From positions 1 to 64,000 of the forward strand of contig NZ_CP060707.1 in the NCBI RefSeq assembly GCF_003048675.2: 64,000 bases of DNA, given 5' to 3'. Shown here one piece after another: positions 1 to 64,000 of this stretch; position 1 is the first letter of the stretch, and the number at the start of each line of letters is the position of its first letter. The position numbers and the translations under genes are program-made. This DNA is from Campylobacter concisus (GTDB taxonomy: Bacteria > Campylobacterota > Campylobacteria > Campylobacterales > Campylobacteraceae). Below the pieces are notes generated by a model. The model saw only the letters and a list, made by a program, of their open reading frames with translations, was not told where the DNA came from and did not search any database.

Positions 1-1311
1 TTGCTAGCAGACGAGATTTTAGAGCTTTTACAGACAAAAATATCAGCTAATGAATTTGACTGCTACATCAAACAATTAAAATTTAACGAAAAGGCTTCAA
101 ACGAAGATTTTATAGTTTTTAACGCCACGAGTGAATTAATGGCTAAATTTATAAAAACTAGATATGCAGAAAAGATCGCCTACCTTTATGAAGTAAAAAC
201 CGGCAAAAAGCCAGAAGTCGAGATAACTAGCCAAACAAAGCTAAAAAACATAAAACAAAACCAAGTAAATGTAAAGCAGATCAAGGCGCAAAGCAGCATC
301 TTAAACCCTGGATATACATTTGAAAATTTTGTCTGTGGCGACTCAAATCAGTTTGCTTTTTTAAACGCAAAAGCAGTTGCGGACAAGCCTGGCGTGCTTT
401 ACAACCCACTTTTTATATACGGCACAACTGGTCTTGGCAAGACGCACTTGCTTCAGTCAGTTGGCAACTACTGCTTAGATCAAGGCAAAGTAGTCATCTG
501 CGTGACGAGCGATCAGTTTATGATTGATTTTACCACGCATCTAAATAGCCACTCGATGACTAAATTTCGTGAAAAGTACCGAAACTGCGATGTTTTACTA
601 ATAGACGACGTGCAGTTTCTTGGCAAGACGGATAAAATTCAAGAGGAGTTTTTCAACACCTTTAACGAGCTCATCGCCAAAAAAGGTCAGATCGTCATGA
701 CCTCAGACCGCCCAGCAAAGATACTAAAAGGCTTTGATGAGAGGCTAAAGTCTAGGTTTGAGCAAAGCATAATGGCTGATATCACGCCACCTGAGCTTGA
801 TACAAAGATAGCTATCATCATCAAAAAATGTGAATTTGACAAAATTTATCTAAACAAAGAAGTGATCGACTACATCGCTACAAACATGGGCGATAATATC
901 CGTGAGATCGAGGGCGCTATCATAAATTTAAACGCCTATGCAAGCTTGATGAGAGTTGAGATAACACTTGAATTTGCTAAAAACACACTAAAAGATCTCA
1001 TCAAAGAGAAGCACGAAAATATAAATTTAGAGACCATTATAGAGATCGTTAGCAAAGAGCTAAATATCAAGCCAAGCGACATAAAAAGCAAGTCAAGAGT
1101 GCAAAACATCGTCGAGGCTAGACGCATCATCATCTACCTTGCAAAGATGCTTACAACAAATTCAATGCCACAAATCGCAAACTATTTTGGTATGAAAGAC
1201 CATAGCGCCGTTAGTCACAATATAAAAAAGATAAACGAGCTCATGGAGAGCAACGAAATTTTCAACCTCAGAGTGACTGAGATAAAGAACAAAATTTTAA
1301 CAAAAGGATAA
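1..1311 (+). CDS. dnaA: Chromosomal replication initiator DnaA
   Basis: Initiates chromosome replication by binding DnaA boxes and melting the origin. The 436-residue protein has Walker A GTTGLGKT at about 141-148, Walker B LLIDDVQF at about 199-206, and the C-terminal DNA-binding signature around MKDHSAVSHNI near residue 400. The start is TTG at base 1, so the window has been rotated to begin here and any upstream promoter lies at the other end of the chromosome. The next genes are dnaN and gyrB, the usual order. The linker between domains I and III is short and lysine-rich, as in epsilonproteobacteria. Confidence 0.97.
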   Translation: MLADEILELLQTKISANEFDCYIKQLKFNEKASNEDFIVFNATSELMAKFIKTRYAEKIAYLYEVKTGKKPEVEITSQTKLKNIKQNQVNVKQIKAQSSILNPGYTFENFVCGDSNQFAFLNAKAVADKPGVLYNPLFIYGTTGLGKTHLLQSVGNYCLDQGKVVICVTSDQFMIDFTTHLNSHSMTKFREKYRNCDVLLIDDVQFLGKTDKIQEEFFNTFNELIAKKGQIVMTSDRPAKILKGFDERLKSRFEQSIMADITPPELDTKIAIIIKKCEFDKIYLNKEVIDYIATNMGDNIREIEGAIINLNAYASLMRVEITLEFAKNTLKDLIKEKHENINLETIIEIVSKELNIKPSDIKSKSRVQNIVEARRIIIYLAKMLTTNSMPQIANYFGMKDHSAVSHNIKKINELMESNEIFNLRVTEIKNKILTKG

Positions 1312-1464
1312 AAACAGAATGAAATTCGTGAATAAATGTGAAGAAATGAAAAATTCTTTTCACATTTTAAATAACGATGTTGGCGTGAGAAAAGATGGTT
1401 TTCACACTTTCACGCTACCAACTAATACAACAAAAAGAAAATTAAAAATAAGAGGGAGTATTTA
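1312..1464. promoter_or_regulatory. oriC: Putative oriC with DnaA-box-like cluster
   Basis: The dnaA-dnaN spacer holds six sites matching the TTCAC core of epsilonproteobacterial DnaA boxes. On the minus strand they are TTATTCACG (1327-1335), TTCTTCACA (1337-1345) and TTTCTCACG (1384-1392). On the plus strand they are CTTTTCACA (1356-1364), GTTTTCACA (1398-1406) and ACTTTCACG (1406-1414). An A-rich stretch (1429-1450) follows and could be the unwinding element. The spacing and symmetry look like an origin, but function is inferred from sequence and position only. The dnaN ribosome site (AGAGGGAG) closes the region. Confidence 0.7.
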
Positions 1465-2532
1465 ATGAAGGTTTTAATAAACAAAAACATGCTTGAGAGC
1501 ATAGTAACAAACACTAATCCATATCTCGAAAAAAGAGATCTTAGTGCTATAACTTCTCACATCTATATCTCTGCAAAAGATGGAGTTTTAAACATAAAAG
1601 CAACTGATCACGAGATAGGACTAGCATATAAACTAAGCAACGCAAAGATAGTTGATGAGGGCTATGCGACTGCAAATGGTAAAAAGCTACTTGACATCAT
1701 AAAAAGTCTAAAAGATGAAGAGGTAACGCTTGAAACTGTTAATAACTATCTTTACATCAAGCAAAAAAACTCAAAATACAAACTTCCTATGTATAAATTT
1801 GAAGACTTCCCAGAGTTTCCAACGATAGAAGGCAAGGCTAAATTTGACATAGACGCCATAATGCTAGGCAGAAGCTTAAAGAAAATTTTGCCGTGCATCG
1901 ATAGCAACAACCCTAAATTTGAGCTAAACGGCGCTTTACTAGACATAAAACAAAACTATATAAATATAGTCGGTACTGATACAAAAAGGCTAGCTGTATT
2001 TAAATTTGCAAATGAAGCGAGCAATGAGTTTTCACTGATCATCCCTAAAAAAGCGATAAATGAAATTCAAAAGCTATTTTTCGACAAGATAGAAATTTAC
2101 TATGACGAAAACGTCCTCATCGCTCAAAGCCAAAATTTTGAGTTTTTCACAAAACTGATAAACGGCAAATTCCCTGACTATGAGCGCGTTATACCAAAAG
2201 ATATTGCTATAAGATTTGAGCTAAGCAGAGATAAGATGGTTGAAGGCATCAAAACTATCTCGATGCTAAGCGATCAGATGAAGATAACTTTTTCAAAAGA
2301 GAGCATCACGTTTGAGAGCATCATAGAGGACAACTCTGAAGCCAAAACGATGATAGAGTTTCAAACTGGGCTTGAAGAAGATATCAGCATAAATGTAAAA
2401 AATAGAAATTTAATAGACTTCTTACAAAGCATAGAAGATGAGAAATTTGAGTTTGGATTTAAAGATAAAAATTTACCTTTCGTTGTTAGCTCAAAAGAGC
2501 TTCTAACGGTTATAAGTCCATTAAATATATAA
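1465..2532 (+). CDS. dnaN: DNA polymerase III beta sliding clamp
   Basis: Forms the ring-shaped processivity clamp that tethers DNA polymerase III to DNA. It is 355 residues long, normal for the family. It starts at ATG 1465 behind AGAGGGAG and ends in the hydrophobic C-terminal segment TVISPLNI, which resembles the peptide-binding groove end of other clamps. It lies between the putative oriC and gyrB and is probably co-transcribed with gyrB, only 14 bases downstream. Confidence 0.96.
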   Translation: MKVLINKNMLESIVTNTNPYLEKRDLSAITSHIYISAKDGVLNIKATDHEIGLAYKLSNAKIVDEGYATANGKKLLDIIKSLKDEEVTLETVNNYLYIKQKNSKYKLPMYKFEDFPEFPTIEGKAKFDIDAIMLGRSLKKILPCIDSNNPKFELNGALLDIKQNYINIVGTDTKRLAVFKFANEASNEFSLIIPKKAINEIQKLFFDKIEIYYDENVLIAQSQNFEFFTKLINGKFPDYERVIPKDIAIRFELSRDKMVEGIKTISMLSDQMKITFSKESITFESIIEDNSEAKTMIEFQTGLEEDISINVKNRNLIDFLQSIEDEKFEFGFKDKNLPFVVSSKELLTVISPLNI

Positions 2533-2537
2533 GTTAA

Positions 2538-4859
<2,322 letters not shown>

Positions 4860-4876
4860 AAGAAAAAGGATAAAAA

Positions 4877-5494
4877 ATGAGCGAAGAGATGAAGTATGGC
4901 GAGAAAATTTTAAAAGAATTTGACGTAGAGAGTGACCTTGAGGTCTGGGAAAATAAGCAAACAAGGGACTATGTCATAAAGATCACTCTGCCTGAGTTTT
5001 GCTGCCTTTGCCCTCGCTCTGGTTATCCTGACTTTGCGACCATATACCTTGAGTATATCCCAAATAAGCTAGTTGTCGAGCTAAAAGCGATAAAGCTTTA
5101 TATAAATAGCTTTATGAACCGCAACATCAGCCACGAAGATAGTATAAATGAAATTTACTCTGTTTTAGAGAAAAAGCTTGAGCCTAAATTTATGAAGATA
5201 GTTGGCGACTTTAACCCACGTGGAAATGTCCATACGGTTATCGAGATCAGCTCTGATCTAGTGGTAAAAAAGCCAGCTGAAGAGAAAGAATACGCTCCAA
5301 GAAGTAGGGAGAGAAGCTTTAGCGACAAGCCACGTGAGAGACGTAGCACAAGCGATCGCGCTAGCAGTAGAGGCAGCAGAGATGATAAATTTAAAAAAGA
5401 TGACAAGCCAAAAAGAAGCTCAAACAAAGAGGGCTTTAGAAAGATAAGCTACGCCGATGATAAGAAGCCAAAAGTAGTCAAAAAGGATAAATAA
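4877..5494 (+). CDS. queF: NADPH-dependent preQ0 reductase QueF with basic tail
   Basis: Reduces 7-cyano-7-deazaguanine (preQ0) to preQ1 in queuosine biosynthesis. Residues 1-130 match the short, single-domain QueF type: the catalytic cysteine lies in CLCPRSGYPDFATI (Cys45), the substrate-binding segment is VELKAIKLYINSF (Glu68), and the core ends near NVHTVIEIS. Residues 131-205 are an added tail of about 75 residues rich in Arg, Lys, Ser and Asp, predicted disordered, with a run of arginine-serine-type repeats. The start at ATG 4877 follows AAAAAGGATAAAAA. The stop codon overlaps the next start by one base, so translation is probably coupled to the HD gene. Confidence 0.92.
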   Translation: MSEEMKYGEKILKEFDVESDLEVWENKQTRDYVIKITLPEFCCLCPRSGYPDFATIYLEYIPNKLVVELKAIKLYINSFMNRNISHEDSINEIYSVLEKKLEPKFMKIVGDFNPRGNVHTVIEISSDLVVKKPAEEKEYAPRSRERSFSDKPRERRSTSDRASSRGSRDDKFKKDDKPKRSSNKEGFRKISYADDKKPKVVKKDK

Positions 5495-6729
5495 TGATAA
5501 GTGCTAAGCTTATAGAACATATCTTTAAAGCAGCATCTATATCACGTTGGAACGACTATCCAAAGATGACAAATTTAGTCGAGCTTGACAAGCAGGCTCA
5601 TAAATTTATCATCGCTTATTTCATAGCAAAACAAGAGCAAAATGCCGATATGAACTACATCATCGAGGCTGGAATTTTTGAGTTTTTAAGCAGGGTCGTA
5701 GTCACAGACATACGCCCTGACGTCTTTCACCACATCCAAAAGACAAAAAAAGAGCAGATAAATAGCTGGGTTTTAAGTAACCTTGAGACGCTCATCTCAG
5801 ATATTGAGGGAGGCGAGTTTTTGGAGAGATTTAAAAACCACTATAAAAACGACAAAAGCCACGAAAAAGAGCGCCTCATCTTAAAAGCGGCGAGCTATCT
5901 TGCCACGAGGTGGGAATTTTCTATCGTCTATCAAACGAGCCAGTTTTTAAGCGATATCGACGAGCTTAAGGCGAAGGTTGAGGAGGAGATGGAGGATTAC
6001 TACGAGTTAATTGGCGTTAGAAAGATCGCTATGAACCAAAAACTAGCCCGCCTTGTTGATCTAAGTGGCAGGCTAAGGTTTCAAAAGCGCTGGGCACAAA
6101 CGCCTCGTATCCCTGAAACTGCGGTCTTAGGACATATGCTAGTTGTTGCGATACTTAGCTATTTTTACTCACTAAAAGCAAAAGCTTGTAAAAAACGCTT
6201 GGAAAATAACTTCTTTTGCGCCCTTTTTCACGACCTACCAGAGAGCCTTACAAGGGATATCATAAGCCCTGTAAAATACGGCGTAAAGGGGCTAAATGAG
6301 ATCATCAGCGAGTATGAGATGAGGCTTATTGATGAGAGGATTTTGCCATTTGTGCCTGAAAAGATCAAAGATGAGTTTAGCTACATCCTTGGTATCAGAA
6401 AAGATGGCGAGAAATTTATCAAAGATGAGTTTGAAAATAGAACATTCGAGCGCAAGATCATCTGCCACGAAGGGACTATGGAGAACGTAAATGAGGATAA
6501 ATTTAACCCGATCGACGGCAAAGCGTTAAAATACTGCGACAAGCTCTCAGCCTACATCGAAGCTGGAATTTCCATAAGCTACGGCGTCAAGTCAAAAGAG
6601 CTAACTGATGGCTTTAATAATATGTATAAATTTTTTAGCGAAAAACCTAAGATCGATGGAGTGGATTTTTTAGAAATTTGCGATGATTTTAATGAGCATT
6701 TTGGTTTAGAAAGACCCCCTCTCAGATGA
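5494..6729 (+). CDS. HD-domain phosphohydrolase, YfbR-like
   Basis: A 411-residue soluble protein with an HD metal-dependent phosphohydrolase domain in its second half. A first histidine lies in LGHMLVV (about His214) and the HD pair in ALFHDLPESLTRDIISPVK (about His246-Asp247), with Glu250 following, an arrangement like 5'-deoxynucleotidase YfbR. The N-terminal half holds a second helical segment starting LVELDKQAHKF that may be a degenerate HD fold. The substrate is unknown. It overlaps the queF stop by one base (TAATG). Its last bases overlap the SRP RNA gene on the opposite strand. Confidence 0.8.
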   Translation: MISAKLIEHIFKAASISRWNDYPKMTNLVELDKQAHKFIIAYFIAKQEQNADMNYIIEAGIFEFLSRVVVTDIRPDVFHHIQKTKKEQINSWVLSNLETLISDIEGGEFLERFKNHYKNDKSHEKERLILKAASYLATRWEFSIVYQTSQFLSDIDELKAKVEEEMEDYYELIGVRKIAMNQKLARLVDLSGRLRFQKRWAQTPRIPETAVLGHMLVVAILSYFYSLKAKACKKRLENNFFCALFHDLPESLTRDIISPVKYGVKGLNEIISEYEMRLIDERILPFVPEKIKDEFSYILGIRKDGEKFIKDEFENRTFERKIICHEGTMENVNEDKFNPIDGKALKYCDKLSAYIEAGISISYGVKSKELTDGFNNMYKFFSEKPKIDGVDFLEICDDFNEHFGLERPPLR

Positions 6730-6830
6730 CTGCGGCACACACTTAATACAAGTGCTCTGCTGTGTTCCCACCCTGAAGCGGTGCTCATAAAAAGCATTGC
6801 ACAGGTCTAAGAAGGAGCTTCGCAATCATA
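6725..6830 (-). ncRNA. ffs: Small SRP RNA (4.5S RNA)
   Basis: Minus-strand RNA of about 105 nt, the RNA core of the signal recognition particle that binds Ffh. Read on the minus strand it holds the conserved domain IV: TCAGG (6776-6772), a GTG/CAC stem closed by a GGAA tetraloop (6768-6765), then AGCAG (6761-6757). The ends pair as nine consecutive base pairs, one of them G-U, between 6829-6821 and 6734-6726. That one pair would be an A-C mismatch on the plus strand, which favours the minus strand. A TATAGT box lies seven bases before the proposed start. The exact ends are estimates. It converges on, and overlaps, the HD gene. Confidence 0.85.
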
Positions 6831-6835
6831 CAAAA

Positions 6836-6841
6836 ACTATA
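6836..6841 (-). promoter_or_regulatory. -10 box for ffs
   Basis: TATAGT on the minus strand, six to seven bases upstream of the first base of the SRP RNA closing stem. No convincing -35 is seen, which is common for vegetative promoters in Campylobacter. Confidence 0.6.
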
Positions 6842-6891
6842 CTTAAATTTAGTTTTATAGTTACATTTTTAAAAATTTAGCTTTAAGAGTA

Positions 6892-6897
6892 TATAAT
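6892..6897 (+). promoter_or_regulatory. -10 box for the 6927 gene
   Basis: TATAAT preceded by the A/T-rich phased tract typical of Campylobacter promoters, 30 bases upstream of the ATG at 6927. Confidence 0.55.
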
Positions 6898-6926
6898 CTC
6901 ACATAAATTTTACCAAAAGTAGGGCA

Positions 6927-7361
6927 ATGCCAGGAAAGATCAAACTTCGTTTTTTATCGGCTTTTAGGGATTTTTTCATCTATCATCACAAGTCTTTAGA
7001 GTTTCGTGCAAAAATTTTTGCTGCTATGATTTCAGCTAAATTTGACCCAGACGAGGATGATTTTTCCATCTTAAATGACATCGTAAATGAAATTTATGAA
7101 AACGATCAGACTAGAAAAGACTTCTTAATTCAAACCGTTAGAGAGTACGTCGCAAGGGTCAAAAGAAACGATAGGATCACGCTTGACACGCTTCTTTTAT
7201 GTATAGATAAAGATATGAAAGACCACAAAAGATATGCTAAAAAGATAGACTTTTCGCACCTTCGCCGCTTGATGAGTGGCTGCGAGGAGGAAATTTTAGT
7301 GCAGCAAAGAGTCTATGAGTTTTTGATAAACGAAGTCAGGCTCTACTCGCAGAGTGCTTAA
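6927..7361 (+). CDS. Conserved-looking hypothetical protein (144 aa)
   Basis: I do not recognise this family. It is a 144-residue, basic, mostly helical soluble protein without a signal peptide, membrane segment or cysteine cluster. The ATG at 6927 has a weak ribosome site (AGTAGGG) but a good TATAAT box 30 bases upstream, and codon use matches the neighbouring genes, so it is probably real. It stands alone between the divergently transcribed ffs and a spacer without genes. No function is proposed. Confidence 0.7.
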   Translation: MPGKIKLRFLSAFRDFFIYHHKSLEFRAKIFAAMISAKFDPDEDDFSILNDIVNEIYENDQTRKDFLIQTVREYVARVKRNDRITLDTLLLCIDKDMKDHKRYAKKIDFSHLRRLMSGCEEEILVQQRVYEFLINEVRLYSQSA

Positions 7362-7736
7362 ATTTCACCCTAAATTTAATCAAAAATTTTTCGTGGCTTG
7401 TAACTAAATTTTCTCGTTTCTGACCTTGTTTTTTCTATTTAACTCGCTAGTTTAGGCGATTTATGACTAAAAATTCGAAACAAAACTTCATAAGCTAAAT
7501 TTACATTGATAAATGTGCATTATTTTGTGATAAAGCTGTTGCTAAGATAAAAAATAAGCGCATAGATTAGCCTGCTTACACTTTCTTGGCGTCGCTTCTT
7601 GCTACCTTGCAAAGGATAAGAAGCTTAGAGGAGGCCATAGGGCTTTTTAAAGAGTATATTTGTCAGGTCATAAAAGAGAGTATCGACACAAAGCTAGGCG
7701 CAAAAAAAGCCTACTTTGGCACGGAGCGAAGCAAAT
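7362..7736. other. Spacer with no convincing gene
   Basis: 375 bases of AT-rich sequence between the 6927 gene and the converging RDD gene. An open frame of 62 codons starts at TTG 7586 and runs to 7774, into the 3' end of the RDD gene. It has no ribosome site and no recognisable motif, so it is more likely a remnant or chance frame. No hairpin with a T-run was seen. Confidence 0.6.
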
Positions 7737-8156
7737 TTAAACTGATTTTTGCACTGCAGCTGAATGGGTTATGATGTCGTGTAAATTTAGCTTGTCTTTT
7801 CTAAAAAAGCAAAGGCAAAGTCCGATGATGCTAAAGCCAGCAAATGCAAAGCAAATTTGGCGCAAGATCGCGTGAAGAAGGCTTAGCTTTTTGCCAGTTT
7901 GTAAATTTATGAGATAAATTTCTTGCGCTTTGTAGCCTGGAGTTTGTGCCTTTATGCTAAAAAAAAGGCACATTATAAATGAGATGAGGCTATTTACGCC
8001 AAAGATCGCAAGCTGGTTGTGCAAAAACGCCTCTTTGCCGTCAAGCAAAAGATAGGTCGTGGCGTAAAATATCGGCATACCGATGATAAAAAGATCGATG
8101 ATAGAGGCCTTTACTCTAGCCCAGATCGGTGCGATTTTTGCCTTTTGCTTTGCCAA
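7737..8156 (-). CDS. RDD family membrane protein
   Basis: A 139-residue inner-membrane protein. It begins with the arginine of the RDD motif in WARVKASIIDLFIIGMP (Arg-Asp spacing as in the family) and has three predicted membrane segments: about residues 18-38, 50-68 and 98-118. The pattern TPGYKAQEIYLIN resembles the 'TpGk...v' segment of RDD proteins. Function of the family is poorly defined; transport roles have been suggested for some members. It lies one base after the preceding 96-residue gene in what looks like a purM-led operon. Confidence 0.8.
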   Translation of the reverse strand: MAKQKAKIAPIWARVKASIIDLFIIGMPIFYATTYLLLDGKEAFLHNQLAIFGVNSLISFIMCLFFSIKAQTPGYKAQEIYLINLQTGKKLSLLHAILRQICFAFAGFSIIGLCLCFFRKDKLNLHDIITHSAAVQKSV

Positions 8157-8157
8157 G

Positions 8158-8448
8158 TTATTTTCCTGTGTTTATGTAGATACGGCTAAATTTCTCCCAG
8201 TCATATAGGTAGATAAGGCAGTCAATCACCTCACAGCTCTCATCGTAAAGATTGCCGTCCTCGCTGTTGTCTTGCATGATAGGTAGCATGCCTGATCCTC
8301 TCGAGACCTCACACCAATACTCATAAAAATCAAGCTTTTTGATATCGCTCTCTAGCACGCCAAACATGCCTAAAAACTGATAGATGCTAAGGTCAAAAAA
8401 GCTCTTATTTTTGGTTTTTTGCAGGCGTTTTACACTATTTGTGTGCAT
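8158..8448 (-). CDS. Hypothetical protein downstream of purM (96 aa)
   Basis: Unrecognised small acidic protein without signal or membrane segments, rich in Tyr, Asp and Glu. The ATG at 8448 overlaps the purM stop codon as TGATG, a typical arrangement for translational coupling. A TTG one codon upstream would also be in frame but has no advantage. It is followed directly by the RDD gene. Its job is unknown. Confidence 0.65.
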   Translation of the reverse strand: MHTNSVKRLQKTKNKSFFDLSIYQFLGMFGVLESDIKKLDFYEYWCEVSRGSGMLPIMQDNSEDGNLYDESCEVIDCLIYLYDWEKFSRIYINTGK

Positions 8449-9431
8449 CAAACTAGCTCTACGCCCTTGCCGTTTACCACTTCGCCGATCACGTAGCCAT
8501 CGCTATTTGCTAGCACAGCATCAACGTTTTCTTTAGGCACAACAAGGATCATGCCAACGCCCATGTTAAAGGTCCTCATCATCTCGCTATCTTCTACTTT
8601 TTGCGCAAGGATTTTAAAAATTTCAGGCGTTTTTATAGCGCTTTTTTGCACCTTCGCACCAAGTCCAGCAGGAAAGACGCGAGGCAAGTTTTCTACTATG
8701 CCGCCACCAGTTATATGCGCCATAGCTGTGATCTTATCTTTTAATTTTAAAAAGTCGCTCACGTAAATTCTAGTTGGCTCAAGAAGCACGTCGATGAGCG
8801 CTCTATCACCCACTTTTTCATCAAATTTTAGCCCAAGCTCGCTTACAACTTTTCTTGCAAGAGAGAAGCCATTTGAGTGCAAACCGCTGCTAGGAAGTGC
8901 GACTAAAACGTCACCAGATTTTACAAATTTACTCCTATCGATCTCGTCAGCCTCAGCGATACCCACGGCAAATCCAGCAAGGTCAAAGTCACCCTTTTCA
9001 TACATAGACGGCATCTCAGCTGTCTCACCGCCTATCAGCGCGCACTGCGCCTTTTTGCAGCCATTTGCGATACTTTTTACCACCTCTTTGGCACTCTCTA
9101 TCGCAAGCTTAGCAGTCGCGTAATAGTCAAGGAAAAATAGTGGTGTGGCGAAGTTGCAGATGAGGTCATTTACGCACATAGCGACTAGATCCTCGCCAAC
9201 GCCCTCAAATTTCTTAGCGTCGATAGCTAGACGAAGCTTCGTGCCAACGCCGTCTGTGGCACCTAAAATGGCTGGATTTTTATATCCGCTTGGCAGTCTG
9301 ACCGCACCTGAAAATGATCCGATGCCGCCTATGACGTTTGGTGTTTGCGTAGATTTTACGAAAGGCTTGATCGCCTCAACAAAGCTATTTCCAGCATCTA
9401 TATCAACTCCGGCATCTTTATAACTTATCAT
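8448..9431 (-). CDS. purM: Phosphoribosylformylglycinamidine cyclo-ligase
   Basis: Closes the imidazole ring to make aminoimidazole ribonucleotide, step five of de novo purine synthesis. The 327-residue protein has the N-terminal SYKDAGVDIDAGN, the ATP/phosphate segment GATDGVGTKLRLA, and the C-terminal AHITGGGIVENLPRV, all diagnostic. Length is normal. It heads a minus-strand operon with the 96-residue gene and the RDD gene and is divergent from coaE, with an 79-base shared upstream region. Confidence 0.96.
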   Translation of the reverse strand: MISYKDAGVDIDAGNSFVEAIKPFVKSTQTPNVIGGIGSFSGAVRLPSGYKNPAILGATDGVGTKLRLAIDAKKFEGVGEDLVAMCVNDLICNFATPLFFLDYYATAKLAIESAKEVVKSIANGCKKAQCALIGGETAEMPSMYEKGDFDLAGFAVGIAEADEIDRSKFVKSGDVLVALPSSGLHSNGFSLARKVVSELGLKFDEKVGDRALIDVLLEPTRIYVSDFLKLKDKITAMAHITGGGIVENLPRVFPAGLGAKVQKSAIKTPEIFKILAQKVEDSEMMRTFNMGVGMILVVPKENVDAVLANSDGYVIGEVVNGKGVELV

Positions 9432-9510
9432 TTTCGCCCTTTTGGTTATTTTTTAAAACTTTAGCCAAAAGTTGCTAAAATTGTTATCAATTTTCAAAAA
9501 TGGAGCGACT

Positions 9511-10113
9511 TTGCAGAAATTTCCAAACGCCTACGTCATCACAGGCTCGATCGCTAGTGGCAAAAGCACGGTTGTAAATTTACTAAAAGAGCGAGGATTT
9601 AGTGTGATCGACGCAGACGTGATCGCACACGAACAGCTTGAAATTTGTAAAGGCGAGATCGTTTGTGAGTTTGGCGAGCAAATTTTGGGTGAAACTGGCA
9701 AGATAGATCGCAAAAAGCTTGGTGCCATCGTCTTTTGTGAGCCAAAAAAGCTTAAAAATTTAGAGCAAATTTTACATCCAAAGATAAAAGCTGAAATTTT
9801 TTTCAAAGCCTCGCAGCTTGAGGGTTTGGGGCAAGTTTATTTTGTCGATATCCCTTTGTTTTTTGAAAAAAAGGAGCGTTACGCTGAGTTTAAAAATGTA
9901 GCCGTGATCTACGCGCCAAAAGAGCTTTTGCTAAGCCGTCTAATGAGCCGAAATGGTTTAAGCTTAGAGGATGCAAAAGCTAGAGTAGAGCTTCAGATGG
10001 ACATCGAGCAAAAGAAAAAAATGGCAAAATTTGTTATCGATAATAGCAGCGACATGGAGAATTTAAAGCTGGAGCTAGAGAAATTTTTAAAGCAGATCGG
10101 CGCTATTTCTTGA
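9511..10113 (+). CDS. coaE: Dephospho-CoA kinase
   Basis: Phosphorylates dephospho-CoA, the last step of coenzyme A synthesis. The P-loop GSIASGKST lies at residues 12-19, followed by the DADVIAHEQL segment. I chose TTG 9511 as the start because GGAG sits seven bases upstream. The frame is open upstream to a TTG at 9472, but this would add 13 residues of low-complexity sequence before the normal N-terminus and has no ribosome site. About 200 residues, as usual. The 3' end overlaps the converging AlkD-like gene by 11 bases. Confidence 0.93.
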   Translation: MQKFPNAYVITGSIASGKSTVVNLLKERGFSVIDADVIAHEQLEICKGEIVCEFGEQILGETGKIDRKKLGAIVFCEPKKLKNLEQILHPKIKAEIFFKASQLEGLGQVYFVDIPLFFEKKERYAEFKNVAVIYAPKELLLSRLMSRNGLSLEDAKARVELQMDIEQKKKMAKFVIDNSSDMENLKLELEKFLKQIGAIS

Positions 10114-10723
10114 TAAATTTACTAGCAAATTTATATGTTTGCATGGCCTCTTTACTACCCAAATTCCAGCTATCAAGCTCAGCTTTTACTAAATTTGGAA
10201 ATTTCTTGCTTATATCTTTTATTGCGTTGCTAACTGACTTTCTAAGATACTCGCTCTCGTCTTCTTTTAGGCTGGCTAGGCGCCTAATCGCCTCATCTGG
10301 GTTATCTTTAAAATAAGGCCTGTTTGTCCATATCCTAAGCCCCTCGCTTACGGCTCTTTTTGCATTTGCATTGCCAGTTTTTAGCCACTCATCGATCGTT
10401 AAAAGTGCCTGCTCGTAGCCAACTTTTTTACAAAACTCGTCAAACGCCTTTGCCAGCACCTCTTGAACCCTCCAGTTTTCATCTTTTGAGACTTCATCTC
10501 TCATAAATGCCAAAATTTCTTCGCTATCTGATAGGTGTCCAAAGAGAAAAACGGCGTACATCCGCACTTGATAGAGCTTCGAGCCGTATGCTAGGTATGC
10601 AAGCCCTTTGCAGTGCGCAGCTCCCTTTGCTTTATAGTCAGCCAAAGCCCTTCTTTCTTGCTCTTTAAAGCCATTTTCTATCAAAGAAAACTCTTTTTCT
10701 AAATTTAAGATGTAGCTCTTCAA
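10103..10723 (-). CDS. AlkD-like DNA alkylation repair (HEAT-repeat) protein
   Basis: A 206-residue, all-helical protein that looks like the HEAT-repeat DNA alkylation repair family. Helical repeat pairs are visible around YGSKLYQVRMYAVFLFGHL, NWRVQEVLAKAFDEF and GLRIWTNRPYFKDNPDEAI. The last resembles the segment of AlkD-type proteins that faces DNA. AlkD glycosylases remove positively charged alkylpurines; whether this member keeps that activity cannot be told from sequence. It is a single gene converging on coaE. Confidence 0.7.
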   Translation of the reverse strand: MKSYILNLEKEFSLIENGFKEQERRALADYKAKGAAHCKGLAYLAYGSKLYQVRMYAVFLFGHLSDSEEILAFMRDEVSKDENWRVQEVLAKAFDEFCKKVGYEQALLTIDEWLKTGNANAKRAVSEGLRIWTNRPYFKDNPDEAIRRLASLKEDESEYLRKSVSNAIKDISKKFPNLVKAELDSWNLGSKEAMQTYKFASKFIKK

Positions 10724-10798
10724 AGTGGCTCCTTTAAATTTATTAATAATTCTTATCTAAATTTTAGTAAAATCAAACAAAAAATAAAAGGATGGCTC

Positions 10799-11542
10799 AT
10801 GCAAGTCTCAAAATACAACGCCAGCGGCAATGATTTTGTCATATTTCACACATTTTTGAGCAAAGATAGAAGCGAGCTTGCAAGGCAGATTTGCAGCCGA
10901 ACAAACGGCGTGGGAGCTGATGGGCTCATCGTGCTTTTGCCTTACGAAAAGGGCGTGAAATGGGAGTTTTACAACAGTGACGGAAGCTACGCTGCGATGT
11001 GTGGCAACGGCTCGCGCGCGGCTGCTAGATATGCCTATCTAAACGGCCTTGTAAGTTCAAGCGAATTTGCTCTGCTAACTGGCAGCGGCGAGGTGATGGC
11101 AAGTGTGAAAGATGAGTGCGTCGAGGTCGTGCTAACAAGTCCAAAAATTTTAAGCGAACCACTAAACGAAGGTGGCAAAACTTGGTACTTTTACGATACT
11201 GGCGTGCCTCATCTTGTAAATTTCACGCAAAATTTAGAGGAATTTGACGTCAATGAGTGCAGGGCGCTTCGCCAAAAATACAATGCAAATGTAAATTTAG
11301 CCAAATTTGATGGCGGAGTTTTAAAAGTAAGAACCTACGAAAGGGGCGTGGAGGACGAGACGCTAGCTTGTGGCACTGGCATGGCGGCTTGCTTTTACGG
11401 CGCTACTTTAAATTTAAACGCAGCGCAATGTCTAAAAGTTTATCCAAAAAGCGGCGAGGAGCTTGGACTTAGGCTTGAAAACGGCAAAATCTTATTTAGC
11501 GGAGCGGTGAAACACTGCTTTGATACTAGTATTGAAATTTAG
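10799..11542 (+). CDS. dapF: Diaminopimelate epimerase
   Basis: Converts LL- to meso-diaminopimelate for lysine and peptidoglycan synthesis. The two catalytic cysteines are seen as Cys68 in MCGNGSRAAARY and Cys191 in LACGTGMAACF. The protein starts MQVSKYNASGNDFV, the typical N-terminus, and at 247 residues it is slightly shorter than the 270-280 of many homologues but complete. The ATG lies after AAAAGGATGG. It converges on the rpmI-rplT operon. Confidence 0.95.
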   Translation: MQVSKYNASGNDFVIFHTFLSKDRSELARQICSRTNGVGADGLIVLLPYEKGVKWEFYNSDGSYAAMCGNGSRAAARYAYLNGLVSSSEFALLTGSGEVMASVKDECVEVVLTSPKILSEPLNEGGKTWYFYDTGVPHLVNFTQNLEEFDVNECRALRQKYNANVNLAKFDGGVLKVRTYERGVEDETLACGTGMAACFYGATLNLNAAQCLKVYPKSGEELGLRLENGKILFSGAVKHCFDTSIEI

Positions 11543-11675
11543 CTATTTGGCTGCTGGGAGTTAAATTTGACTAGTAGTTTATAAAGGTCGCGGGTAGTAA
11601 ATTTAAATTTCATATCAAATTTTGTGTAAAACAAAGAGTTTTATAGAGGTTTTGTTATTAAATTTTAAAGTGTAT

Positions 11676-11703
11676 AAAAAAGAAGATCTCCGCCGAAGCG
11701 GAG
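11676..11703 (-). terminator. Rho-independent terminator of rpmI-rplT
   Basis: On the minus strand, CTCCGC-TTCG-GCGGAG forms a six-pair stem with a stable tetraloop, followed by a T-rich run. It lies nine bases after the rplT stop. On the plus strand it could also stop dapF reads, with a poorer T-run. Confidence 0.8.
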
Positions 11704-11711
11704 AAAAGGTT

Positions 11712-12068
11712 TTATTTCAAAGCATCTTTTGCTTGTTTTGCAAGTGCCGCAAATGCCTTCGCGTCATTCATAGCTAGATCAGCTAAAATTTTTCTATCAA
11801 GTTCTATGTTAGCTTTGTTTAAGCCGTTGATAAATCTTGAATAGCTAATGTCGTTTAGTCTGCAAGCTGCATTGATACGAACGATCCATAAACGTCTGAA
11901 ATCACGTTTTTTCTGGCGTCTGTCGCGATATGCATAAACTAAACTTCTCTCTAGTTGCTCTTTAGCTTTTCTAAAGTGTTTATGTCTAGCACTGAAAAAG
12001 CCACGTGCTAGCTTTAAAACTTTCTTATGGCGTCTTCTTCTAACTACGCCTGTTTTTACTCTTGCCAT
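11712..12068 (-). CDS. rplT: 50S ribosomal protein L20
   Basis: Binds 23S rRNA early in 50S assembly. The 118-residue, highly basic protein begins [19 protein letters not shown], the L20 signature, and continues [15 protein letters not shown]. It follows rpmI after a 100-base leader that can form hairpins. In other bacteria L20 binds its own messenger to repress translation; here that is only an inference. infC is not adjacent but is with thrS at 44.8 kb. Confidence 0.97.
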
Positions 12069-12091
12069 ATTTATCCTTTTACAAATTGGCG

Positions 12092-12125
12092 CTCACAAAG
12101 TGAGTCTTGCCCCTAAATTTGGGGG
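12092..12125 (-). promoter_or_regulatory. Two hairpins in the rplT leader
   Basis: In the 100 bases between rpmI and rplT, CCCC/GGGG arms around TAAATTTG (12110-12125) and CTCAC-AAA-GTGAG (12092-12104) can each fold. They lie just ahead of the rplT ribosome site, where an L20 autoregulatory structure would be expected. No T-run follows, so they are not simple terminators. Confidence 0.45.
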
Positions 12126-12168
12126 AGTTTGAATGACTTTTTTGTCAAAAACTTAAATCTACAGCTGC

Positions 12169-12360
12169 TTATACGCCGAGCATTTTGCGAACGGCTGGGA
12201 CATTTGTGCTGTCCACGTATTTTGGGCCACGCAAATCTCTCATACGCTTAGTAGGTTTTTTTGTTAAGATGTGGCTTCTAAAAGCAGAGCCTCTTTTTAT
12301 CTTATTTTTACCTACTTTAAAGCGCTTAGCAGCACCGCGAACGGTTTTCATCTTTGGCAT
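12169..12360 (-). CDS. rpmI: 50S ribosomal protein L35
   Basis: Small basic 50S protein of 63 residues with the L35 pattern: [15 protein letters not shown] at the start, then [14 protein letters not shown] and TKRMRDLRG. It leads the rpmI-rplT operon. The ATG follows AAAAAGGATTAGC. A TATAAT box and a 14-base inverted repeat lie upstream. Confidence 0.97.
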
Positions 12361-12382
12361 GCTAATCCTTTTTGAAATTTTA

Positions 12383-12410
12383 TACGCAAGTGCGTAAGAT
12401 TTGGATTATA
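12383..12410 (-). promoter_or_regulatory. rpmI promoter and leader inverted repeat
   Basis: TATAAT on the minus strand at 12410-12405 is the likely -10 box. Just downstream, TACGCA-AG-TGCGTA (12383-12396) is a perfect inverted repeat in the messenger leader, about 20 bases before the start codon. Confidence 0.6.
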
Positions 12411-12519
12411 GCGAAAAATCCTTTAGAAAATTTAAATTTCACTTAGACAAAATTTGCAATAAATTTACATTTAACTTAAAAAAGTTTTAAAATTTATAAT
12501 TAAATTATTAAATTTGGCA

Positions 12520-12525
12520 TATAAT
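12520..12525 (+). promoter_or_regulatory. -10 box for the C69 dipeptidase gene
   Basis: TATAAT with upstream TTTGGCA, 37 bases before the start codon at 12562. Confidence 0.6.
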
Positions 12526-12561
12526 CACATATAAGAAATTTATTTTACTAAAGGAGTAAAA

Positions 12562-14058
12562 ATGAAAGGGAAAATTCTTGCATCAATCGTCGCTATGAGT
12601 GCGATTTTAGGCACAAGTAGCTTGGCATGCACTACCATTTTAGTAGGAGATAAAGCTTCAAACGACGGCTCTATGCTAGTGGCTAGAAGCGCTGATAGCA
12701 AGGCTATAAAGGCTCAAGTTTTTTTGATACACCCAGCTACGAAAAATCAAACTGGCATGCACAGCTCAAAGGCACATGACGGCGCAAATGACTTTACATA
12801 TCCGCTCCCAAAAGATGGCATGAGATACACAACCATCGCAAACTCACACACAAAACTTCACGGAGCAGTTGGCTACAACGAGGCTGGCGTTGGACTTAGT
12901 GGCACTGAGACCATCTACGCAAAAGATGAGCTTTTAAAAGTTGATCCATACAACGAAGAGACTGGCATCACAGAAGATGACATCCCAGACGTGCTTTTGC
13001 CACGCATCAAAAGTGCAAAAGAGGGCGTTAAGCTTCTTGGCGAGATAGTTGAGACAAAAGGCGCTGGAGAGGGCTTTGGTGTGGTATTTGTCGATGCAAA
13101 CGAGCTTTGGTACTTTGAAACTGGCACAGGCCATAAATGGATCGCTTCGAAGATCCCACAAGATGAGTACTTCGTCACTGCAAACCAAGGCAGACTTCAC
13201 GCTTACAAAGAAAATGATCCAAATTTCATGGGAGCAAAAGATGTCATCAAATTTGCGATCGACAACAAGACTTATGACCCTGCAAAAGATGGCGAATTTA
13301 ACTTCACAAAGGCCTATACAAGGGACGATGAGAGAGATGTGACTTACAACTACCCACGTGTTTGCTGGGTGCAAAGCATGTTTAACCCAAGCTTAAAACA
13401 AGACTTCGCCGATGGTCAGAAATTCCCAGTATTTTTAAAACCAGAGAAAAAACTAAGTGTTGAAGATCTAAAAGCTGCGATGAGAGCCCACTACGACGGC
13501 ACTGCGTTTGATAACTACGCTAGCAAAGATGAAGATAAGAAAAACATCTACCGCGCTATAAGCGTCTTTAGAACATACGAGTCTCACGTCATGCAGGTGC
13601 GCCCGTGGCTACCAAAAGAGATCGGCCGTGTGACCTACGTAGCTCTTGGCATGGCTGATCTTAGCGTTTATTTGCCGTATTACGAGGGGCTTGATGGCTT
13701 TATAAAAGGCTACTCAGATGGCTCATATGACGCTGATGATACTTCGATATACTGGGTTTATAGAAAGCTTCAAACCCTTGTGATGACTGACTATGAGAAG
13801 TATTCGCCAGTGGTTAAAGAGGCATATGCTAAATTTGAAAAAGAGTTGGCTGTAAAACAGGCTAAATTTGAAGATGAGTACGTCAAAATTTATAAAAAAG
13901 ATAAGAAAAAAGCTGATAAACTCTTAAATGAATTTAGTAAAAAGACTATGCAAGAGGCTAAAGATCTCACAATGGAGCTTACAAACAAGGTCTTTACTAT
14001 GCTTACGGCCGACATGGACGCTAAGCTAAAATCCCTAAACAAAGGTAAAAAAGACTAA
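12562..14058 (+). CDS. Secreted C69-family dipeptidase
   Basis: Peptidase family C69 (U34), an N-terminal-nucleophile hydrolase that cleaves dipeptides. A signal peptide (residues 1-22, KGKILASIVAMSAILG) ends just before Cys23, which begins CTTILVGDKASNDGSMLVAR. Cys23 is the predicted nucleophile exposed by signal cleavage. The 498-residue length fits the family. The last 70 residues are lysine- and glutamate-rich and probably a coiled coil. It stands alone with its own promoter and start after AAAGGAG. Probably periplasmic, feeding on peptides in an asaccharolytic host. Confidence 0.9.
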   Translation: MKGKILASIVAMSAILGTSSLACTTILVGDKASNDGSMLVARSADSKAIKAQVFLIHPATKNQTGMHSSKAHDGANDFTYPLPKDGMRYTTIANSHTKLHGAVGYNEAGVGLSGTETIYAKDELLKVDPYNEETGITEDDIPDVLLPRIKSAKEGVKLLGEIVETKGAGEGFGVVFVDANELWYFETGTGHKWIASKIPQDEYFVTANQGRLHAYKENDPNFMGAKDVIKFAIDNKTYDPAKDGEFNFTKAYTRDDERDVTYNYPRVCWVQSMFNPSLKQDFADGQKFPVFLKPEKKLSVEDLKAAMRAHYDGTAFDNYASKDEDKKNIYRAISVFRTYESHVMQVRPWLPKEIGRVTYVALGMADLSVYLPYYEGLDGFIKGYSDGSYDADDTSIYWVYRKLQTLVMTDYEKYSPVVKEAYAKFEKELAVKQAKFEDEYVKIYKKDKKKADKLLNEFSKKTMQEAKDLTMELTNKVFTMLTADMDAKLKSLNKGKKD

Positions 14059-14062
14059 AAGT

Positions 14063-14091
14063 TTTGGGCGTGAAATTTAGTAGCGCCCAAA
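14063..14091 (+). terminator. Hairpin after the dipeptidase gene
   Basis: TTTGGGCG and CGCCCAAA form an eight-pair stem with a 13-base loop directly after the stop codon. The downstream bases are AT-rich but without a clean T-run, so termination is probable, not certain. Confidence 0.5.
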
Positions 14092-14119
14092 TTTAAACAA
14101 AAATTTGGCAAAGAGCGTT

Positions 14120-14188
14120 TATAATGCGGCAAAAATTCACTACAAAGGAAAAACGCTGATGCCTTGTCCCATGCATAAAGCTCGTTAA
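14120..14188 (+). other. Promoter and nine-codon open frame upstream of metE
   Basis: TATAAT (14120-14125) is followed by AAAGGAAAAACGCTG and an ATG at 14159 that encodes only MPCPMHKAR before TAA at 14186-14188. It could be a leader peptide or the remnant of a lost gene. The segment from 14189 to 14402 has no further gene. The promoter may serve metE with a long leader, but this is not shown. Confidence 0.35.
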
Positions 14189-14402
14189 TCTCGGCAAAAA
14201 ACATATCAGCGATTTTCAAAAAACACGCAAACTTTTAAACAATTTTACATTTTTTCACATTGATATAAATCCATTTTTGCTAGCAGGTCCGCTGCATTGT
14301 AACTGCATTTTTAAAAATAAAACTAAGCAGTGTTTGAAATTTGGCAAGGATCTTTTTAGTAGGATTTTTTATAAATTTTACTTTAGTTTAAGAAGAAGCG
14401 GG

Positions 14403-14446
14403 TGTCATCCACCGCATGTGGTGTGACAAATTTTGTGCCTTGCACA
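14403..14446 (+). promoter_or_regulatory. Two tandem hairpins in the metE leader
   Basis: A ten-pair stem with one bulged T and a CGCAT loop (14403-14428) is followed by TGTGC-CTT-GCACA (14434-14446), 36 bases before the metE ATG. The pair could control metE expression. It does not match a SAM or cobalamin riboswitch that I know. Confidence 0.45.
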
Positions 14447-14482
14447 GTTTTTAGTATAAATTTAAATTTAAAAAGGATAAAA

Positions 14483-16756
14483 ATGATAAAAAGTTATGTT
14501 TTAGGTTTTCCAAGAATCGGAGAAAAAAGAGAGTTAAAGCGCGCATTAGAGGGCTTTTGGGCTGGTAAAGAGGGCTTTAGCGAAGAGAATTTGCAAGAGA
14601 CTGCAAAGACGCTTCGTCAAAGACACTGGAAATATCAACAAGACGCTGGCATTTCGGCTATTAGCGTTAATGATTTTTCATTTTACGACCTAATGCTTGA
14701 TAACATCATCGCTTTTGGCGCTACACCTCCAAGATTTGCAAATTTAAGCGGTTTGGAGCAATATTTTGCTTGCTCAAGAGGCAACAAAAACGGCGTTGCG
14801 ATGGAGATGACAAAGTGGTTTAACACAAACTACCACTACATCGTGCCAGAGCTTAGCAGTGAGAGTAAATTTAGCCTAAAAGCGGACAAAATTTTAAATG
14901 AATACAAAGAGGCGAAGGCTAACGGCATAAAAGGTAAGGTAAATTTGATCGGCCCTATCACATTTTTGGCTCTTTCAAAGACGACTGACGGCAGCTGCCC
15001 ATTTAAGCACCTTGACGCACTTGTAGGCGAGTACAAAAAGCTGCTTGAGCAAATTTCTAAGCTTGATGATGAAATTCTGGTGCAGTTTGACGAGCCGATC
15101 TTTGTAACTGACAAAAACGAAGAGCTACTTTTACCACTAATAACAAAGGTTTATAACGAGCTAACAGGCGTTGCAAATAACGTTAAGATCGTATTTGCGA
15201 CATATTTTGAGCATGCGATCAAGGCAGTTAGCGAAGTGGCTAAAACTAAAATTTACGGCATCGCACTTGACTTCATCCACGGTAAGAGAAATTTTGAAGC
15301 ACTTGAGACTATCAAAAATAGCCATTTGACGCTATTTGTAGGTGTGATAGACGGCAGAAATATCTGGAAAAGCAACATCGACGAAAAAGTAAAACTTGTA
15401 GGTGAAATTTCAGAAAAAATAGGCGGCAAAGACTTTTACATCGGCACTTCATGCTCACTTCTTCACGTGCCATACACTCTAAAATATGAAGAAAATTTAA
15501 ACCCTGAGATCAAAAGCTGGTTAAGCTTTGCAGTTGAGAAGCTTGATGAGATCAAGATCATCACAAAACTAGCAAATGGCGAGAAACTTGATGAGAGCGA
15601 AACAAAAATTTACGAAGAGAACAAAAATGCCGTTAAAACTCGCGCCACTTCAAAGCTCATCCACTCTGAAAGCGTTCAAAAACGTATCAAAAATTTAAGC
15701 AAATTTGAGCGTGACGAGAAATTTGAAGACCGCATCAAAATTCAACGCGAAACATTAAAATACGGCATCTTGCCAACAACAACGATAGGTAGCTTCCCTC
15801 AAACGGTTGATCTTCGCGTACTTCGCCAAAATTTCAAAAAAGGCGAGATCGACGCGGCCGCTTATGAAGCAGGCATCAAAAAATACATCGATCACTGCGT
15901 GAAATTCCAAGAAGATATCGGCCTAGACGTGCTAGTACATGGTGAGCCAGAGAGAAACGACATGGTTGAGTACTTTGGCGAGCAGATCAGCGGATATGCA
16001 TTTAGCCAAAATGGCTGGGTACAAAGCTACGGCAGCCGCTGCGTCAAGCCACCACTTCTCTTTGGTGACGTAAGTCGCCCAGAGCCGATGACAGTTAAGT
16101 GGATGAAATACGCTCAAAGCATCACAAAACACGTAATGAAGGGCATGCTAACAGGTCCTGTAACGATGCTAAACTGGAGCTTTGTGCGTGACGATCTTCC
16201 AAGAAGCGAGGTGGCAAAACAGCTTGCGCTTTGTATCTACGACGAGATCGCAGACCTTCAAAACGCAGGCATTAGAGTGATCCAAGTCGATGAGGCAGCT
16301 TTTAAAGAGGGCTATCCGCTAAGAGCTGAAAATATCCCAGCTTATGAGAAATTTGCGGTTGATTGCTTTAAGCTTTCAGTAAGCTCGGCTGAAGCAAAAA
16401 CTCAGATCCACACGCATATGTGCTACTCTGAATTTAACGATATTATTAAGACCATTGAGGCTATGGACGCTGATGTTATCAGTATCGAGACTGCAAGAAG
16501 CGGCAACGAGCTACTTAAAATTTTCAAAGCCGTTGGCTACAAACAAGAGGTCGGACCTGGCGTTTACGACATCCACAGCCCACGCGTGCCAAGTGTCGAG
16601 GAGATTGTCGCTCAGATCAAAGCTCTGCTTGAAGTCTTGCCAAAAGAGCAACTTTGGATCAATCCAGACTGCGGCCTAAAAACCAGAAAATGGGAAGAGG
16701 TCGAGCCAAGCCTTAAAAACATGGTAGAAGCTGTCAAGATCGTAAGAGGTCTATAA
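14483..16756 (+). CDS. metE: Cobalamin-independent methionine synthase
   Basis: Transfers a methyl group from 5-methyltetrahydropteroyl-glutamate to homocysteine, the last step of methionine synthesis, without B12. I chose ATG 14483 (MIKSYVLGFPRIG) with AAAAAGGATAAAA upstream; the frame is open 27 codons further but those codons lie in the leader hairpins. The 757-residue protein has zinc ligands in HTHMCYSEF and INPDCGLKTRKW (about Cys730). It is in tandem with a lipoprotein gene and metF, which supplies the methyl donor. Confidence 0.95.
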   Translation: MIKSYVLGFPRIGEKRELKRALEGFWAGKEGFSEENLQETAKTLRQRHWKYQQDAGISAISVNDFSFYDLMLDNIIAFGATPPRFANLSGLEQYFACSRGNKNGVAMEMTKWFNTNYHYIVPELSSESKFSLKADKILNEYKEAKANGIKGKVNLIGPITFLALSKTTDGSCPFKHLDALVGEYKKLLEQISKLDDEILVQFDEPIFVTDKNEELLLPLITKVYNELTGVANNVKIVFATYFEHAIKAVSEVAKTKIYGIALDFIHGKRNFEALETIKNSHLTLFVGVIDGRNIWKSNIDEKVKLVGEISEKIGGKDFYIGTSCSLLHVPYTLKYEENLNPEIKSWLSFAVEKLDEIKIITKLANGEKLDESETKIYEENKNAVKTRATSKLIHSESVQKRIKNLSKFERDEKFEDRIKIQRETLKYGILPTTTIGSFPQTVDLRVLRQNFKKGEIDAAAYEAGIKKYIDHCVKFQEDIGLDVLVHGEPERNDMVEYFGEQISGYAFSQNGWVQSYGSRCVKPPLLFGDVSRPEPMTVKWMKYAQSITKHVMKGMLTGPVTMLNWSFVRDDLPRSEVAKQLALCIYDEIADLQNAGIRVIQVDEAAFKEGYPLRAENIPAYEKFAVDCFKLSVSSAEAKTQIHTHMCYSEFNDIIKTIEAMDADVISIETARSGNELLKIFKAVGYKQEVGPGVYDIHSPRVPSVEEIVAQIKALLEVLPKEQLWINPDCGLKTRKWEEVEPSLKNMVEAVKIVRGL

Positions 16757-16781
16757 AATTTAATTAAAAAGGATTTGAAAA

Positions 16782-17240
16782 ATGAAAAGGATTTTTCTAT
16801 TTGTAATATTAGTTATATTTGCGTCCGGATGTAGTTCTGGACGCCACTCTATACCACTCAACAAAGGTGCGTACAAGCAAACAAATATCTATAGTATCAG
16901 TGAGGCTTTAAATTTAGAAGCTGCCAAAAAAGAGCTAGCAGGCTTTGAAAATGTGAGGCTTGAATTTGGCTCAAACGACCAAAATAAAAGCGTCATAAAG
17001 GCAAATGTAAAGGTTCAAAGATTTATCACTGATAGCGGAGATATAAAGGGCTATTGCCAAGAGGCTTTTGTCGCCGTCATAAAAAGATATATGATAGCTG
17101 CTAAAAAGCAAAATGCCGACGTGGCAAATATCGTGAGCTTTTGGCGAGCCGATGCAAAATACCTAAAAGACGAGTTTGTCTGCATGTCGTCAAAAAGTTC
17201 TGTTGGCGTGGTGATGAGGGCTGATCTAGTTCAAAAGTGA
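16782..17240 (+). CDS. Hypothetical lipoprotein
   Basis: A 152-residue protein with a lipoprotein signal: MKRIFLFVILVIFASGC, lipid-modified Cys17. The mature part is a small alpha/beta domain with two internal cysteines (CQEAF, FVCMSS) that could form a disulfide. I do not recognise the family. It sits 25 bases after metE and four bases before metF, so it is expressed with the methionine genes, though a role in methionine uptake or synthesis cannot be shown. Confidence 0.75.
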   Translation: MKRIFLFVILVIFASGCSSGRHSIPLNKGAYKQTNIYSISEALNLEAAKKELAGFENVRLEFGSNDQNKSVIKANVKVQRFITDSGDIKGYCQEAFVAVIKRYMIAAKKQNADVANIVSFWRADAKYLKDEFVCMSSKSSVGVVMRADLVQK

Positions 17241-17244
17241 GAAA

Positions 17245-18129
17245 ATGCTAAAAGAGAAAATTTTAAATAAAGAAAAAGGGCTCGTGCTATATGGCCTTAC
17301 GCCGCCAAAGGCTGAATTTGAAGAGGCAAAGCTGCGTGAGATCTCAGAGCGCTGGAGCTGGCGGATAAATGATATCAAGGCCGACGGACTCGTGCTTTAC
17401 GAGGTGCAAGACGAGAGCGAGAGAAATGATAGCGAGAGGACATTTGAGTTTAGTGGGACGCTAAGCCCAGAAATTTACTACAAAAAGTATCTAAACGTCG
17501 CAACACCTAGTATATTTTACCGCGTGGCTAGCGGATACGGCGAGGATGAATTTCGCGCAGCACTTAAGGCTCAAAGCTCAAATTTAAACGTTCTAGTGGG
17601 GGCAACTTCTAGCACGCAAAAAGTGAGGCTAAATTTAGCTCGCGCCTACGAGATAGCTAGCGAATTTAAAGAGTTAGCAGTAGGCGGCGTCTGTATCGCA
17701 GAGCGTCACGGTAAAAAGGGCGATGAGCCACAAAGGATGCGTGAAAAGATCGCAGCTGGGGCTAAATTTTTCATATCGCAAGCGATATTTGACGCACAGC
17801 TAGCGCGTAAATTTTTAGAGGATTGCGCGGCTGTAAAGATAAGCGAGCCGATATTTCTTACATTTAGCACAGCTGGCAATGCAAAAACGCTTGAATTTAT
17901 CAAATGGCTCGGAGTGAGCGTGCCAAGCTCGGTTGAGGAGAGGCTAAATTTCAGCTCTGACTACTTAGCTAGTAGCTGCGAGATCATCAAAGAAATTTGG
18001 TGCGAGCTAAAGAAATTTGGCGATGAAAATGGGCTAAATTTAAGCATAAATATAGAAAGCGTCATGGCAAAGCGCGCTGAGATCGAAGCGAGCCTGGAGC
18101 TAACAAAAAGCATAAGAGAGTTGGTGTAA
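17245..18129 (+). CDS. metF: Methylenetetrahydrofolate reductase
   Basis: Reduces 5,10-methylene- to 5-methyltetrahydrofolate using FAD, supplying MetE. The 294-residue protein has the TIM-barrel pattern of the family: LYGLTPPKAEFEEAK at the N-terminus, CIAERHGKKGDEPQRM, and AAGAKFFISQAIFD near residue 180. Sequence is diverged from enterobacterial MetF, so the call rests on these segments and on its position two genes after metE. Confidence 0.82.
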   Translation: MLKEKILNKEKGLVLYGLTPPKAEFEEAKLREISERWSWRINDIKADGLVLYEVQDESERNDSERTFEFSGTLSPEIYYKKYLNVATPSIFYRVASGYGEDEFRAALKAQSSNLNVLVGATSSTQKVRLNLARAYEIASEFKELAVGGVCIAERHGKKGDEPQRMREKIAAGAKFFISQAIFDAQLARKFLEDCAAVKISEPIFLTFSTAGNAKTLEFIKWLGVSVPSSVEERLNFSSDYLASSCEIIKEIWCELKKFGDENGLNLSINIESVMAKRAEIEASLELTKSIRELV

Positions 18130-18338
18130 CGCCAGCTCTTGCTATAAAATCCACACAGGTGTCTTTGGACACAAGCTAAAAAGGCAATAGCTTTAGAAAA
18201 TGGTTTTAAAAAAAGTGCCATGCTCAGCATAAGTTTAAATTTTAAAGTATTAAAATTTAGCATTTTTATTAGATTCTTAGTCTATTTTTGCTTTAATTAA
18301 AAAGAATTTTTAAAACTAATTTAAAGTTGAAATAAATT
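18130..18338. other. Spacer before the polysaccharide locus
   Basis: 209 bases without a gene. GTGTC-TTTG-GACAC (18159-18172) is a five-pair hairpin without a T-run, a weak terminator candidate for metF. The A/T-rich end (18260-18330) probably holds the promoter of manC, but no single box stands out. Confidence 0.4.
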
Positions 18339-19709
18339 ATGACTAATATATTATTATGCGGTGGTTCTGGTACGAGATTATGGCCTATTAGCAGGACTTT
18401 GATGCCAAAACAATTTATTAAATTATTTGATGATAGGTCTCTTTTTCAGCTAACAGCACTGCGAAACAGTGAAATTTGCGATAGGACATTTGTTATAACA
18501 AATGTTGATCATTACTACTTAGCAATGGATCAGATAGAAAATTTAAATATCACAAATTTTAAATATCTACTCGAGCCAGTTGGTAGAAATACTGCTCCAG
18601 CGATCACATTGGCTTGCCTCGCACTTGATCCAAATGAAGTGGTTTTAGTAACGCCATCGGATCATTTGATAAAGGACGTTAAAGAGTATCAAAAGAGCGT
18701 AAAAGTAGCAAAAGAGCTGGCAGAGCAAAATTTCTTGGTTACTTTTGGCATAAAACCAAGGTCGCCTGAGACGGGATTTGGCTATATTGAGAGTTTTAAT
18801 GGTGATGTAAAGGCTTTTTATGAAAAGCCAGACTACGAAAGGGCAGTTAAATTTCTAAAAGATCAGAATTTTTACTGGAATTCAGGCATGTTTGTCTTTA
18901 AGGCAGGTGTTTTCTTGGATCAGATGAAAATTTTTGCCCCTGAGATACTTGAAGCGTGCAAATTTGCTTTTGATAATGCAAAAAAAGACGAATTTGATAT
19001 TAAAATAGACGCTACTGATATGCAAAATATCCCACAAAACAGCATAGATTATGCTGTGATGGAAAAGTCTGATATCGTAAAAATGGTAGCCTTAAATGCT
19101 TCTTGGAGTGATCTTGGGAGTTTTGATAGTTTGGACGTAGAGCTAGAAAAAGACGCTAATGGCAATACAATAAATAGCGACCTGGTGCAGATAAATTCTC
19201 ACAATAACCTAGTCCTATCTAGAGGTAAAAAAATAGCCTTGATAGATGTTGATGATCTAACGGTGGTAGATACAAAAGATGCTCTTTTAATATCTAAAAA
19301 ATCCTCTAGCCAAAAGGTAAAAAATGTGGTGGAAATTTTAAAAGAGGAAAGTTCTGAGCTTTGCAATGCTCATGTTACAACAAATAGGCCTTGGGGAAAC
19401 TATACTGTTCTTGAAAATCAAGACGGCTATAAGATAAAGATAATAGAAGTAAAGCCTGGTAAAAGGCTATCTTTGCAAAAGCATTTTCATAGAAATGAGC
19501 ACTGGATAGTACTATCAGGTAGTGCCACTGTGACGATCGGCGAGACAACTAGACTTGTTTGTCCTAATGAGTCTATCTATATAAAAATGGGTGAAATTCA
19601 TAGGCTATCTAATGAAGGTAAGATCCCTGTGGTTTTAATAGAAGCTCAAGTCGGCGAATATACAGGTGAAGATGATATAATTCGCTTAGATGATGATTTT
19701 AAAAGGTGA
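18339..19709 (+). CDS. manC: Mannose-1-P guanylyltransferase / mannose-6-P isomerase
   Basis: Bifunctional enzyme that isomerises fructose-6-P to mannose-6-P and makes GDP-mannose. The N-terminal nucleotidyltransferase has LCGGSGTRLWPISRTLMPKQ. The C-terminal third is the type II isomerase cupin: RPWGNYTVLENQDGYKIKII and LQKHFHRNEHWIVLSGSA with metal-binding histidines. At 456 residues it is of normal length. It is the first gene of the sugar locus, three bases before gmd. Confidence 0.93.
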   Translation: MTNILLCGGSGTRLWPISRTLMPKQFIKLFDDRSLFQLTALRNSEICDRTFVITNVDHYYLAMDQIENLNITNFKYLLEPVGRNTAPAITLACLALDPNEVVLVTPSDHLIKDVKEYQKSVKVAKELAEQNFLVTFGIKPRSPETGFGYIESFNGDVKAFYEKPDYERAVKFLKDQNFYWNSGMFVFKAGVFLDQMKIFAPEILEACKFAFDNAKKDEFDIKIDATDMQNIPQNSIDYAVMEKSDIVKMVALNASWSDLGSFDSLDVELEKDANGNTINSDLVQINSHNNLVLSRGKKIALIDVDDLTVVDTKDALLISKKSSSQKVKNVVEILKEESSELCNAHVTTNRPWGNYTVLENQDGYKIKIIEVKPGKRLSLQKHFHRNEHWIVLSGSATVTIGETTRLVCPNESIYIKMGEIHRLSNEGKIPVVLIEAQVGEYTGEDDIIRLDDDFKR

Positions 19710-19712
19710 TTT

Positions 19713-20855
19713 ATGGATAAAAAAGTAGCGTTAATAACTGGCATAACTGGTCAAGATGGATCTTATCTGGCAGAATTTTTACTAAAAAAAGGTTATATAG
19801 TTCATGGTATAAAAAGGCGAACAAGTCTTTTTAATACAGATAGGATAGATCATCTTTATCAAGATCCACATGTTGATAATAGAAACTTTTTCTTGCACTA
19901 TGGCGATATGACGGACTCTATGAATTTAACAAGGATCATCCAAGAGGTGCAGCCAGATGAAATTTACAACCTAGCTGCCATGAGCCACGTGCATGTAAGC
20001 TTTGAGACTCCAGAGTATGTCGCAAATGCTGATGGCACAGGCACTCTTAGGCTTCTTGAAGCTATAAGGATACTAGGGCTTGAGAAAAAGACAAAAATTT
20101 ATCAGGCATCTACCTCTGAGCTTTACGGAAAAGTGCAAGAGACTCCCCAAAGCGAGACAACTCCGTTTTACCCAAGAAGCCCTTATGCAGTTGCAAAGAT
20201 GTATGCCTACTGGATAACGGTTAATTACAGAGAGGCTTATGGCATTTTTGCTTGTAATGGTATATTGTTTAATCATGAATCGCCAGTTAGAGGTGAGACA
20301 TTTGTAACTAGAAAGATCACAAGAGCAGCTAGCAAGATAGCGCTTGGACTTCAAGACAAGCTTTATCTTGGAAATTTAGACGCCAAAAGAGACTGGGGTC
20401 ATGCAAAAGACTATGTGAAGATGATGTGGATGATACTGCAAGCCCCACAGCCAGAAGACTGGGTAATAGCAACTGGACAAACGACAGCGGTTAGAGACTT
20501 TGTAAAATTTGCATTTGCTTATGCTGGTATAAATTTGAGATTTGAAGGGGCTGGTGTAGATGAGGTAGGAGTCGTGGACTCACTAAATTTTGAAAAGGCA
20601 AAAGAGTTAAATTTAAATTTATCTCATTTAAGTGTTGGTCAAACTGTGGTTTGCGTGGATCCAAGGTACTTTAGACCAACAGAGGTTGATTTGCTACTTG
20701 GAGATCCTAGTAAGGCAGAGAAAAAACTAGGCTGGAAGAGAGAATTTAATCTTCAAGATCTAGTGAATGATATGATGAAATCAGACTTAAAGCTCATGAC
20801 AAAAGACGTCTATCTAAAAGATGGTGGATATGAGATAATGAGCTATTTCGAGTAA
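19713..20855 (+). CDS. gmd: GDP-mannose 4,6-dehydratase
   Basis: Converts GDP-mannose to GDP-4-keto-6-deoxymannose, the branch point to fucose and perosamine. Cofactor motif [15 protein letters not shown] lies near residue 10. The catalytic Ser/Thr and Tyr-x3-Lys are in [10 protein letters not shown] and [15 protein letters not shown]. The segment [20 protein letters not shown] is typical of the family. Normal length (380). It lies between manC and fcl with gaps of three bases on each side, so one operon. Confidence 0.95.
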
Positions 20856-20858
20856 AAA

Positions 20859-21914
20859 ATGGATAAAAATAGCAAAATTTATGTAGCAGGACATAAGGGA
20901 CTGGTGGGCTCTGCTATAGTGAGAAATTTAAAATCAAAAGGCTATGAAAATATAATCACAAGAACTCATAGCGAGCTTGATCTAATGGATCAAAAAGCTG
21001 TTTGTGAGTTTTTTGAAAAAGAAAAACCTGAGTATGTAGTACTAGCTGCTGCAAAGGTCGGCGGAATAGTGGCTAATAGTACGTATAGGGCTGATTTTAT
21101 ATATGAAAATTTACAAATTCAAAATAATGTGATCCATCAAAGCTATGTGCATAAGGTAAAAAAACTATTATTTCTTGGAAGTACTTGTATATATCCTAAA
21201 GATGCTCCACAGCCAATGAGCGAGGGGGTGCTTTTGACATCTCCACTTGAATACACAAATGAGCCATACGCGATAGCCAAAATAGCTGGCATGAAGATGT
21301 GTGAGAGCTATAATTTACAATACGGCACAAATTTCATATCTGTAATGCCTACAAATTTGTATGGCCCAAATGATAACTTTGATCTAGAAACTTCGCATGT
21401 ATTGCCAGCACTTATAAGAAAGATACACCTAGCAAAGCTTTTAAGCGAAGAAAAATTTGGCGAAGTAGTAAAAGATCTAAAAGTAAGAGATATAAATGAA
21501 GCTATGGTTTATCTTGATAAATTTGGTATTTCAAAAGATAGAGTAGAAATTTGGGGCACAGGAAAGCCTAGACGAGAGTTTCTGTACTCAGAAGATATGG
21601 CCGATGCCTGCGTGTTTTTACTGGAAAATAGAGACTTTAAAGATACTTATGATAAGAATAGCAAAGAGATAAGAAATACGCATATAAATATAGGCACAGG
21701 CAAAGATATCTCGATAAATGAGCTAGCAAATTTGGTTAAAAATATAATTGGCTTTAAAGGCGAGCTATACTTTAATGATAACAAGCCTGATGGAACGATG
21801 CTAAAACTAACGGACCCATCTAAGCTCCACTCTCTTGGCTGGAAACATAAAGTAGAGCTTGAATATGGGATAAAGACACTTTATGAGTGGTATTTGAAAA
21901 TAAATGATAGATAA
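20859..21914 (+). CDS. fcl: GDP-L-fucose synthase
   Basis: Epimerase/reductase turning GDP-4-keto-6-deoxymannose into GDP-L-fucose. The N-terminal [11 protein letters not shown] binds NADPH. The catalytic segments are [20 protein letters not shown] and [11 protein letters not shown], with the Tyr-x3-Lys pair. The family motif [15 protein letters not shown] is present. 351 residues, slightly longer than E. coli Fcl because of an insertion around [16 protein letters not shown]-like residues 185-215. Confidence 0.93.
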
Positions 21915-21945
21915 CATAATATCATTAAAAAATCATCAAGGCTTT

Positions 21946-23226
21946 ATGAAGTATTTTAAAAATACATCGTGGCTTTTTTTTGAAAAAATACTCCGTATGT
22001 TCGTTGGACTTTTCGTAGGTATTTGGGTGGCTAGATACTTAGGACCTGAGAGATTTGGGCTTTTTTCATATGCTCAAAGTTTTGTAGGACTTTTTACTGC
22101 TATTGCTACGCTTGGACTTGATAGTATAGTGGTACGAGAGCTAGTAAAGGATGAAAGTAAAACAAATGAGCTAATAGGTACTACTTTTTATCTTAAGCTC
22201 GTGGGTTCTATTTTGACTTTATTGGTTTTGGCAATTGCTATCCATTTTACTTCTAATGATAGATATACAAATTTATTAGTGTTTATTATAGCTAGTGCTA
22301 CTATATTTCAATCATTTAATGTAATAGATATGTATTTTCAATCAAAAGTTTTATCAAAATATGTAGTGTTTTCTAATATTATCTCTCTTTTTGCAAGTAG
22401 CATAGTAAAAATTATACTTATTTTTATTGATGCTCCACTCGTAGCTTTTGCATGGGCTATCCTATTTGATAGTATAGTTTTATCTTTGGGGTTTATTTAT
22501 TTTTTCTTGAAATATTCAACTCTTATGGTAAGAAAAATATATTTTAGTAAATTAATTGCAGTTGATTTATTAAAAAATTCTTATCCGATTATATTGAGTT
22601 CAGCAGTAATTGCAATTTATTTGAAAATAGATCAAGTTATGATTAAAAGTATGTTAGGAGAAATAGCTGTTGGACAATATACGGCTGCAACTAAGTTAAG
22701 CGAATCTTTTTATTTTATTCCACTGGCCATATCTTACAGTTTTTTTCCTGCGATTGTAAATTCAAGAAATTGTAGCGAAAGATACTATGCTAGGCTTCAA
22801 ATGCTTTATAATCTAGTGGTATGGATAGCTATTGCAATAGCTCTTCCAGTTACTATTTTGTCTAATAATATTATAGATATACTTTATGGTGATCAATACT
22901 ATCAGGCTGGAAGCATTTTAAAGATACATATTTGGACCAACGTATTGATTTCCATAGGTGTTATTAGCGGAGATTGGTTTGTAGCTGAAAATTTACAAAT
23001 TTTTGCATTTTGGAGATCATTTTGTGGAGCCAGTCTAAATATAATTTTAAATTTTTTATTAATTCCAAAATATGAAATTCAAGGGGCTGCTATTGCAACT
23101 TTGATTAGTTACTTTATTGCAAACTTAGCTTTCGATTTTTTTAATAAGAAAACTAGAAAAATTTTTTTTATTAAATTAAAAACAGTTATTTTAACAAAAA
23201 GAGCATTATCATGGCGTCAATTTTAA
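21946..23226 (+). CDS. wzx: Polysaccharide flippase, Wzx-like
   Basis: Oligosaccharide flippase of the MATE/PST superfamily, moving lipid-linked units across the inner membrane. It begins MKYFKNTSWLFFEKILRM and continues into LGPERFGLFSYAQSFV, the usual N-terminus. About 12 hydrophobic segments follow over 426 residues. I chose ATG 21946 with AAGG upstream; an in-frame ATG at 21904 overlaps fcl and lacks a ribosome site. A T8 run lies at 21974-21981. The extreme C-terminus (after about residue 410) is unlike the family and might be changed by a frameshift. Confidence 0.85.
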   Translation: MKYFKNTSWLFFEKILRMFVGLFVGIWVARYLGPERFGLFSYAQSFVGLFTAIATLGLDSIVVRELVKDESKTNELIGTTFYLKLVGSILTLLVLAIAIHFTSNDRYTNLLVFIIASATIFQSFNVIDMYFQSKVLSKYVVFSNIISLFASSIVKIILIFIDAPLVAFAWAILFDSIVLSLGFIYFFLKYSTLMVRKIYFSKLIAVDLLKNSYPIILSSAVIAIYLKIDQVMIKSMLGEIAVGQYTAATKLSESFYFIPLAISYSFFPAIVNSRNCSERYYARLQMLYNLVVWIAIAIALPVTILSNNIIDILYGDQYYQAGSILKIHIWTNVLISIGVISGDWFVAENLQIFAFWRSFCGASLNIILNFLLIPKYEIQGAAIATLISYFIANLAFDFFNKKTRKIFFIKLKTVILTKRALSWRQF

Positions 23227-23296
23227 TTTTTAAAAAGATTTATTTGATTTTACCTTATTTCATAAATAAAATTACAAATATATTTTGGAATAAAAT

Positions 23297-24328
23297 ATGA
23301 AAGTAGGCATTGTAACAACGTATGACGAATTAAATTTTGGAGCCTACCTTCAGGCTTATTCATTATCAAAAATTTATAGAAAGTTTGGGGCATAATGTTG
23401 AGCTTGTTAATTATAAAAGCTTAGAATATAAGATGGCTGAACTTAAGGCAACATATAAAAATAAAAATCAATATATCTTTTGAAGGTATTTTATAAAAGT
23501 ATAAAATTTAATAGAGTTCTTTTCGCTATTAAATATATCTAAAAATTTTAATAATATTAAAGAAATAAATGATTATTCATATGACCTATTGATCTTTGGA
23601 AGCGATGAGATATGGGATTTAAATAATGCCTTGGGTGGCATTATAGATACGTATTTTGGAGATGGGCTGGCTGGTAAAAGAATTTCTTACGCAGCCAGCT
23701 TCGGAAGTACGGATGTATATGATGGAAAAAATAAGTAGTATTAAAAAAATATGCTTTTAGACTTTTCATCTATCTCGGTTAGAGACCAAAATTCAAAAGA
23801 TATTGTGTCAGAAAAATTTCCTAATATGCCAGTAGACATAGTTCTTGATCCGACATTTTTGATAGATCATAACGTTCCAAAGCCAAATTTGGATGGTAAG
23901 TATATTTTTATTACTATCTTGGCAATAATAAAAATTTAGAAGATGAAATGATAGCTTTTGCTAAAAGAAAAATCACTTAATATCGTTTCTTTTGGATACA
24001 AGAGTAAAAAGATTTAAAAAATATTATTTTCTATAGATCCATTCGAGTGGTTAAGTTATTTAAAATATTCCGATTTCGTAGTTACTAATATAGTTTCATG
24101 GGACAGTTTTTCTATATTATTTGATAAAAATTTTATGGTTGATATTACGACTTATAGAAAAAAATAAACTAGAGTTTTTTTAATTAACATGTTTGAATTG
24201 AGACAAAGAATATATAATGAAGATCATTTTAAAAAAATATTACTAGTGATATAAATTATGAATATGTTCATAATAGTATTCAAAGGCATAGAGTCGCATC
24301 TATAAAAATTTTTAATGGAAGCACTAAA
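23297..24328 (+). pseudogene. Polysaccharide pyruvyl transferase, frameshifted
   Basis: Begins at ATG 23297 with MKVGIVTTYDELNFGAYLQA, the typical N-terminus of CsaB-like pyruvyl transferases (PF04230). The frame breaks at 23390, and later frames carry SISVRDQNSKDIVSEKF and VDIVLDPTFLIDH, both family-like, then SDFVVTNIVSWDSFSILFD, in which a family HG-type motif is altered. At least five frame changes or stops were seen. Many are single-base changes in homopolymers. The product would add pyruvate ketals to sugars. End is approximate. Confidence 0.8.
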
Positions 24329-25252
24329 ATGATAAAAGATATTAAAAATTATAAAAAGCTTATATTATGTTATATTTTTCGTATTTCCCAGACATACATA
24401 GGTATTTTAAATACTCATTAGCGAACCCAGCAAATAGATTTAGAGATGATAATATAAGTTCTATAGTATTGGCTCAAATACATTCGATAGAAAGAGCATT
24501 TAGTTTAAAAAAATATTAAAAAGGAGTTTGGGAAAGAATTAGTAAGTAGTTTTGAAAAATAATATTAAATTTATAAAAACAATGAGAATTATAAATACGA
24601 GTTAGCGCTTTTTAATAGTGCTATTGCGGAATATAATAAATATCATGATTATTCCAAGGAAAAATATTTTTAGAGATAAAACCGTATAAAAAAATATAAA
24701 CATATCAGATTTAATACATCTAGTAGTTTTAAAAAAGTTATATTAAGTAGACACTCTATAAGAAATTTTGGCGACGTAAAGATAAGTGATTCTGATGTTG
24801 CCAAGGCTATATATATGGCAAAAAACACAACCCCATCTGTGTGTAATAGGCAAGGATATGAAGCACTGGTTGTAAGAAACAAAGAAACCTGCAAAAAAAT
24901 ATTGGCACTACAAAATGGTAATAGTGGAATAAGCGGTATTCAAAATATAATTGTAGTTTGTTCTTTGATACCATCGTTCTTTGGACCAAATGAGAAAAAT
25001 CAGCCATATATAGATGGTGGGATATTTTTAATGTCCCTATTGAATTGTCTTCATTTTAATAATATAGCAAGTTGCACGCTAAACTGGTCTACAGACCCAA
25101 AGACAGATAAGAATCTTAGGGGGTTGTTGAAAATTCATGACTCAAGGGTTATTATAGCGTTAATAGCTATTGGCACATATGAAGCAAAAGAGATAAACAT
25201 AGCGTCATCACATAGAAAAAAATTAAATAAAATTATGAAAATAGTGGAGTAG
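24329..25252 (+). pseudogene. Nitroreductase-like protein, frameshifted
   Basis: The last open segment (24677-25252) is a nitroreductase-family domain with SRHSIRNFGD, TTPSVCNRQGYEALVV and NEKNQPYIDGGIFLMSLLNC. The N-terminal part is split over other frames: a possible ATG at 24329 (MIKDIKNYKKLI) and SIERAFSLKK near 24490, which resembles the HxIEKGLS segment of such proteins. A frame with ATG 24815 lacks the first part of the domain. FMN-dependent nitroreductases beside pyruvyl transferases are common in sugar loci of other bacteria. Confidence 0.75.
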
Positions 25253-25257
25253 TTAAA

Positions 25258-26355
25258 ATGGAAAATATACCAATATCTATGCCTTATATAGGCGAAAAAG
25301 AAAAGGAATATGTTCTTAAAGCATTAGAATCTGGATGGGTGTCATCTATAGGTGAATACATAGATACTTTTGAAAAAAAATTTGCAAAATATTGTGATAC
25401 TAAATTTGCCCTAACTACATCAAATGGTACCACTGCTTTGCATTTGGCTTTAGCGGCATTTGGTATTTCAAGCGGAGATGAGGTAATTGTACCAGATTTT
25501 ACCTTTGTTGCTACAGCTAATGCTGTAAAATATACTGGCGCAAATGTAGTTTTTGCTGATATAGACAAAGATAGTTTGTGTATTTGTGTAGACGGCATAA
25601 AGAAACTAATAACAAAAAAAACAAAGGCTATAATACCAGTTCATATATATGGTCATCCAGCCAACATGGATGAAATAAATAATATAGCTAAAGAAAATAA
25701 TCTTATTGTCATAGAGGATGCGGCTGAAGCTCATGGTGCCGAGTGGAATGGTAAAAAAGTTGGTGGTCTTGGAGATGTTGGAATTTTTAGTTTTTATGGT
25801 AATAAGATTATAACTTCTGGAGAAGGAGGCATGATTACAACAAATGATGAAAACATATATAATAGACTTAAATTTTTACGAGATCATGCCATGAGCAAAG
25901 AGAAAAGATATTGGCATACGGATATAGGCTTTAACTATAGGATGACAAATATCCAGGCGGCATTAGGGTTGGCCCAGTTGGAGAGTATTGACAAATTTAT
26001 AGATAAAAAAAGACTTATCTTTAAATGGTATAAGGATGAACTAAGTGGTATTAAAAACATAAGGTTAAATTATGAGCACCCTTTAGCGAGAAATGTTTAT
26101 TGGATGGTGTGTTTAGAATTAAAAGATTATTCAGAAGAGAAAAGAACGGAATTTATGCAAAGGATTAAGGAATTGGGCATTGACTCTAGACCATATTTTT
26201 ATCCTATATCTGACATGCCAATGTATAGTGGTGTCAATTGTGATACTAAGATCACTCGTATGATTTACAAGACCGGAGTAAATTTGCCAAGTTACTATAC
26301 TATTACTCAAGAACAAGTCAAATATATTTGTAGGACTATTCGCAATGCTTTATAG
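25258..26355 (+). CDS. DegT/DnrJ aminotransferase, probable perosamine synthase
   Basis: PLP-dependent sugar aminotransferase. PLP lysine is Lys183 in SFYGNKIITSGEGGM; the DAAEAHGA segment (about 154-161) and TTSNGTTALHLAL are typical. With gmd present in the same locus, the likely substrate is GDP-4-keto-6-deoxymannose, giving GDP-perosamine (Per); other 4-keto sugars are possible. 365 residues, complete. It follows the nitroreductase pseudogene by five bases and overlaps the next gene by 11 bases. Confidence 0.85.
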   Translation: MENIPISMPYIGEKEKEYVLKALESGWVSSIGEYIDTFEKKFAKYCDTKFALTTSNGTTALHLALAAFGISSGDEVIVPDFTFVATANAVKYTGANVVFADIDKDSLCICVDGIKKLITKKTKAIIPVHIYGHPANMDEINNIAKENNLIVIEDAAEAHGAEWNGKKVGGLGDVGIFSFYGNKIITSGEGGMITTNDENIYNRLKFLRDHAMSKEKRYWHTDIGFNYRMTNIQAALGLAQLESIDKFIDKKRLIFKWYKDELSGIKNIRLNYEHPLARNVYWMVCLELKDYSEEKRTEFMQRIKELGIDSRPYFYPISDMPMYSGVNCDTKITRMIYKTGVNLPSYYTITQEQVKYICRTIRNAL

Positions 26356-27031
26356 ATTTCTTAAAAGGCATCCGTTAAAAGAATTTGATAATTTTAAAAA
26401 AACGGTTAACAAAGAATATGAAAAATTGGATATAGAATTCCATACTGTAAATTATCCTATTAGCAAAGAAAACCCTATGGAAAATCCAGATCACTATGCA
26501 ATATTTGCATACTGGATAGCAAAAAAAATACTTAATAATAGATTAATAGGGGGGGGTGAATCTAAGTTGGAAATACTAGATGTGGGAAATACGAAATTTT
26601 CTAATATGTTTAATAGTATTAATAATAATGTTACTGCATTAGTACTAGAGGAGCCTTTGGACAGTATATCGGACGTGAAATATATAAAACATGATATATC
26701 AAATGTGTTACCATTTTCAGATAAAACTTTTGATGTTTTTACTTCACCAAGTACGTTACATCTTATTGGACAAGGAAGATATGGCGATGAATTAAATCCT
26801 TGTGCCTTATTGGAATTTCTAGAGGAGTTAAATAGGGTAACAAAAGATAGTTCCAAGGTCTATATCATGCTTCCATTGGGTAAAGATGCTTTATTGTTCG
26901 GATATCATTTTATTTATTCTTATGAGTCTATAGTAAAGATATTTAAATATTGGAATGTTACAGATTATATGGTAGATAATCTAGTAGAAATTTGGAACTA
27001 TTTCAAAGTTGCCTTTGCCATCTTGTGGTAG
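26345..27031 (+). CDS. DUF268-like methyltransferase with G8 tract
   Basis: A 228-residue protein with Rossmann-type S-adenosylmethionine segments (LEILDVGNTKFSN, then FDVFTSPSTLHLIGQGRYGDE) like DUF268 methyltransferases in sugar loci. The G8 tract at 26549-26556 encodes IGGGES and at this length keeps the frame open. The C-terminus WNYFKVAFAILW ends in the usual region. The ATG overlaps the previous gene by 11 bases. A one-base change in the tract would truncate the protein near residue 72. Confidence 0.7.
   Translation: MLYRFLKRHPLKEFDNFKKTVNKEYEKLDIEFHTVNYPISKENPMENPDHYAIFAYWIAKKILNNRLIGGGESKLEILDVGNTKFSNMFNSINNNVTALVLEEPLDSISDVKYIKHDISNVLPFSDKTFDVFTSPSTLHLIGQGRYGDELNPCALLEFLEELNRVTKDSSKVYIMLPLGKDALLFGYHFIYSYESIVKIFKYWNVTDYMVDNLVEIWNYFKVAFAILW
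26549..26556 (+). repeat. G8 homopolymer in a coding frame
   Basis: Eight consecutive G bases within an otherwise AT-rich gene. In Campylobacter, G tracts of about eight or more in sugar-locus genes commonly vary in length and switch genes on and off. Confidence 0.8.
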
Positions 27032-27106
27032 ATTTAACAAGGATATAGATGTATCTGATTTTTAAAATAGGTGATTATAAAATTATATATTTAGAGCTCT
27101 CTAAAT

Positions 27107-28260
27107 GAAAAATTGGTATTCTTGCGTTTGGAGATCCAAAAGGCGGCGGGGTTTTATCAATATACTCGTTCTATCATAGATGTCATCACGCAAGATAAAA
27201 AAATAACACATATATTGTATTTACCGATACCAATAATGATAGTTTTGATGAATATAATATAGAGATTAGAAAGATAAATAAACCAAATATTTTTATATTA
27301 AAATAAGCTAATAAGAGTTTTTCAAATTTTTATTGTTTATTAGAAAGCCACTATAAAAAGACGAAAAAGATATTTTTGTGATATAGATAAATTTGTTTGT
27401 CCTGTTATATCCCTATACCCGCATTTTTTTATCTCAATAAGCCTTTTATCTTTACATTGCATGATATGCAGGAAAGATATTATCCATATTTTTTTACATT
27501 AAAAAGATAAAAATTATAAGATGGTTAAATAATAGAGCTCTATCAAAATCAGCAGATAAAAATTTACTATGCGAATCTCAATTTGTAAAAAGTGATATTA
27601 TAAAATTTCTTGGGAGTTGATCCCAATAAGGTGCACGTAGTCCAATCACCGCCTCCAAAGTGCTTTTAATAGTAGTACCATAGATGAAAAAATTTTGTAT
27701 AAAACTATAAAGGCAAAAATATAACCTTCCTGAAGAATATATCTTCTATCCAGCTCAATTTTGGCCACATAAAAAAACCATATAAAAATTATTAGAAGCT
27801 TTTTAGTATTGTTAGAATTCAAGGATTTAAAAATTAGTCTTTACTGGTTCAAAAGCAAAATAACTTTCAAAATGTAGATGATAAAATAAAAGGACTACAA
27901 TTGCAAAATAATGTTATTTATCTTGGATATATAGATTATTCTGATCTTCCATTCTTATATAAGATGTCTAAATTTTTGGTGATGCCCACACTTTTTGAGA
28001 GCATTAGCATCCCCATATATGAAGCATTTTCATTAAAAGTTGCAGTTTGCTGTTCTAATGTTGTAGCTTTGCCCGAACAAGTGGGAGAGGCTGGCTTGCT
28101 TTTTGATCCAAACAATGAAAAAGACATTGCTAAAAAGATGATTATGTATTTAAGGAATAATGAGCTACTGACTGAAAAAGCAGAACAAGGGTATTTAAAG
28201 ATAAATAGTTTTGATTATGAGGCTTACAAAAAATCTATTCTAGAGATAATAAATTCATGA
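27107..28260 (+). pseudogene. Glycosyltransferase family 4, frameshifted
   Basis: Starts at ATG 27107; correcting one extra A gives MKIGILAFGDPKGGG, then YQYTRSIIDVITQDKK, a GT4 N-terminus. Frames change at least six times before an intact 119-residue C-terminal segment (27901-28260) with MPTLFESISIPIYEAFSL, the nucleotide-sugar motif. The intact tail is probably not a gene by itself. It overlaps the next gene by four bases (ATGA), consistent with descent from a tight operon. Confidence 0.8.
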
Positions 28261-29030
28261 GTTTAGAACAACCAAAAATTTCTATCATAACAGTTGTTTT
28301 TAATGGCGAGAAATATTTAGAGCAAACTATTAAAAGTATCATAAATCAGACATATAAAAATTTTGAGTATATCATAATAGATGGTGAAAGTACTGATGGT
28401 ACTTTAGAAATCATAAAAAAATATGAAGATAAAATTTCATATTGGATTAGCGAAAAAGATAAGGGTATAAGCGATGCTTTTAATAAGGGTGTAACAGCTG
28501 CAAAAGGTGATTATATAAATTTTCAAGGCGATGGTGACGGATTTTTATCTAGTAAAACTTTAGAAGAGGTTTTTAAAGATATCAAGGCTGGAGAGTCATC
28601 TATAATTAGCACAAGGATACAAAGGGTGGATGAAAATGGAAATGAAATTTATAGGTCCAAATTTTTAAAGAATTTTGATAAAAGATCGTTGCTCTTTAGG
28701 ATGTCTTTGCCACACCAGGGGTTGTTTGTGCCAAAGAGTTATTTTGAAAAATATGGACTTTTTGATCTAAATAATAAATTTTGTATGGACTATGAACATT
28801 TGCTTCGAAGTTATCAAAATTTTCCAAGCGTTATAACTAAAGATATCGTTTCTGCCAGATGGCGAGATGACGGCATTGGGAATGGAAGAACTCTGGAGAT
28901 ATTTAAAGAGTATGATAAGATAAAAAGAGATAATAAAGTAGCCAGTGCATTAGTTTTGGATCTAATTAAATATTGGATTTTATTTAAATACTATGTCAAA
29001 AAGGTTGATTGGGAGATCATAGAATGCTAA
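28257..29030 (+). CDS. Glycosyltransferase family 2
   Basis: A 257-residue inverting GT-A enzyme. The N-terminus ISIITVVFNGEKYLEQTIK, IIIDGESTDGT and NFQGDGDGFL (metal-binding D-x-D position) are family motifs. Acceptor and donor are unknown. No membrane segments. The ATG overlaps the previous frame's stop, and the 3' end overlaps the FkbM start. Confidence 0.88.
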   Translation: MSLEQPKISIITVVFNGEKYLEQTIKSIINQTYKNFEYIIIDGESTDGTLEIIKKYEDKISYWISEKDKGISDAFNKGVTAAKGDYINFQGDGDGFLSSKTLEEVFKDIKAGESSIISTRIQRVDENGNEIYRSKFLKNFDKRSLLFRMSLPHQGLFVPKSYFEKYGLFDLNNKFCMDYEHLLRSYQNFPSVITKDIVSARWRDDGIGNGRTLEIFKEYDKIKRDNKVASALVLDLIKYWILFKYYVKKVDWEIIEC

Positions 29031-29805
29031 ATGTATTAAAATATATATGGAATAAAAACGATGGCATATATAAAATAAAAATATCTATTTGTTGGTATGT
29101 CTTTTCAGATATTTAAAAGATTATCAAAAAGATAATATCAAAGACCATTTTTAATGGCAAAAAAATATTTTTATATCCTAATTGCAATGTATCGAGCATG
29201 TATACATATACCGATATACCAGATAGAGAAGAAATTTTACTATTAAGAGAATTTGCAAAGCAAAACAATTGTCAGAAATGTGGAAAAACTATATTTTTAG
29301 ATATTGGTGCAAATATTGGTTCCTATAGCATTTCAATGATAGATGTTTGCGATAGTGTCATAGCCTTTGAGCCGCATCCTTTTACCTCCAAAAGATGCAA
29401 AATGAATTTTTTGCTAAATAATTTGGACGAAACACTTGTAAAACAATTGGCTCTGTCAGATAGTATAGGTAGTGTCCATTTTTCAGATTATGGCGGAAGC
29501 TCGACTGTAAATCATATAATTAAAATGGAAGATGGCATAAAGGTACAAGCAATAACATTAGATAAATTTATCGTTGATAATAATTTTGCCCAAGATAATA
29601 GGTATATAGTAAAAATTGATGTTGAAGGCTTCGAAGAACAAGTGTTAAAGGGAGGAAAGAACTTTTTTACACAATATAATATTCAAGCTATTGTATTTGA
29701 ATGTTTTTTTCTCAAAATAGAGTATTTGATATATTAAAAAAACGTATGGTTTTTACAGAAATTAAAAAGTTAAGTGAGAATAACTATTGTGCAACAAAGA
29801 GTTGA
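29024..29805 (+). pseudogene. FkbM methyltransferase, frameshifted
   Basis: Starts at ATG 29024 (MLNVLKYIWNKND), breaks near 29118, and continues in another frame from about 29140: SMYTYTDIPDREEILLLREF, then TIFLDIGANIGSYSISM (SAM site), KIDVEGFEEQVLKGG, all FkbM family. Near 29705 a T8 run shifts the frame; SQNRVFDILKKRM and the end at TGA 29803-29805 are in a third frame. FkbM enzymes O-methylate sugars. Confidence 0.75.
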
Positions 29806-30716
29806 TTGGGTTGACACCTTAAAAATTTATAGGGATATTGTCGGTTATACTAGGGCATATACTTTCCCATTAAATGGCTTCATATATACCTGGCATATGC
29901 CATTATTTTTTATGATCTCTGGTTTTTTTATAAAATTTGACACACTTTTTAAAGATTTTATAGTTAAAAATTTCAAAAGATTAATGATCCCATACTTTAT
30001 TTTTTCTATTATTGGTCTTTTTATGGAGATACTAAAAAGATATCTACTGCATAGAGAGGCTCTGGATTATGCACATGATATCAAAGGTATTTTTATAGAT
30101 ATGGATTTTGCTGGACTTTGCAACACCTATGCTTTCGTGCTATGGTTTTTGCCAGCACTATTTTTTTCAAGGATATTTTTATATTTGATAAAAAATAAAA
30201 TACCTAGCTTGCTCTTACAATCATTTGTAGTCGTGTTTTTATTTATGGCTAGCTTTCATATCGACCTTCCGTTCGGACTCGATAGCGCCCTAAATTCATT
30301 GATATTTGTCTATGCTGGTAATATTATTTTTGAAAAAGATTGCCTAATATATTTGTTTTTCTGTCTTTTGTAGTGCTTGTGGTGATCTATCTTTTTGGAT
30401 TTAACTTAAATCTAGACATGGCAAGTAAAGTTTATTCTAATAAATTTTTAAATGTGATTTGGGCTGTCTCTTTTGTCTATGTGCTTATTTTTGTATAAAA
30501 ATATAAGATTAAATAGTAAATTTATCAAAAATATGGGGCAGTAACACCATGCTACTTTTTATACTACACCCATATACCAACAATATCGCTCACATAGCTG
30601 TTCAAAAGGTTTTACAGTCTGATTACTGGTTGTTTAAATTTATTATTTCTATAGTGTTACTTTCTCTTATGATTTTTTTATAAAAGAGAGAAATAAAAAA
30701 ATTGGTTGGTTTTTAA
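29791..30716 (+). pseudogene. Acyltransferase 3 family, broken
   Basis: Membrane acyltransferase (PF01757, OatA-like). From GTG 29791, QQRVDWVDTLKIYRDI leads into FIYTWHMPLFFMISGFF and hydrophobic segments, in one frame to 30373. The typical GH pair after the first helix is missing or lost in a shift. Further family-like membrane segments (VIYLFGFNLNLDMASK; QKVLQSDYWLFKFII) continue in other frames to a stop at 30714-30716. The product would have O-acetylated the polymer. Confidence 0.7.
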
Positions 30717-30718
30717 AT

Positions 30719-31744
30719 ATGTATGATTATTTGATAGTGACTCATATACCAGCTTTTTATAAGATAAATTTATATAATGAATTGGCAAAAAGATTAAAGA
30801 TATTTGTTATATTTATCTCATCAGATACTTCGCAAAAGCGTTCAAATAACTTTTCTAGTGTAAATGATGCACTATTTGATTATGAGGTCTTATATCAAGG
30901 AGATTTTCAAAAAAGAAAAATTTTTAAAAATATATTGGCTATTCAAACCATACTCAGCACAGTAAAATTTAAGAGGATTTTGGTCAGCGGATGGGACTTG
31001 CCAGAATTTTGGTATATAGCCTTTACGAGCAAAAAAAGCAAAAATTGCCTGGCTCTTGAGTCAACTATATTTGAAAGTAGTTATAAGGGATTAAAGGGTT
31101 TTATAAAAAAGATCTTTTTGTCAAGGATTTCTACAGTTTTTGCCTCTGGTAGCTTGCATTGTGATCTATTAAAAGCATTAAATTTCCATGGAGATATTAA
31201 AATTACTAATGGTGTCGGCATCATAAATAAACCAGAATTTATAAAAACTCAAAAGAAATTTAGCGGTAGATTTTTATATATTGGCAGGATTGTGGATATC
31301 AAAAATTTAAAATTTCTAGTAGAGATTTTTAATGCTATGCCAAATTTTACTCTCGCTATTATCGGTGTTGGTGAGCAGCAGGAGTTTTTGCAGTCTATTT
31401 CAAATAAAAATATAATCTTTAGAGGAGCTATAGAAAATAAATTTATAGGTGCCGAATTCGCCAAAAATGATGTTTTCATTTTACCTAGTTTGATCGAGCC
31501 TTGGGGCTTGGTGGTAGAGGAGGCATTGTATTTTGGACTACCAGTCTTGATAAGTGATCGTTGTGGCTCTTCTGAATTAATCAAAAATGGCATAAATGGC
31601 TTTGTATTTGATCCTACTGACAAAAATAGCCTTATGCAAATAATAAGAAATTTTGACGATGAAATGTTGCAAAATTTATGTAGCAATGCCGATAGTTATG
31701 ACATTAATGCCAAAGATGCACAGCAAATAAGCGCATACTTATGA
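30719..31744 (+). CDS. Glycosyltransferase family 4
   Basis: A 341-residue retaining GT-B enzyme. The C-terminal domain has GRFLYIGRIVDIKNL and EPWGLVVEEALYFGLPVL, with the E-x7-E nucleotide-sugar motif. The N-terminal domain starts DYLIVTHIPAFYKINLYNEL. Slightly short for GT4 but complete. It overlaps the next gene by four bases (ATGA), suggesting coupling. Confidence 0.85.
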   Translation: MYDYLIVTHIPAFYKINLYNELAKRLKIFVIFISSDTSQKRSNNFSSVNDALFDYEVLYQGDFQKRKIFKNILAIQTILSTVKFKRILVSGWDLPEFWYIAFTSKKSKNCLALESTIFESSYKGLKGFIKKIFLSRISTVFASGSLHCDLLKALNFHGDIKITNGVGIINKPEFIKTQKKFSGRFLYIGRIVDIKNLKFLVEIFNAMPNFTLAIIGVGEQQEFLQSISNKNIIFRGAIENKFIGAEFAKNDVFILPSLIEPWGLVVEEALYFGLPVLISDRCGSSELIKNGINGFVFDPTDKNSLMQIIRNFDDEMLQNLCSNADSYDINAKDAQQISAYL

Positions 31745-32892
31745 AAATTCTAATAATCCACAATAAATACCAATCAAAGAATATTGGCGGTGAGGATATC
31801 GTTTATAAAAATGAGCTAAACGCCCTGCGCAAAAAACTAGGAGATGAAAATGTTTTTTGCTATGAAGTTTCAAATGATAATATAAATAAATTTAAACTTC
31901 TTTTTGAGATATGGTTTTCAAAAAAATATTACAAAGAGGTTAGAAAAATAATAAAAGAAAATGGTATTGAAATTGTTCATGTTCATAACTTTTTCCCACT
32001 TCTTACGCCTGCTGTTTTTAAGGCCGCTAAAGATAGTAAAACAAAAGTGATCCATACTTTGCATAATTATAGATTGTGGTGCATATCTGGAATTTTATAT
32101 AGAGATGGTTTTGGTATTTGTGAAATTTGCGCGCATAAAACATTTTCTTTATCTGGCATTTTAAATAGATGTTATAGAAAGTCACTTCTTCAAAGTCTTG
32201 TGGCGCAGCTGGCTTTTTGGTTTTATAAGTTAATTGGAGCTTTTAAAAGTATCGACTACTTTTTTGTCTTAACAAATTTTCAAAAAGATAAGGTTAAAAG
32301 TCTTGGAGTGAGTGAAAGCAAGATCATTCTAAAGCCAAATAGCTTACAAATGAAATTTAGCATAGAGACACAAAAACATAACTATGTATATGTAGGGCGG
32401 CTAGAGGAGTCAAAAGGGATTTTAGGGCTTTTAGAAATTTGGGATCAGCTAGACGAAAAGTATATTTTAACCATTGTTGGTGGCGGAGATATTGAAGCAC
32501 AACTTAGACAAAGATATACAAAGTCAAACATAATATTTAAAGGTAAGTGTCCAAGAGAAGAAACCATGACTATTATCTCACATTCAAAGTATTTACTGCA
32601 ACCATCGCTATTATATGAAACATTTGGATTGACTATCGTAGAAGCCATGAGCGTAGGAGTGCCCGTCATAGGATATGACATAGGAACAAGGGGTGATTTT
32701 ATAAAAGATGGTGTAAATGGATTTTTAAGTGGCCCCGATGAGTTAAAAAGTGTGATAGAAAGATCATATGAATTTGAGAGCTACGATAGACTTTCAAGGG
32801 CCGCAAAAGAGAGCACAAAACAATACAAAAATGAGTATGTTATTGAAAAACAGATTGAAATTTATAAAAATATCTTGGAGAATAAAATTTGA
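31741..32892 (+). CDS. Glycosyltransferase family 4
   Basis: A 383-residue GT-B enzyme. N-terminal ILIIHNKYQSKNIGGEDIVY is typical of wall/LPS GT4 enzymes. The middle holds four cysteines (WCISG, GICEICAH, NRCYRK) that may bind zinc, a pattern often seen in this subfamily. The C-terminal domain has NYVYVGRLEESKGILGL and ETFGLTIVEAMSVGVPVIG. The ends overlap its neighbours by four bases each. Confidence 0.88.
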   Translation: MKILIIHNKYQSKNIGGEDIVYKNELNALRKKLGDENVFCYEVSNDNINKFKLLFEIWFSKKYYKEVRKIIKENGIEIVHVHNFFPLLTPAVFKAAKDSKTKVIHTLHNYRLWCISGILYRDGFGICEICAHKTFSLSGILNRCYRKSLLQSLVAQLAFWFYKLIGAFKSIDYFFVLTNFQKDKVKSLGVSESKIILKPNSLQMKFSIETQKHNYVYVGRLEESKGILGLLEIWDQLDEKYILTIVGGGDIEAQLRQRYTKSNIIFKGKCPREETMTIISHSKYLLQPSLLYETFGLTIVEAMSVGVPVIGYDIGTRGDFIKDGVNGFLSGPDELKSVIERSYEFESYDRLSRAAKESTKQYKNEYVIEKQIEIYKNILENKI

Positions 32893-33635
32893 AAATATCA
32901 ATCATAACGGTAGTCTGGAATAATGCAAAAACGATAAAAGATGCCATAAATTCTGTTTTAAATCAGAGCTATAAAGATATAGAGTATATTATCATAGACG
33001 GATATAGTACCGATGGCACTATAGAGATAGTGCAAAGCTATAGAGATAAGATAAAATTTATCAGTGAAAAGGATAATGGTCTATATGATGCTATGAATAA
33101 GGGCATTAGAATGGCTACTGGGGACGTTGTTGGCATATTAAATAGTGATGATTTTTACGCAAGTGATAAAATTCTGCAGATAGTGGCTGATGAGTTTTCA
33201 AAGAGTAATATCGATAGTGTATATGCAAATCTTGAATACATAGATACAAATGATCCAAAAAGAGTTATAAGATACTGGAGGTCAAAAAAGTACCAAGAAG
33301 GCCTTTTTAGATCTGGCTGGCACCCAGCACACCCTACATTTTTTGTTAAAAAAGAAATTTACGAAAAGTATGGAGTGTTTGATCTTAGTTTTAAAATCGC
33401 CGCTGATTATGAGCTTATGTTAAGATTTTTTGAAAAATACAAAATCACAAGTAGCTATGTCGATGAAGTTTTTGTAAAAATGAGAATAGGTGGCGAGAGC
33501 AACAAGAGCATTAAAAATATCATAAAAGCAAATATGGAGTCATATATGGCATGGAAAGCTAATGGTCTTTGCATAAACCCATTAAGGTTTCTACTAAAGC
33601 CTTTTTCAAAGATAATTCAATTTATAAAAAAATAA
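32889..33635 (+). CDS. Glycosyltransferase family 2
   Basis: A 248-residue GT-A enzyme with ISIITVVWNNAKTIKDAIN, IIIDGYSTDGTIEIV and GILNSDDFYA (D-x-D position). It closely resembles the GT2 at 28.3 kb in layout. The last intact gene of the polysaccharide locus. No terminator is visible right after it. Confidence 0.88.
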   Translation: MKISIITVVWNNAKTIKDAINSVLNQSYKDIEYIIIDGYSTDGTIEIVQSYRDKIKFISEKDNGLYDAMNKGIRMATGDVVGILNSDDFYASDKILQIVADEFSKSNIDSVYANLEYIDTNDPKRVIRYWRSKKYQEGLFRSGWHPAHPTFFVKKEIYEKYGVFDLSFKIAADYELMLRFFEKYKITSSYVDEVFVKMRIGGESNKSIKNIIKANMESYMAWKANGLCINPLRFLLKPFSKIIQFIKK

Positions 33636-33653
33636 ATTTATATGCAAACCCCC

Positions 33654-34120
33654 TCACTCCACCTTATATCCAGTGCCTCGCACGGTTTTTAGGCAAATAG
33701 TTGGGATCTTAGCTCTTATCTCTCGCACGAGCGATCTTATACACTCTTGCGACAAGGTTTTTTATATAGGTGGTGATCTATCTCGTTATAGGTGACGACG
33801 TGGGGCGAGTTTTTGTTAAAGATTTAGCTCAAATTTAGAGTCTAAAAGCACCTTGCAAAGCTAAATGCATAAAATAAAAACAAATGGCTTAATGATAAAA
33901 TCATTAACCCTAGCGTAGTAAATCGTCTTAAAAACGCTAGGGACGCTAACGCTCCGCAAAAGCATAATGGGAGTGATGTTTTGGCTATCTCTTATAAATT
34001 TAACCAGATCAAGGTTTAAATTTCTTTATCCATCGCCGCACTCAAAGTCCTTGATGACCGAGCACGCGCTTTTTAGCTGTATCATCCTAAACCCAAAGCG
34101 ATAAAGCGATGTGTTTAGGA
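33654..34120 (-). pseudogene. OmpR-type response regulator, decayed
   Basis: On the minus strand the 3' end reads LSQECIRSLVREIRAKIPTI then CLKTVRGTGYKVE and TGA at 33656-33654, a winged-helix OmpR/PhoB terminus. Upstream segments in other frames give DLVKFIRDSQNITPIMLL and YYARVNDFIIKPF, the receiver-domain switch region with its lysine, and FRMIQLLKSACSVIKDFE near the N-terminus. Frames are broken and part of the receiver and linker is missing. No histidine kinase remnant was recognised next to it. The 5' limit is approximate. Confidence 0.75.
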
Positions 34121-34164
34121 TGACATTTTGCCAAAAGCCACTTGAGAGCGGTTAAGCTTTCTCG

Positions 34165-34869
34165 TCAGCCAGCTAGACCGCCACCAGCTGGTTTTTTGGC
34201 ATCTTTTTCAGCCTTTTGTTTTAAAAATTCCTCTTCTTCTTTTGTAGGCTTGTACTCCTCTTTGAAGAATTTTTGCTTAGTTTCGATCCTCTTTTCGATC
34301 ATCTTTTTATCGTAAATTTTATACGATGGCTTCCAGTACTCAAGATAGTTTCTAAAGCCAGCGCTGTGACCTGCGTCATAGTGACAGCTTACACATTTTA
34401 GCTCTTTAGGAGTGTCAAGGAGCTTTTTGTAGTGAGCGTGCATCTTTTGAGCTTGCGCTGAAGTGTTGTTGCTATCTATCACGTTTGCGTGGCAGCTTGT
34501 GCAGCCGTTGTCAAAGACAAAATGCTCGCGATTTTTGAGGTTTTTATGCCAATCAATCGCATTAGGATCGCCAAAGAAATGCACCCAGCCCTCTAAAATG
34601 CCGTTTTTCGCCTTTTTTAGGGCGTATTTTGCGATGTTGTCATGCGGTATGTGACAATCCACACATCTTGCTTTGATACCAGTTTTGCCCTTGCCGCTGT
34701 GGATGTCGTCGTTGTAGGCGATCACCATAGGATCCATCTCGTGGCAAACGATGCAGAATTTATCCCCACTCGTCTCATCAAGTGCGTAATGAACTGGCAG
34801 AACGACTAAAAATCCAACAATTCCGCTTATGAAGATTATAAGCGCTAGTAATTTTTTTGAAATTTTCAT
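34165..34869 (-). CDS. NapC/NirT-type membrane-anchored cytochrome c
   Basis: Quinol-oxidising cytochrome that feeds electrons from the menaquinone pool to periplasmic partners. One N-terminal membrane anchor (about 7-26) is followed by four heme motifs, at 39-43 (CIVCH), 69-73 (CVDCH), 123-127 (CTSCH) and 159-163 (CVSCH). The last 40 residues are Lys/Glu-rich, an extension beyond the usual NrfH/NapC end. ATG 34869 overlaps the tetraheme gene's stop (ATGA), so I start here and not seven codons upstream. 234 residues. The FccC protein of Wolinella is the likely counterpart. Confidence 0.88.
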   Translation of the reverse strand: MKISKKLLALIIFISGIVGFLVVLPVHYALDETSGDKFCIVCHEMDPMVIAYNDDIHSGKGKTGIKARCVDCHIPHDNIAKYALKKAKNGILEGWVHFFGDPNAIDWHKNLKNREHFVFDNGCTSCHANVIDSNNTSAQAQKMHAHYKKLLDTPKELKCVSCHYDAGHSAGFRNYLEYWKPSYKIYDKKMIEKRIETKQKFFKEEYKPTKEEEEFLKQKAEKDAKKPAGGGLAG

Positions 34870-35303
34870 GGTGTTACTCCGTTCATCCATTGTGGCACCT
34901 CGTGTTCATGGCACTCAGAGCACATGTTTGTAGATGGTTTGTGTTCGTTGTGGCACTCGTCGCAGTACAAAGTCGGACCATCGTGAACAGAGTTGTGAGG
35001 ATTTGCCTTTAGAGTATCCATAAATTTTAGCCTTTGAGCTAAAAGCTTTTTGCTCTTGTGACAGGATAGGCAGCCAGCGTCGCCGATCGATTTAAATTTG
35101 CTAGGATCATCGCCCTGGTTTTGGTGACAATCAACGCAGTCAAAGCTTAGATGTTCGTGATGAGGCTTGATCTTATATTTGGCTCGTAGCTCATCGGAGA
35201 CTGCTACTTTTGTGACGTTTAGATCGCCCTTTGGCATATCGGCACCAAAGAGATGAAGCGAAAATAAACAGGCAAAAATAGCGATGAATTTAAGCTTATT
35301 CAT
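34866..35303 (-). CDS. Periplasmic tetraheme cytochrome c
   Basis: Electron carrier with signal peptide (residues 1-20, MNKLKFIAIFACLFSLHLFG, then ADMPK). Heme motifs are at 56-60 (CVDCH), 78-82 (CLSCH), 114-118 (CDECH) and 128-132 (CSECH), with extra histidines (PHHEH, NEHK, HEHE) as distal ligands. It resembles the heme domain of flavocytochrome c fumarate reductases and the FccB subunit. The start at ATG 35303 follows AAAGGAAAAGGGT. It is translated just before the NapC/NirT gene; the flavin subunit is probably the 57.2 kb gene. Confidence 0.88.
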   Translation of the reverse strand: MNKLKFIAIFACLFSLHLFGADMPKGDLNVTKVAVSDELRAKYKIKPHHEHLSFDCVDCHQNQGDDPSKFKSIGDAGCLSCHKSKKLLAQRLKFMDTLKANPHNSVHDGPTLYCDECHNEHKPSTNMCSECHEHEVPQWMNGVTP

Positions 35304-35509
35304 ACCCTTTTCCTTTCTTTTAAGATTTATAAACATCAAATTTCAATGGAAAACTAATATTTTTACTTAAACTTATTTTTATAAAATTATAGTCCTTGCT
35401 TGATTAAATCTGCATTAATAATATTTTAGAGTGCTAAAATATAGACTAGTTTTATGAAGTTGAATTTTAAAGAAAAAGGTAATTAAGCTAAATAAAAAGG
35501 AAAATAAAA

Positions 35510-35515
35510 TATAAT
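35510..35515 (+). promoter_or_regulatory. -10 box of tRNA-Val
   Basis: TATAAT ending 11 bases before the tRNA's first base, with A/T-rich phasing upstream. Confidence 0.6.
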
Positions 35516-35526
35516 CCCAAATCTTT

Positions 35527-35602
35527 GGTCCCGTAGCTCAGTTGGTAGAGCACTACCTTGACATGGTAGTGGTCGATGGTTCGAGTCCATTCGGGGCCAC
35601 CA
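35527..35602 (+). tRNA. tRNA-Val (anticodon GAC)
   Basis: 76 bases with the CCA end encoded. The acceptor stem pairs GGTCCCG with CGGGGCC. The anticodon arm CTACC-TTGACAT-GGTAG gives anticodon GAC, and the T arm contains GGTTCGAGTCC. D-arm GCTCAGTTGGTAGAGC is standard. Confidence 0.97.
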
Positions 35603-35807
35603 TTTCTATATAAAATTTCCCAAAACGTAAAGTCCAAAAAATAAAATTTAAAAATATTTTTTATAACTCTACCATTTTTAAATTTTAAACTAAATCCCTA
35701 AAATACGGTAAATTTTTACTAAATTTAACTCAAAAATTTACAACTTCACATTCCTAAAATGTCACAACTGTACCAAAGTACAATAGATATAAAATAAATT
35801 TTTTACT

Positions 35808-35813
35808 TATAAT
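35808..35813 (+). promoter_or_regulatory. -10 box for the retention-module gene
   Basis: TATAAT 35 bases before the ATG at 35848, whose ribosome site is AAAAAAGGGG. Confidence 0.55.
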
Positions 35814-35847
35814 TGCTGATATAAAAATATAAAAAAGGGGAAATACT

Positions 35848-37152
35848 ATGAGTAAAGTTAAAGGACTAATCAAATCAATAATCGGCACGGATGCCATTGT
35901 CGCTATAGACGCTAATGGAAATGAAAGAACTCTAAAAGCAGGCGACGTGATCTATGACAATGAGGTCATAAAAGAACAAGATGGCGTAAAGGTTGAGTTG
36001 CAGGCTGCGCAAACTCAAAATGAAAATGCTAGCGATGAGACTGGCAAAGAGATAGCATCGCTACAAGAGCAATTATTAAATGGTAAAAATATCTCTGATC
36101 TTGAAGAGACTGCAGCTGGCGGCACTCAATCAGCAGGTGGAGTAAGCTCGAATGGCGTGAGCCTTGGCGCTGCTGGCTTTGCAAATGGTGGTCACTACTC
36201 AAACGTAAATGCAAATTTTGGCGATCTAGCTTCTCAAACAATCGCTAGTGCAGAGGCTCTAACAAATGTAAATGGCGCTGCTAGTGAGGGCTTTAGCCTT
36301 GATACGCTTGCAGCTGCGATAGATAATGCATATAACAATATATTGCCACAGACCCTAGAAGTATCTGTCACAGCAGTTGATGATAATGTAGTGACTGGTA
36401 ATACAGATCAGGCAGTAAGCAGCAACCTTGACATCGAGGGCAATATCTTAGAGCATGAAAATTCACAAAGAACAGGTCTGCATATCACAAACGATAACAC
36501 TCCAACTTTGGTAGGTAAGGCTACTTCAAACGCTACTATAAGTATATTTGATGGCGAAGGCGAGAGCGCACCACTACTTGGCACGACAACTACCGATAAT
36601 GATGGCAACTGGTCATACACACCAAGCTCGCCTCTAGCTGACGGCGATCATAAATTTACTATCGAAGCTAGTAAAGTAGCTGCAAACGGCGAAGAGCTAA
36701 AAGCTACAAGCACACAAGAGATAACTGTTGATACAGACAATAGCACTTTATCTATCACAAAAATATCTACTGATGATTTTACTGACTTGTCACACTATAA
36801 CACAATGTATGATAGCAATAAAGAGTATGACTTTTCACCGACTATCGAGGGCAAGGCAGAGGCGTTTGCTGATGTAAATATAGTTATCAAAACGGCTGAT
36901 GTCTTTTATAACGACGGCTTAGGTAACTCTTGGCTAGGCAAAGCAGCTCAAGTAGTCGAAGAACTAAGTGTCAAGGCTGATGCTGAAGGCAACTGGAAAG
37001 TTGAGAGCGGTGTTTTAAATAATAGAGATTATGAATACAAAGTCGAAGCTTCATCGGTAGATGAGGCTGGCAACAAATACTCTGAGCCTCAAGCAACGAC
37101 ATTTTATATGCCACTTGAGCCTATAACTGTCGCTCCAACAGACCATCTATAA
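35848..37152 (+). CDS. Short retention-module protein with Ig-like domains
   Basis: A 434-residue protein with no Sec signal. Residues 1-60 (GLIKSIIGTDAIVAIDANG, TLKAGDVIYDNEVI) match the N-terminal retention module of LapA/BapA-type giant adhesins. TAAG lies at residues 88-91, in ETAAGGTQ, the sequence that LapG-type proteases cut. Two Ig-like beta domains follow, about 208-296 (NDNTPTLVGKATSNATISIF) and 305-425. The protein ends without RTX repeats, a von Willebrand domain or an obvious type I secretion signal. Either it is a truncated adhesin or a stand-alone form. A terminator follows directly. Confidence 0.8.
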   Translation: MSKVKGLIKSIIGTDAIVAIDANGNERTLKAGDVIYDNEVIKEQDGVKVELQAAQTQNENASDETGKEIASLQEQLLNGKNISDLEETAAGGTQSAGGVSSNGVSLGAAGFANGGHYSNVNANFGDLASQTIASAEALTNVNGAASEGFSLDTLAAAIDNAYNNILPQTLEVSVTAVDDNVVTGNTDQAVSSNLDIEGNILEHENSQRTGLHITNDNTPTLVGKATSNATISIFDGEGESAPLLGTTTTDNDGNWSYTPSSPLADGDHKFTIEASKVAANGEELKATSTQEITVDTDNSTLSITKISTDDFTDLSHYNTMYDSNKEYDFSPTIEGKAEAFADVNIVIKTADVFYNDGLGNSWLGKAAQVVEELSVKADAEGNWKVESGVLNNRDYEYKVEASSVDEAGNKYSEPQATTFYMPLEPITVAPTDHL

Positions 37153-37165
37153 TATTAAATTTAAT

Positions 37166-37186
37166 GTGGAGAGGTCCTCTCTCCAC
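37166..37186. terminator. Terminator hairpin between converging genes
   Basis: GTGGAGAG and CTCTCCAC form an eight-pair stem with a five-base loop, 13 bases after the retention-module stop and 12 before the symporter stop. The T-runs are poor on both sides, so it may serve both directions. Confidence 0.6.
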
Positions 37187-37198
37187 GCACTCTTAAAT

Positions 37199-38617
37199 TT
37201 ACTTCAAATACTCTTTTACGTCGTACTCTTTGCCAGCGTCGTGATCTTTTAAAAGTTTAGCCACGACTGGGCTTAGAAGGATTATGGCGATTAAATTTGG
37301 CACAACCATAAGGCCGTTAAACATATCTGCTAAACTCCAGACAAAATCAACCTTTTGCAAGCTACCTAAAAAGACAAAAACAACAACTAAAATTTTAAAA
37401 ATTTTAACCGCTTTTGCGCCAAAAAGGTAGCGCACATTGATCTCAGCGAAGTAGTACCAGCCAATGATCGTCGTAAATGCGAAGAAAAATAGGCAGATCG
37501 CCACGAAGCTATAACCGCCAGTTTTGCCAAAGATATGTGACGAGAACGCCTCTTGCACCAAGGTGATGCCAGTAAAGACCGCCTTGCCGTTTTCAAAGCT
37601 GATGACATTTGCAGTAAGCACCACAAAAACGGTTATATTTAGGATGACAAAGGTGTCTATAAAGACGCTCATTATGCCAAGGACGGCTTGATCGACTGGG
37701 TGTTTGACATTTGCAGCAGCGTGTGCGTGCGGAGTTGAACCCATGCCAGCTTCGTTGCTAAAAAGTCCTCTTGCGATGCCGTATCTCATAGCAGCTGCGA
37801 TGCTAGCGCCAGTTGCCCCACCCCAAGCAGCCGAAGGATCAAACGCAGCTTTAAATATTAGTGAGATCGCCTCTGGGATTTGGTGAAAATTTAAAGCGAT
37901 GATAACCACGCCAACAACGATATAAAGTAGCGCCATTAGCGGCACGATCTTTTCAGCGACCCTTGCGATCGCCTTTACGCCACCTATGAAAATTAGCGCG
38001 CAAATGAGAGCCAAAAACGCCCCTGTTAGCCACTGCGGTATGCCAAAAGCGCCGCTAAAGCCGTCTGATATGGAGTTTGCTTGAACCATATTGCCGATAA
38101 AGCCAAGTGCGATGATGATAGCGATAGCGAAAAATCCAGCTAGAAATTTCGCCCATTTGCCCTTTAATCCGCGGCTTATGTAAAAGGCTGGACCGCCTAT
38201 CGTATGACCGCTGTCATCTTTGGTGCGGTAAATTTGAGCGAGGCAAATTTCAGCAAAATTTGTAGCCATGCCTAAAAAGGCTGCGCACCACATCCAAAAT
38301 ATGGCTCCAGGACCGCCCATGATAAGAGCTGTCGTCGCGCCTACTAGGTTGCCAGTGCCAACTTGCGCGGCGATCGCCGTTGCGACTGCTTGAAATGAGC
38401 TCATACCAGCCTTGCCAGCAGCCTCGCCGTGAAGTGAGAAATTTCCAAAAAGCTTGCCTAAACCCATCTTAAATTTAAAAATCTGAACAAAGCCAAGTCT
38501 AATGGTAAAAAATAGTCCAGTGCCGCAAAGTAGGGCGATAAGGAAGTATGGACCCCAAAGAAATGAATTTATACTTTCAACGCAGTTATTCAAAATTTCA
38601 GCAAAATTCGTAGGCAT
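37199..38617 (-). CDS. Alanine/glycine:cation symporter
   Basis: A 472-residue inner-membrane symporter of the AGCS (DagA/AlsT) family importing alanine or glycine with sodium. About 11 membrane segments are visible. Family signatures include GKAGMSSFQAVATAIAAQVG, GNLVGATTALIMGGPGAIFW and RGLFSNEAGMGSTPHAHAAA. It is a single gene with ATG 38617. Amino acids are the main carbon sources of this genus, which fits. Confidence 0.93.
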   Translation of the reverse strand: MPTNFAEILNNCVESINSFLWGPYFLIALLCGTGLFFTIRLGFVQIFKFKMGLGKLFGNFSLHGEAAGKAGMSSFQAVATAIAAQVGTGNLVGATTALIMGGPGAIFWMWCAAFLGMATNFAEICLAQIYRTKDDSGHTIGGPAFYISRGLKGKWAKFLAGFFAIAIIIALGFIGNMVQANSISDGFSGAFGIPQWLTGAFLALICALIFIGGVKAIARVAEKIVPLMALLYIVVGVVIIALNFHQIPEAISLIFKAAFDPSAAWGGATGASIAAAMRYGIARGLFSNEAGMGSTPHAHAAANVKHPVDQAVLGIMSVFIDTFVILNITVFVVLTANVISFENGKAVFTGITLVQEAFSSHIFGKTGGYSFVAICLFFFAFTTIIGWYYFAEINVRYLFGAKAVKIFKILVVVFVFLGSLQKVDFVWSLADMFNGLMVVPNLIAIILLSPVVAKLLKDHDAGKEYDVKEYLK

Positions 38618-38705
38618 TTTTAAACTTTCGTGATTGATTTGGATTTGAGAAGTATATTTGAATAAATATAAAATTTAAATTAATAGCTAAAAAATCATGC
38701 CCGAG

Positions 38706-39227
38706 CTAAATTTTTACAAGAGAGCCCTGCAAAACCACGCTTGAATAGTAGTAAAAGCTGTAAAATAGCCTATCGTCATAGCTTAACTCATCTTGCTCGA
38801 TGATCTCAAGATACTTTGGCTCTAGCATTTGCTCCATTTTTGCAAGCGGCTTTGCATGCTCCATCTGCTCTACTTTCTCGCAAATTTCAAGCATAAGCTT
38901 AAAAAACTCTTCAAGCTTACGTGAGATAAATTTAGCTGCCTCGCCTTTTTCGTCTAGCGCACTTTTATAAATTCTCACCAAAAAAACGAGCGCAAATGGC
39001 GTAGCGTGCCAAAATGTCTCTTGATACTCGCACTGATCCATTATCTCATCAAGTAGCTCGCCAAGCTCATTTTCATCAAATTTAGAGCTTTTCAGAGCTT
39101 GCGAAAGGCTTTTTAAAATTTTATCAAAAAGCTCCGCCGTGCCGTAACTACAGCTTAGCCTCTCCCACGGCACGTCTTTTATCTTTAAATTTGCGATATA
39201 TTCTAAATTTTGCTCGTTCATCTGCAC
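38706..39227 (-). CDS. Hypothetical protein with immunity-like motif
   Basis: A 173-residue acidic soluble protein. The segment VPWERLSCSYGTAELFDKIL, with later ETFWHATPFALVFLV, resembles a motif that recurs in HEAT-like and bacterial immunity-type proteins, but I cannot name a family. No signal or membrane part. It is 22 bases upstream of nothing in its own direction except the spacer to the symporter; rarA lies 22 bases upstream of it. Function is unknown. Confidence 0.65.
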   Translation of the reverse strand: MQMNEQNLEYIANLKIKDVPWERLSCSYGTAELFDKILKSLSQALKSSKFDENELGELLDEIMDQCEYQETFWHATPFALVFLVRIYKSALDEKGEAAKFISRKLEEFFKLMLEICEKVEQMEHAKPLAKMEQMLEPKYLEIIEQDELSYDDRLFYSFYYYSSVVLQGSLVKI

Positions 39228-39249
39228 TCTTTTGAAATTTATCCTAAAT

Positions 39250-40434
39250 TTAGCCCTTTGATCTTATCTTTTCTAGCCACTCATTTAGCGTTTTTTCAAA
39301 GCCTATGCCCTTGCTTTTGTAAAAAACGAGCGGTATTTCTAGGTATTTTTGCTCGACCCAGCCGCCAAAATCATGCGGATAAAGGTAGTCTTTGCTCTCT
39401 TTTGTGTGGTTTTTTAGATATGGCGGGATCTTTAAAATTTCCTCGCTTTGCACGTATCTTAGTGCGGCATTTATCGCGTTGTAGCTGGAGTTTGACTTTG
39501 GCGAGCTGGCTAGATAGATGGCGCACTGAGCCAGTATGATCCTAGCCTCTGGAAAGCCTATATCTTTTACGATGCTAAGCGTGCTTGCGGCTAAATTTAG
39601 CGCATTTGGGTTTGCATTGCCGATGTCTTCGCTGGCAAATATCGCCATCCTTCTAGCGATAAAGTCAGCACTCTCGCCAGAGTCTATGAGCCTTGCAAGG
39701 TAGTATATGACGGCGTTTTCGTCGCTTCCACGCAGACTTTTTATAAAAGCGCTTGCTAGCTCGTAGTGTGTGTCGTCCTCTTTTGCTCCCTCTTTTAGGG
39801 CGTTTTGGCGAAGTGTTTTTAAATTTTCTAGGCTCACATTTTCATCAAGCGTGACGGCAAATTCGAGTAAATTTAGCATAGCTCTTGCGTCGCCGCCGCT
39901 ACTTTTAAAAAGATACTCCTTCGCCTCTTCATCTATGCTAAATGAAATTTGCTCTCTGATCTTGCCAAGAAGCTCCTCAAAATCGCCACTGCTAAGCGGT
40001 CTAAACTCAAAGAGCATCGAGCGGCTTCTGATGCCTGAGCTTAGCGTAAAAAAGGGATTTTCCGTGCTAGCGCCGATGACTAGGGCTTTGTAGTTTTCCA
40101 TGGGTATAAGCAGTGCTTCTTGCTGGGTTTTGCTAAGCCTGTGGATCTCGTCTATGAAAAAGAGTGGCTTATTTAGGGCGTTTTCGTAGTTTTTTAAAAT
40201 TTTGCGAAAGTCATCTATCTTTAAATTTCCGCCATCAAACTCGTAAAAGTCGTAGTTTGCGCCGCTTGCCACAGCCCTTGCAAAGCTCGTCTTGCCACAG
40301 CCTGCTGGACCATAAAATATGGAGTGCGGTATCTTGCTTGTGGCTATAAATTTTAAAAAGGCCGCTTTAACTGCTTTTTGGCCGCAAATTTCATCCAAGT
40401 TTTTTGGTCTAAACATCAGTGCAAGTGAGCTCAA
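39250..40434 (-). CDS. rarA: Replication-associated recombination protein RarA/MgsA
   Basis: AAA+ ATPase acting at stalled replication forks. Walker A GPAGCGKTS (42-50), Walker B FFIDEIHR and sensor segment GASTENPFF are clear. The C-terminal tetramerisation region has FIKSLRGSDENAVIYYLARL and MAIFASEDIGNANPNAL. 394 residues, slightly shorter than usual. It ends 22 bases before the following 173-residue gene and starts two bases after the flavin-binding gene. Confidence 0.94.
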   Translation of the reverse strand: MSSLALMFRPKNLDEICGQKAVKAAFLKFIATSKIPHSIFYGPAGCGKTSFARAVASGANYDFYEFDGGNLKIDDFRKILKNYENALNKPLFFIDEIHRLSKTQQEALLIPMENYKALVIGASTENPFFTLSSGIRSRSMLFEFRPLSSGDFEELLGKIREQISFSIDEEAKEYLFKSSGGDARAMLNLLEFAVTLDENVSLENLKTLRQNALKEGAKEDDTHYELASAFIKSLRGSDENAVIYYLARLIDSGESADFIARRMAIFASEDIGNANPNALNLAASTLSIVKDIGFPEARIILAQCAIYLASSPKSNSSYNAINAALRYVQSEEILKIPPYLKNHTKESKDYLYPHDFGGWVEQKYLEIPLVFYKSKGIGFEKTLNEWLEKIRSKG

Positions 40435-40436
40435 AT

Positions 40437-40967
40437 TTACTCCTTTACCGCTTTTGGCAAAATTTTGGCCTTTGCGCTAAGGCTCTCTATCTTTAGCTCG
40501 TAAATTTTCATATTTTTTAGCCCATACTCGGCCGCCACGTCAAAGGTGCTCATCGCGTAGGCGGTGTATTTTTGGCTGAGAATTTTTAAAATTTCATATC
40601 TTTTGGCTTCATCTGTCACTTCGTAGGCTCTTGTTTTTGCGATGGCGCTTTTGTATTCAGTCGTAAAGACCTTGCCGCCAAGCGCCTTGCCATCGTCTTT
40701 TATCATTTCTAGCTCGCTATCATTTAGATGTGGGACTTTGTTAAAGCTAACGCAGACAAACTCCACTTTTCGCCCATTTTGAAGCAGCTTTGCCTTGCTG
40801 CCTGCGCTCGCTCCATGCACAAAAATGCTCTCACCAACCCTAACAGGCGAGATAGGTACGCTAAAAATTTCTCCCTCATCATCCACGCATGAGATCACGC
40901 CATATTCGCAGTTATCGATGATCTCAAGCGCCTCTTCACGACTAAGCTCTCTATCTTTTCGCCTCAT
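40437..40967 (-). CDS. NimA-like flavin-binding protein
   Basis: Member of the pyridoxamine-5'-phosphate-oxidase-like family, close to 5-nitroimidazole reductase NimA. It begins MRRKDRELSREEALEIID and has CEYGVISCVDDEGEIFSVP and GESIFVHGASAGSKAKLLQ, which form the FMN-binding barrel. 176 residues. The substrate is unknown; drug inactivation is possible but not implied. It lies two bases upstream of rarA. Confidence 0.8.
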   Translation of the reverse strand: MRRKDRELSREEALEIIDNCEYGVISCVDDEGEIFSVPISPVRVGESIFVHGASAGSKAKLLQNGRKVEFVCVSFNKVPHLNDSELEMIKDDGKALGGKVFTTEYKSAIAKTRAYEVTDEAKRYEILKILSQKYTAYAMSTFDVAAEYGLKNMKIYELKIESLSAKAKILPKAVKE

Positions 40968-41046
40968 TTTTCATCCTTTTTTTGCAAAATATTTTAAAAT
41001 TTAAGTGCTTAAAGGCTAGTATAACGCAAAAATTTCAAGGAAAAAT

Positions 41047-41340
41047 ATGAAAAAATTTGCCATTTTTGCCCTTTTGCTGGGCGTAAATTTATTTGGTGCA
41101 AGCGAGGTTTGCAAGGAGTATGTCAAGCAAAGTAGGCTCTATCTTGACGAGCTTTATGCCAAAGAGAGCAAGAAGCTTGCGGGTGATGAGAAGGCGCTAA
41201 GGCTTTTTGAGCTTAAATTTGATGAGTTTAAGCAAAGACAAAGCGGCCAAGAGGCGATGATAATGCAAAATAACGACGAGAAATTTTGCAAAAGCGAGCT
41301 TGAAAAGGTAAATAAGCTTCTTAGTGAGCTTAAAAAATAG
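41047..41340 (+). CDS. Small exported hypothetical protein
   Basis: A 97-residue protein with a Sec signal (MKKFAIFALLLGVNLFGASE, cut after about residue 18). The mature part is helical and charged (Lys/Glu), with two cysteines that could pair. ATG follows TTTCAAGGAAAAAT. Stands alone, converging on ung. No family recognised. Confidence 0.7.
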   Translation: MKKFAIFALLLGVNLFGASEVCKEYVKQSRLYLDELYAKESKKLAGDEKALRLFELKFDEFKQRQSGQEAMIMQNNDEKFCKSELEKVNKLLSELKK

Positions 41341-41341
41341 C

Positions 41342-42034
41342 TCAAATTTTAGCGTTTAAGTCCCACTCGATGGGCGTTTTGCCGTGGTTTGCTAGGTAGA
41401 TATTTGCCTTTGAAAAGTGCCTGCAACCAAAAAATGCCCCACGAGCTAGCGGACTTGGGTGCGCTGCTTCTAAGATGAGGTGCTTGCTGGCGTCTATAAG
41501 CGGTGCTTTTGCCTTGGCTGGGTTGCCCCAGAGCATAAAAACTACGTTTTGTAAATTTTGGCTAATCTTTCTTATGACAGCGTCTGTAAAGCCCTGCCAG
41601 CCGAAGCTAGCGTGAGAATTTGCTATCCCAGCACTAACGCTTAAAGTTGAATTTAATAAAAGCACGCCTTGCTTTGCCCACTTTGTAAGATCGCCGCTAT
41701 TTGGCTCTTTTATGCCAAGATCGGCGTAAATTTCTTTGTAGATATTCACAAGGCTTGGTGGCACGCGCACACCACTTGGCACTGAAAAGCTTAGCCCCAT
41801 GGCTTGATTTGCGCCGTGATATGGGTCTTGGCCAAGGATGACGACCTTTACGGCGTGAAATGGCGTTAGATTAAATGCGTTAAATATAAGCCCGCTTGGT
41901 GGATAGACGACGCCAGCGCTCTTTGCTTTTAAGAAATTTTCTTTGATGCGTGCGAAATTTTCACTCAAAAAATCATCCTTTAGCACCTCTTTCCAGCTTG
42001 GCTCGATCTTTACGTCATCTAAATTTATCTGCAT
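41342..42034 (-). CDS. ung: Uracil-DNA glycosylase
   Basis: Removes uracil from DNA. Diagnostic motifs are VVILGQDPYHGANQAMGLSF (water-activating Asp) and HPSPLARGAFFGCRHFSKAN (catalytic His loop). 230 residues, normal. One base separates its end from the converging small gene, and the divergent YbaK-like gene starts 63 bases away. Confidence 0.96.
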   Translation of the reverse strand: MQINLDDVKIEPSWKEVLKDDFLSENFARIKENFLKAKSAGVVYPPSGLIFNAFNLTPFHAVKVVILGQDPYHGANQAMGLSFSVPSGVRVPPSLVNIYKEIYADLGIKEPNSGDLTKWAKQGVLLLNSTLSVSAGIANSHASFGWQGFTDAVIRKISQNLQNVVFMLWGNPAKAKAPLIDASKHLILEAAHPSPLARGAFFGCRHFSKANIYLANHGKTPIEWDLNAKI

Positions 42035-42097
42035 TTTCCTGCCCTTTTTTGGTTTTAGCGGTATAATTTTAACTAAATTTATCCAAAGGAAAGAGCT

Positions 42098-42673
42098 GTG
42101 TCAGAGCAAATTTTTAATAAAATCCACAACCTTCTTAGCAAAAATGGGGCTAAATTTAGAGTGATAGAGCATGAGAGCGCGAGAACTTCAGAGGAGGTTG
42201 CGAAGATAAGGGGCACGAAGATGAGCCAGGGCGCAAAGGCGCTGGTGTGCTCTATAAAAGGCATTGATGAAGCAAAATTTAGGCAAATTTTTAAAGATGA
42301 AAATGTGCTAGATGGCTACTTGCTAGATGACGAAAAACCAGCGATGAAGGCTGGTAAAATTTACTTGCTAGCGGTCTTACCAGCGGACGAGCAGGCTGAT
42401 CTCGACGCGCTTACGCAAAAATTTGATGGTAAAAAAGCAAGCCTTGCTAGCCCAGAGGAGGTTACGGCCTTGGCTGATTGCGTATTTGGCTCGGTTCCGC
42501 CATTTAGCTTTCATAAAAATTTACACCTTGTTGTGGACGAGAGCTTGCTAGAGCGAAACGAGGAGATCGCCTTTAATGCAGGTCTTCTTGATAGATCTAT
42601 CGTCCTAAATGCAAAAGACTACGCCAGGATAGTAAAGCCGGTGTTTGTTAAATTTGCAAAAGAAAAGTGCTAG
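42098..42673 (+). CDS. YbaK-like aminoacyl-tRNA deacylase domain
   Basis: A 191-residue single-domain protein of the YbaK/ProX editing family, which hydrolyses mischarged tRNA. The segments KFRVIEHESARTSEEVAKI and MSQGAKALVCSIKG (catalytic Lys), then FGSVPPFSFHKNLHLVVDE (GxxPPF/H motif), are typical. GTG 42098 follows AAAGGAAAGAG. The specific tRNA is unknown. Confidence 0.82.
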   Translation: MSEQIFNKIHNLLSKNGAKFRVIEHESARTSEEVAKIRGTKMSQGAKALVCSIKGIDEAKFRQIFKDENVLDGYLLDDEKPAMKAGKIYLLAVLPADEQADLDALTQKFDGKKASLASPEEVTALADCVFGSVPPFSFHKNLHLVVDESLLERNEEIAFNAGLLDRSIVLNAKDYARIVKPVFVKFAKEKC

Positions 42674-42692
42674 GCTAACCACTTCCTAGCAC
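42667..42692 (+). terminator. Hairpin at the end of the YbaK-like gene
   Basis: GTGCTAGG and CCTAGCAC form an eight-pair stem with a ten-base loop, overlapping the stop codon. No T-run follows, so it may stabilise the messenger or weakly terminate. Confidence 0.45.
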
Positions 42693-43014
42693 TAAATTAG
42701 TCGGGAGAAAAATGAATTTAAGTAATGCAAAGACGAGAAATTGCTAAATTCATTTCAGGAGCAAATATTATCAGTGGTAATATTAAAATATAATAAATTA
42801 TATAAATAAAATATGCTAAATTTAGGTATTTTTATAATTTTATATAAAAATATATATTTAATAATCCAAAAATTTTAGCTCAAATTTATCAAAATTTAAA
42901 AATAATTTATAAAAATTTGCTTAGCAAATATTAAGTTTAGCTTAAAGCCCATTTAGATAAAATCCTTAATCGTTCTTTTATCGTAAAAAAGACAATTTGA
43001 TATAAGGAAAAACA
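42693..43014. other. Spacer before thrS
   Basis: 322 AT-rich bases without a gene. TAAAAT at 42958-42963 is a possible -10 box for thrS, whose start follows ATAAGGAAAAACA. No T-box or other tRNA-sensing leader was recognised. Confidence 0.5.
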
Positions 43015-44835
43015 ATGAGCGATATCATCGCATACAAACTAAATGGCGAAATAGTCGATACTCAAAGTATCGCAGGGCGTGAGAGTAGTGCTGAGCCTAT
43101 CTATTTTGACAACTCAAAAGAGGCACTACACGTTATCAGACACTCCTGTGCGCACCTCATGGCACAAGCTATCAAGTCACTCTATCCAAAGGCGAAATTC
43201 TTTGTCGGACCAAACGTAGAAGATGGATTTTATTATGATTTTAGAGTTGATGATGAGGGCACTAAGCTAGGTGAGAGCGATCTAGCAGCGATCGAAGATA
43301 AGATGAAAGAGCTTGCTGAGAATAAATTTGACATAGTTAAAACCTGCTCAACCAAAGCTAATATGAGCGATAAATTTAAAGATGACGATCTAAAACAAGA
43401 GGTCTTAAAAAGAATTCCAGATGGCGAAGTGAGTAGCTACGCACAAGGCGATTTTGAAGACCTTTGCCGCGGACCACATGTGCCAAATACTAAATTTTTA
43501 AAATTCTTCAAGCTTACACGCGTGGCTGGTGCATATCTTGGCGGCGATGAAACACGCGAGATGCTAACTAGAATTTATGGCACAGCATATGCTGATAAAG
43601 AGAGCCTAAAAGAGCACATCCGCATCATCGAAGAGGCTAAAAAACGCGATCACAGAAAGCTTGGCGTCGAGATGAAGCTATTTACATTTGATGAAGAAGT
43701 GGGTGGTGGTTTGCCTATCTGGCTACCAAATGGCGGACGCTTAAGATCAAAACTAGAGCAGCTCTTATACAAAGCTCACAGAGATCGCGGCTATGAGCCA
43801 GTGCGAGGACCTGAGCTTTTAAAGGCTGATGTGTGGAGAAGAAGCGGCCACTACGCAAACTACAAAGAAAATATGTACTTTACAACGATCGATGAGACAG
43901 AGTATGGCATCAAGCCGATGAACTGCGTTGGTCACATCAAAGTTTATCAAAGTGACATCCGCTCTTACCGCGATCTACCGCTTAAATTTTTTGAGTACGG
44001 CGTGGTGCATCGCCATGAGAAAAGTGGCGTGCTTCACGGACTTTTCAGGGTTAGAGAATTTGCACAAGATGACTCACATATCTTTTGTATGCCAAGTCAG
44101 ATCAAAGAAAATATCCTAGAAATTTTAAAATTTGCTGGCACGATAATGGAAAATTTTGGTTTCCACTACGAGATGGAGATTTCAACCAAGCCAGCCAAAG
44201 CGATAGGTGGCGATGAAATTTGGGATACAGCTACAAAAGCGCTAAAAGAAGCCCTTGATGAAAATGGCTTTAAATACGGCATCGACGAGGGCGGCGGCGC
44301 ATTTTATGGACCAAAGATCGACATTAAGATCACTGACGCACTTAAGAGAAAGTGGCAGTGCGGTACGATCCAGGTTGATTTTAACTTGCCAGAGCGCTTT
44401 GATCTAGGCTACATCGACGCAAACAACGAAAGACAGCGCCCTGTAATGCTTCACAGAGCCTTACTTGGCAGTTTTGAGAGATTTATAGGAATTTTACTTG
44501 AGCACACTGCTGGCGAGCTACCATTTTTCATAGCGCCAACGCAAGTCGTCATCGTGCCTATTAGCGACGCGCATTTAGACTATGCAAAAGAAATTTCACG
44601 CGAGCTAAGAAAGATCAACGTCGATAGCGAGATCGCAAGTAAAAACGAGAGTTTAAATAAGAGAATAAGAACGGCAGAAAAACAAAGGGTGCCTATGATA
44701 GTCGTGCTAGGAGACAACGAAGTAGCGAACAAGAGCGTTGCGTTGCGCGACAGACAGGCTAGGACGCAGAGCGATATGAGCTTGGCGGAATTTATAAATT
44801 TAACGAAGGAGAAACTTAGTGAGGTACATTTTTGA
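43015..44835 (+). CDS. thrS: Threonyl-tRNA synthetase
   Basis: Class II synthetase charging tRNA-Thr. The editing domain shows [16 protein letters not shown] (zinc-type HxxxH) and the catalytic core [30 protein letters not shown] and [10 protein letters not shown]. At 606 residues it is short: only about 40 residues precede the HxxxH motif, so the usual N-terminal TGS domain is absent or reduced, as reported for related Campylobacter enzymes. The stop overlaps infC by four bases. Confidence 0.96.
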
Positions 44836-45350
44836 GTAAGGAAAATGAAGTATTGCTCAATGAAGATATAAGGGCGAGAGAGGTAAGATGTGTAGGGGAT
44901 GATGGCACGGCATACGGTGTCATCTCAAGAGATGAGGCTTTAGAGATCTCAAATAGGCTTGGGCTTGACTTGGTGCTTATAGCGCCAGATGCAAAGCCGC
45001 CAGTTTGCAAGATAATGGACTATGGTAAATTCCGCTATCAGCAAGAGAAAAAGCAAAAAGAGGCTAAGAAAAAGCAAAAAACCATCGAGATAAAAGAGAT
45101 AAAACTCTCTGTCAAGATCGCCCAAAACGATATAAACTATAAGGTTAAACACGCAAGCGAGTTTTTGCAAGATGGCAAACACGTTAAATTTCGTGTATTT
45201 TTAAAGGGTCGCGAGATGAGCACCCCAGAGGCTGGCGTAGCCATGCTTGAGAAGGTCTGGGAGATGATCAAAGATGAGGCTGACCGCGACAAAGAGCCTA
45301 TAATAGAAGGTCGTTATGTAAATATGCTTGTAACTCCAAAAAAGGGTTAA
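44832..45350 (+). CDS. infC: Translation initiation factor IF-3
   Basis: Binds the 30S subunit and checks start codons. It starts at TTG 44832, with GAGG eight bases upstream, overlapping the thrS stop; a non-ATG start fits the known rare starts of infC, linked to autoregulation. 172 residues. [36 protein letters not shown] and [16 protein letters not shown] are IF-3 signatures. An IF-3 terminator follows. Confidence 0.95.
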
Positions 45351-45360
45351 ATTCTCACAA

Positions 45361-45386
45361 AGAGCAGGCTAGGGCTTGCTCTTTTT
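45361..45386 (+). terminator. Rho-independent terminator of thrS-infC
   Basis: AGAGCA and TGCTCT pair over a ten-base loop, followed by five T bases, ten bases after the infC stop. Confidence 0.8.
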
Positions 45387-45620
45387 CATTAAATTTTTAA
45401 TACAAAAACTCACAAATAACTATTTTCAAAAATTCTATCATTTTTATATATGCTAAATTTACGCCAGGGCGTTTGCGGTTGATGTGGCTTGCGGTTAAAT
45501 TTTGTAGGATGAATTTAGACGTAGCTTAAATTTAGTGGATTTTGATTTTTAATTGCTGGAGTTTAATACTTTTACATCACTTGTATAGACGTTGTGCTGA
45601 AAATAATCTAGGCAAATTGA
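45387..45620. other. Gene-free spacer after infC
   Basis: 234 bases before the degenerate repeats. AT-rich with AAATTTA words; no gene, tRNA or clear hairpin seen. Confidence 0.5.
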
Positions 45621-46176
45621 CTTTCTTGTGAGCTTGCAAATATTTAGTGTTTGCGTGGGTGTTTTAAACCAAATTTTGTCTAATTGCAGGCTAAACTTGG
45701 TAAGAAACTTTATTATTTGTAGCTTAAATTTATCAAATTTTAAATTCCCTTGTCCAAATTTGATTATCTTACTGTCGCTCGCAAAAGCGCTGTGTCTAAA
45801 ACTTCTTGTGAGTTTTAAATTTTGTTTTTTATATGCTTGCGTGAGTATTTGAGGCTAAATTTGGCAAAGAGAATATCGCTTTAATAAATACTTTTTACAA
45901 AAGCTTTGACTACTTTTGGTTTTATTTGATAAGCAAATTTGGTAAGAAACTTGATTATTTGTAGCTTAAATTTATCAAATTTTAATCTTTGCTTAGCAGA
46001 ATTTAATTATTTTGCTATAGCTAGCGTGGGTCACTTTATTGAAATTTGACCAAGCAAACGCAGCCTATTAGAGTAAATTTGAACTTCTTGTGAGCTTGTA
46101 AATTTAAATGCGGTGCGGGTGTTTTAAGCTAAATTTAGTAAGAAATTCGCTTGTTTGTAGTTTAAATTTATAAAAG
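45621..46176. repeat. Three-copy degenerate tandem repeat
   Basis: Two linked motifs recur in order. Motif B (CTTCTTGTGAGCTTG-like, then GCGTGGGTGTTTTAA) starts at 45621, 45801 and 46082. Motif A (GGTAAGAAACTTGATTATTT then GTAGCTTAAATTTATCAAAT) lies at about 45691-45743, 45934-45986 and 46130-46176; the first two copies of A differ at few positions. Spacing is not constant (about 180-280 bases). No open frame is conserved, so this is not a coding repeat. Origin unknown. Confidence 0.65.
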
Positions 46177-46179
46177 AGA

Positions 46180-46204
46180 ATTTAGGCTGGACGAGCCTAA
46201 ATTT
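46180..46204. terminator. Ten-pair perfect hairpin
   Basis: AATTTAGGCT and AGCCTAAATT with loop GGACG. It separates the repeats from the SUKH pseudogene. It could be the former terminator of that gene on the minus strand, where a T-rich stretch follows. Confidence 0.5.
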
Positions 46205-46510
46205 ACTAAATTTCATAAGCCGTTTCTTGTCAAAAAAGTGTTTTTTATCTGCTTGTGAAATTTTAGGTTTTGCTCGCTTTTTGGTAGGATTTTGTCATTT
46301 AGCCTTATTATGTCGAAGTTGCAAGTGCCATGAAATTTTTCGCTCGCAACGCATTTGCTGCAAATTTCTTCATCGCCAAGTAGTCACGCATAGACCGCAC
46401 CACTCGTGCAATCAAGCAAAAATATCCACGGATCACCCACAGCAAAAACTTTCAATTTTACTGGATGAGCCTTGCCATACCACCATTTGCCACTATATTA
46501 GCTCTTTTGA
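46205..46510 (-). pseudogene. Decayed copy of the 48.3 kb SUKH-type gene
   Basis: Aligns along about 300 bases with the intact gene at 48277-48849, same orientation. A 44-base block is identical (46385-46428 against 48467-48510), and similarity continues on both sides with substitutions and deletions. All frames are interrupted. The part matching the 5' third of the intact gene is not found. An unrelated frame on the plus strand at 46227-46550 is only a shadow of this remnant. Confidence 0.8.
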
Positions 46511-46731
46511 CAAAATTTCTATTAAATGCTCTAAAAAAGTGATCTGCTAGCCACCCTAATGAAATTTAACCAAGCTTCAAATTCACATCTGCCACACCAG
46601 CAAAAATTTGTCAAAACGAACACCGCATAAAATGCATAAAAGCAGCGTAAATTTGCTAGCTTACTAGTAAAGTTTGCCATATAAAAGGCAAAACACTTTT
46701 TTGGCTAAAAATCATAGCCTACCTTGTATCG
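46511..46731. other. Gene-free spacer before gdhA terminator
   Basis: Sequence with no gene or clear motif; may include unrecognisable remains of the SUKH copy. Confidence 0.4.
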
Positions 46732-46762
46732 ATTTACGTCCAAATTTAGCTTGGACGTAAAT
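46732..46762 (-). terminator. Terminator hairpin of gdhA
   Basis: ATTTACGTCCAA and TTGGACGTAAAT pair in a perfect 12-base stem with a seven-base loop, 25 bases after the gdhA stop. The T-run is weak. Confidence 0.65.
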
Positions 46763-46787
46763 TTACAAAACAAAGAGCCAAATTGGC

Positions 46788-48146
46788 CTACACATATCCT
46801 TGATCTATCATCGCATCAGCCACTTTTCTAAAGCCAGCGATATTTGAGCCAAGCACCAAGTTGCCCTCATCGCCAAACTCTTTACTCGTTTCGTAGCTTA
46901 GTTCAAAGATGTGGTTCATGATGCCATGAAGTCTGTGATCGACCTCCTCGAAACTCCACGAAGTCATACCAGCGTTTTGCATCATCTCAAGACCACTTGT
47001 TCCCACGCCGCCAGCGTTTGCTGCTTTTGCTGGAGCAAAGTGAAAGTCTTTTTGCGCAAGCATGAAATTTATCGCATCAAGCGTGCTTGGCATGTTCGCG
47101 CCCTCAGCCACGAAGCGGCAGCCATTTGCGTAAAGCACTTTTATGTCAGCTAGGTGAAGCTCGTTTTGTGTCGCACATGGGAAGGCTCCGTCGCATGGCA
47201 CGTCCCAGACGCCGTTTCTGCCCTCTTTGTATTCGCTCACGCTTACATATTTTGCATTTGGTCTAAATTTGGTGTATTCGCTAAGGCGAGCGCGTTTTAC
47301 TTCTTTTAGTTCTTTAAGCACCGCTAGATCGATGCCCTCAGCGTCATAGACATATCCGTTTGAGTCAGAGACGGTGATAGGCAGTGCGCCTGCTTGATAG
47401 AGCTTTTCGACTGTGTAGATGGCAACATTTCCGCTACCGCTGATGCTGCATTTTTTGCCTTCCAAGTCAAGTCCAGCTTTTTTTAGCATGTTTTGAGTGA
47501 AATATACTAGTCCGTATCCAGTAGCCTCTGTGCGCGCTAGGCTGCCACCCCAGTTTAGCCCCTTGCCAGTTAATATGCCATCAAACCTGCCAGTTAGCTT
47601 TTTATACTGACCAAACATATAGCCGATCTCTCTAGCGCCCACGCCGATGTCGCCTGCTGGCACATCCACGGTGTTGCCGATGTGGCGGTAAAGCTCACTC
47701 ATAAATGCTTGGCAAAAGCGCATTATCTCGCCCTCGCTCTTGCCCTTTGGATCAAAGGTGCTGCCGCCTTTTGCACCGCCGATATTTACGCCAGTGAGCG
47801 AGTTTTTGAAAATTTGCTCAAATCCAAGAAATTTTAGCACGCCAAGATCGACGCTTGGGTGGAGCCTTAGACCGCCCTTGTATGGGCCAACAGCTGAGTT
47901 AAACTGCACGCGGTAACCGTTATTTACCTTTGGTCTGCCATCATCGCCTGTGTATGTCACGCGAAAGATCACCGTGCGCTCAGGGATGACGATGCGCTCT
48001 AGGATCGCGTGTTTTTGGTACTTGCTCTCTCTTTTGATAAGCGGCTCTAGGCTGTTTAGAACCTCAGTCGCAGCTTGGACAAAGACGCCTTGACCTGGGT
48101 TGGTCTTCTTTATCCACTCCATCGTTTGTTCGATGTACTCGCTCAT
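46788..48146 (-). CDS. gdhA: NADP-dependent glutamate dehydrogenase
   Basis: Interconverts glutamate and 2-oxoglutarate plus ammonia. The hexameric family 452-residue form: catalytic Lys in GPYKGGLRLHPSVDLGVLKF, NIGGAKGGSTFDPKGKSEGE, VPAGDIGVGAREIGYMFGQ and SGSGNVAIYTVEKL (nucleotide site). It is a single gene between a SUKH pseudogene and an intact SUKH gene. ATG 48146 follows AAAAAGGAGCAAAA. Confidence 0.96.
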   Translation of the reverse strand: MSEYIEQTMEWIKKTNPGQGVFVQAATEVLNSLEPLIKRESKYQKHAILERIVIPERTVIFRVTYTGDDGRPKVNNGYRVQFNSAVGPYKGGLRLHPSVDLGVLKFLGFEQIFKNSLTGVNIGGAKGGSTFDPKGKSEGEIMRFCQAFMSELYRHIGNTVDVPAGDIGVGAREIGYMFGQYKKLTGRFDGILTGKGLNWGGSLARTEATGYGLVYFTQNMLKKAGLDLEGKKCSISGSGNVAIYTVEKLYQAGALPITVSDSNGYVYDAEGIDLAVLKELKEVKRARLSEYTKFRPNAKYVSVSEYKEGRNGVWDVPCDGAFPCATQNELHLADIKVLYANGCRFVAEGANMPSTLDAINFMLAQKDFHFAPAKAANAGGVGTSGLEMMQNAGMTSWSFEEVDHRLHGIMNHIFELSYETSKEFGDEGNLVLGSNIAGFRKVADAMIDQGYV

Positions 48147-48276
48147 TTTTGCTCCTTTTTCCTTTTTTTGTAGTTAAATATTAGCTCGGCTAGAAAAAAT
48201 TTTTATTTAAAGATATTTTAATATTTTTATTTTAGGCAATGAGTGTTACATATCGAAACTAAATTTATAAAATTTA

Positions 48277-48849
48277 CTAAATTTGCGCCATCTCTTGCCA
48301 AAAATCAAGTGCTGCGTCGTCTGCTTGGACAAAATTTAGTATATGCTGGGCTGATGGCAGGGCTTCATCATTTAGCCTTGCTATATAGGTGCTGGCAAGC
48401 GCTATGAAAAATTTTTCAAAGTCGCTCGCGACGCGCCTGCTGCAAAGCTTTTTATCTTCAAGCAGCCACGCATAGACCGCACCACTCGTGCAATCAAGCA
48501 AAAATATCCATGGATCACCCACGGCAAAAACTATCAAATTTGCTGGGCGAGCTACACCCTGCCACCATTTGCCACCAAACTCATCTACGCTGTTTAGCCG
48601 CACTAGCTCGCTCGCGTAGTCGCCTCTAGAGCCAAAGCTGAGATTGCAAATTTCAAAGTTGCCAAGATCAAATTTGCTTAAAAGCTTTGTAAATTTGGCT
48701 GGGAAATTTACGCCAAGGCTCTTTTGCGCTTGTATAAGCGCCAAAGCATCCTTTTGTGGCAAAAGTCTCATGCCAGTTATGCCCTCTTGCTCTAGCGGCA
48801 AGAAAATTTGATCTAGTTTTCTAGCGATCTCATCTAGTTTTAAAAACAT
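48277..48849 (-). CDS. SMI1/KNR4 (SUKH)-like protein
   Basis: A 190-residue soluble protein with SUKH superfamily features: LPQKDALALIQAQKSLGVNF at the start of the domain, GKWWQGVARPANLIVFAVGD and VASDFEKFFIALASTYIA. SUKH proteins often act as immunity proteins for polymorphic toxins. No toxin gene lies nearby. ATG 48849 has AAGGAGCGAT ahead; an in-frame TTG 30 bases upstream is less likely. A decayed copy is on the other side of gdhA. Confidence 0.75.
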   Translation of the reverse strand: MFLKLDEIARKLDQIFLPLEQEGITGMRLLPQKDALALIQAQKSLGVNFPAKFTKLLSKFDLGNFEICNLSFGSRGDYASELVRLNSVDEFGGKWWQGVARPANLIVFAVGDPWIFLLDCTSGAVYAWLLEDKKLCSRRVASDFEKFFIALASTYIARLNDEALPSAQHILNFVQADDAALDFWQEMAQI

Positions 48850-48948
48850 ATCGCTCCTTAAATTTGCTAAATTTGGCAAATTTTATCAAATTTAGCCTAG
48901 TGCGCTTTTAAATTTGGGTTATAATCGCCATAAATTTAAGGAGCTAGC

Positions 48949-49878
48949 GTGGTTAGATCATATCCTCTTGATATGCCTGGCGTGGAGTTTCGCGGGCACG
49001 GCGTAACTGGCATTTATGAGATGAATGGGCGCATTGCATTTGTACATTTTGCTTTTGGGGTGCCTAGCGAGTTAGAGATAGCTCAAAAACTAACGCCAAA
49101 CTACGTGCTACTAGATACATTTTCACGTGACTTTAGCGAGCATAAGAGATCAACGCTTGCCTACAAACAAAGCGAAATTTTCATAGCCAGCAATGCGCGT
49201 TGCTACCCAGAAAATGGCTACTTCGTGCTAAATACTAGATACTACAAGGGCTGCATAAACTCCCCAGCAAAGCTCATAAAGATAGATAACGGGCAGATGA
49301 GCGAGCTCGGCGTTGCTAATGAGCCCATAAAAGAGATATATAACGACGCTAAAACGTATGAATTTGATGGCTTTTGCGTGCGAATGAGCTCGCCATTTAT
49401 GATGGAGTGTAAAGAAATTTTGGGCGGCACAGAGTTCAAAAGTGCGGCGAAAGATGAAAATTTAAACGCGAGTGTGCCACGTAAAGAGCAGGGCGCAAGG
49501 ATAGGCAAGACCATCTGGCGTCTAAAGCTTGGCGCATATCTCTACACGCCAGTTTGCCTGCGTGAGGGAGTGCTTTACTTTGGCACCGCTGGCAAGGGCG
49601 GAGATCTATACGCCGTGGATGCAAAAAGTGGCGAAGTAGTGTTTAAGTTTAAAACCAGCGGCACGGAGCATTTTGTTTGGATCAAAGGTCAAATTTTACT
49701 CGCAAACCGCAAAAATAAGCCAGTTTTGATAAGTGCCAAAGATGGCTTGCTATTAAAAGAGATAGGGTTTGAGAAATTTAGACTTAGCGCAGATCAGATC
49801 ATGCTAGTAAGCGGTGGCAGGCTCTACGCTGTGGCAAATGACGGAGCTAAAATTTACGCAGTTTGCGCGGAAATTTAG
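48949..49878 (+). CDS. PQQ-like beta-propeller protein
   Basis: A 309-residue protein without signal peptide. C-terminal blades match the PQQ-like repeat: GVLYFGTAGKGGDLYAVDAK, SGEVVFKFKTSG and GRLYAVANDGAKIYAVC. The N-terminal half has IYEMNGRIAFVHFAFGVPSE. It starts at GTG 48949 with AAGGAGCTAGC. Cytoplasmic location is inferred. Function unknown; divergent from the SUKH gene. Confidence 0.65.
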   Translation: MVRSYPLDMPGVEFRGHGVTGIYEMNGRIAFVHFAFGVPSELEIAQKLTPNYVLLDTFSRDFSEHKRSTLAYKQSEIFIASNARCYPENGYFVLNTRYYKGCINSPAKLIKIDNGQMSELGVANEPIKEIYNDAKTYEFDGFCVRMSSPFMMECKEILGGTEFKSAAKDENLNASVPRKEQGARIGKTIWRLKLGAYLYTPVCLREGVLYFGTAGKGGDLYAVDAKSGEVVFKFKTSGTEHFVWIKGQILLANRKNKPVLISAKDGLLLKEIGFEKFRLSADQIMLVSGGRLYAVANDGAKIYAVCAEI

Positions 49879-49920
49879 CCTTGGCGAAATTTATCGCCAA
49901 AGCCATATCGTGAGGTAAAT

Positions 49921-51360
49921 TTATCTCTTCTTCTTATATCTTTTTATCGCCTCTACGATGACCTCTTCTAGATCGTCATTTGGCTCTTTGTTCATATCGT
50001 CGTAGGTGTTTTCAAGGATAGTTTTTAAGTTTTTCTCGACGTAGCTAGTATCGAAAAATCCTCTTCTAAACTCCTTACTTTTGCTGATCGTAAGCAAAAA
50101 TGGGATGATCGTTCGCACGCCCTCGATAGTAAATTCTTCAAGTGCTCTTTCAAGCTTATTTACCGCAAGATCGTAGTCAGTCGCCTTGACGATCAATTTT
50201 GCGATAAGTGAGTCGTAAAATGGCGGTATGGTGTAGTCTTTATAGACGTGGCTATCGACGCGTACAGATGGGCCAAGAGCTGGGTAGTAGCCCTCGATCG
50301 TGCCTGGCGCTGGGATGAAATTCTCCCAGACATTTTCAGCCGTGATCCTAGCCTCTATCGCGTAGCCGCGTGGTTTGATGTCGCTTTGCTCGATCTCTAA
50401 AATTTCACCAGCAGCGATCCTTATCTGCCTAACGACAAGATCATGTCCTGTGATCTCTTCGGTGATGCCGTGCTCCACTTGGATACGGGTGTTCATCTCC
50501 ATGAAGTAAAAGTTGTTGTAGTCATCTAGCAAAAACTCGATAGTTCCTACGTTTGAGTAGCCCACAGCCTTTGCAGCAGCCACTGCGGTCACGCCCATGA
50601 TCTTTCTTAAATTTTCGCTAATCGAAGGGCAAGGTGCGATCTCGATGATCTTTTGGTGGCGCCTTTGGATAGAGCAGTCACGCTCGCAAAGGTGGATGAT
50701 GTTGCCGTAGTTATCGCCTAAAATTTGAAACTCGATGTGGCGAGGATTGACGACAAGCTTCTCCATGAAAACTTCGTCGTTGTTAAAGTATGCCTTTGCC
50801 TCTCTGGTGCACGACTCAAAGGCGTTTTGCATATCTTCTTCTTGCCAAACCTCTCTAATGCCACGGCCGCCACCTCCTCCGCTTGCTTTTAAGATGACAG
50901 GGTAGCCTATACGCCTTGCGTGCTCTTTTATGGCGTCCATGCTCTCGTCGTTTAGCTTTTCAGTGCCTGGAACTATTGGTATGCCGTTTTTCTTCATCAG
51001 ATATCTAGCGACGTTTTTATCGCCCATTTTCTTGATGACTTCGGCCTTTGGACCGATGAAAATGAGCCCAGCGTCCTCAACCGCCTTTGCAAATTCGTAG
51101 TTTTCGCTAAGAAAGCCGTATCCTGGGTGAATGGCGTCAGCTCCGCACTCTTTTGCGAGCTTTACGATCGCTTTGGCGTCAAGATAGCCCTTTATTGGGT
51201 CGTCGCCAACTTGATAGGCCTCGTCAGCGATCCTTACATGCAAGCATTCGCTGTCTGGTGCTGTGTAAATTCCTACGCTTTGGATGTGTAAATCCCTACA
51301 AGCTCTGACTATCCTAACTGCGATCTCACCACGATTTGCGATAAGAATTTTATGTATCAT
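49921..51360 (-). CDS. Biotin carboxylase subunit (PycA or AccC)
   Basis: ATP-grasp enzyme that carboxylates biotin on a carrier. MIHKILIANRGEIAVRIVRA, the glycine-rich loop KASGGGGGRGIREV, and EMNTRIQVEHGITEEITGHD are family motifs. At 479 residues with an extra C-terminal tail of acidic/basic residues, it is longer than many AccC. No accB or pycB is adjacent. Campylobacter species carry both an acetyl-CoA and a pyruvate carboxylase; the isolated position and tail favour PycA, but the call is not certain. Confidence 0.85.
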   Translation of the reverse strand: MIHKILIANRGEIAVRIVRACRDLHIQSVGIYTAPDSECLHVRIADEAYQVGDDPIKGYLDAKAIVKLAKECGADAIHPGYGFLSENYEFAKAVEDAGLIFIGPKAEVIKKMGDKNVARYLMKKNGIPIVPGTEKLNDESMDAIKEHARRIGYPVILKASGGGGGRGIREVWQEEDMQNAFESCTREAKAYFNNDEVFMEKLVVNPRHIEFQILGDNYGNIIHLCERDCSIQRRHQKIIEIAPCPSISENLRKIMGVTAVAAAKAVGYSNVGTIEFLLDDYNNFYFMEMNTRIQVEHGITEEITGHDLVVRQIRIAAGEILEIEQSDIKPRGYAIEARITAENVWENFIPAPGTIEGYYPALGPSVRVDSHVYKDYTIPPFYDSLIAKLIVKATDYDLAVNKLERALEEFTIEGVRTIIPFLLTISKSKEFRRGFFDTSYVEKNLKTILENTYDDMNKEPNDDLEEVIVEAIKRYKKKR

Positions 51361-51476
51361 AGGCTATCCTTTTTGAGTTTTTCTTATCATATAACTATTC
51401 GTTTTATTTTTAGATAAATTTGTTAAGTCTGGTTTTAAAATTTGAGTGCAAAGGCTAAATTTACACTCAAATTTCT

Positions 51477-52022
51477 TTATTTGCTAACGATCTGTGGGAA
51501 AGGTGTGGCTAGGGCTTTTTTGCTAAAATCTTGCGACTCAATCGTGAAATTTGTAGCAAATCTTTGAATGCCCTCTTTTTTATATGCACGCCTTTGGATG
51601 GTGAAAAGGACTAAATTTCCGCCCTGTTTGGTGTAGCGGTATATCGAGTGCTCGGCTGTTGGCACGCCATTTAAATTTGAAAATATCGTGATATCAAGAT
51701 AAATTTCATTTGCTAGTGAGCCCTTTTTATAAGCTACTTTTAGCCCTTTTGCCTTTAGCTCTTTTAGATCATTTATCTTTTGCTCGACTGCTTGCTCTGG
51801 CGTAGCGTCAAATTTAAGGGTATTTAGCGAGAGCATGTAGCTAAAACTATCTAGCTTCTCACCAGGGAGCAAGTACTCCTGCGTGAATAAATTTGGCACA
51901 GGCTTGGCTGAGCTTGCTAGCGAGTAGAGTCTGTTGTCAAATTTTATCTGCATCGGCTCAAAATACTGAGTTGCTGCGAGCAAGAGCGCTGGCAAAGCGA
52001 TAAATGCTAAAAATTTCTTCAT
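51477..52022 (-). CDS. Exported hypothetical protein
   Basis: A 181-residue protein with a Sec signal (MKKFLAFIALPALLLAATQY, cut around residue 17). The mature part has mixed helices and strands and no known domain (YFEPMQIKFDNRLYSLAS; VPTAEHSIYRYTKQGGNL). ATG 52022 follows AAAGGAATTTG; the frame opens one TTG codon earlier. Ten bases after hemJ, so it ends a minus-strand operon. Confidence 0.75.
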   Translation of the reverse strand: MKKFLAFIALPALLLAATQYFEPMQIKFDNRLYSLASSAKPVPNLFTQEYLLPGEKLDSFSYMLSLNTLKFDATPEQAVEQKINDLKELKAKGLKVAYKKGSLANEIYLDITIFSNLNGVPTAEHSIYRYTKQGGNLVLFTIQRRAYKKEGIQRFATNFTIESQDFSKKALATPFPQIVSK

Positions 52023-52031
52023 CAAATTCCT

Positions 52032-52466
52032 TTAAAATGGATTTACTATCATGACCCAGATGATGATGAGCATCGCGATAGTTGGCACTTCGTTGTAAGC
52101 TCTAAAGAAGATGCCACTTTTGTTACAGCGTTTCTCTTTGAGTTGCTTCATGTAGCGTCCAAGGTCTAGGTGATATATGGCCATTAAGATGACAACTAAA
52201 ATTTTGACGTGGATGTGACCAGTTTTTATAAGATCAGGCATCGCGATAAGTATCAAAATGCCAGTGACAAATGAGCCAATGAGTGCGACCCAGCCGATGT
52301 AGTGATACATTTTGTACTCCATCACCTCAACCACTTTTACAAAGTCTGGCTTGTCCATATTTTCTACGTGATAAACGTAGAGCCTTGGCTGATAAAACAG
52401 CACTGCCATCCACGATATGAAAAACAAATAGTGGAGGTATTTTAAGTAAAGATAATATTCTGCCAT
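52032..52466 (-). CDS. hemJ: HemJ-type protoporphyrinogen oxidase
   Basis: Membrane enzyme oxidising protoporphyrinogen IX in heme synthesis. Four predicted helices over 144 residues. Family residues are seen in FISWMAVLFYQPRLYVYHVE (first-helix His near the loop), HIHVKILVVILMAIYHLDLG and RAYNEVPTIAMLIIIWVMI. Slightly short but complete. Between a TM2 gene and the exported hypothetical gene. Confidence 0.85.
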   Translation of the reverse strand: MAEYYLYLKYLHYLFFISWMAVLFYQPRLYVYHVENMDKPDFVKVVEVMEYKMYHYIGWVALIGSFVTGILILIAMPDLIKTGHIHVKILVVILMAIYHLDLGRYMKQLKEKRCNKSGIFFRAYNEVPTIAMLIIIWVMIVNPF

Positions 52467-52475
52467 AACGTCTCC

Positions 52476-52838
52476 TTATCTAAAAAGTATCTCTTTTCTA
52501 GCTTCAAATTCAGCCTTGCTGATCGCACCACTCTCAAAAAGCTCGTAAAGCCTTTTTAAGTCGTCCTCTTTATCTTTTAGTTTTAGCCTCTCTTTTAGCT
52601 CGGCCTTTTGTAAATTTTTCTCGACATAAGCACCAACTAAAAATGCATCAATAAGCCACCAAACGCCCCAAATTATTAAAAATGGTATGCCTATAATGAA
52701 ATAAAACGTAGAGTAGCCAACGAAAAATAGTCCCATCATCAAAAAGCCAGTGATAAATTTACCAAGGTAAATTCTATGCGCTCCAAGCCAGCCAGTAAGT
52801 AGCCAAAGCGCGTATGCGACGTAGATATTATTTCCCAC
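52476..52838 (-). CDS. TM2 domain protein with SHOCT-like tail
   Basis: A 120-residue protein. Two membrane helices form the TM2 domain: YALWLLTGWLGAHRIYLGK and FLIIWGVWWLIDAFLVGAYV. The C-terminal segment LKRLYELFESGAISKAEFEA resembles the SHOCT motif. Function of TM2 proteins is unclear. Overlaps lspA by 11 bases. Confidence 0.85.
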   Translation of the reverse strand: MGNNIYVAYALWLLTGWLGAHRIYLGKFITGFLMMGLFFVGYSTFYFIIGIPFLIIWGVWWLIDAFLVGAYVEKNLQKAELKERLKLKDKEDDLKRLYELFESGAISKAEFEARKEILFR

Positions 52839-53280
52839 TCTTTCTCCTTTTTCTAAAACTTTGCCAAAGTATCATCACGACGCAAAGATCGATCATCACA
52901 TCAGCAAAGTTAAAGACCGCAAAGTTAAACCACTTGTGCCAAAAGACGTAATCCACGACGCCGCCATGGATAAATCTATCTGTGATATTTGAGCTGCCAG
53001 CTCCTAGCAAAGCTCCAAGCCAAATGGCATGCGAGCAAAGCAGTTTTTTTTCAACTACTAGATAGACAAAAACGCCTAAAATGAGGGCTATCTGGATAAA
53101 TTTAAGCCACTCATCTAAAAAGGCAAACATCGAAAATGCAACGCCCTTATTATATGTAAGAACTAGCGAGAAAAACTCGCCCTCCCACGAAAAACCATCT
53201 ATAAATATCATCTTTATCGCTTGATCAACGATAAAAATGAGAAAAAACGCGATGAAAAATTTAACCAAATTTTTACGCAT
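52828..53280 (-). CDS. lspA: Lipoprotein signal peptidase
   Basis: Aspartyl protease cleaving prolipoprotein signals after lipidation. The 150-residue, four-helix protein has catalytic aspartates in [19 protein letters not shown] and [17 protein letters not shown], and IDQAIKMIF and [14 protein letters not shown] as other family motifs. It overlaps glmM by eight bases. Its lipoprotein substrates include the protein at 16.8 kb. Confidence 0.95.
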
Positions 53281-54613
53281 TTAGGGCTTTTACAAAAAAT
53301 TTCTTAACTTCATCCATGCGTTTTTCAACTAAAGTTTGATTTTTACCTTCAAGCAAAAGTCTGATCAAATTTTCAGTGCCAGAGTATCTAAAGAGCGATC
53401 TTATGCCCTCTTTTGCAAGGCTAGCCTCAAGCTCTTTTAGCCCCTCTATCTTATCAAGTGGCTTTTTCTCTGTGATCTTTAAATTTAGTAAAATTTGCGG
53501 ATACGGCTTTAGCTCGCCAAAAATTTCACTAGCTTTTTTGCCTTTTTTAAGCATCATCGCAACGACTTGCATCGAAGTAACAAGGCCGTCGCCAGTCTTG
53601 GCGTAGTCGTTAAATATGACATGACCGCTTTGCTCTCCGCCAAAATTTATGCCATTTTCTTTCATCATCTCAAGCACGTATTTATCGCCTACGTTTGAGC
53701 GAAGTAGCTTGATCTTGTGAGCTTTTAGATAGTCATCAAGTGCGGCGTTACTCATCACTGTAGCCACGATAGCTCCACCTTTTAGTGCCTTTTGCTCGTG
53801 TAAAAATGCTGCAAGTGAGCCAAGTATCGCATCTCCATGCACAACTTCGCCGTTTTCATCGACAACGACAAGTCTATCAGCATCGCCGTCAAATGCAAAG
53901 CCGATGTCAGCACGAAGCCTTTTTACCTCGCTTGCTAGATCTTCTGGGTGAAGTGCGCCACAGTTTTGGTTGATGTTGCTACCATTTGGCTCGTTGTTTA
54001 TGACGATGACATCAGCTCCAAGCTCGCTAAATACAGTTGGTGCGACCTTGTAAGCAGCTCCGTTTGCCACGTCTAAAACTACTCGTAAATTCTTTAAATT
54101 TAACTCTTTTGGGAATGAATTTTTGATCTGCACGATATATCTGCCGATAACATCGTCGATCCTCTTGTTTGCACCGATCTCTGTCATCGTCTTTTGGGCG
54201 TTTGCGATGAGCTCGTCATCGTAGAAAATTTTCTCTATCTCAGCTTCTATTTTTTCATCAAGCTTGTTGCCAAAGCTGTCAAAAAATTTGATGCCGTTAT
54301 CGTAGTATGGGTTGTGTGAGGCGCTTATCATTATGCCAGCGTCACAGCGCATATTTTCTGTTAAAAATGCGATCGCAGGTGTTGGCATAGGGCCTATTTG
54401 AAGGACGTTGTAGCCAACCGCAGTTAGTCCTGCAACGATGGCAGTTTCTATCATATAGCCACTTTTTCTTGTATCTTTTCCAACTAAAATCACATTTGTC
54501 GCTGAGGTCTTTCTAAAGTAAATTCCAGCAGCCATTGCAAGGCGCATAGATGTTTGAGCTGAAAGCTTTTCGCCAGCCTTACCACGAACTCCGTCTGTTC
54601 CAAAAAGTTTCAT
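53273..54613 (-). CDS. glmM: Phosphoglucosamine mutase
   Basis: Converts glucosamine-6-P to glucosamine-1-P for UDP-GlcNAc. Phosphoserine is in [20 protein letters not shown]; the metal site is DGDADRLV; the sugar-binding loop is [11 protein letters not shown] start at ATG 54613 ([14 protein letters not shown]) behind AAAAAGGATAAATTG; an open extension of 17 codons upstream lacks family similarity. 446 residues, normal. Confidence 0.95.
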
Positions 54614-54734
54614 CAATTTATCCTTTTTATTATAAAATGGTGCTATTTTATCAGAAATTATCAAATTTAAAATCTAAAATTTTATTTGTTTTAAAGCAGA
54701 CTTAAATTCAGTTACAATTAAATATATTTTTCAT

Positions 54735-54740
54735 ATAATC
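54735..54740 (+). promoter_or_regulatory. -10 box for rpsT
   Basis: TATAAT 31 bases before the rpsT ATG. Confidence 0.6.
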
Positions 54741-54770
54741 ACGGACTAAAATTATCAAAAAAGGTATATT

Positions 54771-55040
54771 ATGGCAAACCATAAATCTGCTGAAAAAAGA
54801 GCTAGACAAACTATAAAAAGAACAGAAAGAAACAGATTTTACCGCACTAGACTTAAAAATATCACAAAAGCAGTGCGTGTAGCTGTAGAAGCTAAAGATC
54901 TAAATGCTGCAAATGAAGCTTTAAAAGTTGCTAACAAAAGCATCCACAGCTTCGTAAGTAGAGGCTTTTTGAAGAAACAAACTGCTGCTCGCCGCGTTAG
55001 TCGCCTTGCTCAATTAGTAAATACTCTAAAAGCTGCTTAA
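54771..55040 (+). CDS. rpsT: 30S ribosomal protein S20
   Basis: Small basic protein binding 16S rRNA. The 89 residues begin [20 protein letters not shown] and end in [19 protein letters not shown], both S20 patterns. It precedes prfA by 14 bases. Confidence 0.96.
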
Positions 55041-55054
55041 TCTATTAAATTTTA

Positions 55055-56122
55055 ATGTTTGCTGATAAACTTCATCCATTTTTGGATCGCTATGATGAAA
55101 TTTCTACGCTTCTAAGCGATCCAAATATAGCAAACGATATCGAAAAGATGACAAAGCTCTCAAAAGAGCAATCATCTATCGAACCAGTCGCAACTGCTGC
55201 AAAAAAATATCTACAAATTCTAAATGATATTGACGAGAACAAAGCCCTGCTTGAGGACTCTGAGCTTGGCGAGCTTGCAAAAGATGAGCTTAAAAATTTA
55301 GAAATTTCAAGAGAGAAGCTTGAAGAAGAGATCAAAATTTTACTTCTTCCAAAAGATCCAAACGATGATAAAAATATATTTTTAGAAATTCGCGCAGGCA
55401 CTGGTGGCGATGAGGCTGCACTATTTGTTGGAGATCTTTTTAACGCTTACATCAGATATGCAGAGCTTCGTGGATATAAATTTGAGATCGTTAGCCAAAG
55501 CGAGGGTAACACTGGCGGTTTTAAAGAGATCATAGTGCTTATAAAAGGCAAAGGCGCTTACTCTAGGCTAAAATTTGAAGGTGGCACACATAGGGTTCAG
55601 CGTGTACCAGAGACTGAGAGCCAGGGCAGGGTGCATACCTCGGCTGTGACTGTGGCTATCATGCCAGAGGTCGAAGATAGCGAGATCGAGATCAACCCAA
55701 ATGATATAAGAGTTGATGTTATGAGAAGCTCAGGCCACGGCGGCCAGTCAGTAAATACAACTGATAGTGCCGTTAGGATCACGCACATACCAACAGGGCT
55801 TGTTGTGACAAACCAAGATGGCAAGAGCCAGCACAAAAACAAAGAAGCTGCGATGAAGGTGCTAAAAGCTAGACTTTACGAGATGCAAGAGCAAGAGAGG
55901 CTTGCAAAAGAGACTAGTGAGCGCAAAAGTCAGGTCGGTACTGGCGACCGCTCTGGCAGGATAAGAACTTATAACTACCCGCAAAACCGCATAAGTGATC
56001 ACCGCATAAATTTAACTCTCTACCGCCTTGATGCGATCATGGCAGCAGGATTATTTGACGAGATCATCGAGCCGCTTATCACTCACTATCAAGCAGAAGC
56101 GATGCTTGAGGCTGGCATTTAA
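55055..56122 (+). CDS. prfA: Peptide chain release factor 1
   Basis: Recognises UAA and UAG and triggers peptide release. The GGQ loop is in [17 protein letters not shown], preceded by [19 protein letters not shown] (codon-reading PxT region and family stretch). 355 residues, normal. Start at ATG 55055 has no strong ribosome site; coupling to rpsT is possible. Confidence 0.96.
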
Positions 56123-56441
56123 GAGCAAAATTTATAAATTCTCACCAAGTTATTAAAAATCAAAAATCTATAAACTAAGATATAAAGTCATCTGACCTTG
56201 AAACGATCTTACTTTGTCTGTTTTTATAATAAAAAAATAATATTTATTTATATATTTTTTTCAAAAAAATAATTTAAATTAAATTTTTAGATTTTTAGTT
56301 CATTTAGCGTGGTATTTTGGGCTTTTATAAATTATAAGCCTTTACTTGTGATATTAAAAAATTTTATTAATTGATCATAAGTTCACATTAATAATCATAC
56401 TATATAATTTTAAAGTATTAAATCAAAACAAGGAGAAAAAT
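56123..56441 (+). promoter_or_regulatory. AT-rich spacer with promoter of the molbindin gene
   Basis: 319 bases without a gene. TATAAT at 56403-56408 is the likely -10 box, 34 bases before the molbindin start. No T-run terminator for prfA was found with confidence. Confidence 0.5.
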
Positions 56442-56861
56442 ATGTCACTAAGTGCAAGAAATCAACTTAATGTTGAGATATCAGAAGTAAGAACAGGCGC
56501 GGTAAATTCGCTAATAGCTGGTAAAATCGCAGGCGGTGAGGTGCTAAAAGCAACTATTACGGTTGATAGCGAGAAAGCTCTTGATCTTAAAGTTGGCAAA
56601 AAAGCTATATTTTTATTCAAGGCTTCAAGCGTTATCGTTTCAAAAGATGACAGCATAAAACTTAGCGCAACAAACCAAATCAAAGGCGTTGTTAGCGAGA
56701 TAAAAGACGGCGCTGTAAATGCTGAGGTTATCATCGACGCAAATGGCAGCAAAATTTCAGCTATCATCACTAGAGAGTCAGTTCATAACTTAGCTTTAAA
56801 AGTAGGCGACAAAGTAACTGCTATCATTAAAGCAACTCAAATAATAGTTGGTGTTAAATAA
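56442..56861 (+). CDS. Molbindin (two Mop/TOBE domains)
   Basis: A 139-residue molybdate-binding protein with two repeats of the Mop fold: LSARNQLNVEISEVRTGAVN and KLSATNQIKGVVSEIKDGAV start repeats one and two. Such proteins store molybdate or tungstate for molybdenum enzymes. ATG follows CAAGGAGAAAAAT. Single gene with its own promoter and terminator. Confidence 0.9.
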   Translation: MSLSARNQLNVEISEVRTGAVNSLIAGKIAGGEVLKATITVDSEKALDLKVGKKAIFLFKASSVIVSKDDSIKLSATNQIKGVVSEIKDGAVNAEVIIDANGSKISAIITRESVHNLALKVGDKVTAIIKATQIIVGVK

Positions 56862-56865
56862 TTTT

Positions 56866-56883
56866 CGGAGCAAATTTGCTCCG
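56866..56883 (+). terminator. Terminator after the molbindin gene
   Basis: CGGAGCAAATTTGCTCCG, a perfect 18-base inverted repeat, five bases after the stop. The T-run is short. Confidence 0.65.
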
Positions 56884-57215
56884 ATCTCCCTTTAAACTAA
56901 TATTTTTTATTAAGCTAAAAAAGAAAATCCTCCCAAAAATCTAAAAAAATTGATCTATAAAAAATTTAATTCATATTTATTTCTGGCAAATTTTAAAATT
57001 TAAATTTCTAAACTTTATGCTAAATTTACTTTAAATGCCTATTTTACGTCAATCCAAAGTCAAATTTGGATAAAAATAGTGTCAATAAATATTACCAAAC
57101 TACGCTCCTTTCGCACTTAGCTTTAATAAAATTTAATTATAAAAATTAAATTGCAAATTTTAATAAATTACCCTATAATGCTTAATAGCAATTATCTTAC
57201 TTCAAAGGAGAGAGC
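56884..57215 (+). promoter_or_regulatory. Spacer with promoter of the flavin-subunit gene
   Basis: 332 bases, no gene. TATAAT at 57174-57179, 37 bases before the start. A ribosome site AAAGGAGAGAGC follows. Confidence 0.55.
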
Positions 57216-58781
57216 ATGAAAAATTCAGGTTTATCTAGAAGAGATTTTGTGAAATTTAGCGCTATCGGAGCCACGGCACTTGGCATGGGCGCTACAAATT
57301 TAATGGCCAGTGCGATGAACGAAAAAGATGTCAAATGGGACGAGGAGTATGACGTAGTCATCATCGGCTCAGGCTTTGCAGCTCTTGCAGCTGGCGTGAC
57401 ATCAGCCAAAAAAGGCAACAAAGTTGTCTTGATCGAAAAAATGGGCCGCACAGGTGGCAACTCTGTCATCAATGGCGGAATTTTTGCCGTTCCAAACAGC
57501 GACATGCAAAAGAAAGCTGGCATCAAAGATAGCACCGAGCTATTTATCAAAGACTGCTTGAAAGCAGGTCGCGGCATCAACCACGTTGATCTTTTGGCAA
57601 AGATCGGCGAGAGAGCGCAAGATGCTTACAAACTCACAATTGATTGTGGTGCAAAATATATCGACCAGATCACTCACGCAGGCGGTCACTCAGTGCCAAG
57701 AAGCCTTCAAACAGAGGTCGGCAGCGGCGCTGGCATCGTGCTCCCTATGACTGCGACATTTGAAAAGTTAGAGGGCGCATCGATCAAAAAAAGGACAAAA
57801 TTTGATGATTTCGTCTTTGACGACAAGGGCGCAGTTGTGGGCGTCATCGTCAGAGAAAACTACAAATTTGATGGCAATTTGATGAGTGACGATGTCGAAA
57901 ACAAAGGCGGCGATACAAAATATATAAAAGCCAAAAAAGGCGTCGTACTAGCAGCTGGTGGCTTTTGTAGGGATAAAATTTTTAGACGCCTTCAAGATCC
58001 AAGGATTACACCTGAGACAGACTCAACAAACCAACCAGGCTCAACAGCAGGTGCGCTTCTAGCAGCATTTAGAGCTGGTGCTTATCCAGTTCAGCCAAGC
58101 TGGATCCAATATGGCCCTTGGGGATGTGCTGATGAGACAGGCTTTGGCGTTGGATCTATGTTTAACGTAAATGGTGCTTTTCCGTTTGGAATTTCAGTCA
58201 ATCCAAGAACTGGCAAACGCTACATGAACGAGCTAGCTGACCGCAGGACAAGAACAGAAGCTATGTTTAAAGTCATCCATGAAAAGGGCGAAGACGATAA
58301 AAACTTTCCTATCAACTTCTGCGACTCAAGAGCCCTTCCTCACATGCTTCCAGCTCACTATGAAAAGGCTATCGCAGCTGGAATTTGCAAGAAATTTGAC
58401 ACACTTGATGCTTTGGCAGCTGAGTATAAGATCCCAGTTGATGAGCTCAAAAAAACAGTCGCAAGATACAACGAATTTGTCAAAAAAGGCGTTGATGAGG
58501 ACTTTGGCAAACCAGTTGTTGCGACTACGACAAAGGGCATTGATATCTCTGTTCCGCCGTTTTACGCAGAGCGTGGCACGCCAAAAGTTCACCACACAAT
58601 GGGTGGTCTAAATATCAACACAAAAGCCCAAGTCATGAACTCTCAAACAGCTATGCCTATACCAAATTTATATGCAGCTGGCGAGATCACAGGTGGCGTT
58701 CACGGAGCCAGCCGTCTAGGATCAGTTGCGATAACTGATTGCTTGACATTTGGTATGATCGCTGCTGAGACCATAGGCTAA
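57216..58781 (+). CDS. Flavocytochrome c flavin subunit (FccA-like)
   Basis: Periplasmic FAD enzyme of the fumarate reductase/succinate dehydrogenase flavoprotein family. A Tat signal (SRRDFVKFSAIGATALGMGA, RR at 8-9) is followed by the FAD site VVIIGSGFAALAAG (51-56). GRTGGNSVINGGIF, YMNELADRRTRTEAMF and GASRLGSVAITDCL are family motifs. There is no heme domain, so partner cytochromes are needed; the tetraheme and NapC/NirT genes at 34-35 kb are the best candidates. The substrate (fumarate, methacrylate or another acrylate) cannot be read from sequence. 521 residues. Confidence 0.88.
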   Translation: MKNSGLSRRDFVKFSAIGATALGMGATNLMASAMNEKDVKWDEEYDVVIIGSGFAALAAGVTSAKKGNKVVLIEKMGRTGGNSVINGGIFAVPNSDMQKKAGIKDSTELFIKDCLKAGRGINHVDLLAKIGERAQDAYKLTIDCGAKYIDQITHAGGHSVPRSLQTEVGSGAGIVLPMTATFEKLEGASIKKRTKFDDFVFDDKGAVVGVIVRENYKFDGNLMSDDVENKGGDTKYIKAKKGVVLAAGGFCRDKIFRRLQDPRITPETDSTNQPGSTAGALLAAFRAGAYPVQPSWIQYGPWGCADETGFGVGSMFNVNGAFPFGISVNPRTGKRYMNELADRRTRTEAMFKVIHEKGEDDKNFPINFCDSRALPHMLPAHYEKAIAAGICKKFDTLDALAAEYKIPVDELKKTVARYNEFVKKGVDEDFGKPVVATTTKGIDISVPPFYAERGTPKVHHTMGGLNINTKAQVMNSQTAMPIPNLYAAGEITGGVHGASRLGSVAITDCLTFGMIAAETIG

Positions 58782-58788
58782 AACTACT

Positions 58789-58812
58789 AGTGGCAGGCAT
58801 TTGCTTGCCACT
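58789..58812. terminator. Bidirectional terminator hairpin
   Basis: AGTGGCAGGC and GCTTGCCACT pair in a ten-base stem with one G-U and loop ATTT, between the flavin-subunit gene and the converging small regulator gene. T-rich sequence follows on the plus strand. Confidence 0.75.
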
Positions 58813-59044
58813 ACAAATTTTTAAATCTATAAACTCCGTTTTTTACTCGTTCAAAAATTTTCTTCTCTTCAAGTAACTTAAACGTGCTTATCACGGTTGG
58901 TTTGCTCACATTTAGCTTTTCACAAATTTCTGAAATTTTAAGCATGATAAAGCCATTTTCATCGCTTAGCTCGCAAAGTAAATTTATGATCTCTGCCTTT
59001 TTCTCGCCAAGAAGCGCTTTGTAAATTTCTTTTTCTAGCTCCAA
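58811..59044 (-). CDS. Small winged-helix regulator-like protein
   Basis: A 77-residue protein predicted as a winged helix: ISEICEKLNVSKPTVISTFK is the recognition helix region, followed by LLEEKKIFERVKNGVYRF as wing. Resembles RepL-type or small HTH regulators. Its target is unknown. It overlaps dgkA by ten bases (its start inside the dgkA 3' end). Confidence 0.65.
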   Translation of the reverse strand: MELEKEIYKALLGEKKAEIINLLCELSDENGFIMLKISEICEKLNVSKPTVISTFKLLEEKKIFERVKNGVYRFKNL

Positions 59045-59400
59045 ATTTTATATCCTATCGCTACGCACCAAAGCGCGCCACATAAGAAATTTGCGATCAT
59101 CACGGCAGCACTTCCAGCGTCCTTTGCCGCTTTTGCTAGGGTGTGATAGTCTGGGCTTGCAAGATCAGTCACTCGCTCTAGGCCCGAGTTTAAGCACTCG
59201 CAAACTAGCACAAATGCCATGCTAAAGATCAAAAATAGGTTAAAAATAAGGTCAAATTTCCAAAAAAATAGCGAGATCGTAGCTATCAAAAATATGCAAA
59301 TTTCTATGCGAAAGCTCTTTTCGTTTTTAAAAATTTCAGCCAAACCCTCTCTTGCGTAGCCAAAATTTTTAAAAAATTTATACGTTGGCTGGTTTCTCAT
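59035..59400 (-). CDS. dgkA: Diacylglycerol kinase
   Basis: Small integral membrane kinase that recycles diacylglycerol. Three membrane helices over 121 residues; NSGLERVTDLASPDYHTLAK with the Glu and Asp of the active site, and KDAGSAAVMIANF. I start at ATG 59400 behind AAAAAGGAAAGTT; nine upstream codons are open but have no ribosome site. Confidence 0.93.
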   Translation of the reverse strand: MRNQPTYKFFKNFGYAREGLAEIFKNEKSFRIEICIFLIATISLFFWKFDLIFNLFLIFSMAFVLVCECLNSGLERVTDLASPDYHTLAKAAKDAGSAAVMIANFLCGALWCVAIGYKIWS

Positions 59401-59453
59401 AACTTTCCTTTTTGTGATTTTTGGCATAATTATAATTAAAAAAAGGATGAAAT

Positions 59454-60212
59454 TTGAAACTTATTAGCTGGAACGTAAATGGGCTGCGCGCAGTCGTGGC
59501 AAAAGATGGCTTTGGCTGGCTTGATGAGGTTAGGCCTGATTTTTTGGGACTGCAAGAGATCAAGGTCAAAGAAGATGACGTGCCAAAAGAAATTTACAAC
59601 CTTGGATTTAAAGATATCAGTGTAAATTCAGGCGCAAGGGCTGGCTACTCTGGTGTGATGAGCCTTGCTAAATTTGACGTGCAAACGCAAAAAGCAGCTT
59701 TTTTTGACGACACGGAGGGGCGAGTTTTGGAGCATAGATTTGGCAATATCGTGCTTTTTAACATCTACTTTCCAAACGGCCAAAAGGACGACGAGAGGCT
59801 AGCTTACAAAATGGACTTTTACGAGAAATTTCTGGCTTACTGCAAAGAGCTTGTAAAAAGCGGCAAAGAGGTGATATTTTGTGGCGACGTAAATACCGCT
59901 CACCGCGAGATCGACCTGAAAAATCCAAAGGCAAATGCCAAAACTTCAGGCTTTTTGCCTATCGAGCGCGCGTGGATAGATGAGGTGCTAAAAAGTGGCT
60001 TTATAGATACCTTTAGAGCCGTAAATGGCGACGTTACGGACGCTTACTCGTGGTGGAGCTACCGCTTTAATGCAAGGGCGAAAAATGTCGGCTGGAGGAT
60101 TGATTATTTCTTCATTTCACAAGGGCTAAAAGATAGGCTAAAAGACGCCTTTATCCTACCAGAGATCGCTGGTAGCGACCACTGCCCAGTTGGCATAGAG
60201 ATAGAAATTTAG
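59454..60212 (+). CDS. xth: Exodeoxyribonuclease III
   Basis: AP endonuclease and 3' exonuclease for base-excision repair. [52 protein letters not shown] and [14 protein letters not shown] are the family motifs with the metal and catalytic His/Asp. Start is TTG 59454 with AAAAGGATG ahead. 252 residues. The end overlaps converging mntP by four bases. Confidence 0.95.
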
Positions 60213-60775
60213 AGCACGCCCTCTTCTAGCAAGTGGGTGATGAGGATTTTAAAGCCTAGAAATATAAGTATCGCTCCACCTAAAAATAGCGCCTTTTTCT
60301 CTAAAATTTCACCCATAAATTTACCGATGTAAAAGGCAGCTAGGCTTAGCACAAAGCAGACTATGCCGATGATGAGCGCACTCTCAAATACATTAACCGC
60401 TTCAAAGCTAAGCGTGACGCCAACGGCGAGTGCGTCGATGCTCGTGGCAAATGCACCAACAAAAATGGTCTTAATATCCATGCTTAAGGACTCGCCAGCC
60501 TCGCTGCTACAGGCCTCTTTTAGCATTTTAAAGCCAAGAAAACAAAGTATAAAAAATGCGATGAAGTGATCGATAGAGCTTATAAATTTAGCAAAGCTAA
60601 TGCCTAGAAAATAGCCAAGAAGCGGCATGAGAAACTGAAAAAAGCCGAGCATAAAAGCGATAAATAAAATTTTGTCAAAGCCAAGGCTTTTATACCTTGC
60701 GCCGTTTGCCATATTTAGAGCTGCGCTATCCATGCTAAGAGCGAAGCTAAGAAGTAAAAGCTGCATAAATTCCAT
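60209..60775 (-). CDS. mntP: Manganese efflux pump MntP
   Basis: Six-helix inner membrane exporter of Mn2+. [20 protein letters not shown] at the start and [15 protein letters not shown] in the middle hold the two Asp/Ser-rich repeats that bind manganese. 188 residues. Regulatory mntP riboswitch-like sequence was not recognised upstream. Confidence 0.93.
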
Positions 60776-60875
60776 TTAAAAAAGAGCAAATTTTAGTGCA
60801 AAAATATTAAATTTATTTTAAGCGTTTAGATATTTTTTGTATGATTTTGCTTTAAATTTAAAAAAAGGAGAGAAG

Positions 60876-61625
60876 ATGAAAAAATCTCTTGTTATTCTTT
60901 GTGGCGCGCTTGCTTTAAATTTACAAGCAGCAAGCATGGATGATATGATAAATAAAGGTGTGAAAATCGCCACTCACGCATCAAGTGGCGACTATAAAAG
61001 CCTAGTTAGCGAGGCGCTAAATGCAGCTGTGAGCGAGCTTTCAAAAGAGGGCTTTATAAACAACGCCACAGCTAAAATCCCACTCCCAAAAAGCCTTGAA
61101 ATGGCGTCAAATTTAGCCAAAAAAGTGGGCGGCGAGAAGTGGGCGCAAGACCTTAGCAAGTCGATAAACAACGCTGCGACCACGGCTGTGCCAAAGGCAG
61201 CTGAGATTTTTAGCGAGAGCATAAAAAATATGAGCGAGGCCGATGTCAAAAAGCTCTTTAACGGCGGCAGCGACAGCGTTACGAAGTATTTAGAGAAAAG
61301 CTCCAGTCAAAAGCTAAAGGCGGCATTTACACCGATAATTGAAAAAATGATGAGCGATAATAGCTTTGCGACTGCCTATAATGGGCTAAATTCTTTCATC
61401 GGCGGCTCAGCTAAAAACAACGAAACGATAAAATCAGTCAAAAGCCTAGCTAAAAATTTAGGCGCAAGCGAATATGTGCCAGATGAAGGCGAAGACCTAA
61501 ACGCATATATCACTAGAAAGACGCTAGATGGGCTATTTAACGTGATGAGCGAGAAGGAAAAGGGGCTAAGAAGCGGCTTTAGCCTAGATAGCGGCAAAAA
61601 GGTGCTAGACTCGATCTTTAAATGA
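60876..61625 (+). CDS. DUF4197 exported protein
   Basis: A 249-residue protein with Sec signal MKKSLVILCGALALNLQAAS and a helical domain that fits DUF4197: ALNAAVSELSKEGFINNATA, KIPLPKSLEMASNLAKKVGG, KLKAAFTPIIEKMM. Function of DUF4197 is unknown. ATG 60876 has AAAGGAGAGAAG; an open extension of 13 codons lacks a ribosome site. Overlaps the transporter gene by four bases. Confidence 0.85.
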   Translation: MKKSLVILCGALALNLQAASMDDMINKGVKIATHASSGDYKSLVSEALNAAVSELSKEGFINNATAKIPLPKSLEMASNLAKKVGGEKWAQDLSKSINNAATTAVPKAAEIFSESIKNMSEADVKKLFNGGSDSVTKYLEKSSSQKLKAAFTPIIEKMMSDNSFATAYNGLNSFIGGSAKNNETIKSVKSLAKNLGASEYVPDEGEDLNAYITRKTLDGLFNVMSEKEKGLRSGFSLDSGKKVLDSIFK

Positions 61626-62500
61626 GAAATTTAAGTGCTCAAAACAAAGCTGACATCGCTCTTATCGTAGTTGCTATCGTTTGGGGCGCTACGTTTTTAC
61701 CCATGGCAAACGCGCTAAAGACAAATGGCGTCTTTGTCATGCTCTTTTGCCGGTTTTTTCTCTCGGCTATCTTTATGGGCTTTGTCGCGCTTAAATTTAC
61801 TAAGAAATTTAACAAAAAGAGCGTCACCCACGGCATTATCCTTGGAGCGGTGCTCTTTTTGTCATTTGCCACGCAAACTTACGCCCTAAAGCTTACTTTT
61901 AGCTCGAGCGTTGCCTTTATCACGGGGCTTGAGTGTGTGATAGTCCCTTTTATGGCGGCTTTTATTTTTAAAAATAAGATAAGCATTTTTGCCATTTTGG
62001 GCGCACTCATCGCTATTTTTGGGCTTTGGCTATTAAGTGGCGCCACGCTCGCACTTGGGGCTGGAGAGGCACTAGCGCTTATTTGCGCGATATTTTATGC
62101 GCTTTATACGACGCTAAATGGCCACTTTGTAAGAAAGAGCGAGCTTTATTTGCTTGTCTTTGTTGTCTTACTCACCGTCTCTTTGCTTTCGTTTGTTTTT
62201 GCGCTTTTTCAGGGCAGTATCGTGCCAAAATTTGATAGGGAATTTTTCATAGCGATATTTATCACTACGGTGATTGGCACCATATTTTGCTACTTTGTGC
62301 AAACCATCGCTCAAAGATACACGACCGCTAGCAAGGCGGCCCTATTTTTCTGCCTAGAGCCAGTCTCTGCTGGGCTAATAGGCTACTTTTTTGCTGGCGA
62401 GATACTTAGTATCTGGCAAATTTTTGGAGCCATGCTCATCATCTTTGGCGTCATTTTTAGCGAATTTGGCAAGCAAATTTGCTCTAAATTTAAGCTCTAA
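61622..62500 (+). CDS. EamA/DMT family transporter
   Basis: A 292-residue, ten-helix drug/metabolite transporter made of two EamA repeats. LIVVAIVWGATFLPMANALK starts the first repeat, and GEALALICAIFYALYTTLNG the second. EPVSAGLIGYFFAGEILSIW near the end is typical. Substrate unknown. Overlaps the DUF4197 stop (ATGA). Confidence 0.9.
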   Translation: MRNLSAQNKADIALIVVAIVWGATFLPMANALKTNGVFVMLFCRFFLSAIFMGFVALKFTKKFNKKSVTHGIILGAVLFLSFATQTYALKLTFSSSVAFITGLECVIVPFMAAFIFKNKISIFAILGALIAIFGLWLLSGATLALGAGEALALICAIFYALYTTLNGHFVRKSELYLLVFVVLLTVSLLSFVFALFQGSIVPKFDREFFIAIFITTVIGTIFCYFVQTIAQRYTTASKAALFFCLEPVSAGLIGYFFAGEILSIWQIFGAMLIIFGVIFSEFGKQICSKFKL

Positions 62501-63222
62501 AAGACAAAAAGCTTCATTTGAGAGTCTATTTTCTCATCTATAAACTCGCCCTCAAATCTCTCTTTTAACATCGCTAAAACCGTCTTTTCATCGTAGTTTT
62601 TAGCTCCGTTTATCTCAAGGTGCCAGCAGATATTTTCAGCTGCTTCTTGCACGCTTCGTCTAGCGATCCTAGTTTCGTTTAAAATTTGACTCTTATAAGC
62701 GATGCCTTGCTCGTTTAGCCACGCTTCAAGCCTATCTACGACGTTTTTTTGAGAGAGCACGCGGCCAAATTTTTCAAAAAATGGCTCAAGTAGATCAGAG
62801 CTTCTAGGCTTGTCCCAGCCAAGATAGAGCTTTTGCTTGGCGCAGTTTTGAAATTTAGCAAAATCTTCATCGCTCGCAATGGCTGGGCTCATCGTGCAAA
62901 TGGCGATATCAAAGAGCCTTGCTGGCTTAAATTCTCTCCAAGAGCAAACCTCGCTGGTTAAATTTGTCATGCCAAATCTCTTTGCGTCCTCATTTAAAAT
63001 TTCTATCATCTTTTCTGAGCTATCGATGCCTGTTATATGCTTAGCCGTTTTTGATAAAAATATGCTCCAAACGCCCGTGCCGCAGCCGATATCAAGGATA
63101 TCTTTGCCACTAAAATCAACTCCCCAAGCCAAGGCTTTACCAAAAATTTGCTGCTGGATAGCGCTGATCTTGCCGTCAAATCTTTGGTAGTTTGACGCCT
63201 TTTTATCCCATAAATTTTGCAT
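62497..63222 (-). CDS. Class I SAM-dependent methyltransferase
   Basis: A 241-residue methyltransferase. SAM site VDFSGKDILDIGCGTGVWSI, then GIDSSEKMIEILN (acidic loop) and FDIAICTMSPAI. Substrate unknown. It converges on the transporter gene by four bases and is divergent from the thioesterase. Confidence 0.85.
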   Translation of the reverse strand: MQNLWDKKASNYQRFDGKISAIQQQIFGKALAWGVDFSGKDILDIGCGTGVWSIFLSKTAKHITGIDSSEKMIEILNEDAKRFGMTNLTSEVCSWREFKPARLFDIAICTMSPAIASDEDFAKFQNCAKQKLYLGWDKPRSSDLLEPFFEKFGRVLSQKNVVDRLEAWLNEQGIAYKSQILNETRIARRSVQEAAENICWHLEINGAKNYDEKTVLAMLKERFEGEFIDEKIDSQMKLFVF

Positions 63223-63268
63223 TTTAGCTCCTTATTTTTGGTTATAATTTTAGCAAAAAAGGTCAAAA

Positions 63269-63661
63269 ATGAGAGATTTTATATATCACGTCACCATTCC
63301 ACCACAAGCCATCGACATGCACGGTCACATGAATAATGTCTATTATTTTACACTTATGCAAGAGGCTGCATTTGCCCACTCCGCCGCTGTTGGCGACACT
63401 GTTGAGGCGCAGTATAAAAGGGGTGAAATTTGGCTCATTAGAAAAAATGAAGCAAAATATATAAAAAGCGCAAAGCTGATGGATAAGATAGAAATTTACA
63501 CCTACACGCAGACTGAGGGCAAGGCGACATCTTGCAGATATTTCGAGTTTAAAAAAGATGGCGAGCTAATAGCAACTGGCAAGACGGAATTTGTCTATAT
63601 CGATCTAAAGACAAACCGCCCAAAAGCTATCCCAGCTGAGATCATCGCGCTTTACTCGTGA
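63269..63661 (+). CDS. Acyl-CoA thioesterase, hotdog fold
   Basis: A 130-residue 4HBT-type thioesterase. AIDMHGHMNNVYYFTLMQEA is the catalytic region (Asp and His-Asn), followed by IWLIRKNEAKYIKSAKLMDK. Substrate chain length unknown. ATG follows AAAAAAGGTCAAAA. Its stop overlaps the converging Fur-family gene. Confidence 0.85.
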   Translation: MRDFIYHVTIPPQAIDMHGHMNNVYYFTLMQEAAFAHSAAVGDTVEAQYKRGEIWLIRKNEAKYIKSAKLMDKIEIYTYTQTEGKATSCRYFEFKKDGELIATGKTEFVYIDLKTNRPKAIPAEIIALYS

Positions 63662-64000
63662 CCGCATTCGTCGCAAACGCCCTTTATCACGGCACTTTTT
63701 ATATTTTTAGCGACGTTTAGGTGGGGCATATCGATGTTTGTTACTTTGTGGCAGACGTCGCAGATGAAGTAGGCTTTGGCTTCGTTTGCTAGCTCGTAGT
63801 AGCTCTTGTGGTTGTTTTCGGTTTTTATGACGAGATTTTCCTTCTCAAAAATTTCCATACTTCTATAAAAGGTCGTCTTGTTTGCGTCAAGAATTTGCAA
63901 AATTTCGTCGTAGCTTAGCGGTGCTTTGGCGTTTTGTAAAATTTCAACAAGCTTTATGCGAAGCGTCGTGGCCTTGATATTGTGCTCTTCTAAGAAATTT
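63652..64000 (-). CDS. Fur-family regulator, N-terminus beyond the window
   Basis: The 3' part (about 115 codons) of a metal-responsive Fur-family repressor. The winged-helix region has LRIKLVEILQNAKAPLSYDE and DANKTTFYRSMEIFEKENLV. The zinc-binding Cys pairs are FICDVCHKVTNID and GVCDECGHE at the end. Fur, Zur and PerR cannot be told apart from this part. The start is past base 64000. Confidence 0.88.
   Translation of the reverse strand, partial: NFLEEHNIKATTLRIKLVEILQNAKAPLSYDEILQILDANKTTFYRSMEIFEKENLVIKTENNHKSYYELANEAKAYFICDVCHKVTNIDMPHLNVAKNIKSAVIKGVCDECGHE

Follow-up and report, generated by a model that had tools for sequence, protein, structure and literature searches.

The capsule methyltransferases of Campylobacter jejuni are phase-variable glycan modification genes. 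Poly-G contingency genes of Campylobacter have been collected in the PhasomeIt catalogue (PMC6321876), which includes C. concisus and describes coding-strand poly-G tracts of at least 7 in surface-glycan ORFs, where slippage would truncate the product; most of the groups described there are rare, often being found in single isolates, and the tracts peak at G9-G10. The same paper reports that switching in C. jejuni is mediated by tracts of eight or more. For G8 in C. jejuni, insertions occur at a published rate of about 4e-4 and deletions at about 4e-5 per division (PMC8224891), and tracts have been classed as 'mutable' at 6G-8G and 'hypermutable' above 7G (PMC4235727). The phase-variable genes for glycan and flagellin-glycan modification in C. 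jejuni (for example the Cj1295 group) are switchable modifiers of surface sugars (PMC3068675, PMC6321876).

The gene that we describe here lies in the window, by which we mean the whole 64-kb stretch of DNA that was analysed. Like the catalogued genes, it is an apparent surface-glycan ORF with a coding-strand poly-G tract whose slippage would truncate the product, and it is similarly rare; like the Cj1295 group, it may be a switch on surface-sugar modification. It differs in that its tract is G8, shorter than the catalogued peak, and lies in a DUF268 gene absent from the congeners searched, and in that its protein family and locus are not those of the Cj1295 group. We consider it likely that the G8 acts as a contingency tract, giving translational phase variation to a gene for a surface-glycan methyltransferase. 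It would most likely be one of a known kind, but the literature searched does not describe the DUF268 family as having such tracts; the two papers retrieved by a full-text search for DUF268 deal with C. elegans. The support for this reading consists of the tract, its frame, the truncation upon changes in length, the genome-wide excess of long tracts, the absence of MutL, and the tracts, in ON/OFF frames or of differing length, that relatives carry in other methyltransferase genes of this locus.

The tract (GGGGGGGG) was read directly at exactly the position originally given; it is uninterrupted and lies between AATAGATTAATA and TGAATC, and no other G or C run in the window exceeds 5. It forms codons 69-71 of the DUF268 ORF, in frame (...NNRLI-GGG-ESKLEILDVGN), in a gene of about 28.5% GC, close to the 28% given earlier. 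When we varied the tract length in silico, G5, G8 and G11 yielded open products of 227-229 residues, and all non-open lengths tested yielded products of 70-78 residues (77 for G7; 71 for G9), much as had been expected from the claim that one base more or less would truncate the protein near residue 72. The features of poly-G contingency genes are found here: an uninterrupted coding-strand G tract of at least 8 within an ORF, at which a one-base slip truncates the product. The coordinates of this and the neighbouring features are collected in Table 1.

Table 1. Features of the G8 tract, its gene and the surrounding locus (window coordinates)
Feature	Position	Strand	Basis
Surface-polysaccharide locus	18339..33635	+	ORFs; mosaic relative to relatives' DNA
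DegT/DnrJ/EryC1 sugar aminotransferase, intact	25258..26355	+	PF01041 E 5.6e-127; 69% DNA identity to G005
DUF268 (PF03269) methyltransferase-like ORF, 228 aa	26345..27031	+	Profile match, homolog alignment, structure match
G8 homopolymeric tract, codons 69-71 of the DUF268 ORF	26549..26556	+	Direct reading; lengths 7/9 truncate
3' part leaving the family frame; conserved C-terminal residues in other frames	26981..27105	+	L012 comparison, three-frame translation
Glycosyltransferase family 1 gene, broken in several frames	27094..28260	+	83% DNA identity; 14 frameshifting indels
Glycosyltransferase family 2, frameshifted only at 3' end	28257..29030	+	PF00535; 1 frameshifting indel
FkbM-type methyltransferase fragment	29198..29737	+	PF05050; 3 frameshifting indels; intact copy in L054
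Acyltransferase fragment	29774..30373	+	PF01757; 6 frameshifting indels; intact copy in L054

The window begins at dnaA-dnaN-gyrB, and its surface-polysaccharide locus encodes a mannose-1-P guanylyltransferase, gmd, fcl, a wzx-like flippase, a pyruvyltransferase-like remnant and a nitroreductase-like protein, followed in our annotation by the DegT, DUF268, glycosyltransferase, FkbM and acyltransferase genes. The tract is surrounded by GDP-sugar, flippase, aminotransferase and glycosyltransferase genes, in agreement with the sugar locus of the original prediction, and from this setting the DUF268 gene appears to belong to a surface-exposed function. The locus is a mosaic: positions 20208-22935 and 28278-33633 have ~89-91% DNA identity to two relatives (G020/G011), and positions 25329-26339 (69%) and 27103-28263 (83%) resemble another, G005, in which the family-1 glycosyltransferase is intact (L052:10152-11306). 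A junction of this mosaic lies at 28264-28278, with DNA like that of G005 on its left and like that of G020/G011 on its right.

The assignment of the ORF, which starts 11 nt inside the DegT gene, to a DUF268-type methyltransferase, as first proposed, was borne out by a match to PF03269 of 39.8 bits (curated cut-off 25); there is also a weak match to Methyltransf_11 (22.3 vs 21.2 bits), and the predicted structure appears to be class I methyltransferase-like. The PF03269 match spans positions 51-130 of the 176 of the full domain, the C-terminus of the ORF being out of frame. The protein has the motif region GxxRYGDxxxP, which is also present in Clostridia and Helicobacteraceae homologs. In the AlphaFold model, which was built from nine sequences and is of moderate confidence (pLDDT 63, pTM 0.64), the tract is placed in a loop that links a helix (50-68) to the first strand (77-80); the top PDB matches of this model in Foldseek were nearly all SAM methyltransferases, but with TM of only 0.3-0.45, and a phmmer search of the protein against the PDB gave no match. 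The canonical GxGxG motif I is absent from the window protein, which reads LEILDVGNTKFS where homologs read DIGNKK and DVGSSVAG, and because of this absence a methyltransferase is likely rather than proven.

We found no homolog of the DUF268 gene in the 47 congeneric genomes, the plasmids or the viral contigs searched. Its best relative is encoded by an intact gene on a contig of a Clostridia MAG (L012:7860-8648), with 42% identity over residues 32-212 in a single frame, and the two loci have a gene order in common: a DegT aminotransferase, then DUF268, and further on a family-1 glycosyltransferase. At the tract position this homolog reads ATGGGTTCAGGG, with no G run. Both flanks of the tract align to it in one frame, and thus the G8 has the length that an open gene should have at this point. 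The Clostridia contig with this syntenic locus holds a G10 of its own (L012:321-330), directly before motif I of an FkbM-like frame (GGGKKLEIFDIGANIGEY), a position that corresponds, with respect to motif I, to that of the tract in the window.

A switch of this kind would depend upon strand slippage in replication changing the length of the tract, and upon the slippage going uncorrected in a cell without MutL-type mismatch repair. We found no member of the MutL family (PF01119) in this genome or in 20 relatives, and found it in 11 of 14 control genomes. Lengths of 3n+2 (5, 8, 11) would keep the frame open, and with the other lengths translation would end at residue 70-78, immediately ahead of the SAM-binding core, such that cells would alternate between methylated and unmethylated glycan. 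We infer the slippage of this tract, the methylation of a sugar by the product and the change in surface phenotype. Since G8 is on the border between the 'mutable' and 'hypermutable' classes, the switch would be a modest one, and with the rates borrowed from C. jejuni it would be biased to gain a base and turn OFF. If this reading is correct, an oral/gut Campylobacter lineage with few poly-G tracts (six of at least 8 in this genome) has nonetheless retained a switchable sugar methyltransferase, in common with C. jejuni and Helicobacteraceae, and methylation of surface glycans would be a recurrent target of phase variation.

Relatives of the locus carry tracts in other methyltransferases. In G005, the slot between the DegT and family-1 glycosyltransferase genes is occupied by an unrelated methyltransferase (Methyltransf_23) with a G8 (L052:9815-9822) that splits the gene into an upstream arm of 135 codons and a downstream arm of 114 codons in different frames, which from its sequence would be an OFF state. 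In G024 and G013, the locus adjoins the same alanine/sodium symporter gene and carries a third methyltransferase (Methyltransf_11). These two loci are 97.8% identical over 19.9 kb with eight gap sites, one of which is at the G tract of this gene, G9 in G024 (open) and G8 in G013; the G013 copy contains a stop codon as well as a difference in a T run close by, and may thus be damaged further. The other scanned loci of this Campylobacter group had no coding tract of at least 8 within the locus. All three independent coding tracts of this locus fall in methyltransferases, which make up about 5 of 39 genes in a rough hand count over three loci; coincidence would produce this with a probability of about 0.002, which is suggestive, in a small sample and with a pattern noticed post hoc.

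Similarly, tracts are common in the DUF268-like genes of Helicobacteraceae, a set of 121 genomes (family f2, its name being inferred), 27 of which have such a gene according to a profile built from homologs. This profile did better than Pfam PF03269, which, when applied to 399 genomes of the order, had matches in only 10 and missed most of the Helicobacteraceae homologs. Tracts of G9-G16 lie within the gene in 29 of 30 Helicobacteraceae loci (L116-L145), 14 of these genes being in one frame and 15 split, and are located close to the N-terminus, ahead of the YxQADAT strand or close to the C-terminus. None has its tract where the window's sits, directly before motif I. DUF268 genes in other families of the order are mostly without tracts. 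Among FkbM methyltransferases of Helicobacteraceae, 25 of 30 loci have a tract on the coding strand no more than 500 nt from the domain, and 11 of 30 have one inside it; this family and the DUF268-like one resemble the window in having poly-G in or near a glycan methyltransferase gene. An enrichment of tracts specific to DUF268 is unsupported, as tracts are almost as frequent at the FkbM genes of these genomes (25/30 vs 29/30). A broader idea, which we hold only tentatively and think rather doubtful, is that selection repeatedly makes a methyltransferase of the Campylobacter locus (DUF268, Methyltransf_23 or Methyltransf_11, with tracts at different points of the proteins) into a poly-G switch, that DUF268-like genes are likewise switchable across Helicobacteraceae, and that glycan methylation is kept variable more than glycosyl transfer is.

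We considered that the G8 might be a set of glycine codons that arose by chance and serves no selected function. Using 464 kb of the Campylobacter genome analysed to fit Markov models (orders 1 to 4), we expected 0.02-0.07 runs of at least 8 per window-sized stretch and about 0.018 in the low-GC locus, such that the claim that the run is very unlikely by chance is fair, but the figure is not astronomical for one run. The genome-wide counts are stronger evidence than the single run of the window. In this genome of 2.03 Mb (one contig), which from its size, GC and genes appears to belong to the Campylobacter concisus group, exact G runs on both strands numbered 9 for G6, 1 for G7, 2 for G8, 3 for G9 and 1 for G10, that is, 6 tracts of at least 8 compared to 0.75-2.2 expected. 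A separate class of long tracts would give a gap at G7 followed by an excess at 8 and above, which is the pattern seen here. Three of the six tracts are intergenic, indicating that long G runs also arise outside genes, and this counts for chance and against phase variation, as does, on the latter score, the tract-free Clostridia homolog. Given the gap and the excess, together with the recurrence of tracts in relatives' methyltransferases of the same locus and in Helicobacteraceae DUF268-like genes, we regard a chance run as very improbable.

The 3' end of the gene also speaks against phase variation and bears on two other explanations. The frame, which had been described as still open, is so across the tract and free of frameshifts in codons 32-212, but leaves the family frame near the 3' end of the ORF, from about 26981 onward: after residue ~212 the ORF ends in LVEIWNYFKVAFAILW, residues typical of the end of the homolog are encoded in other frames immediately downstream, and AlphaFold confidence drops to ~25-36 over residues 212-228, so the last ~16 codons are probably not native. 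The four genes that follow contain 24 frameshifting indels (14, 1, 3 and 6) relative to intact relatives, and frames are also broken at 23.3-24.7 kb; we found no frameshifting indels in the neighbours compared (20.9-22.9 kb, 25.3-26.4 kb and 30.7-33.6 kb). Since the 3' end and the following genes are frameshifted, an incomplete enzyme may be all that the gene now yields, even with an open tract, and the gene may be non-functional in the present assembly. The tract could on this evidence be a relic in a decaying or broken gene, which may once have switched before its 3' end and the following genes were inactivated. Old decay as the main cause of the frameshifts is weakened by the codon-position and nonsense counts: substitutions in the broken genes are mostly in third codon positions, like those in intact neighbours, and nonsense substitutions number 4 vs about 18 expected at random, neither of which fits long decay. 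We consider a relic unlikely. Alternatively, the frameshifts, and possibly the exact tract length, might be sequencing or assembly errors in a 26-29% GC segment, in which case the true tract could differ in length. The indels are dense and of 1-2 bases, 13 of 16 single-base indels are in homopolymers of at least 3, they lie beside sequence under purifying selection, and the stretches sampled elsewhere in the genome include no comparable frame-poor low-GC stretch. Against this, the reading frame matches that of the homolog before and after the G8, low-GC DNA is intact elsewhere (L068, 32% GC; the wzx-like gene, 28% GC), and a tract would still be there if its length were wrong. We give this explanation somewhat less than an even chance, and it is compatible with phase variation in that it concerns the assembly and not function. 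The indels, third-position substitutions and few nonsense changes together fit error or very recent inactivation better than old decay, and the surrounding assembly needs checking before the locus is annotated as decayed. The frameshifts cluster in low-GC glycan genes, without relaxation in substitutions, at 23227-24680 and 26981-30718 of the window.

Returning to the long tracts of this genome, three of the six lie inside ORFs on the coding strand: the G8 of the DUF268 ORF, a G9 in an HsdS-like type I restriction specificity ORF and a G9 in an MBOAT O-acyltransferase gene, the latter two being typical contingency classes. The HsdS-like ORF is split (L006:925-1641, minus strand; tract at genome C1:585147-585155) and is a candidate phase-variable restriction-modification system. 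The G9 of the MBOAT gene is in frame (L010:477-1931, minus strand; tract at genome C1:751934-751942), which makes this gene a candidate for phase-variable O-acylation. Two of the three intergenic tracts, a G10 (L003, C1:478303) and a G9 (L008, C1:649287), sit in related intergenic repeats of about 600 bp with 70-86% identity.
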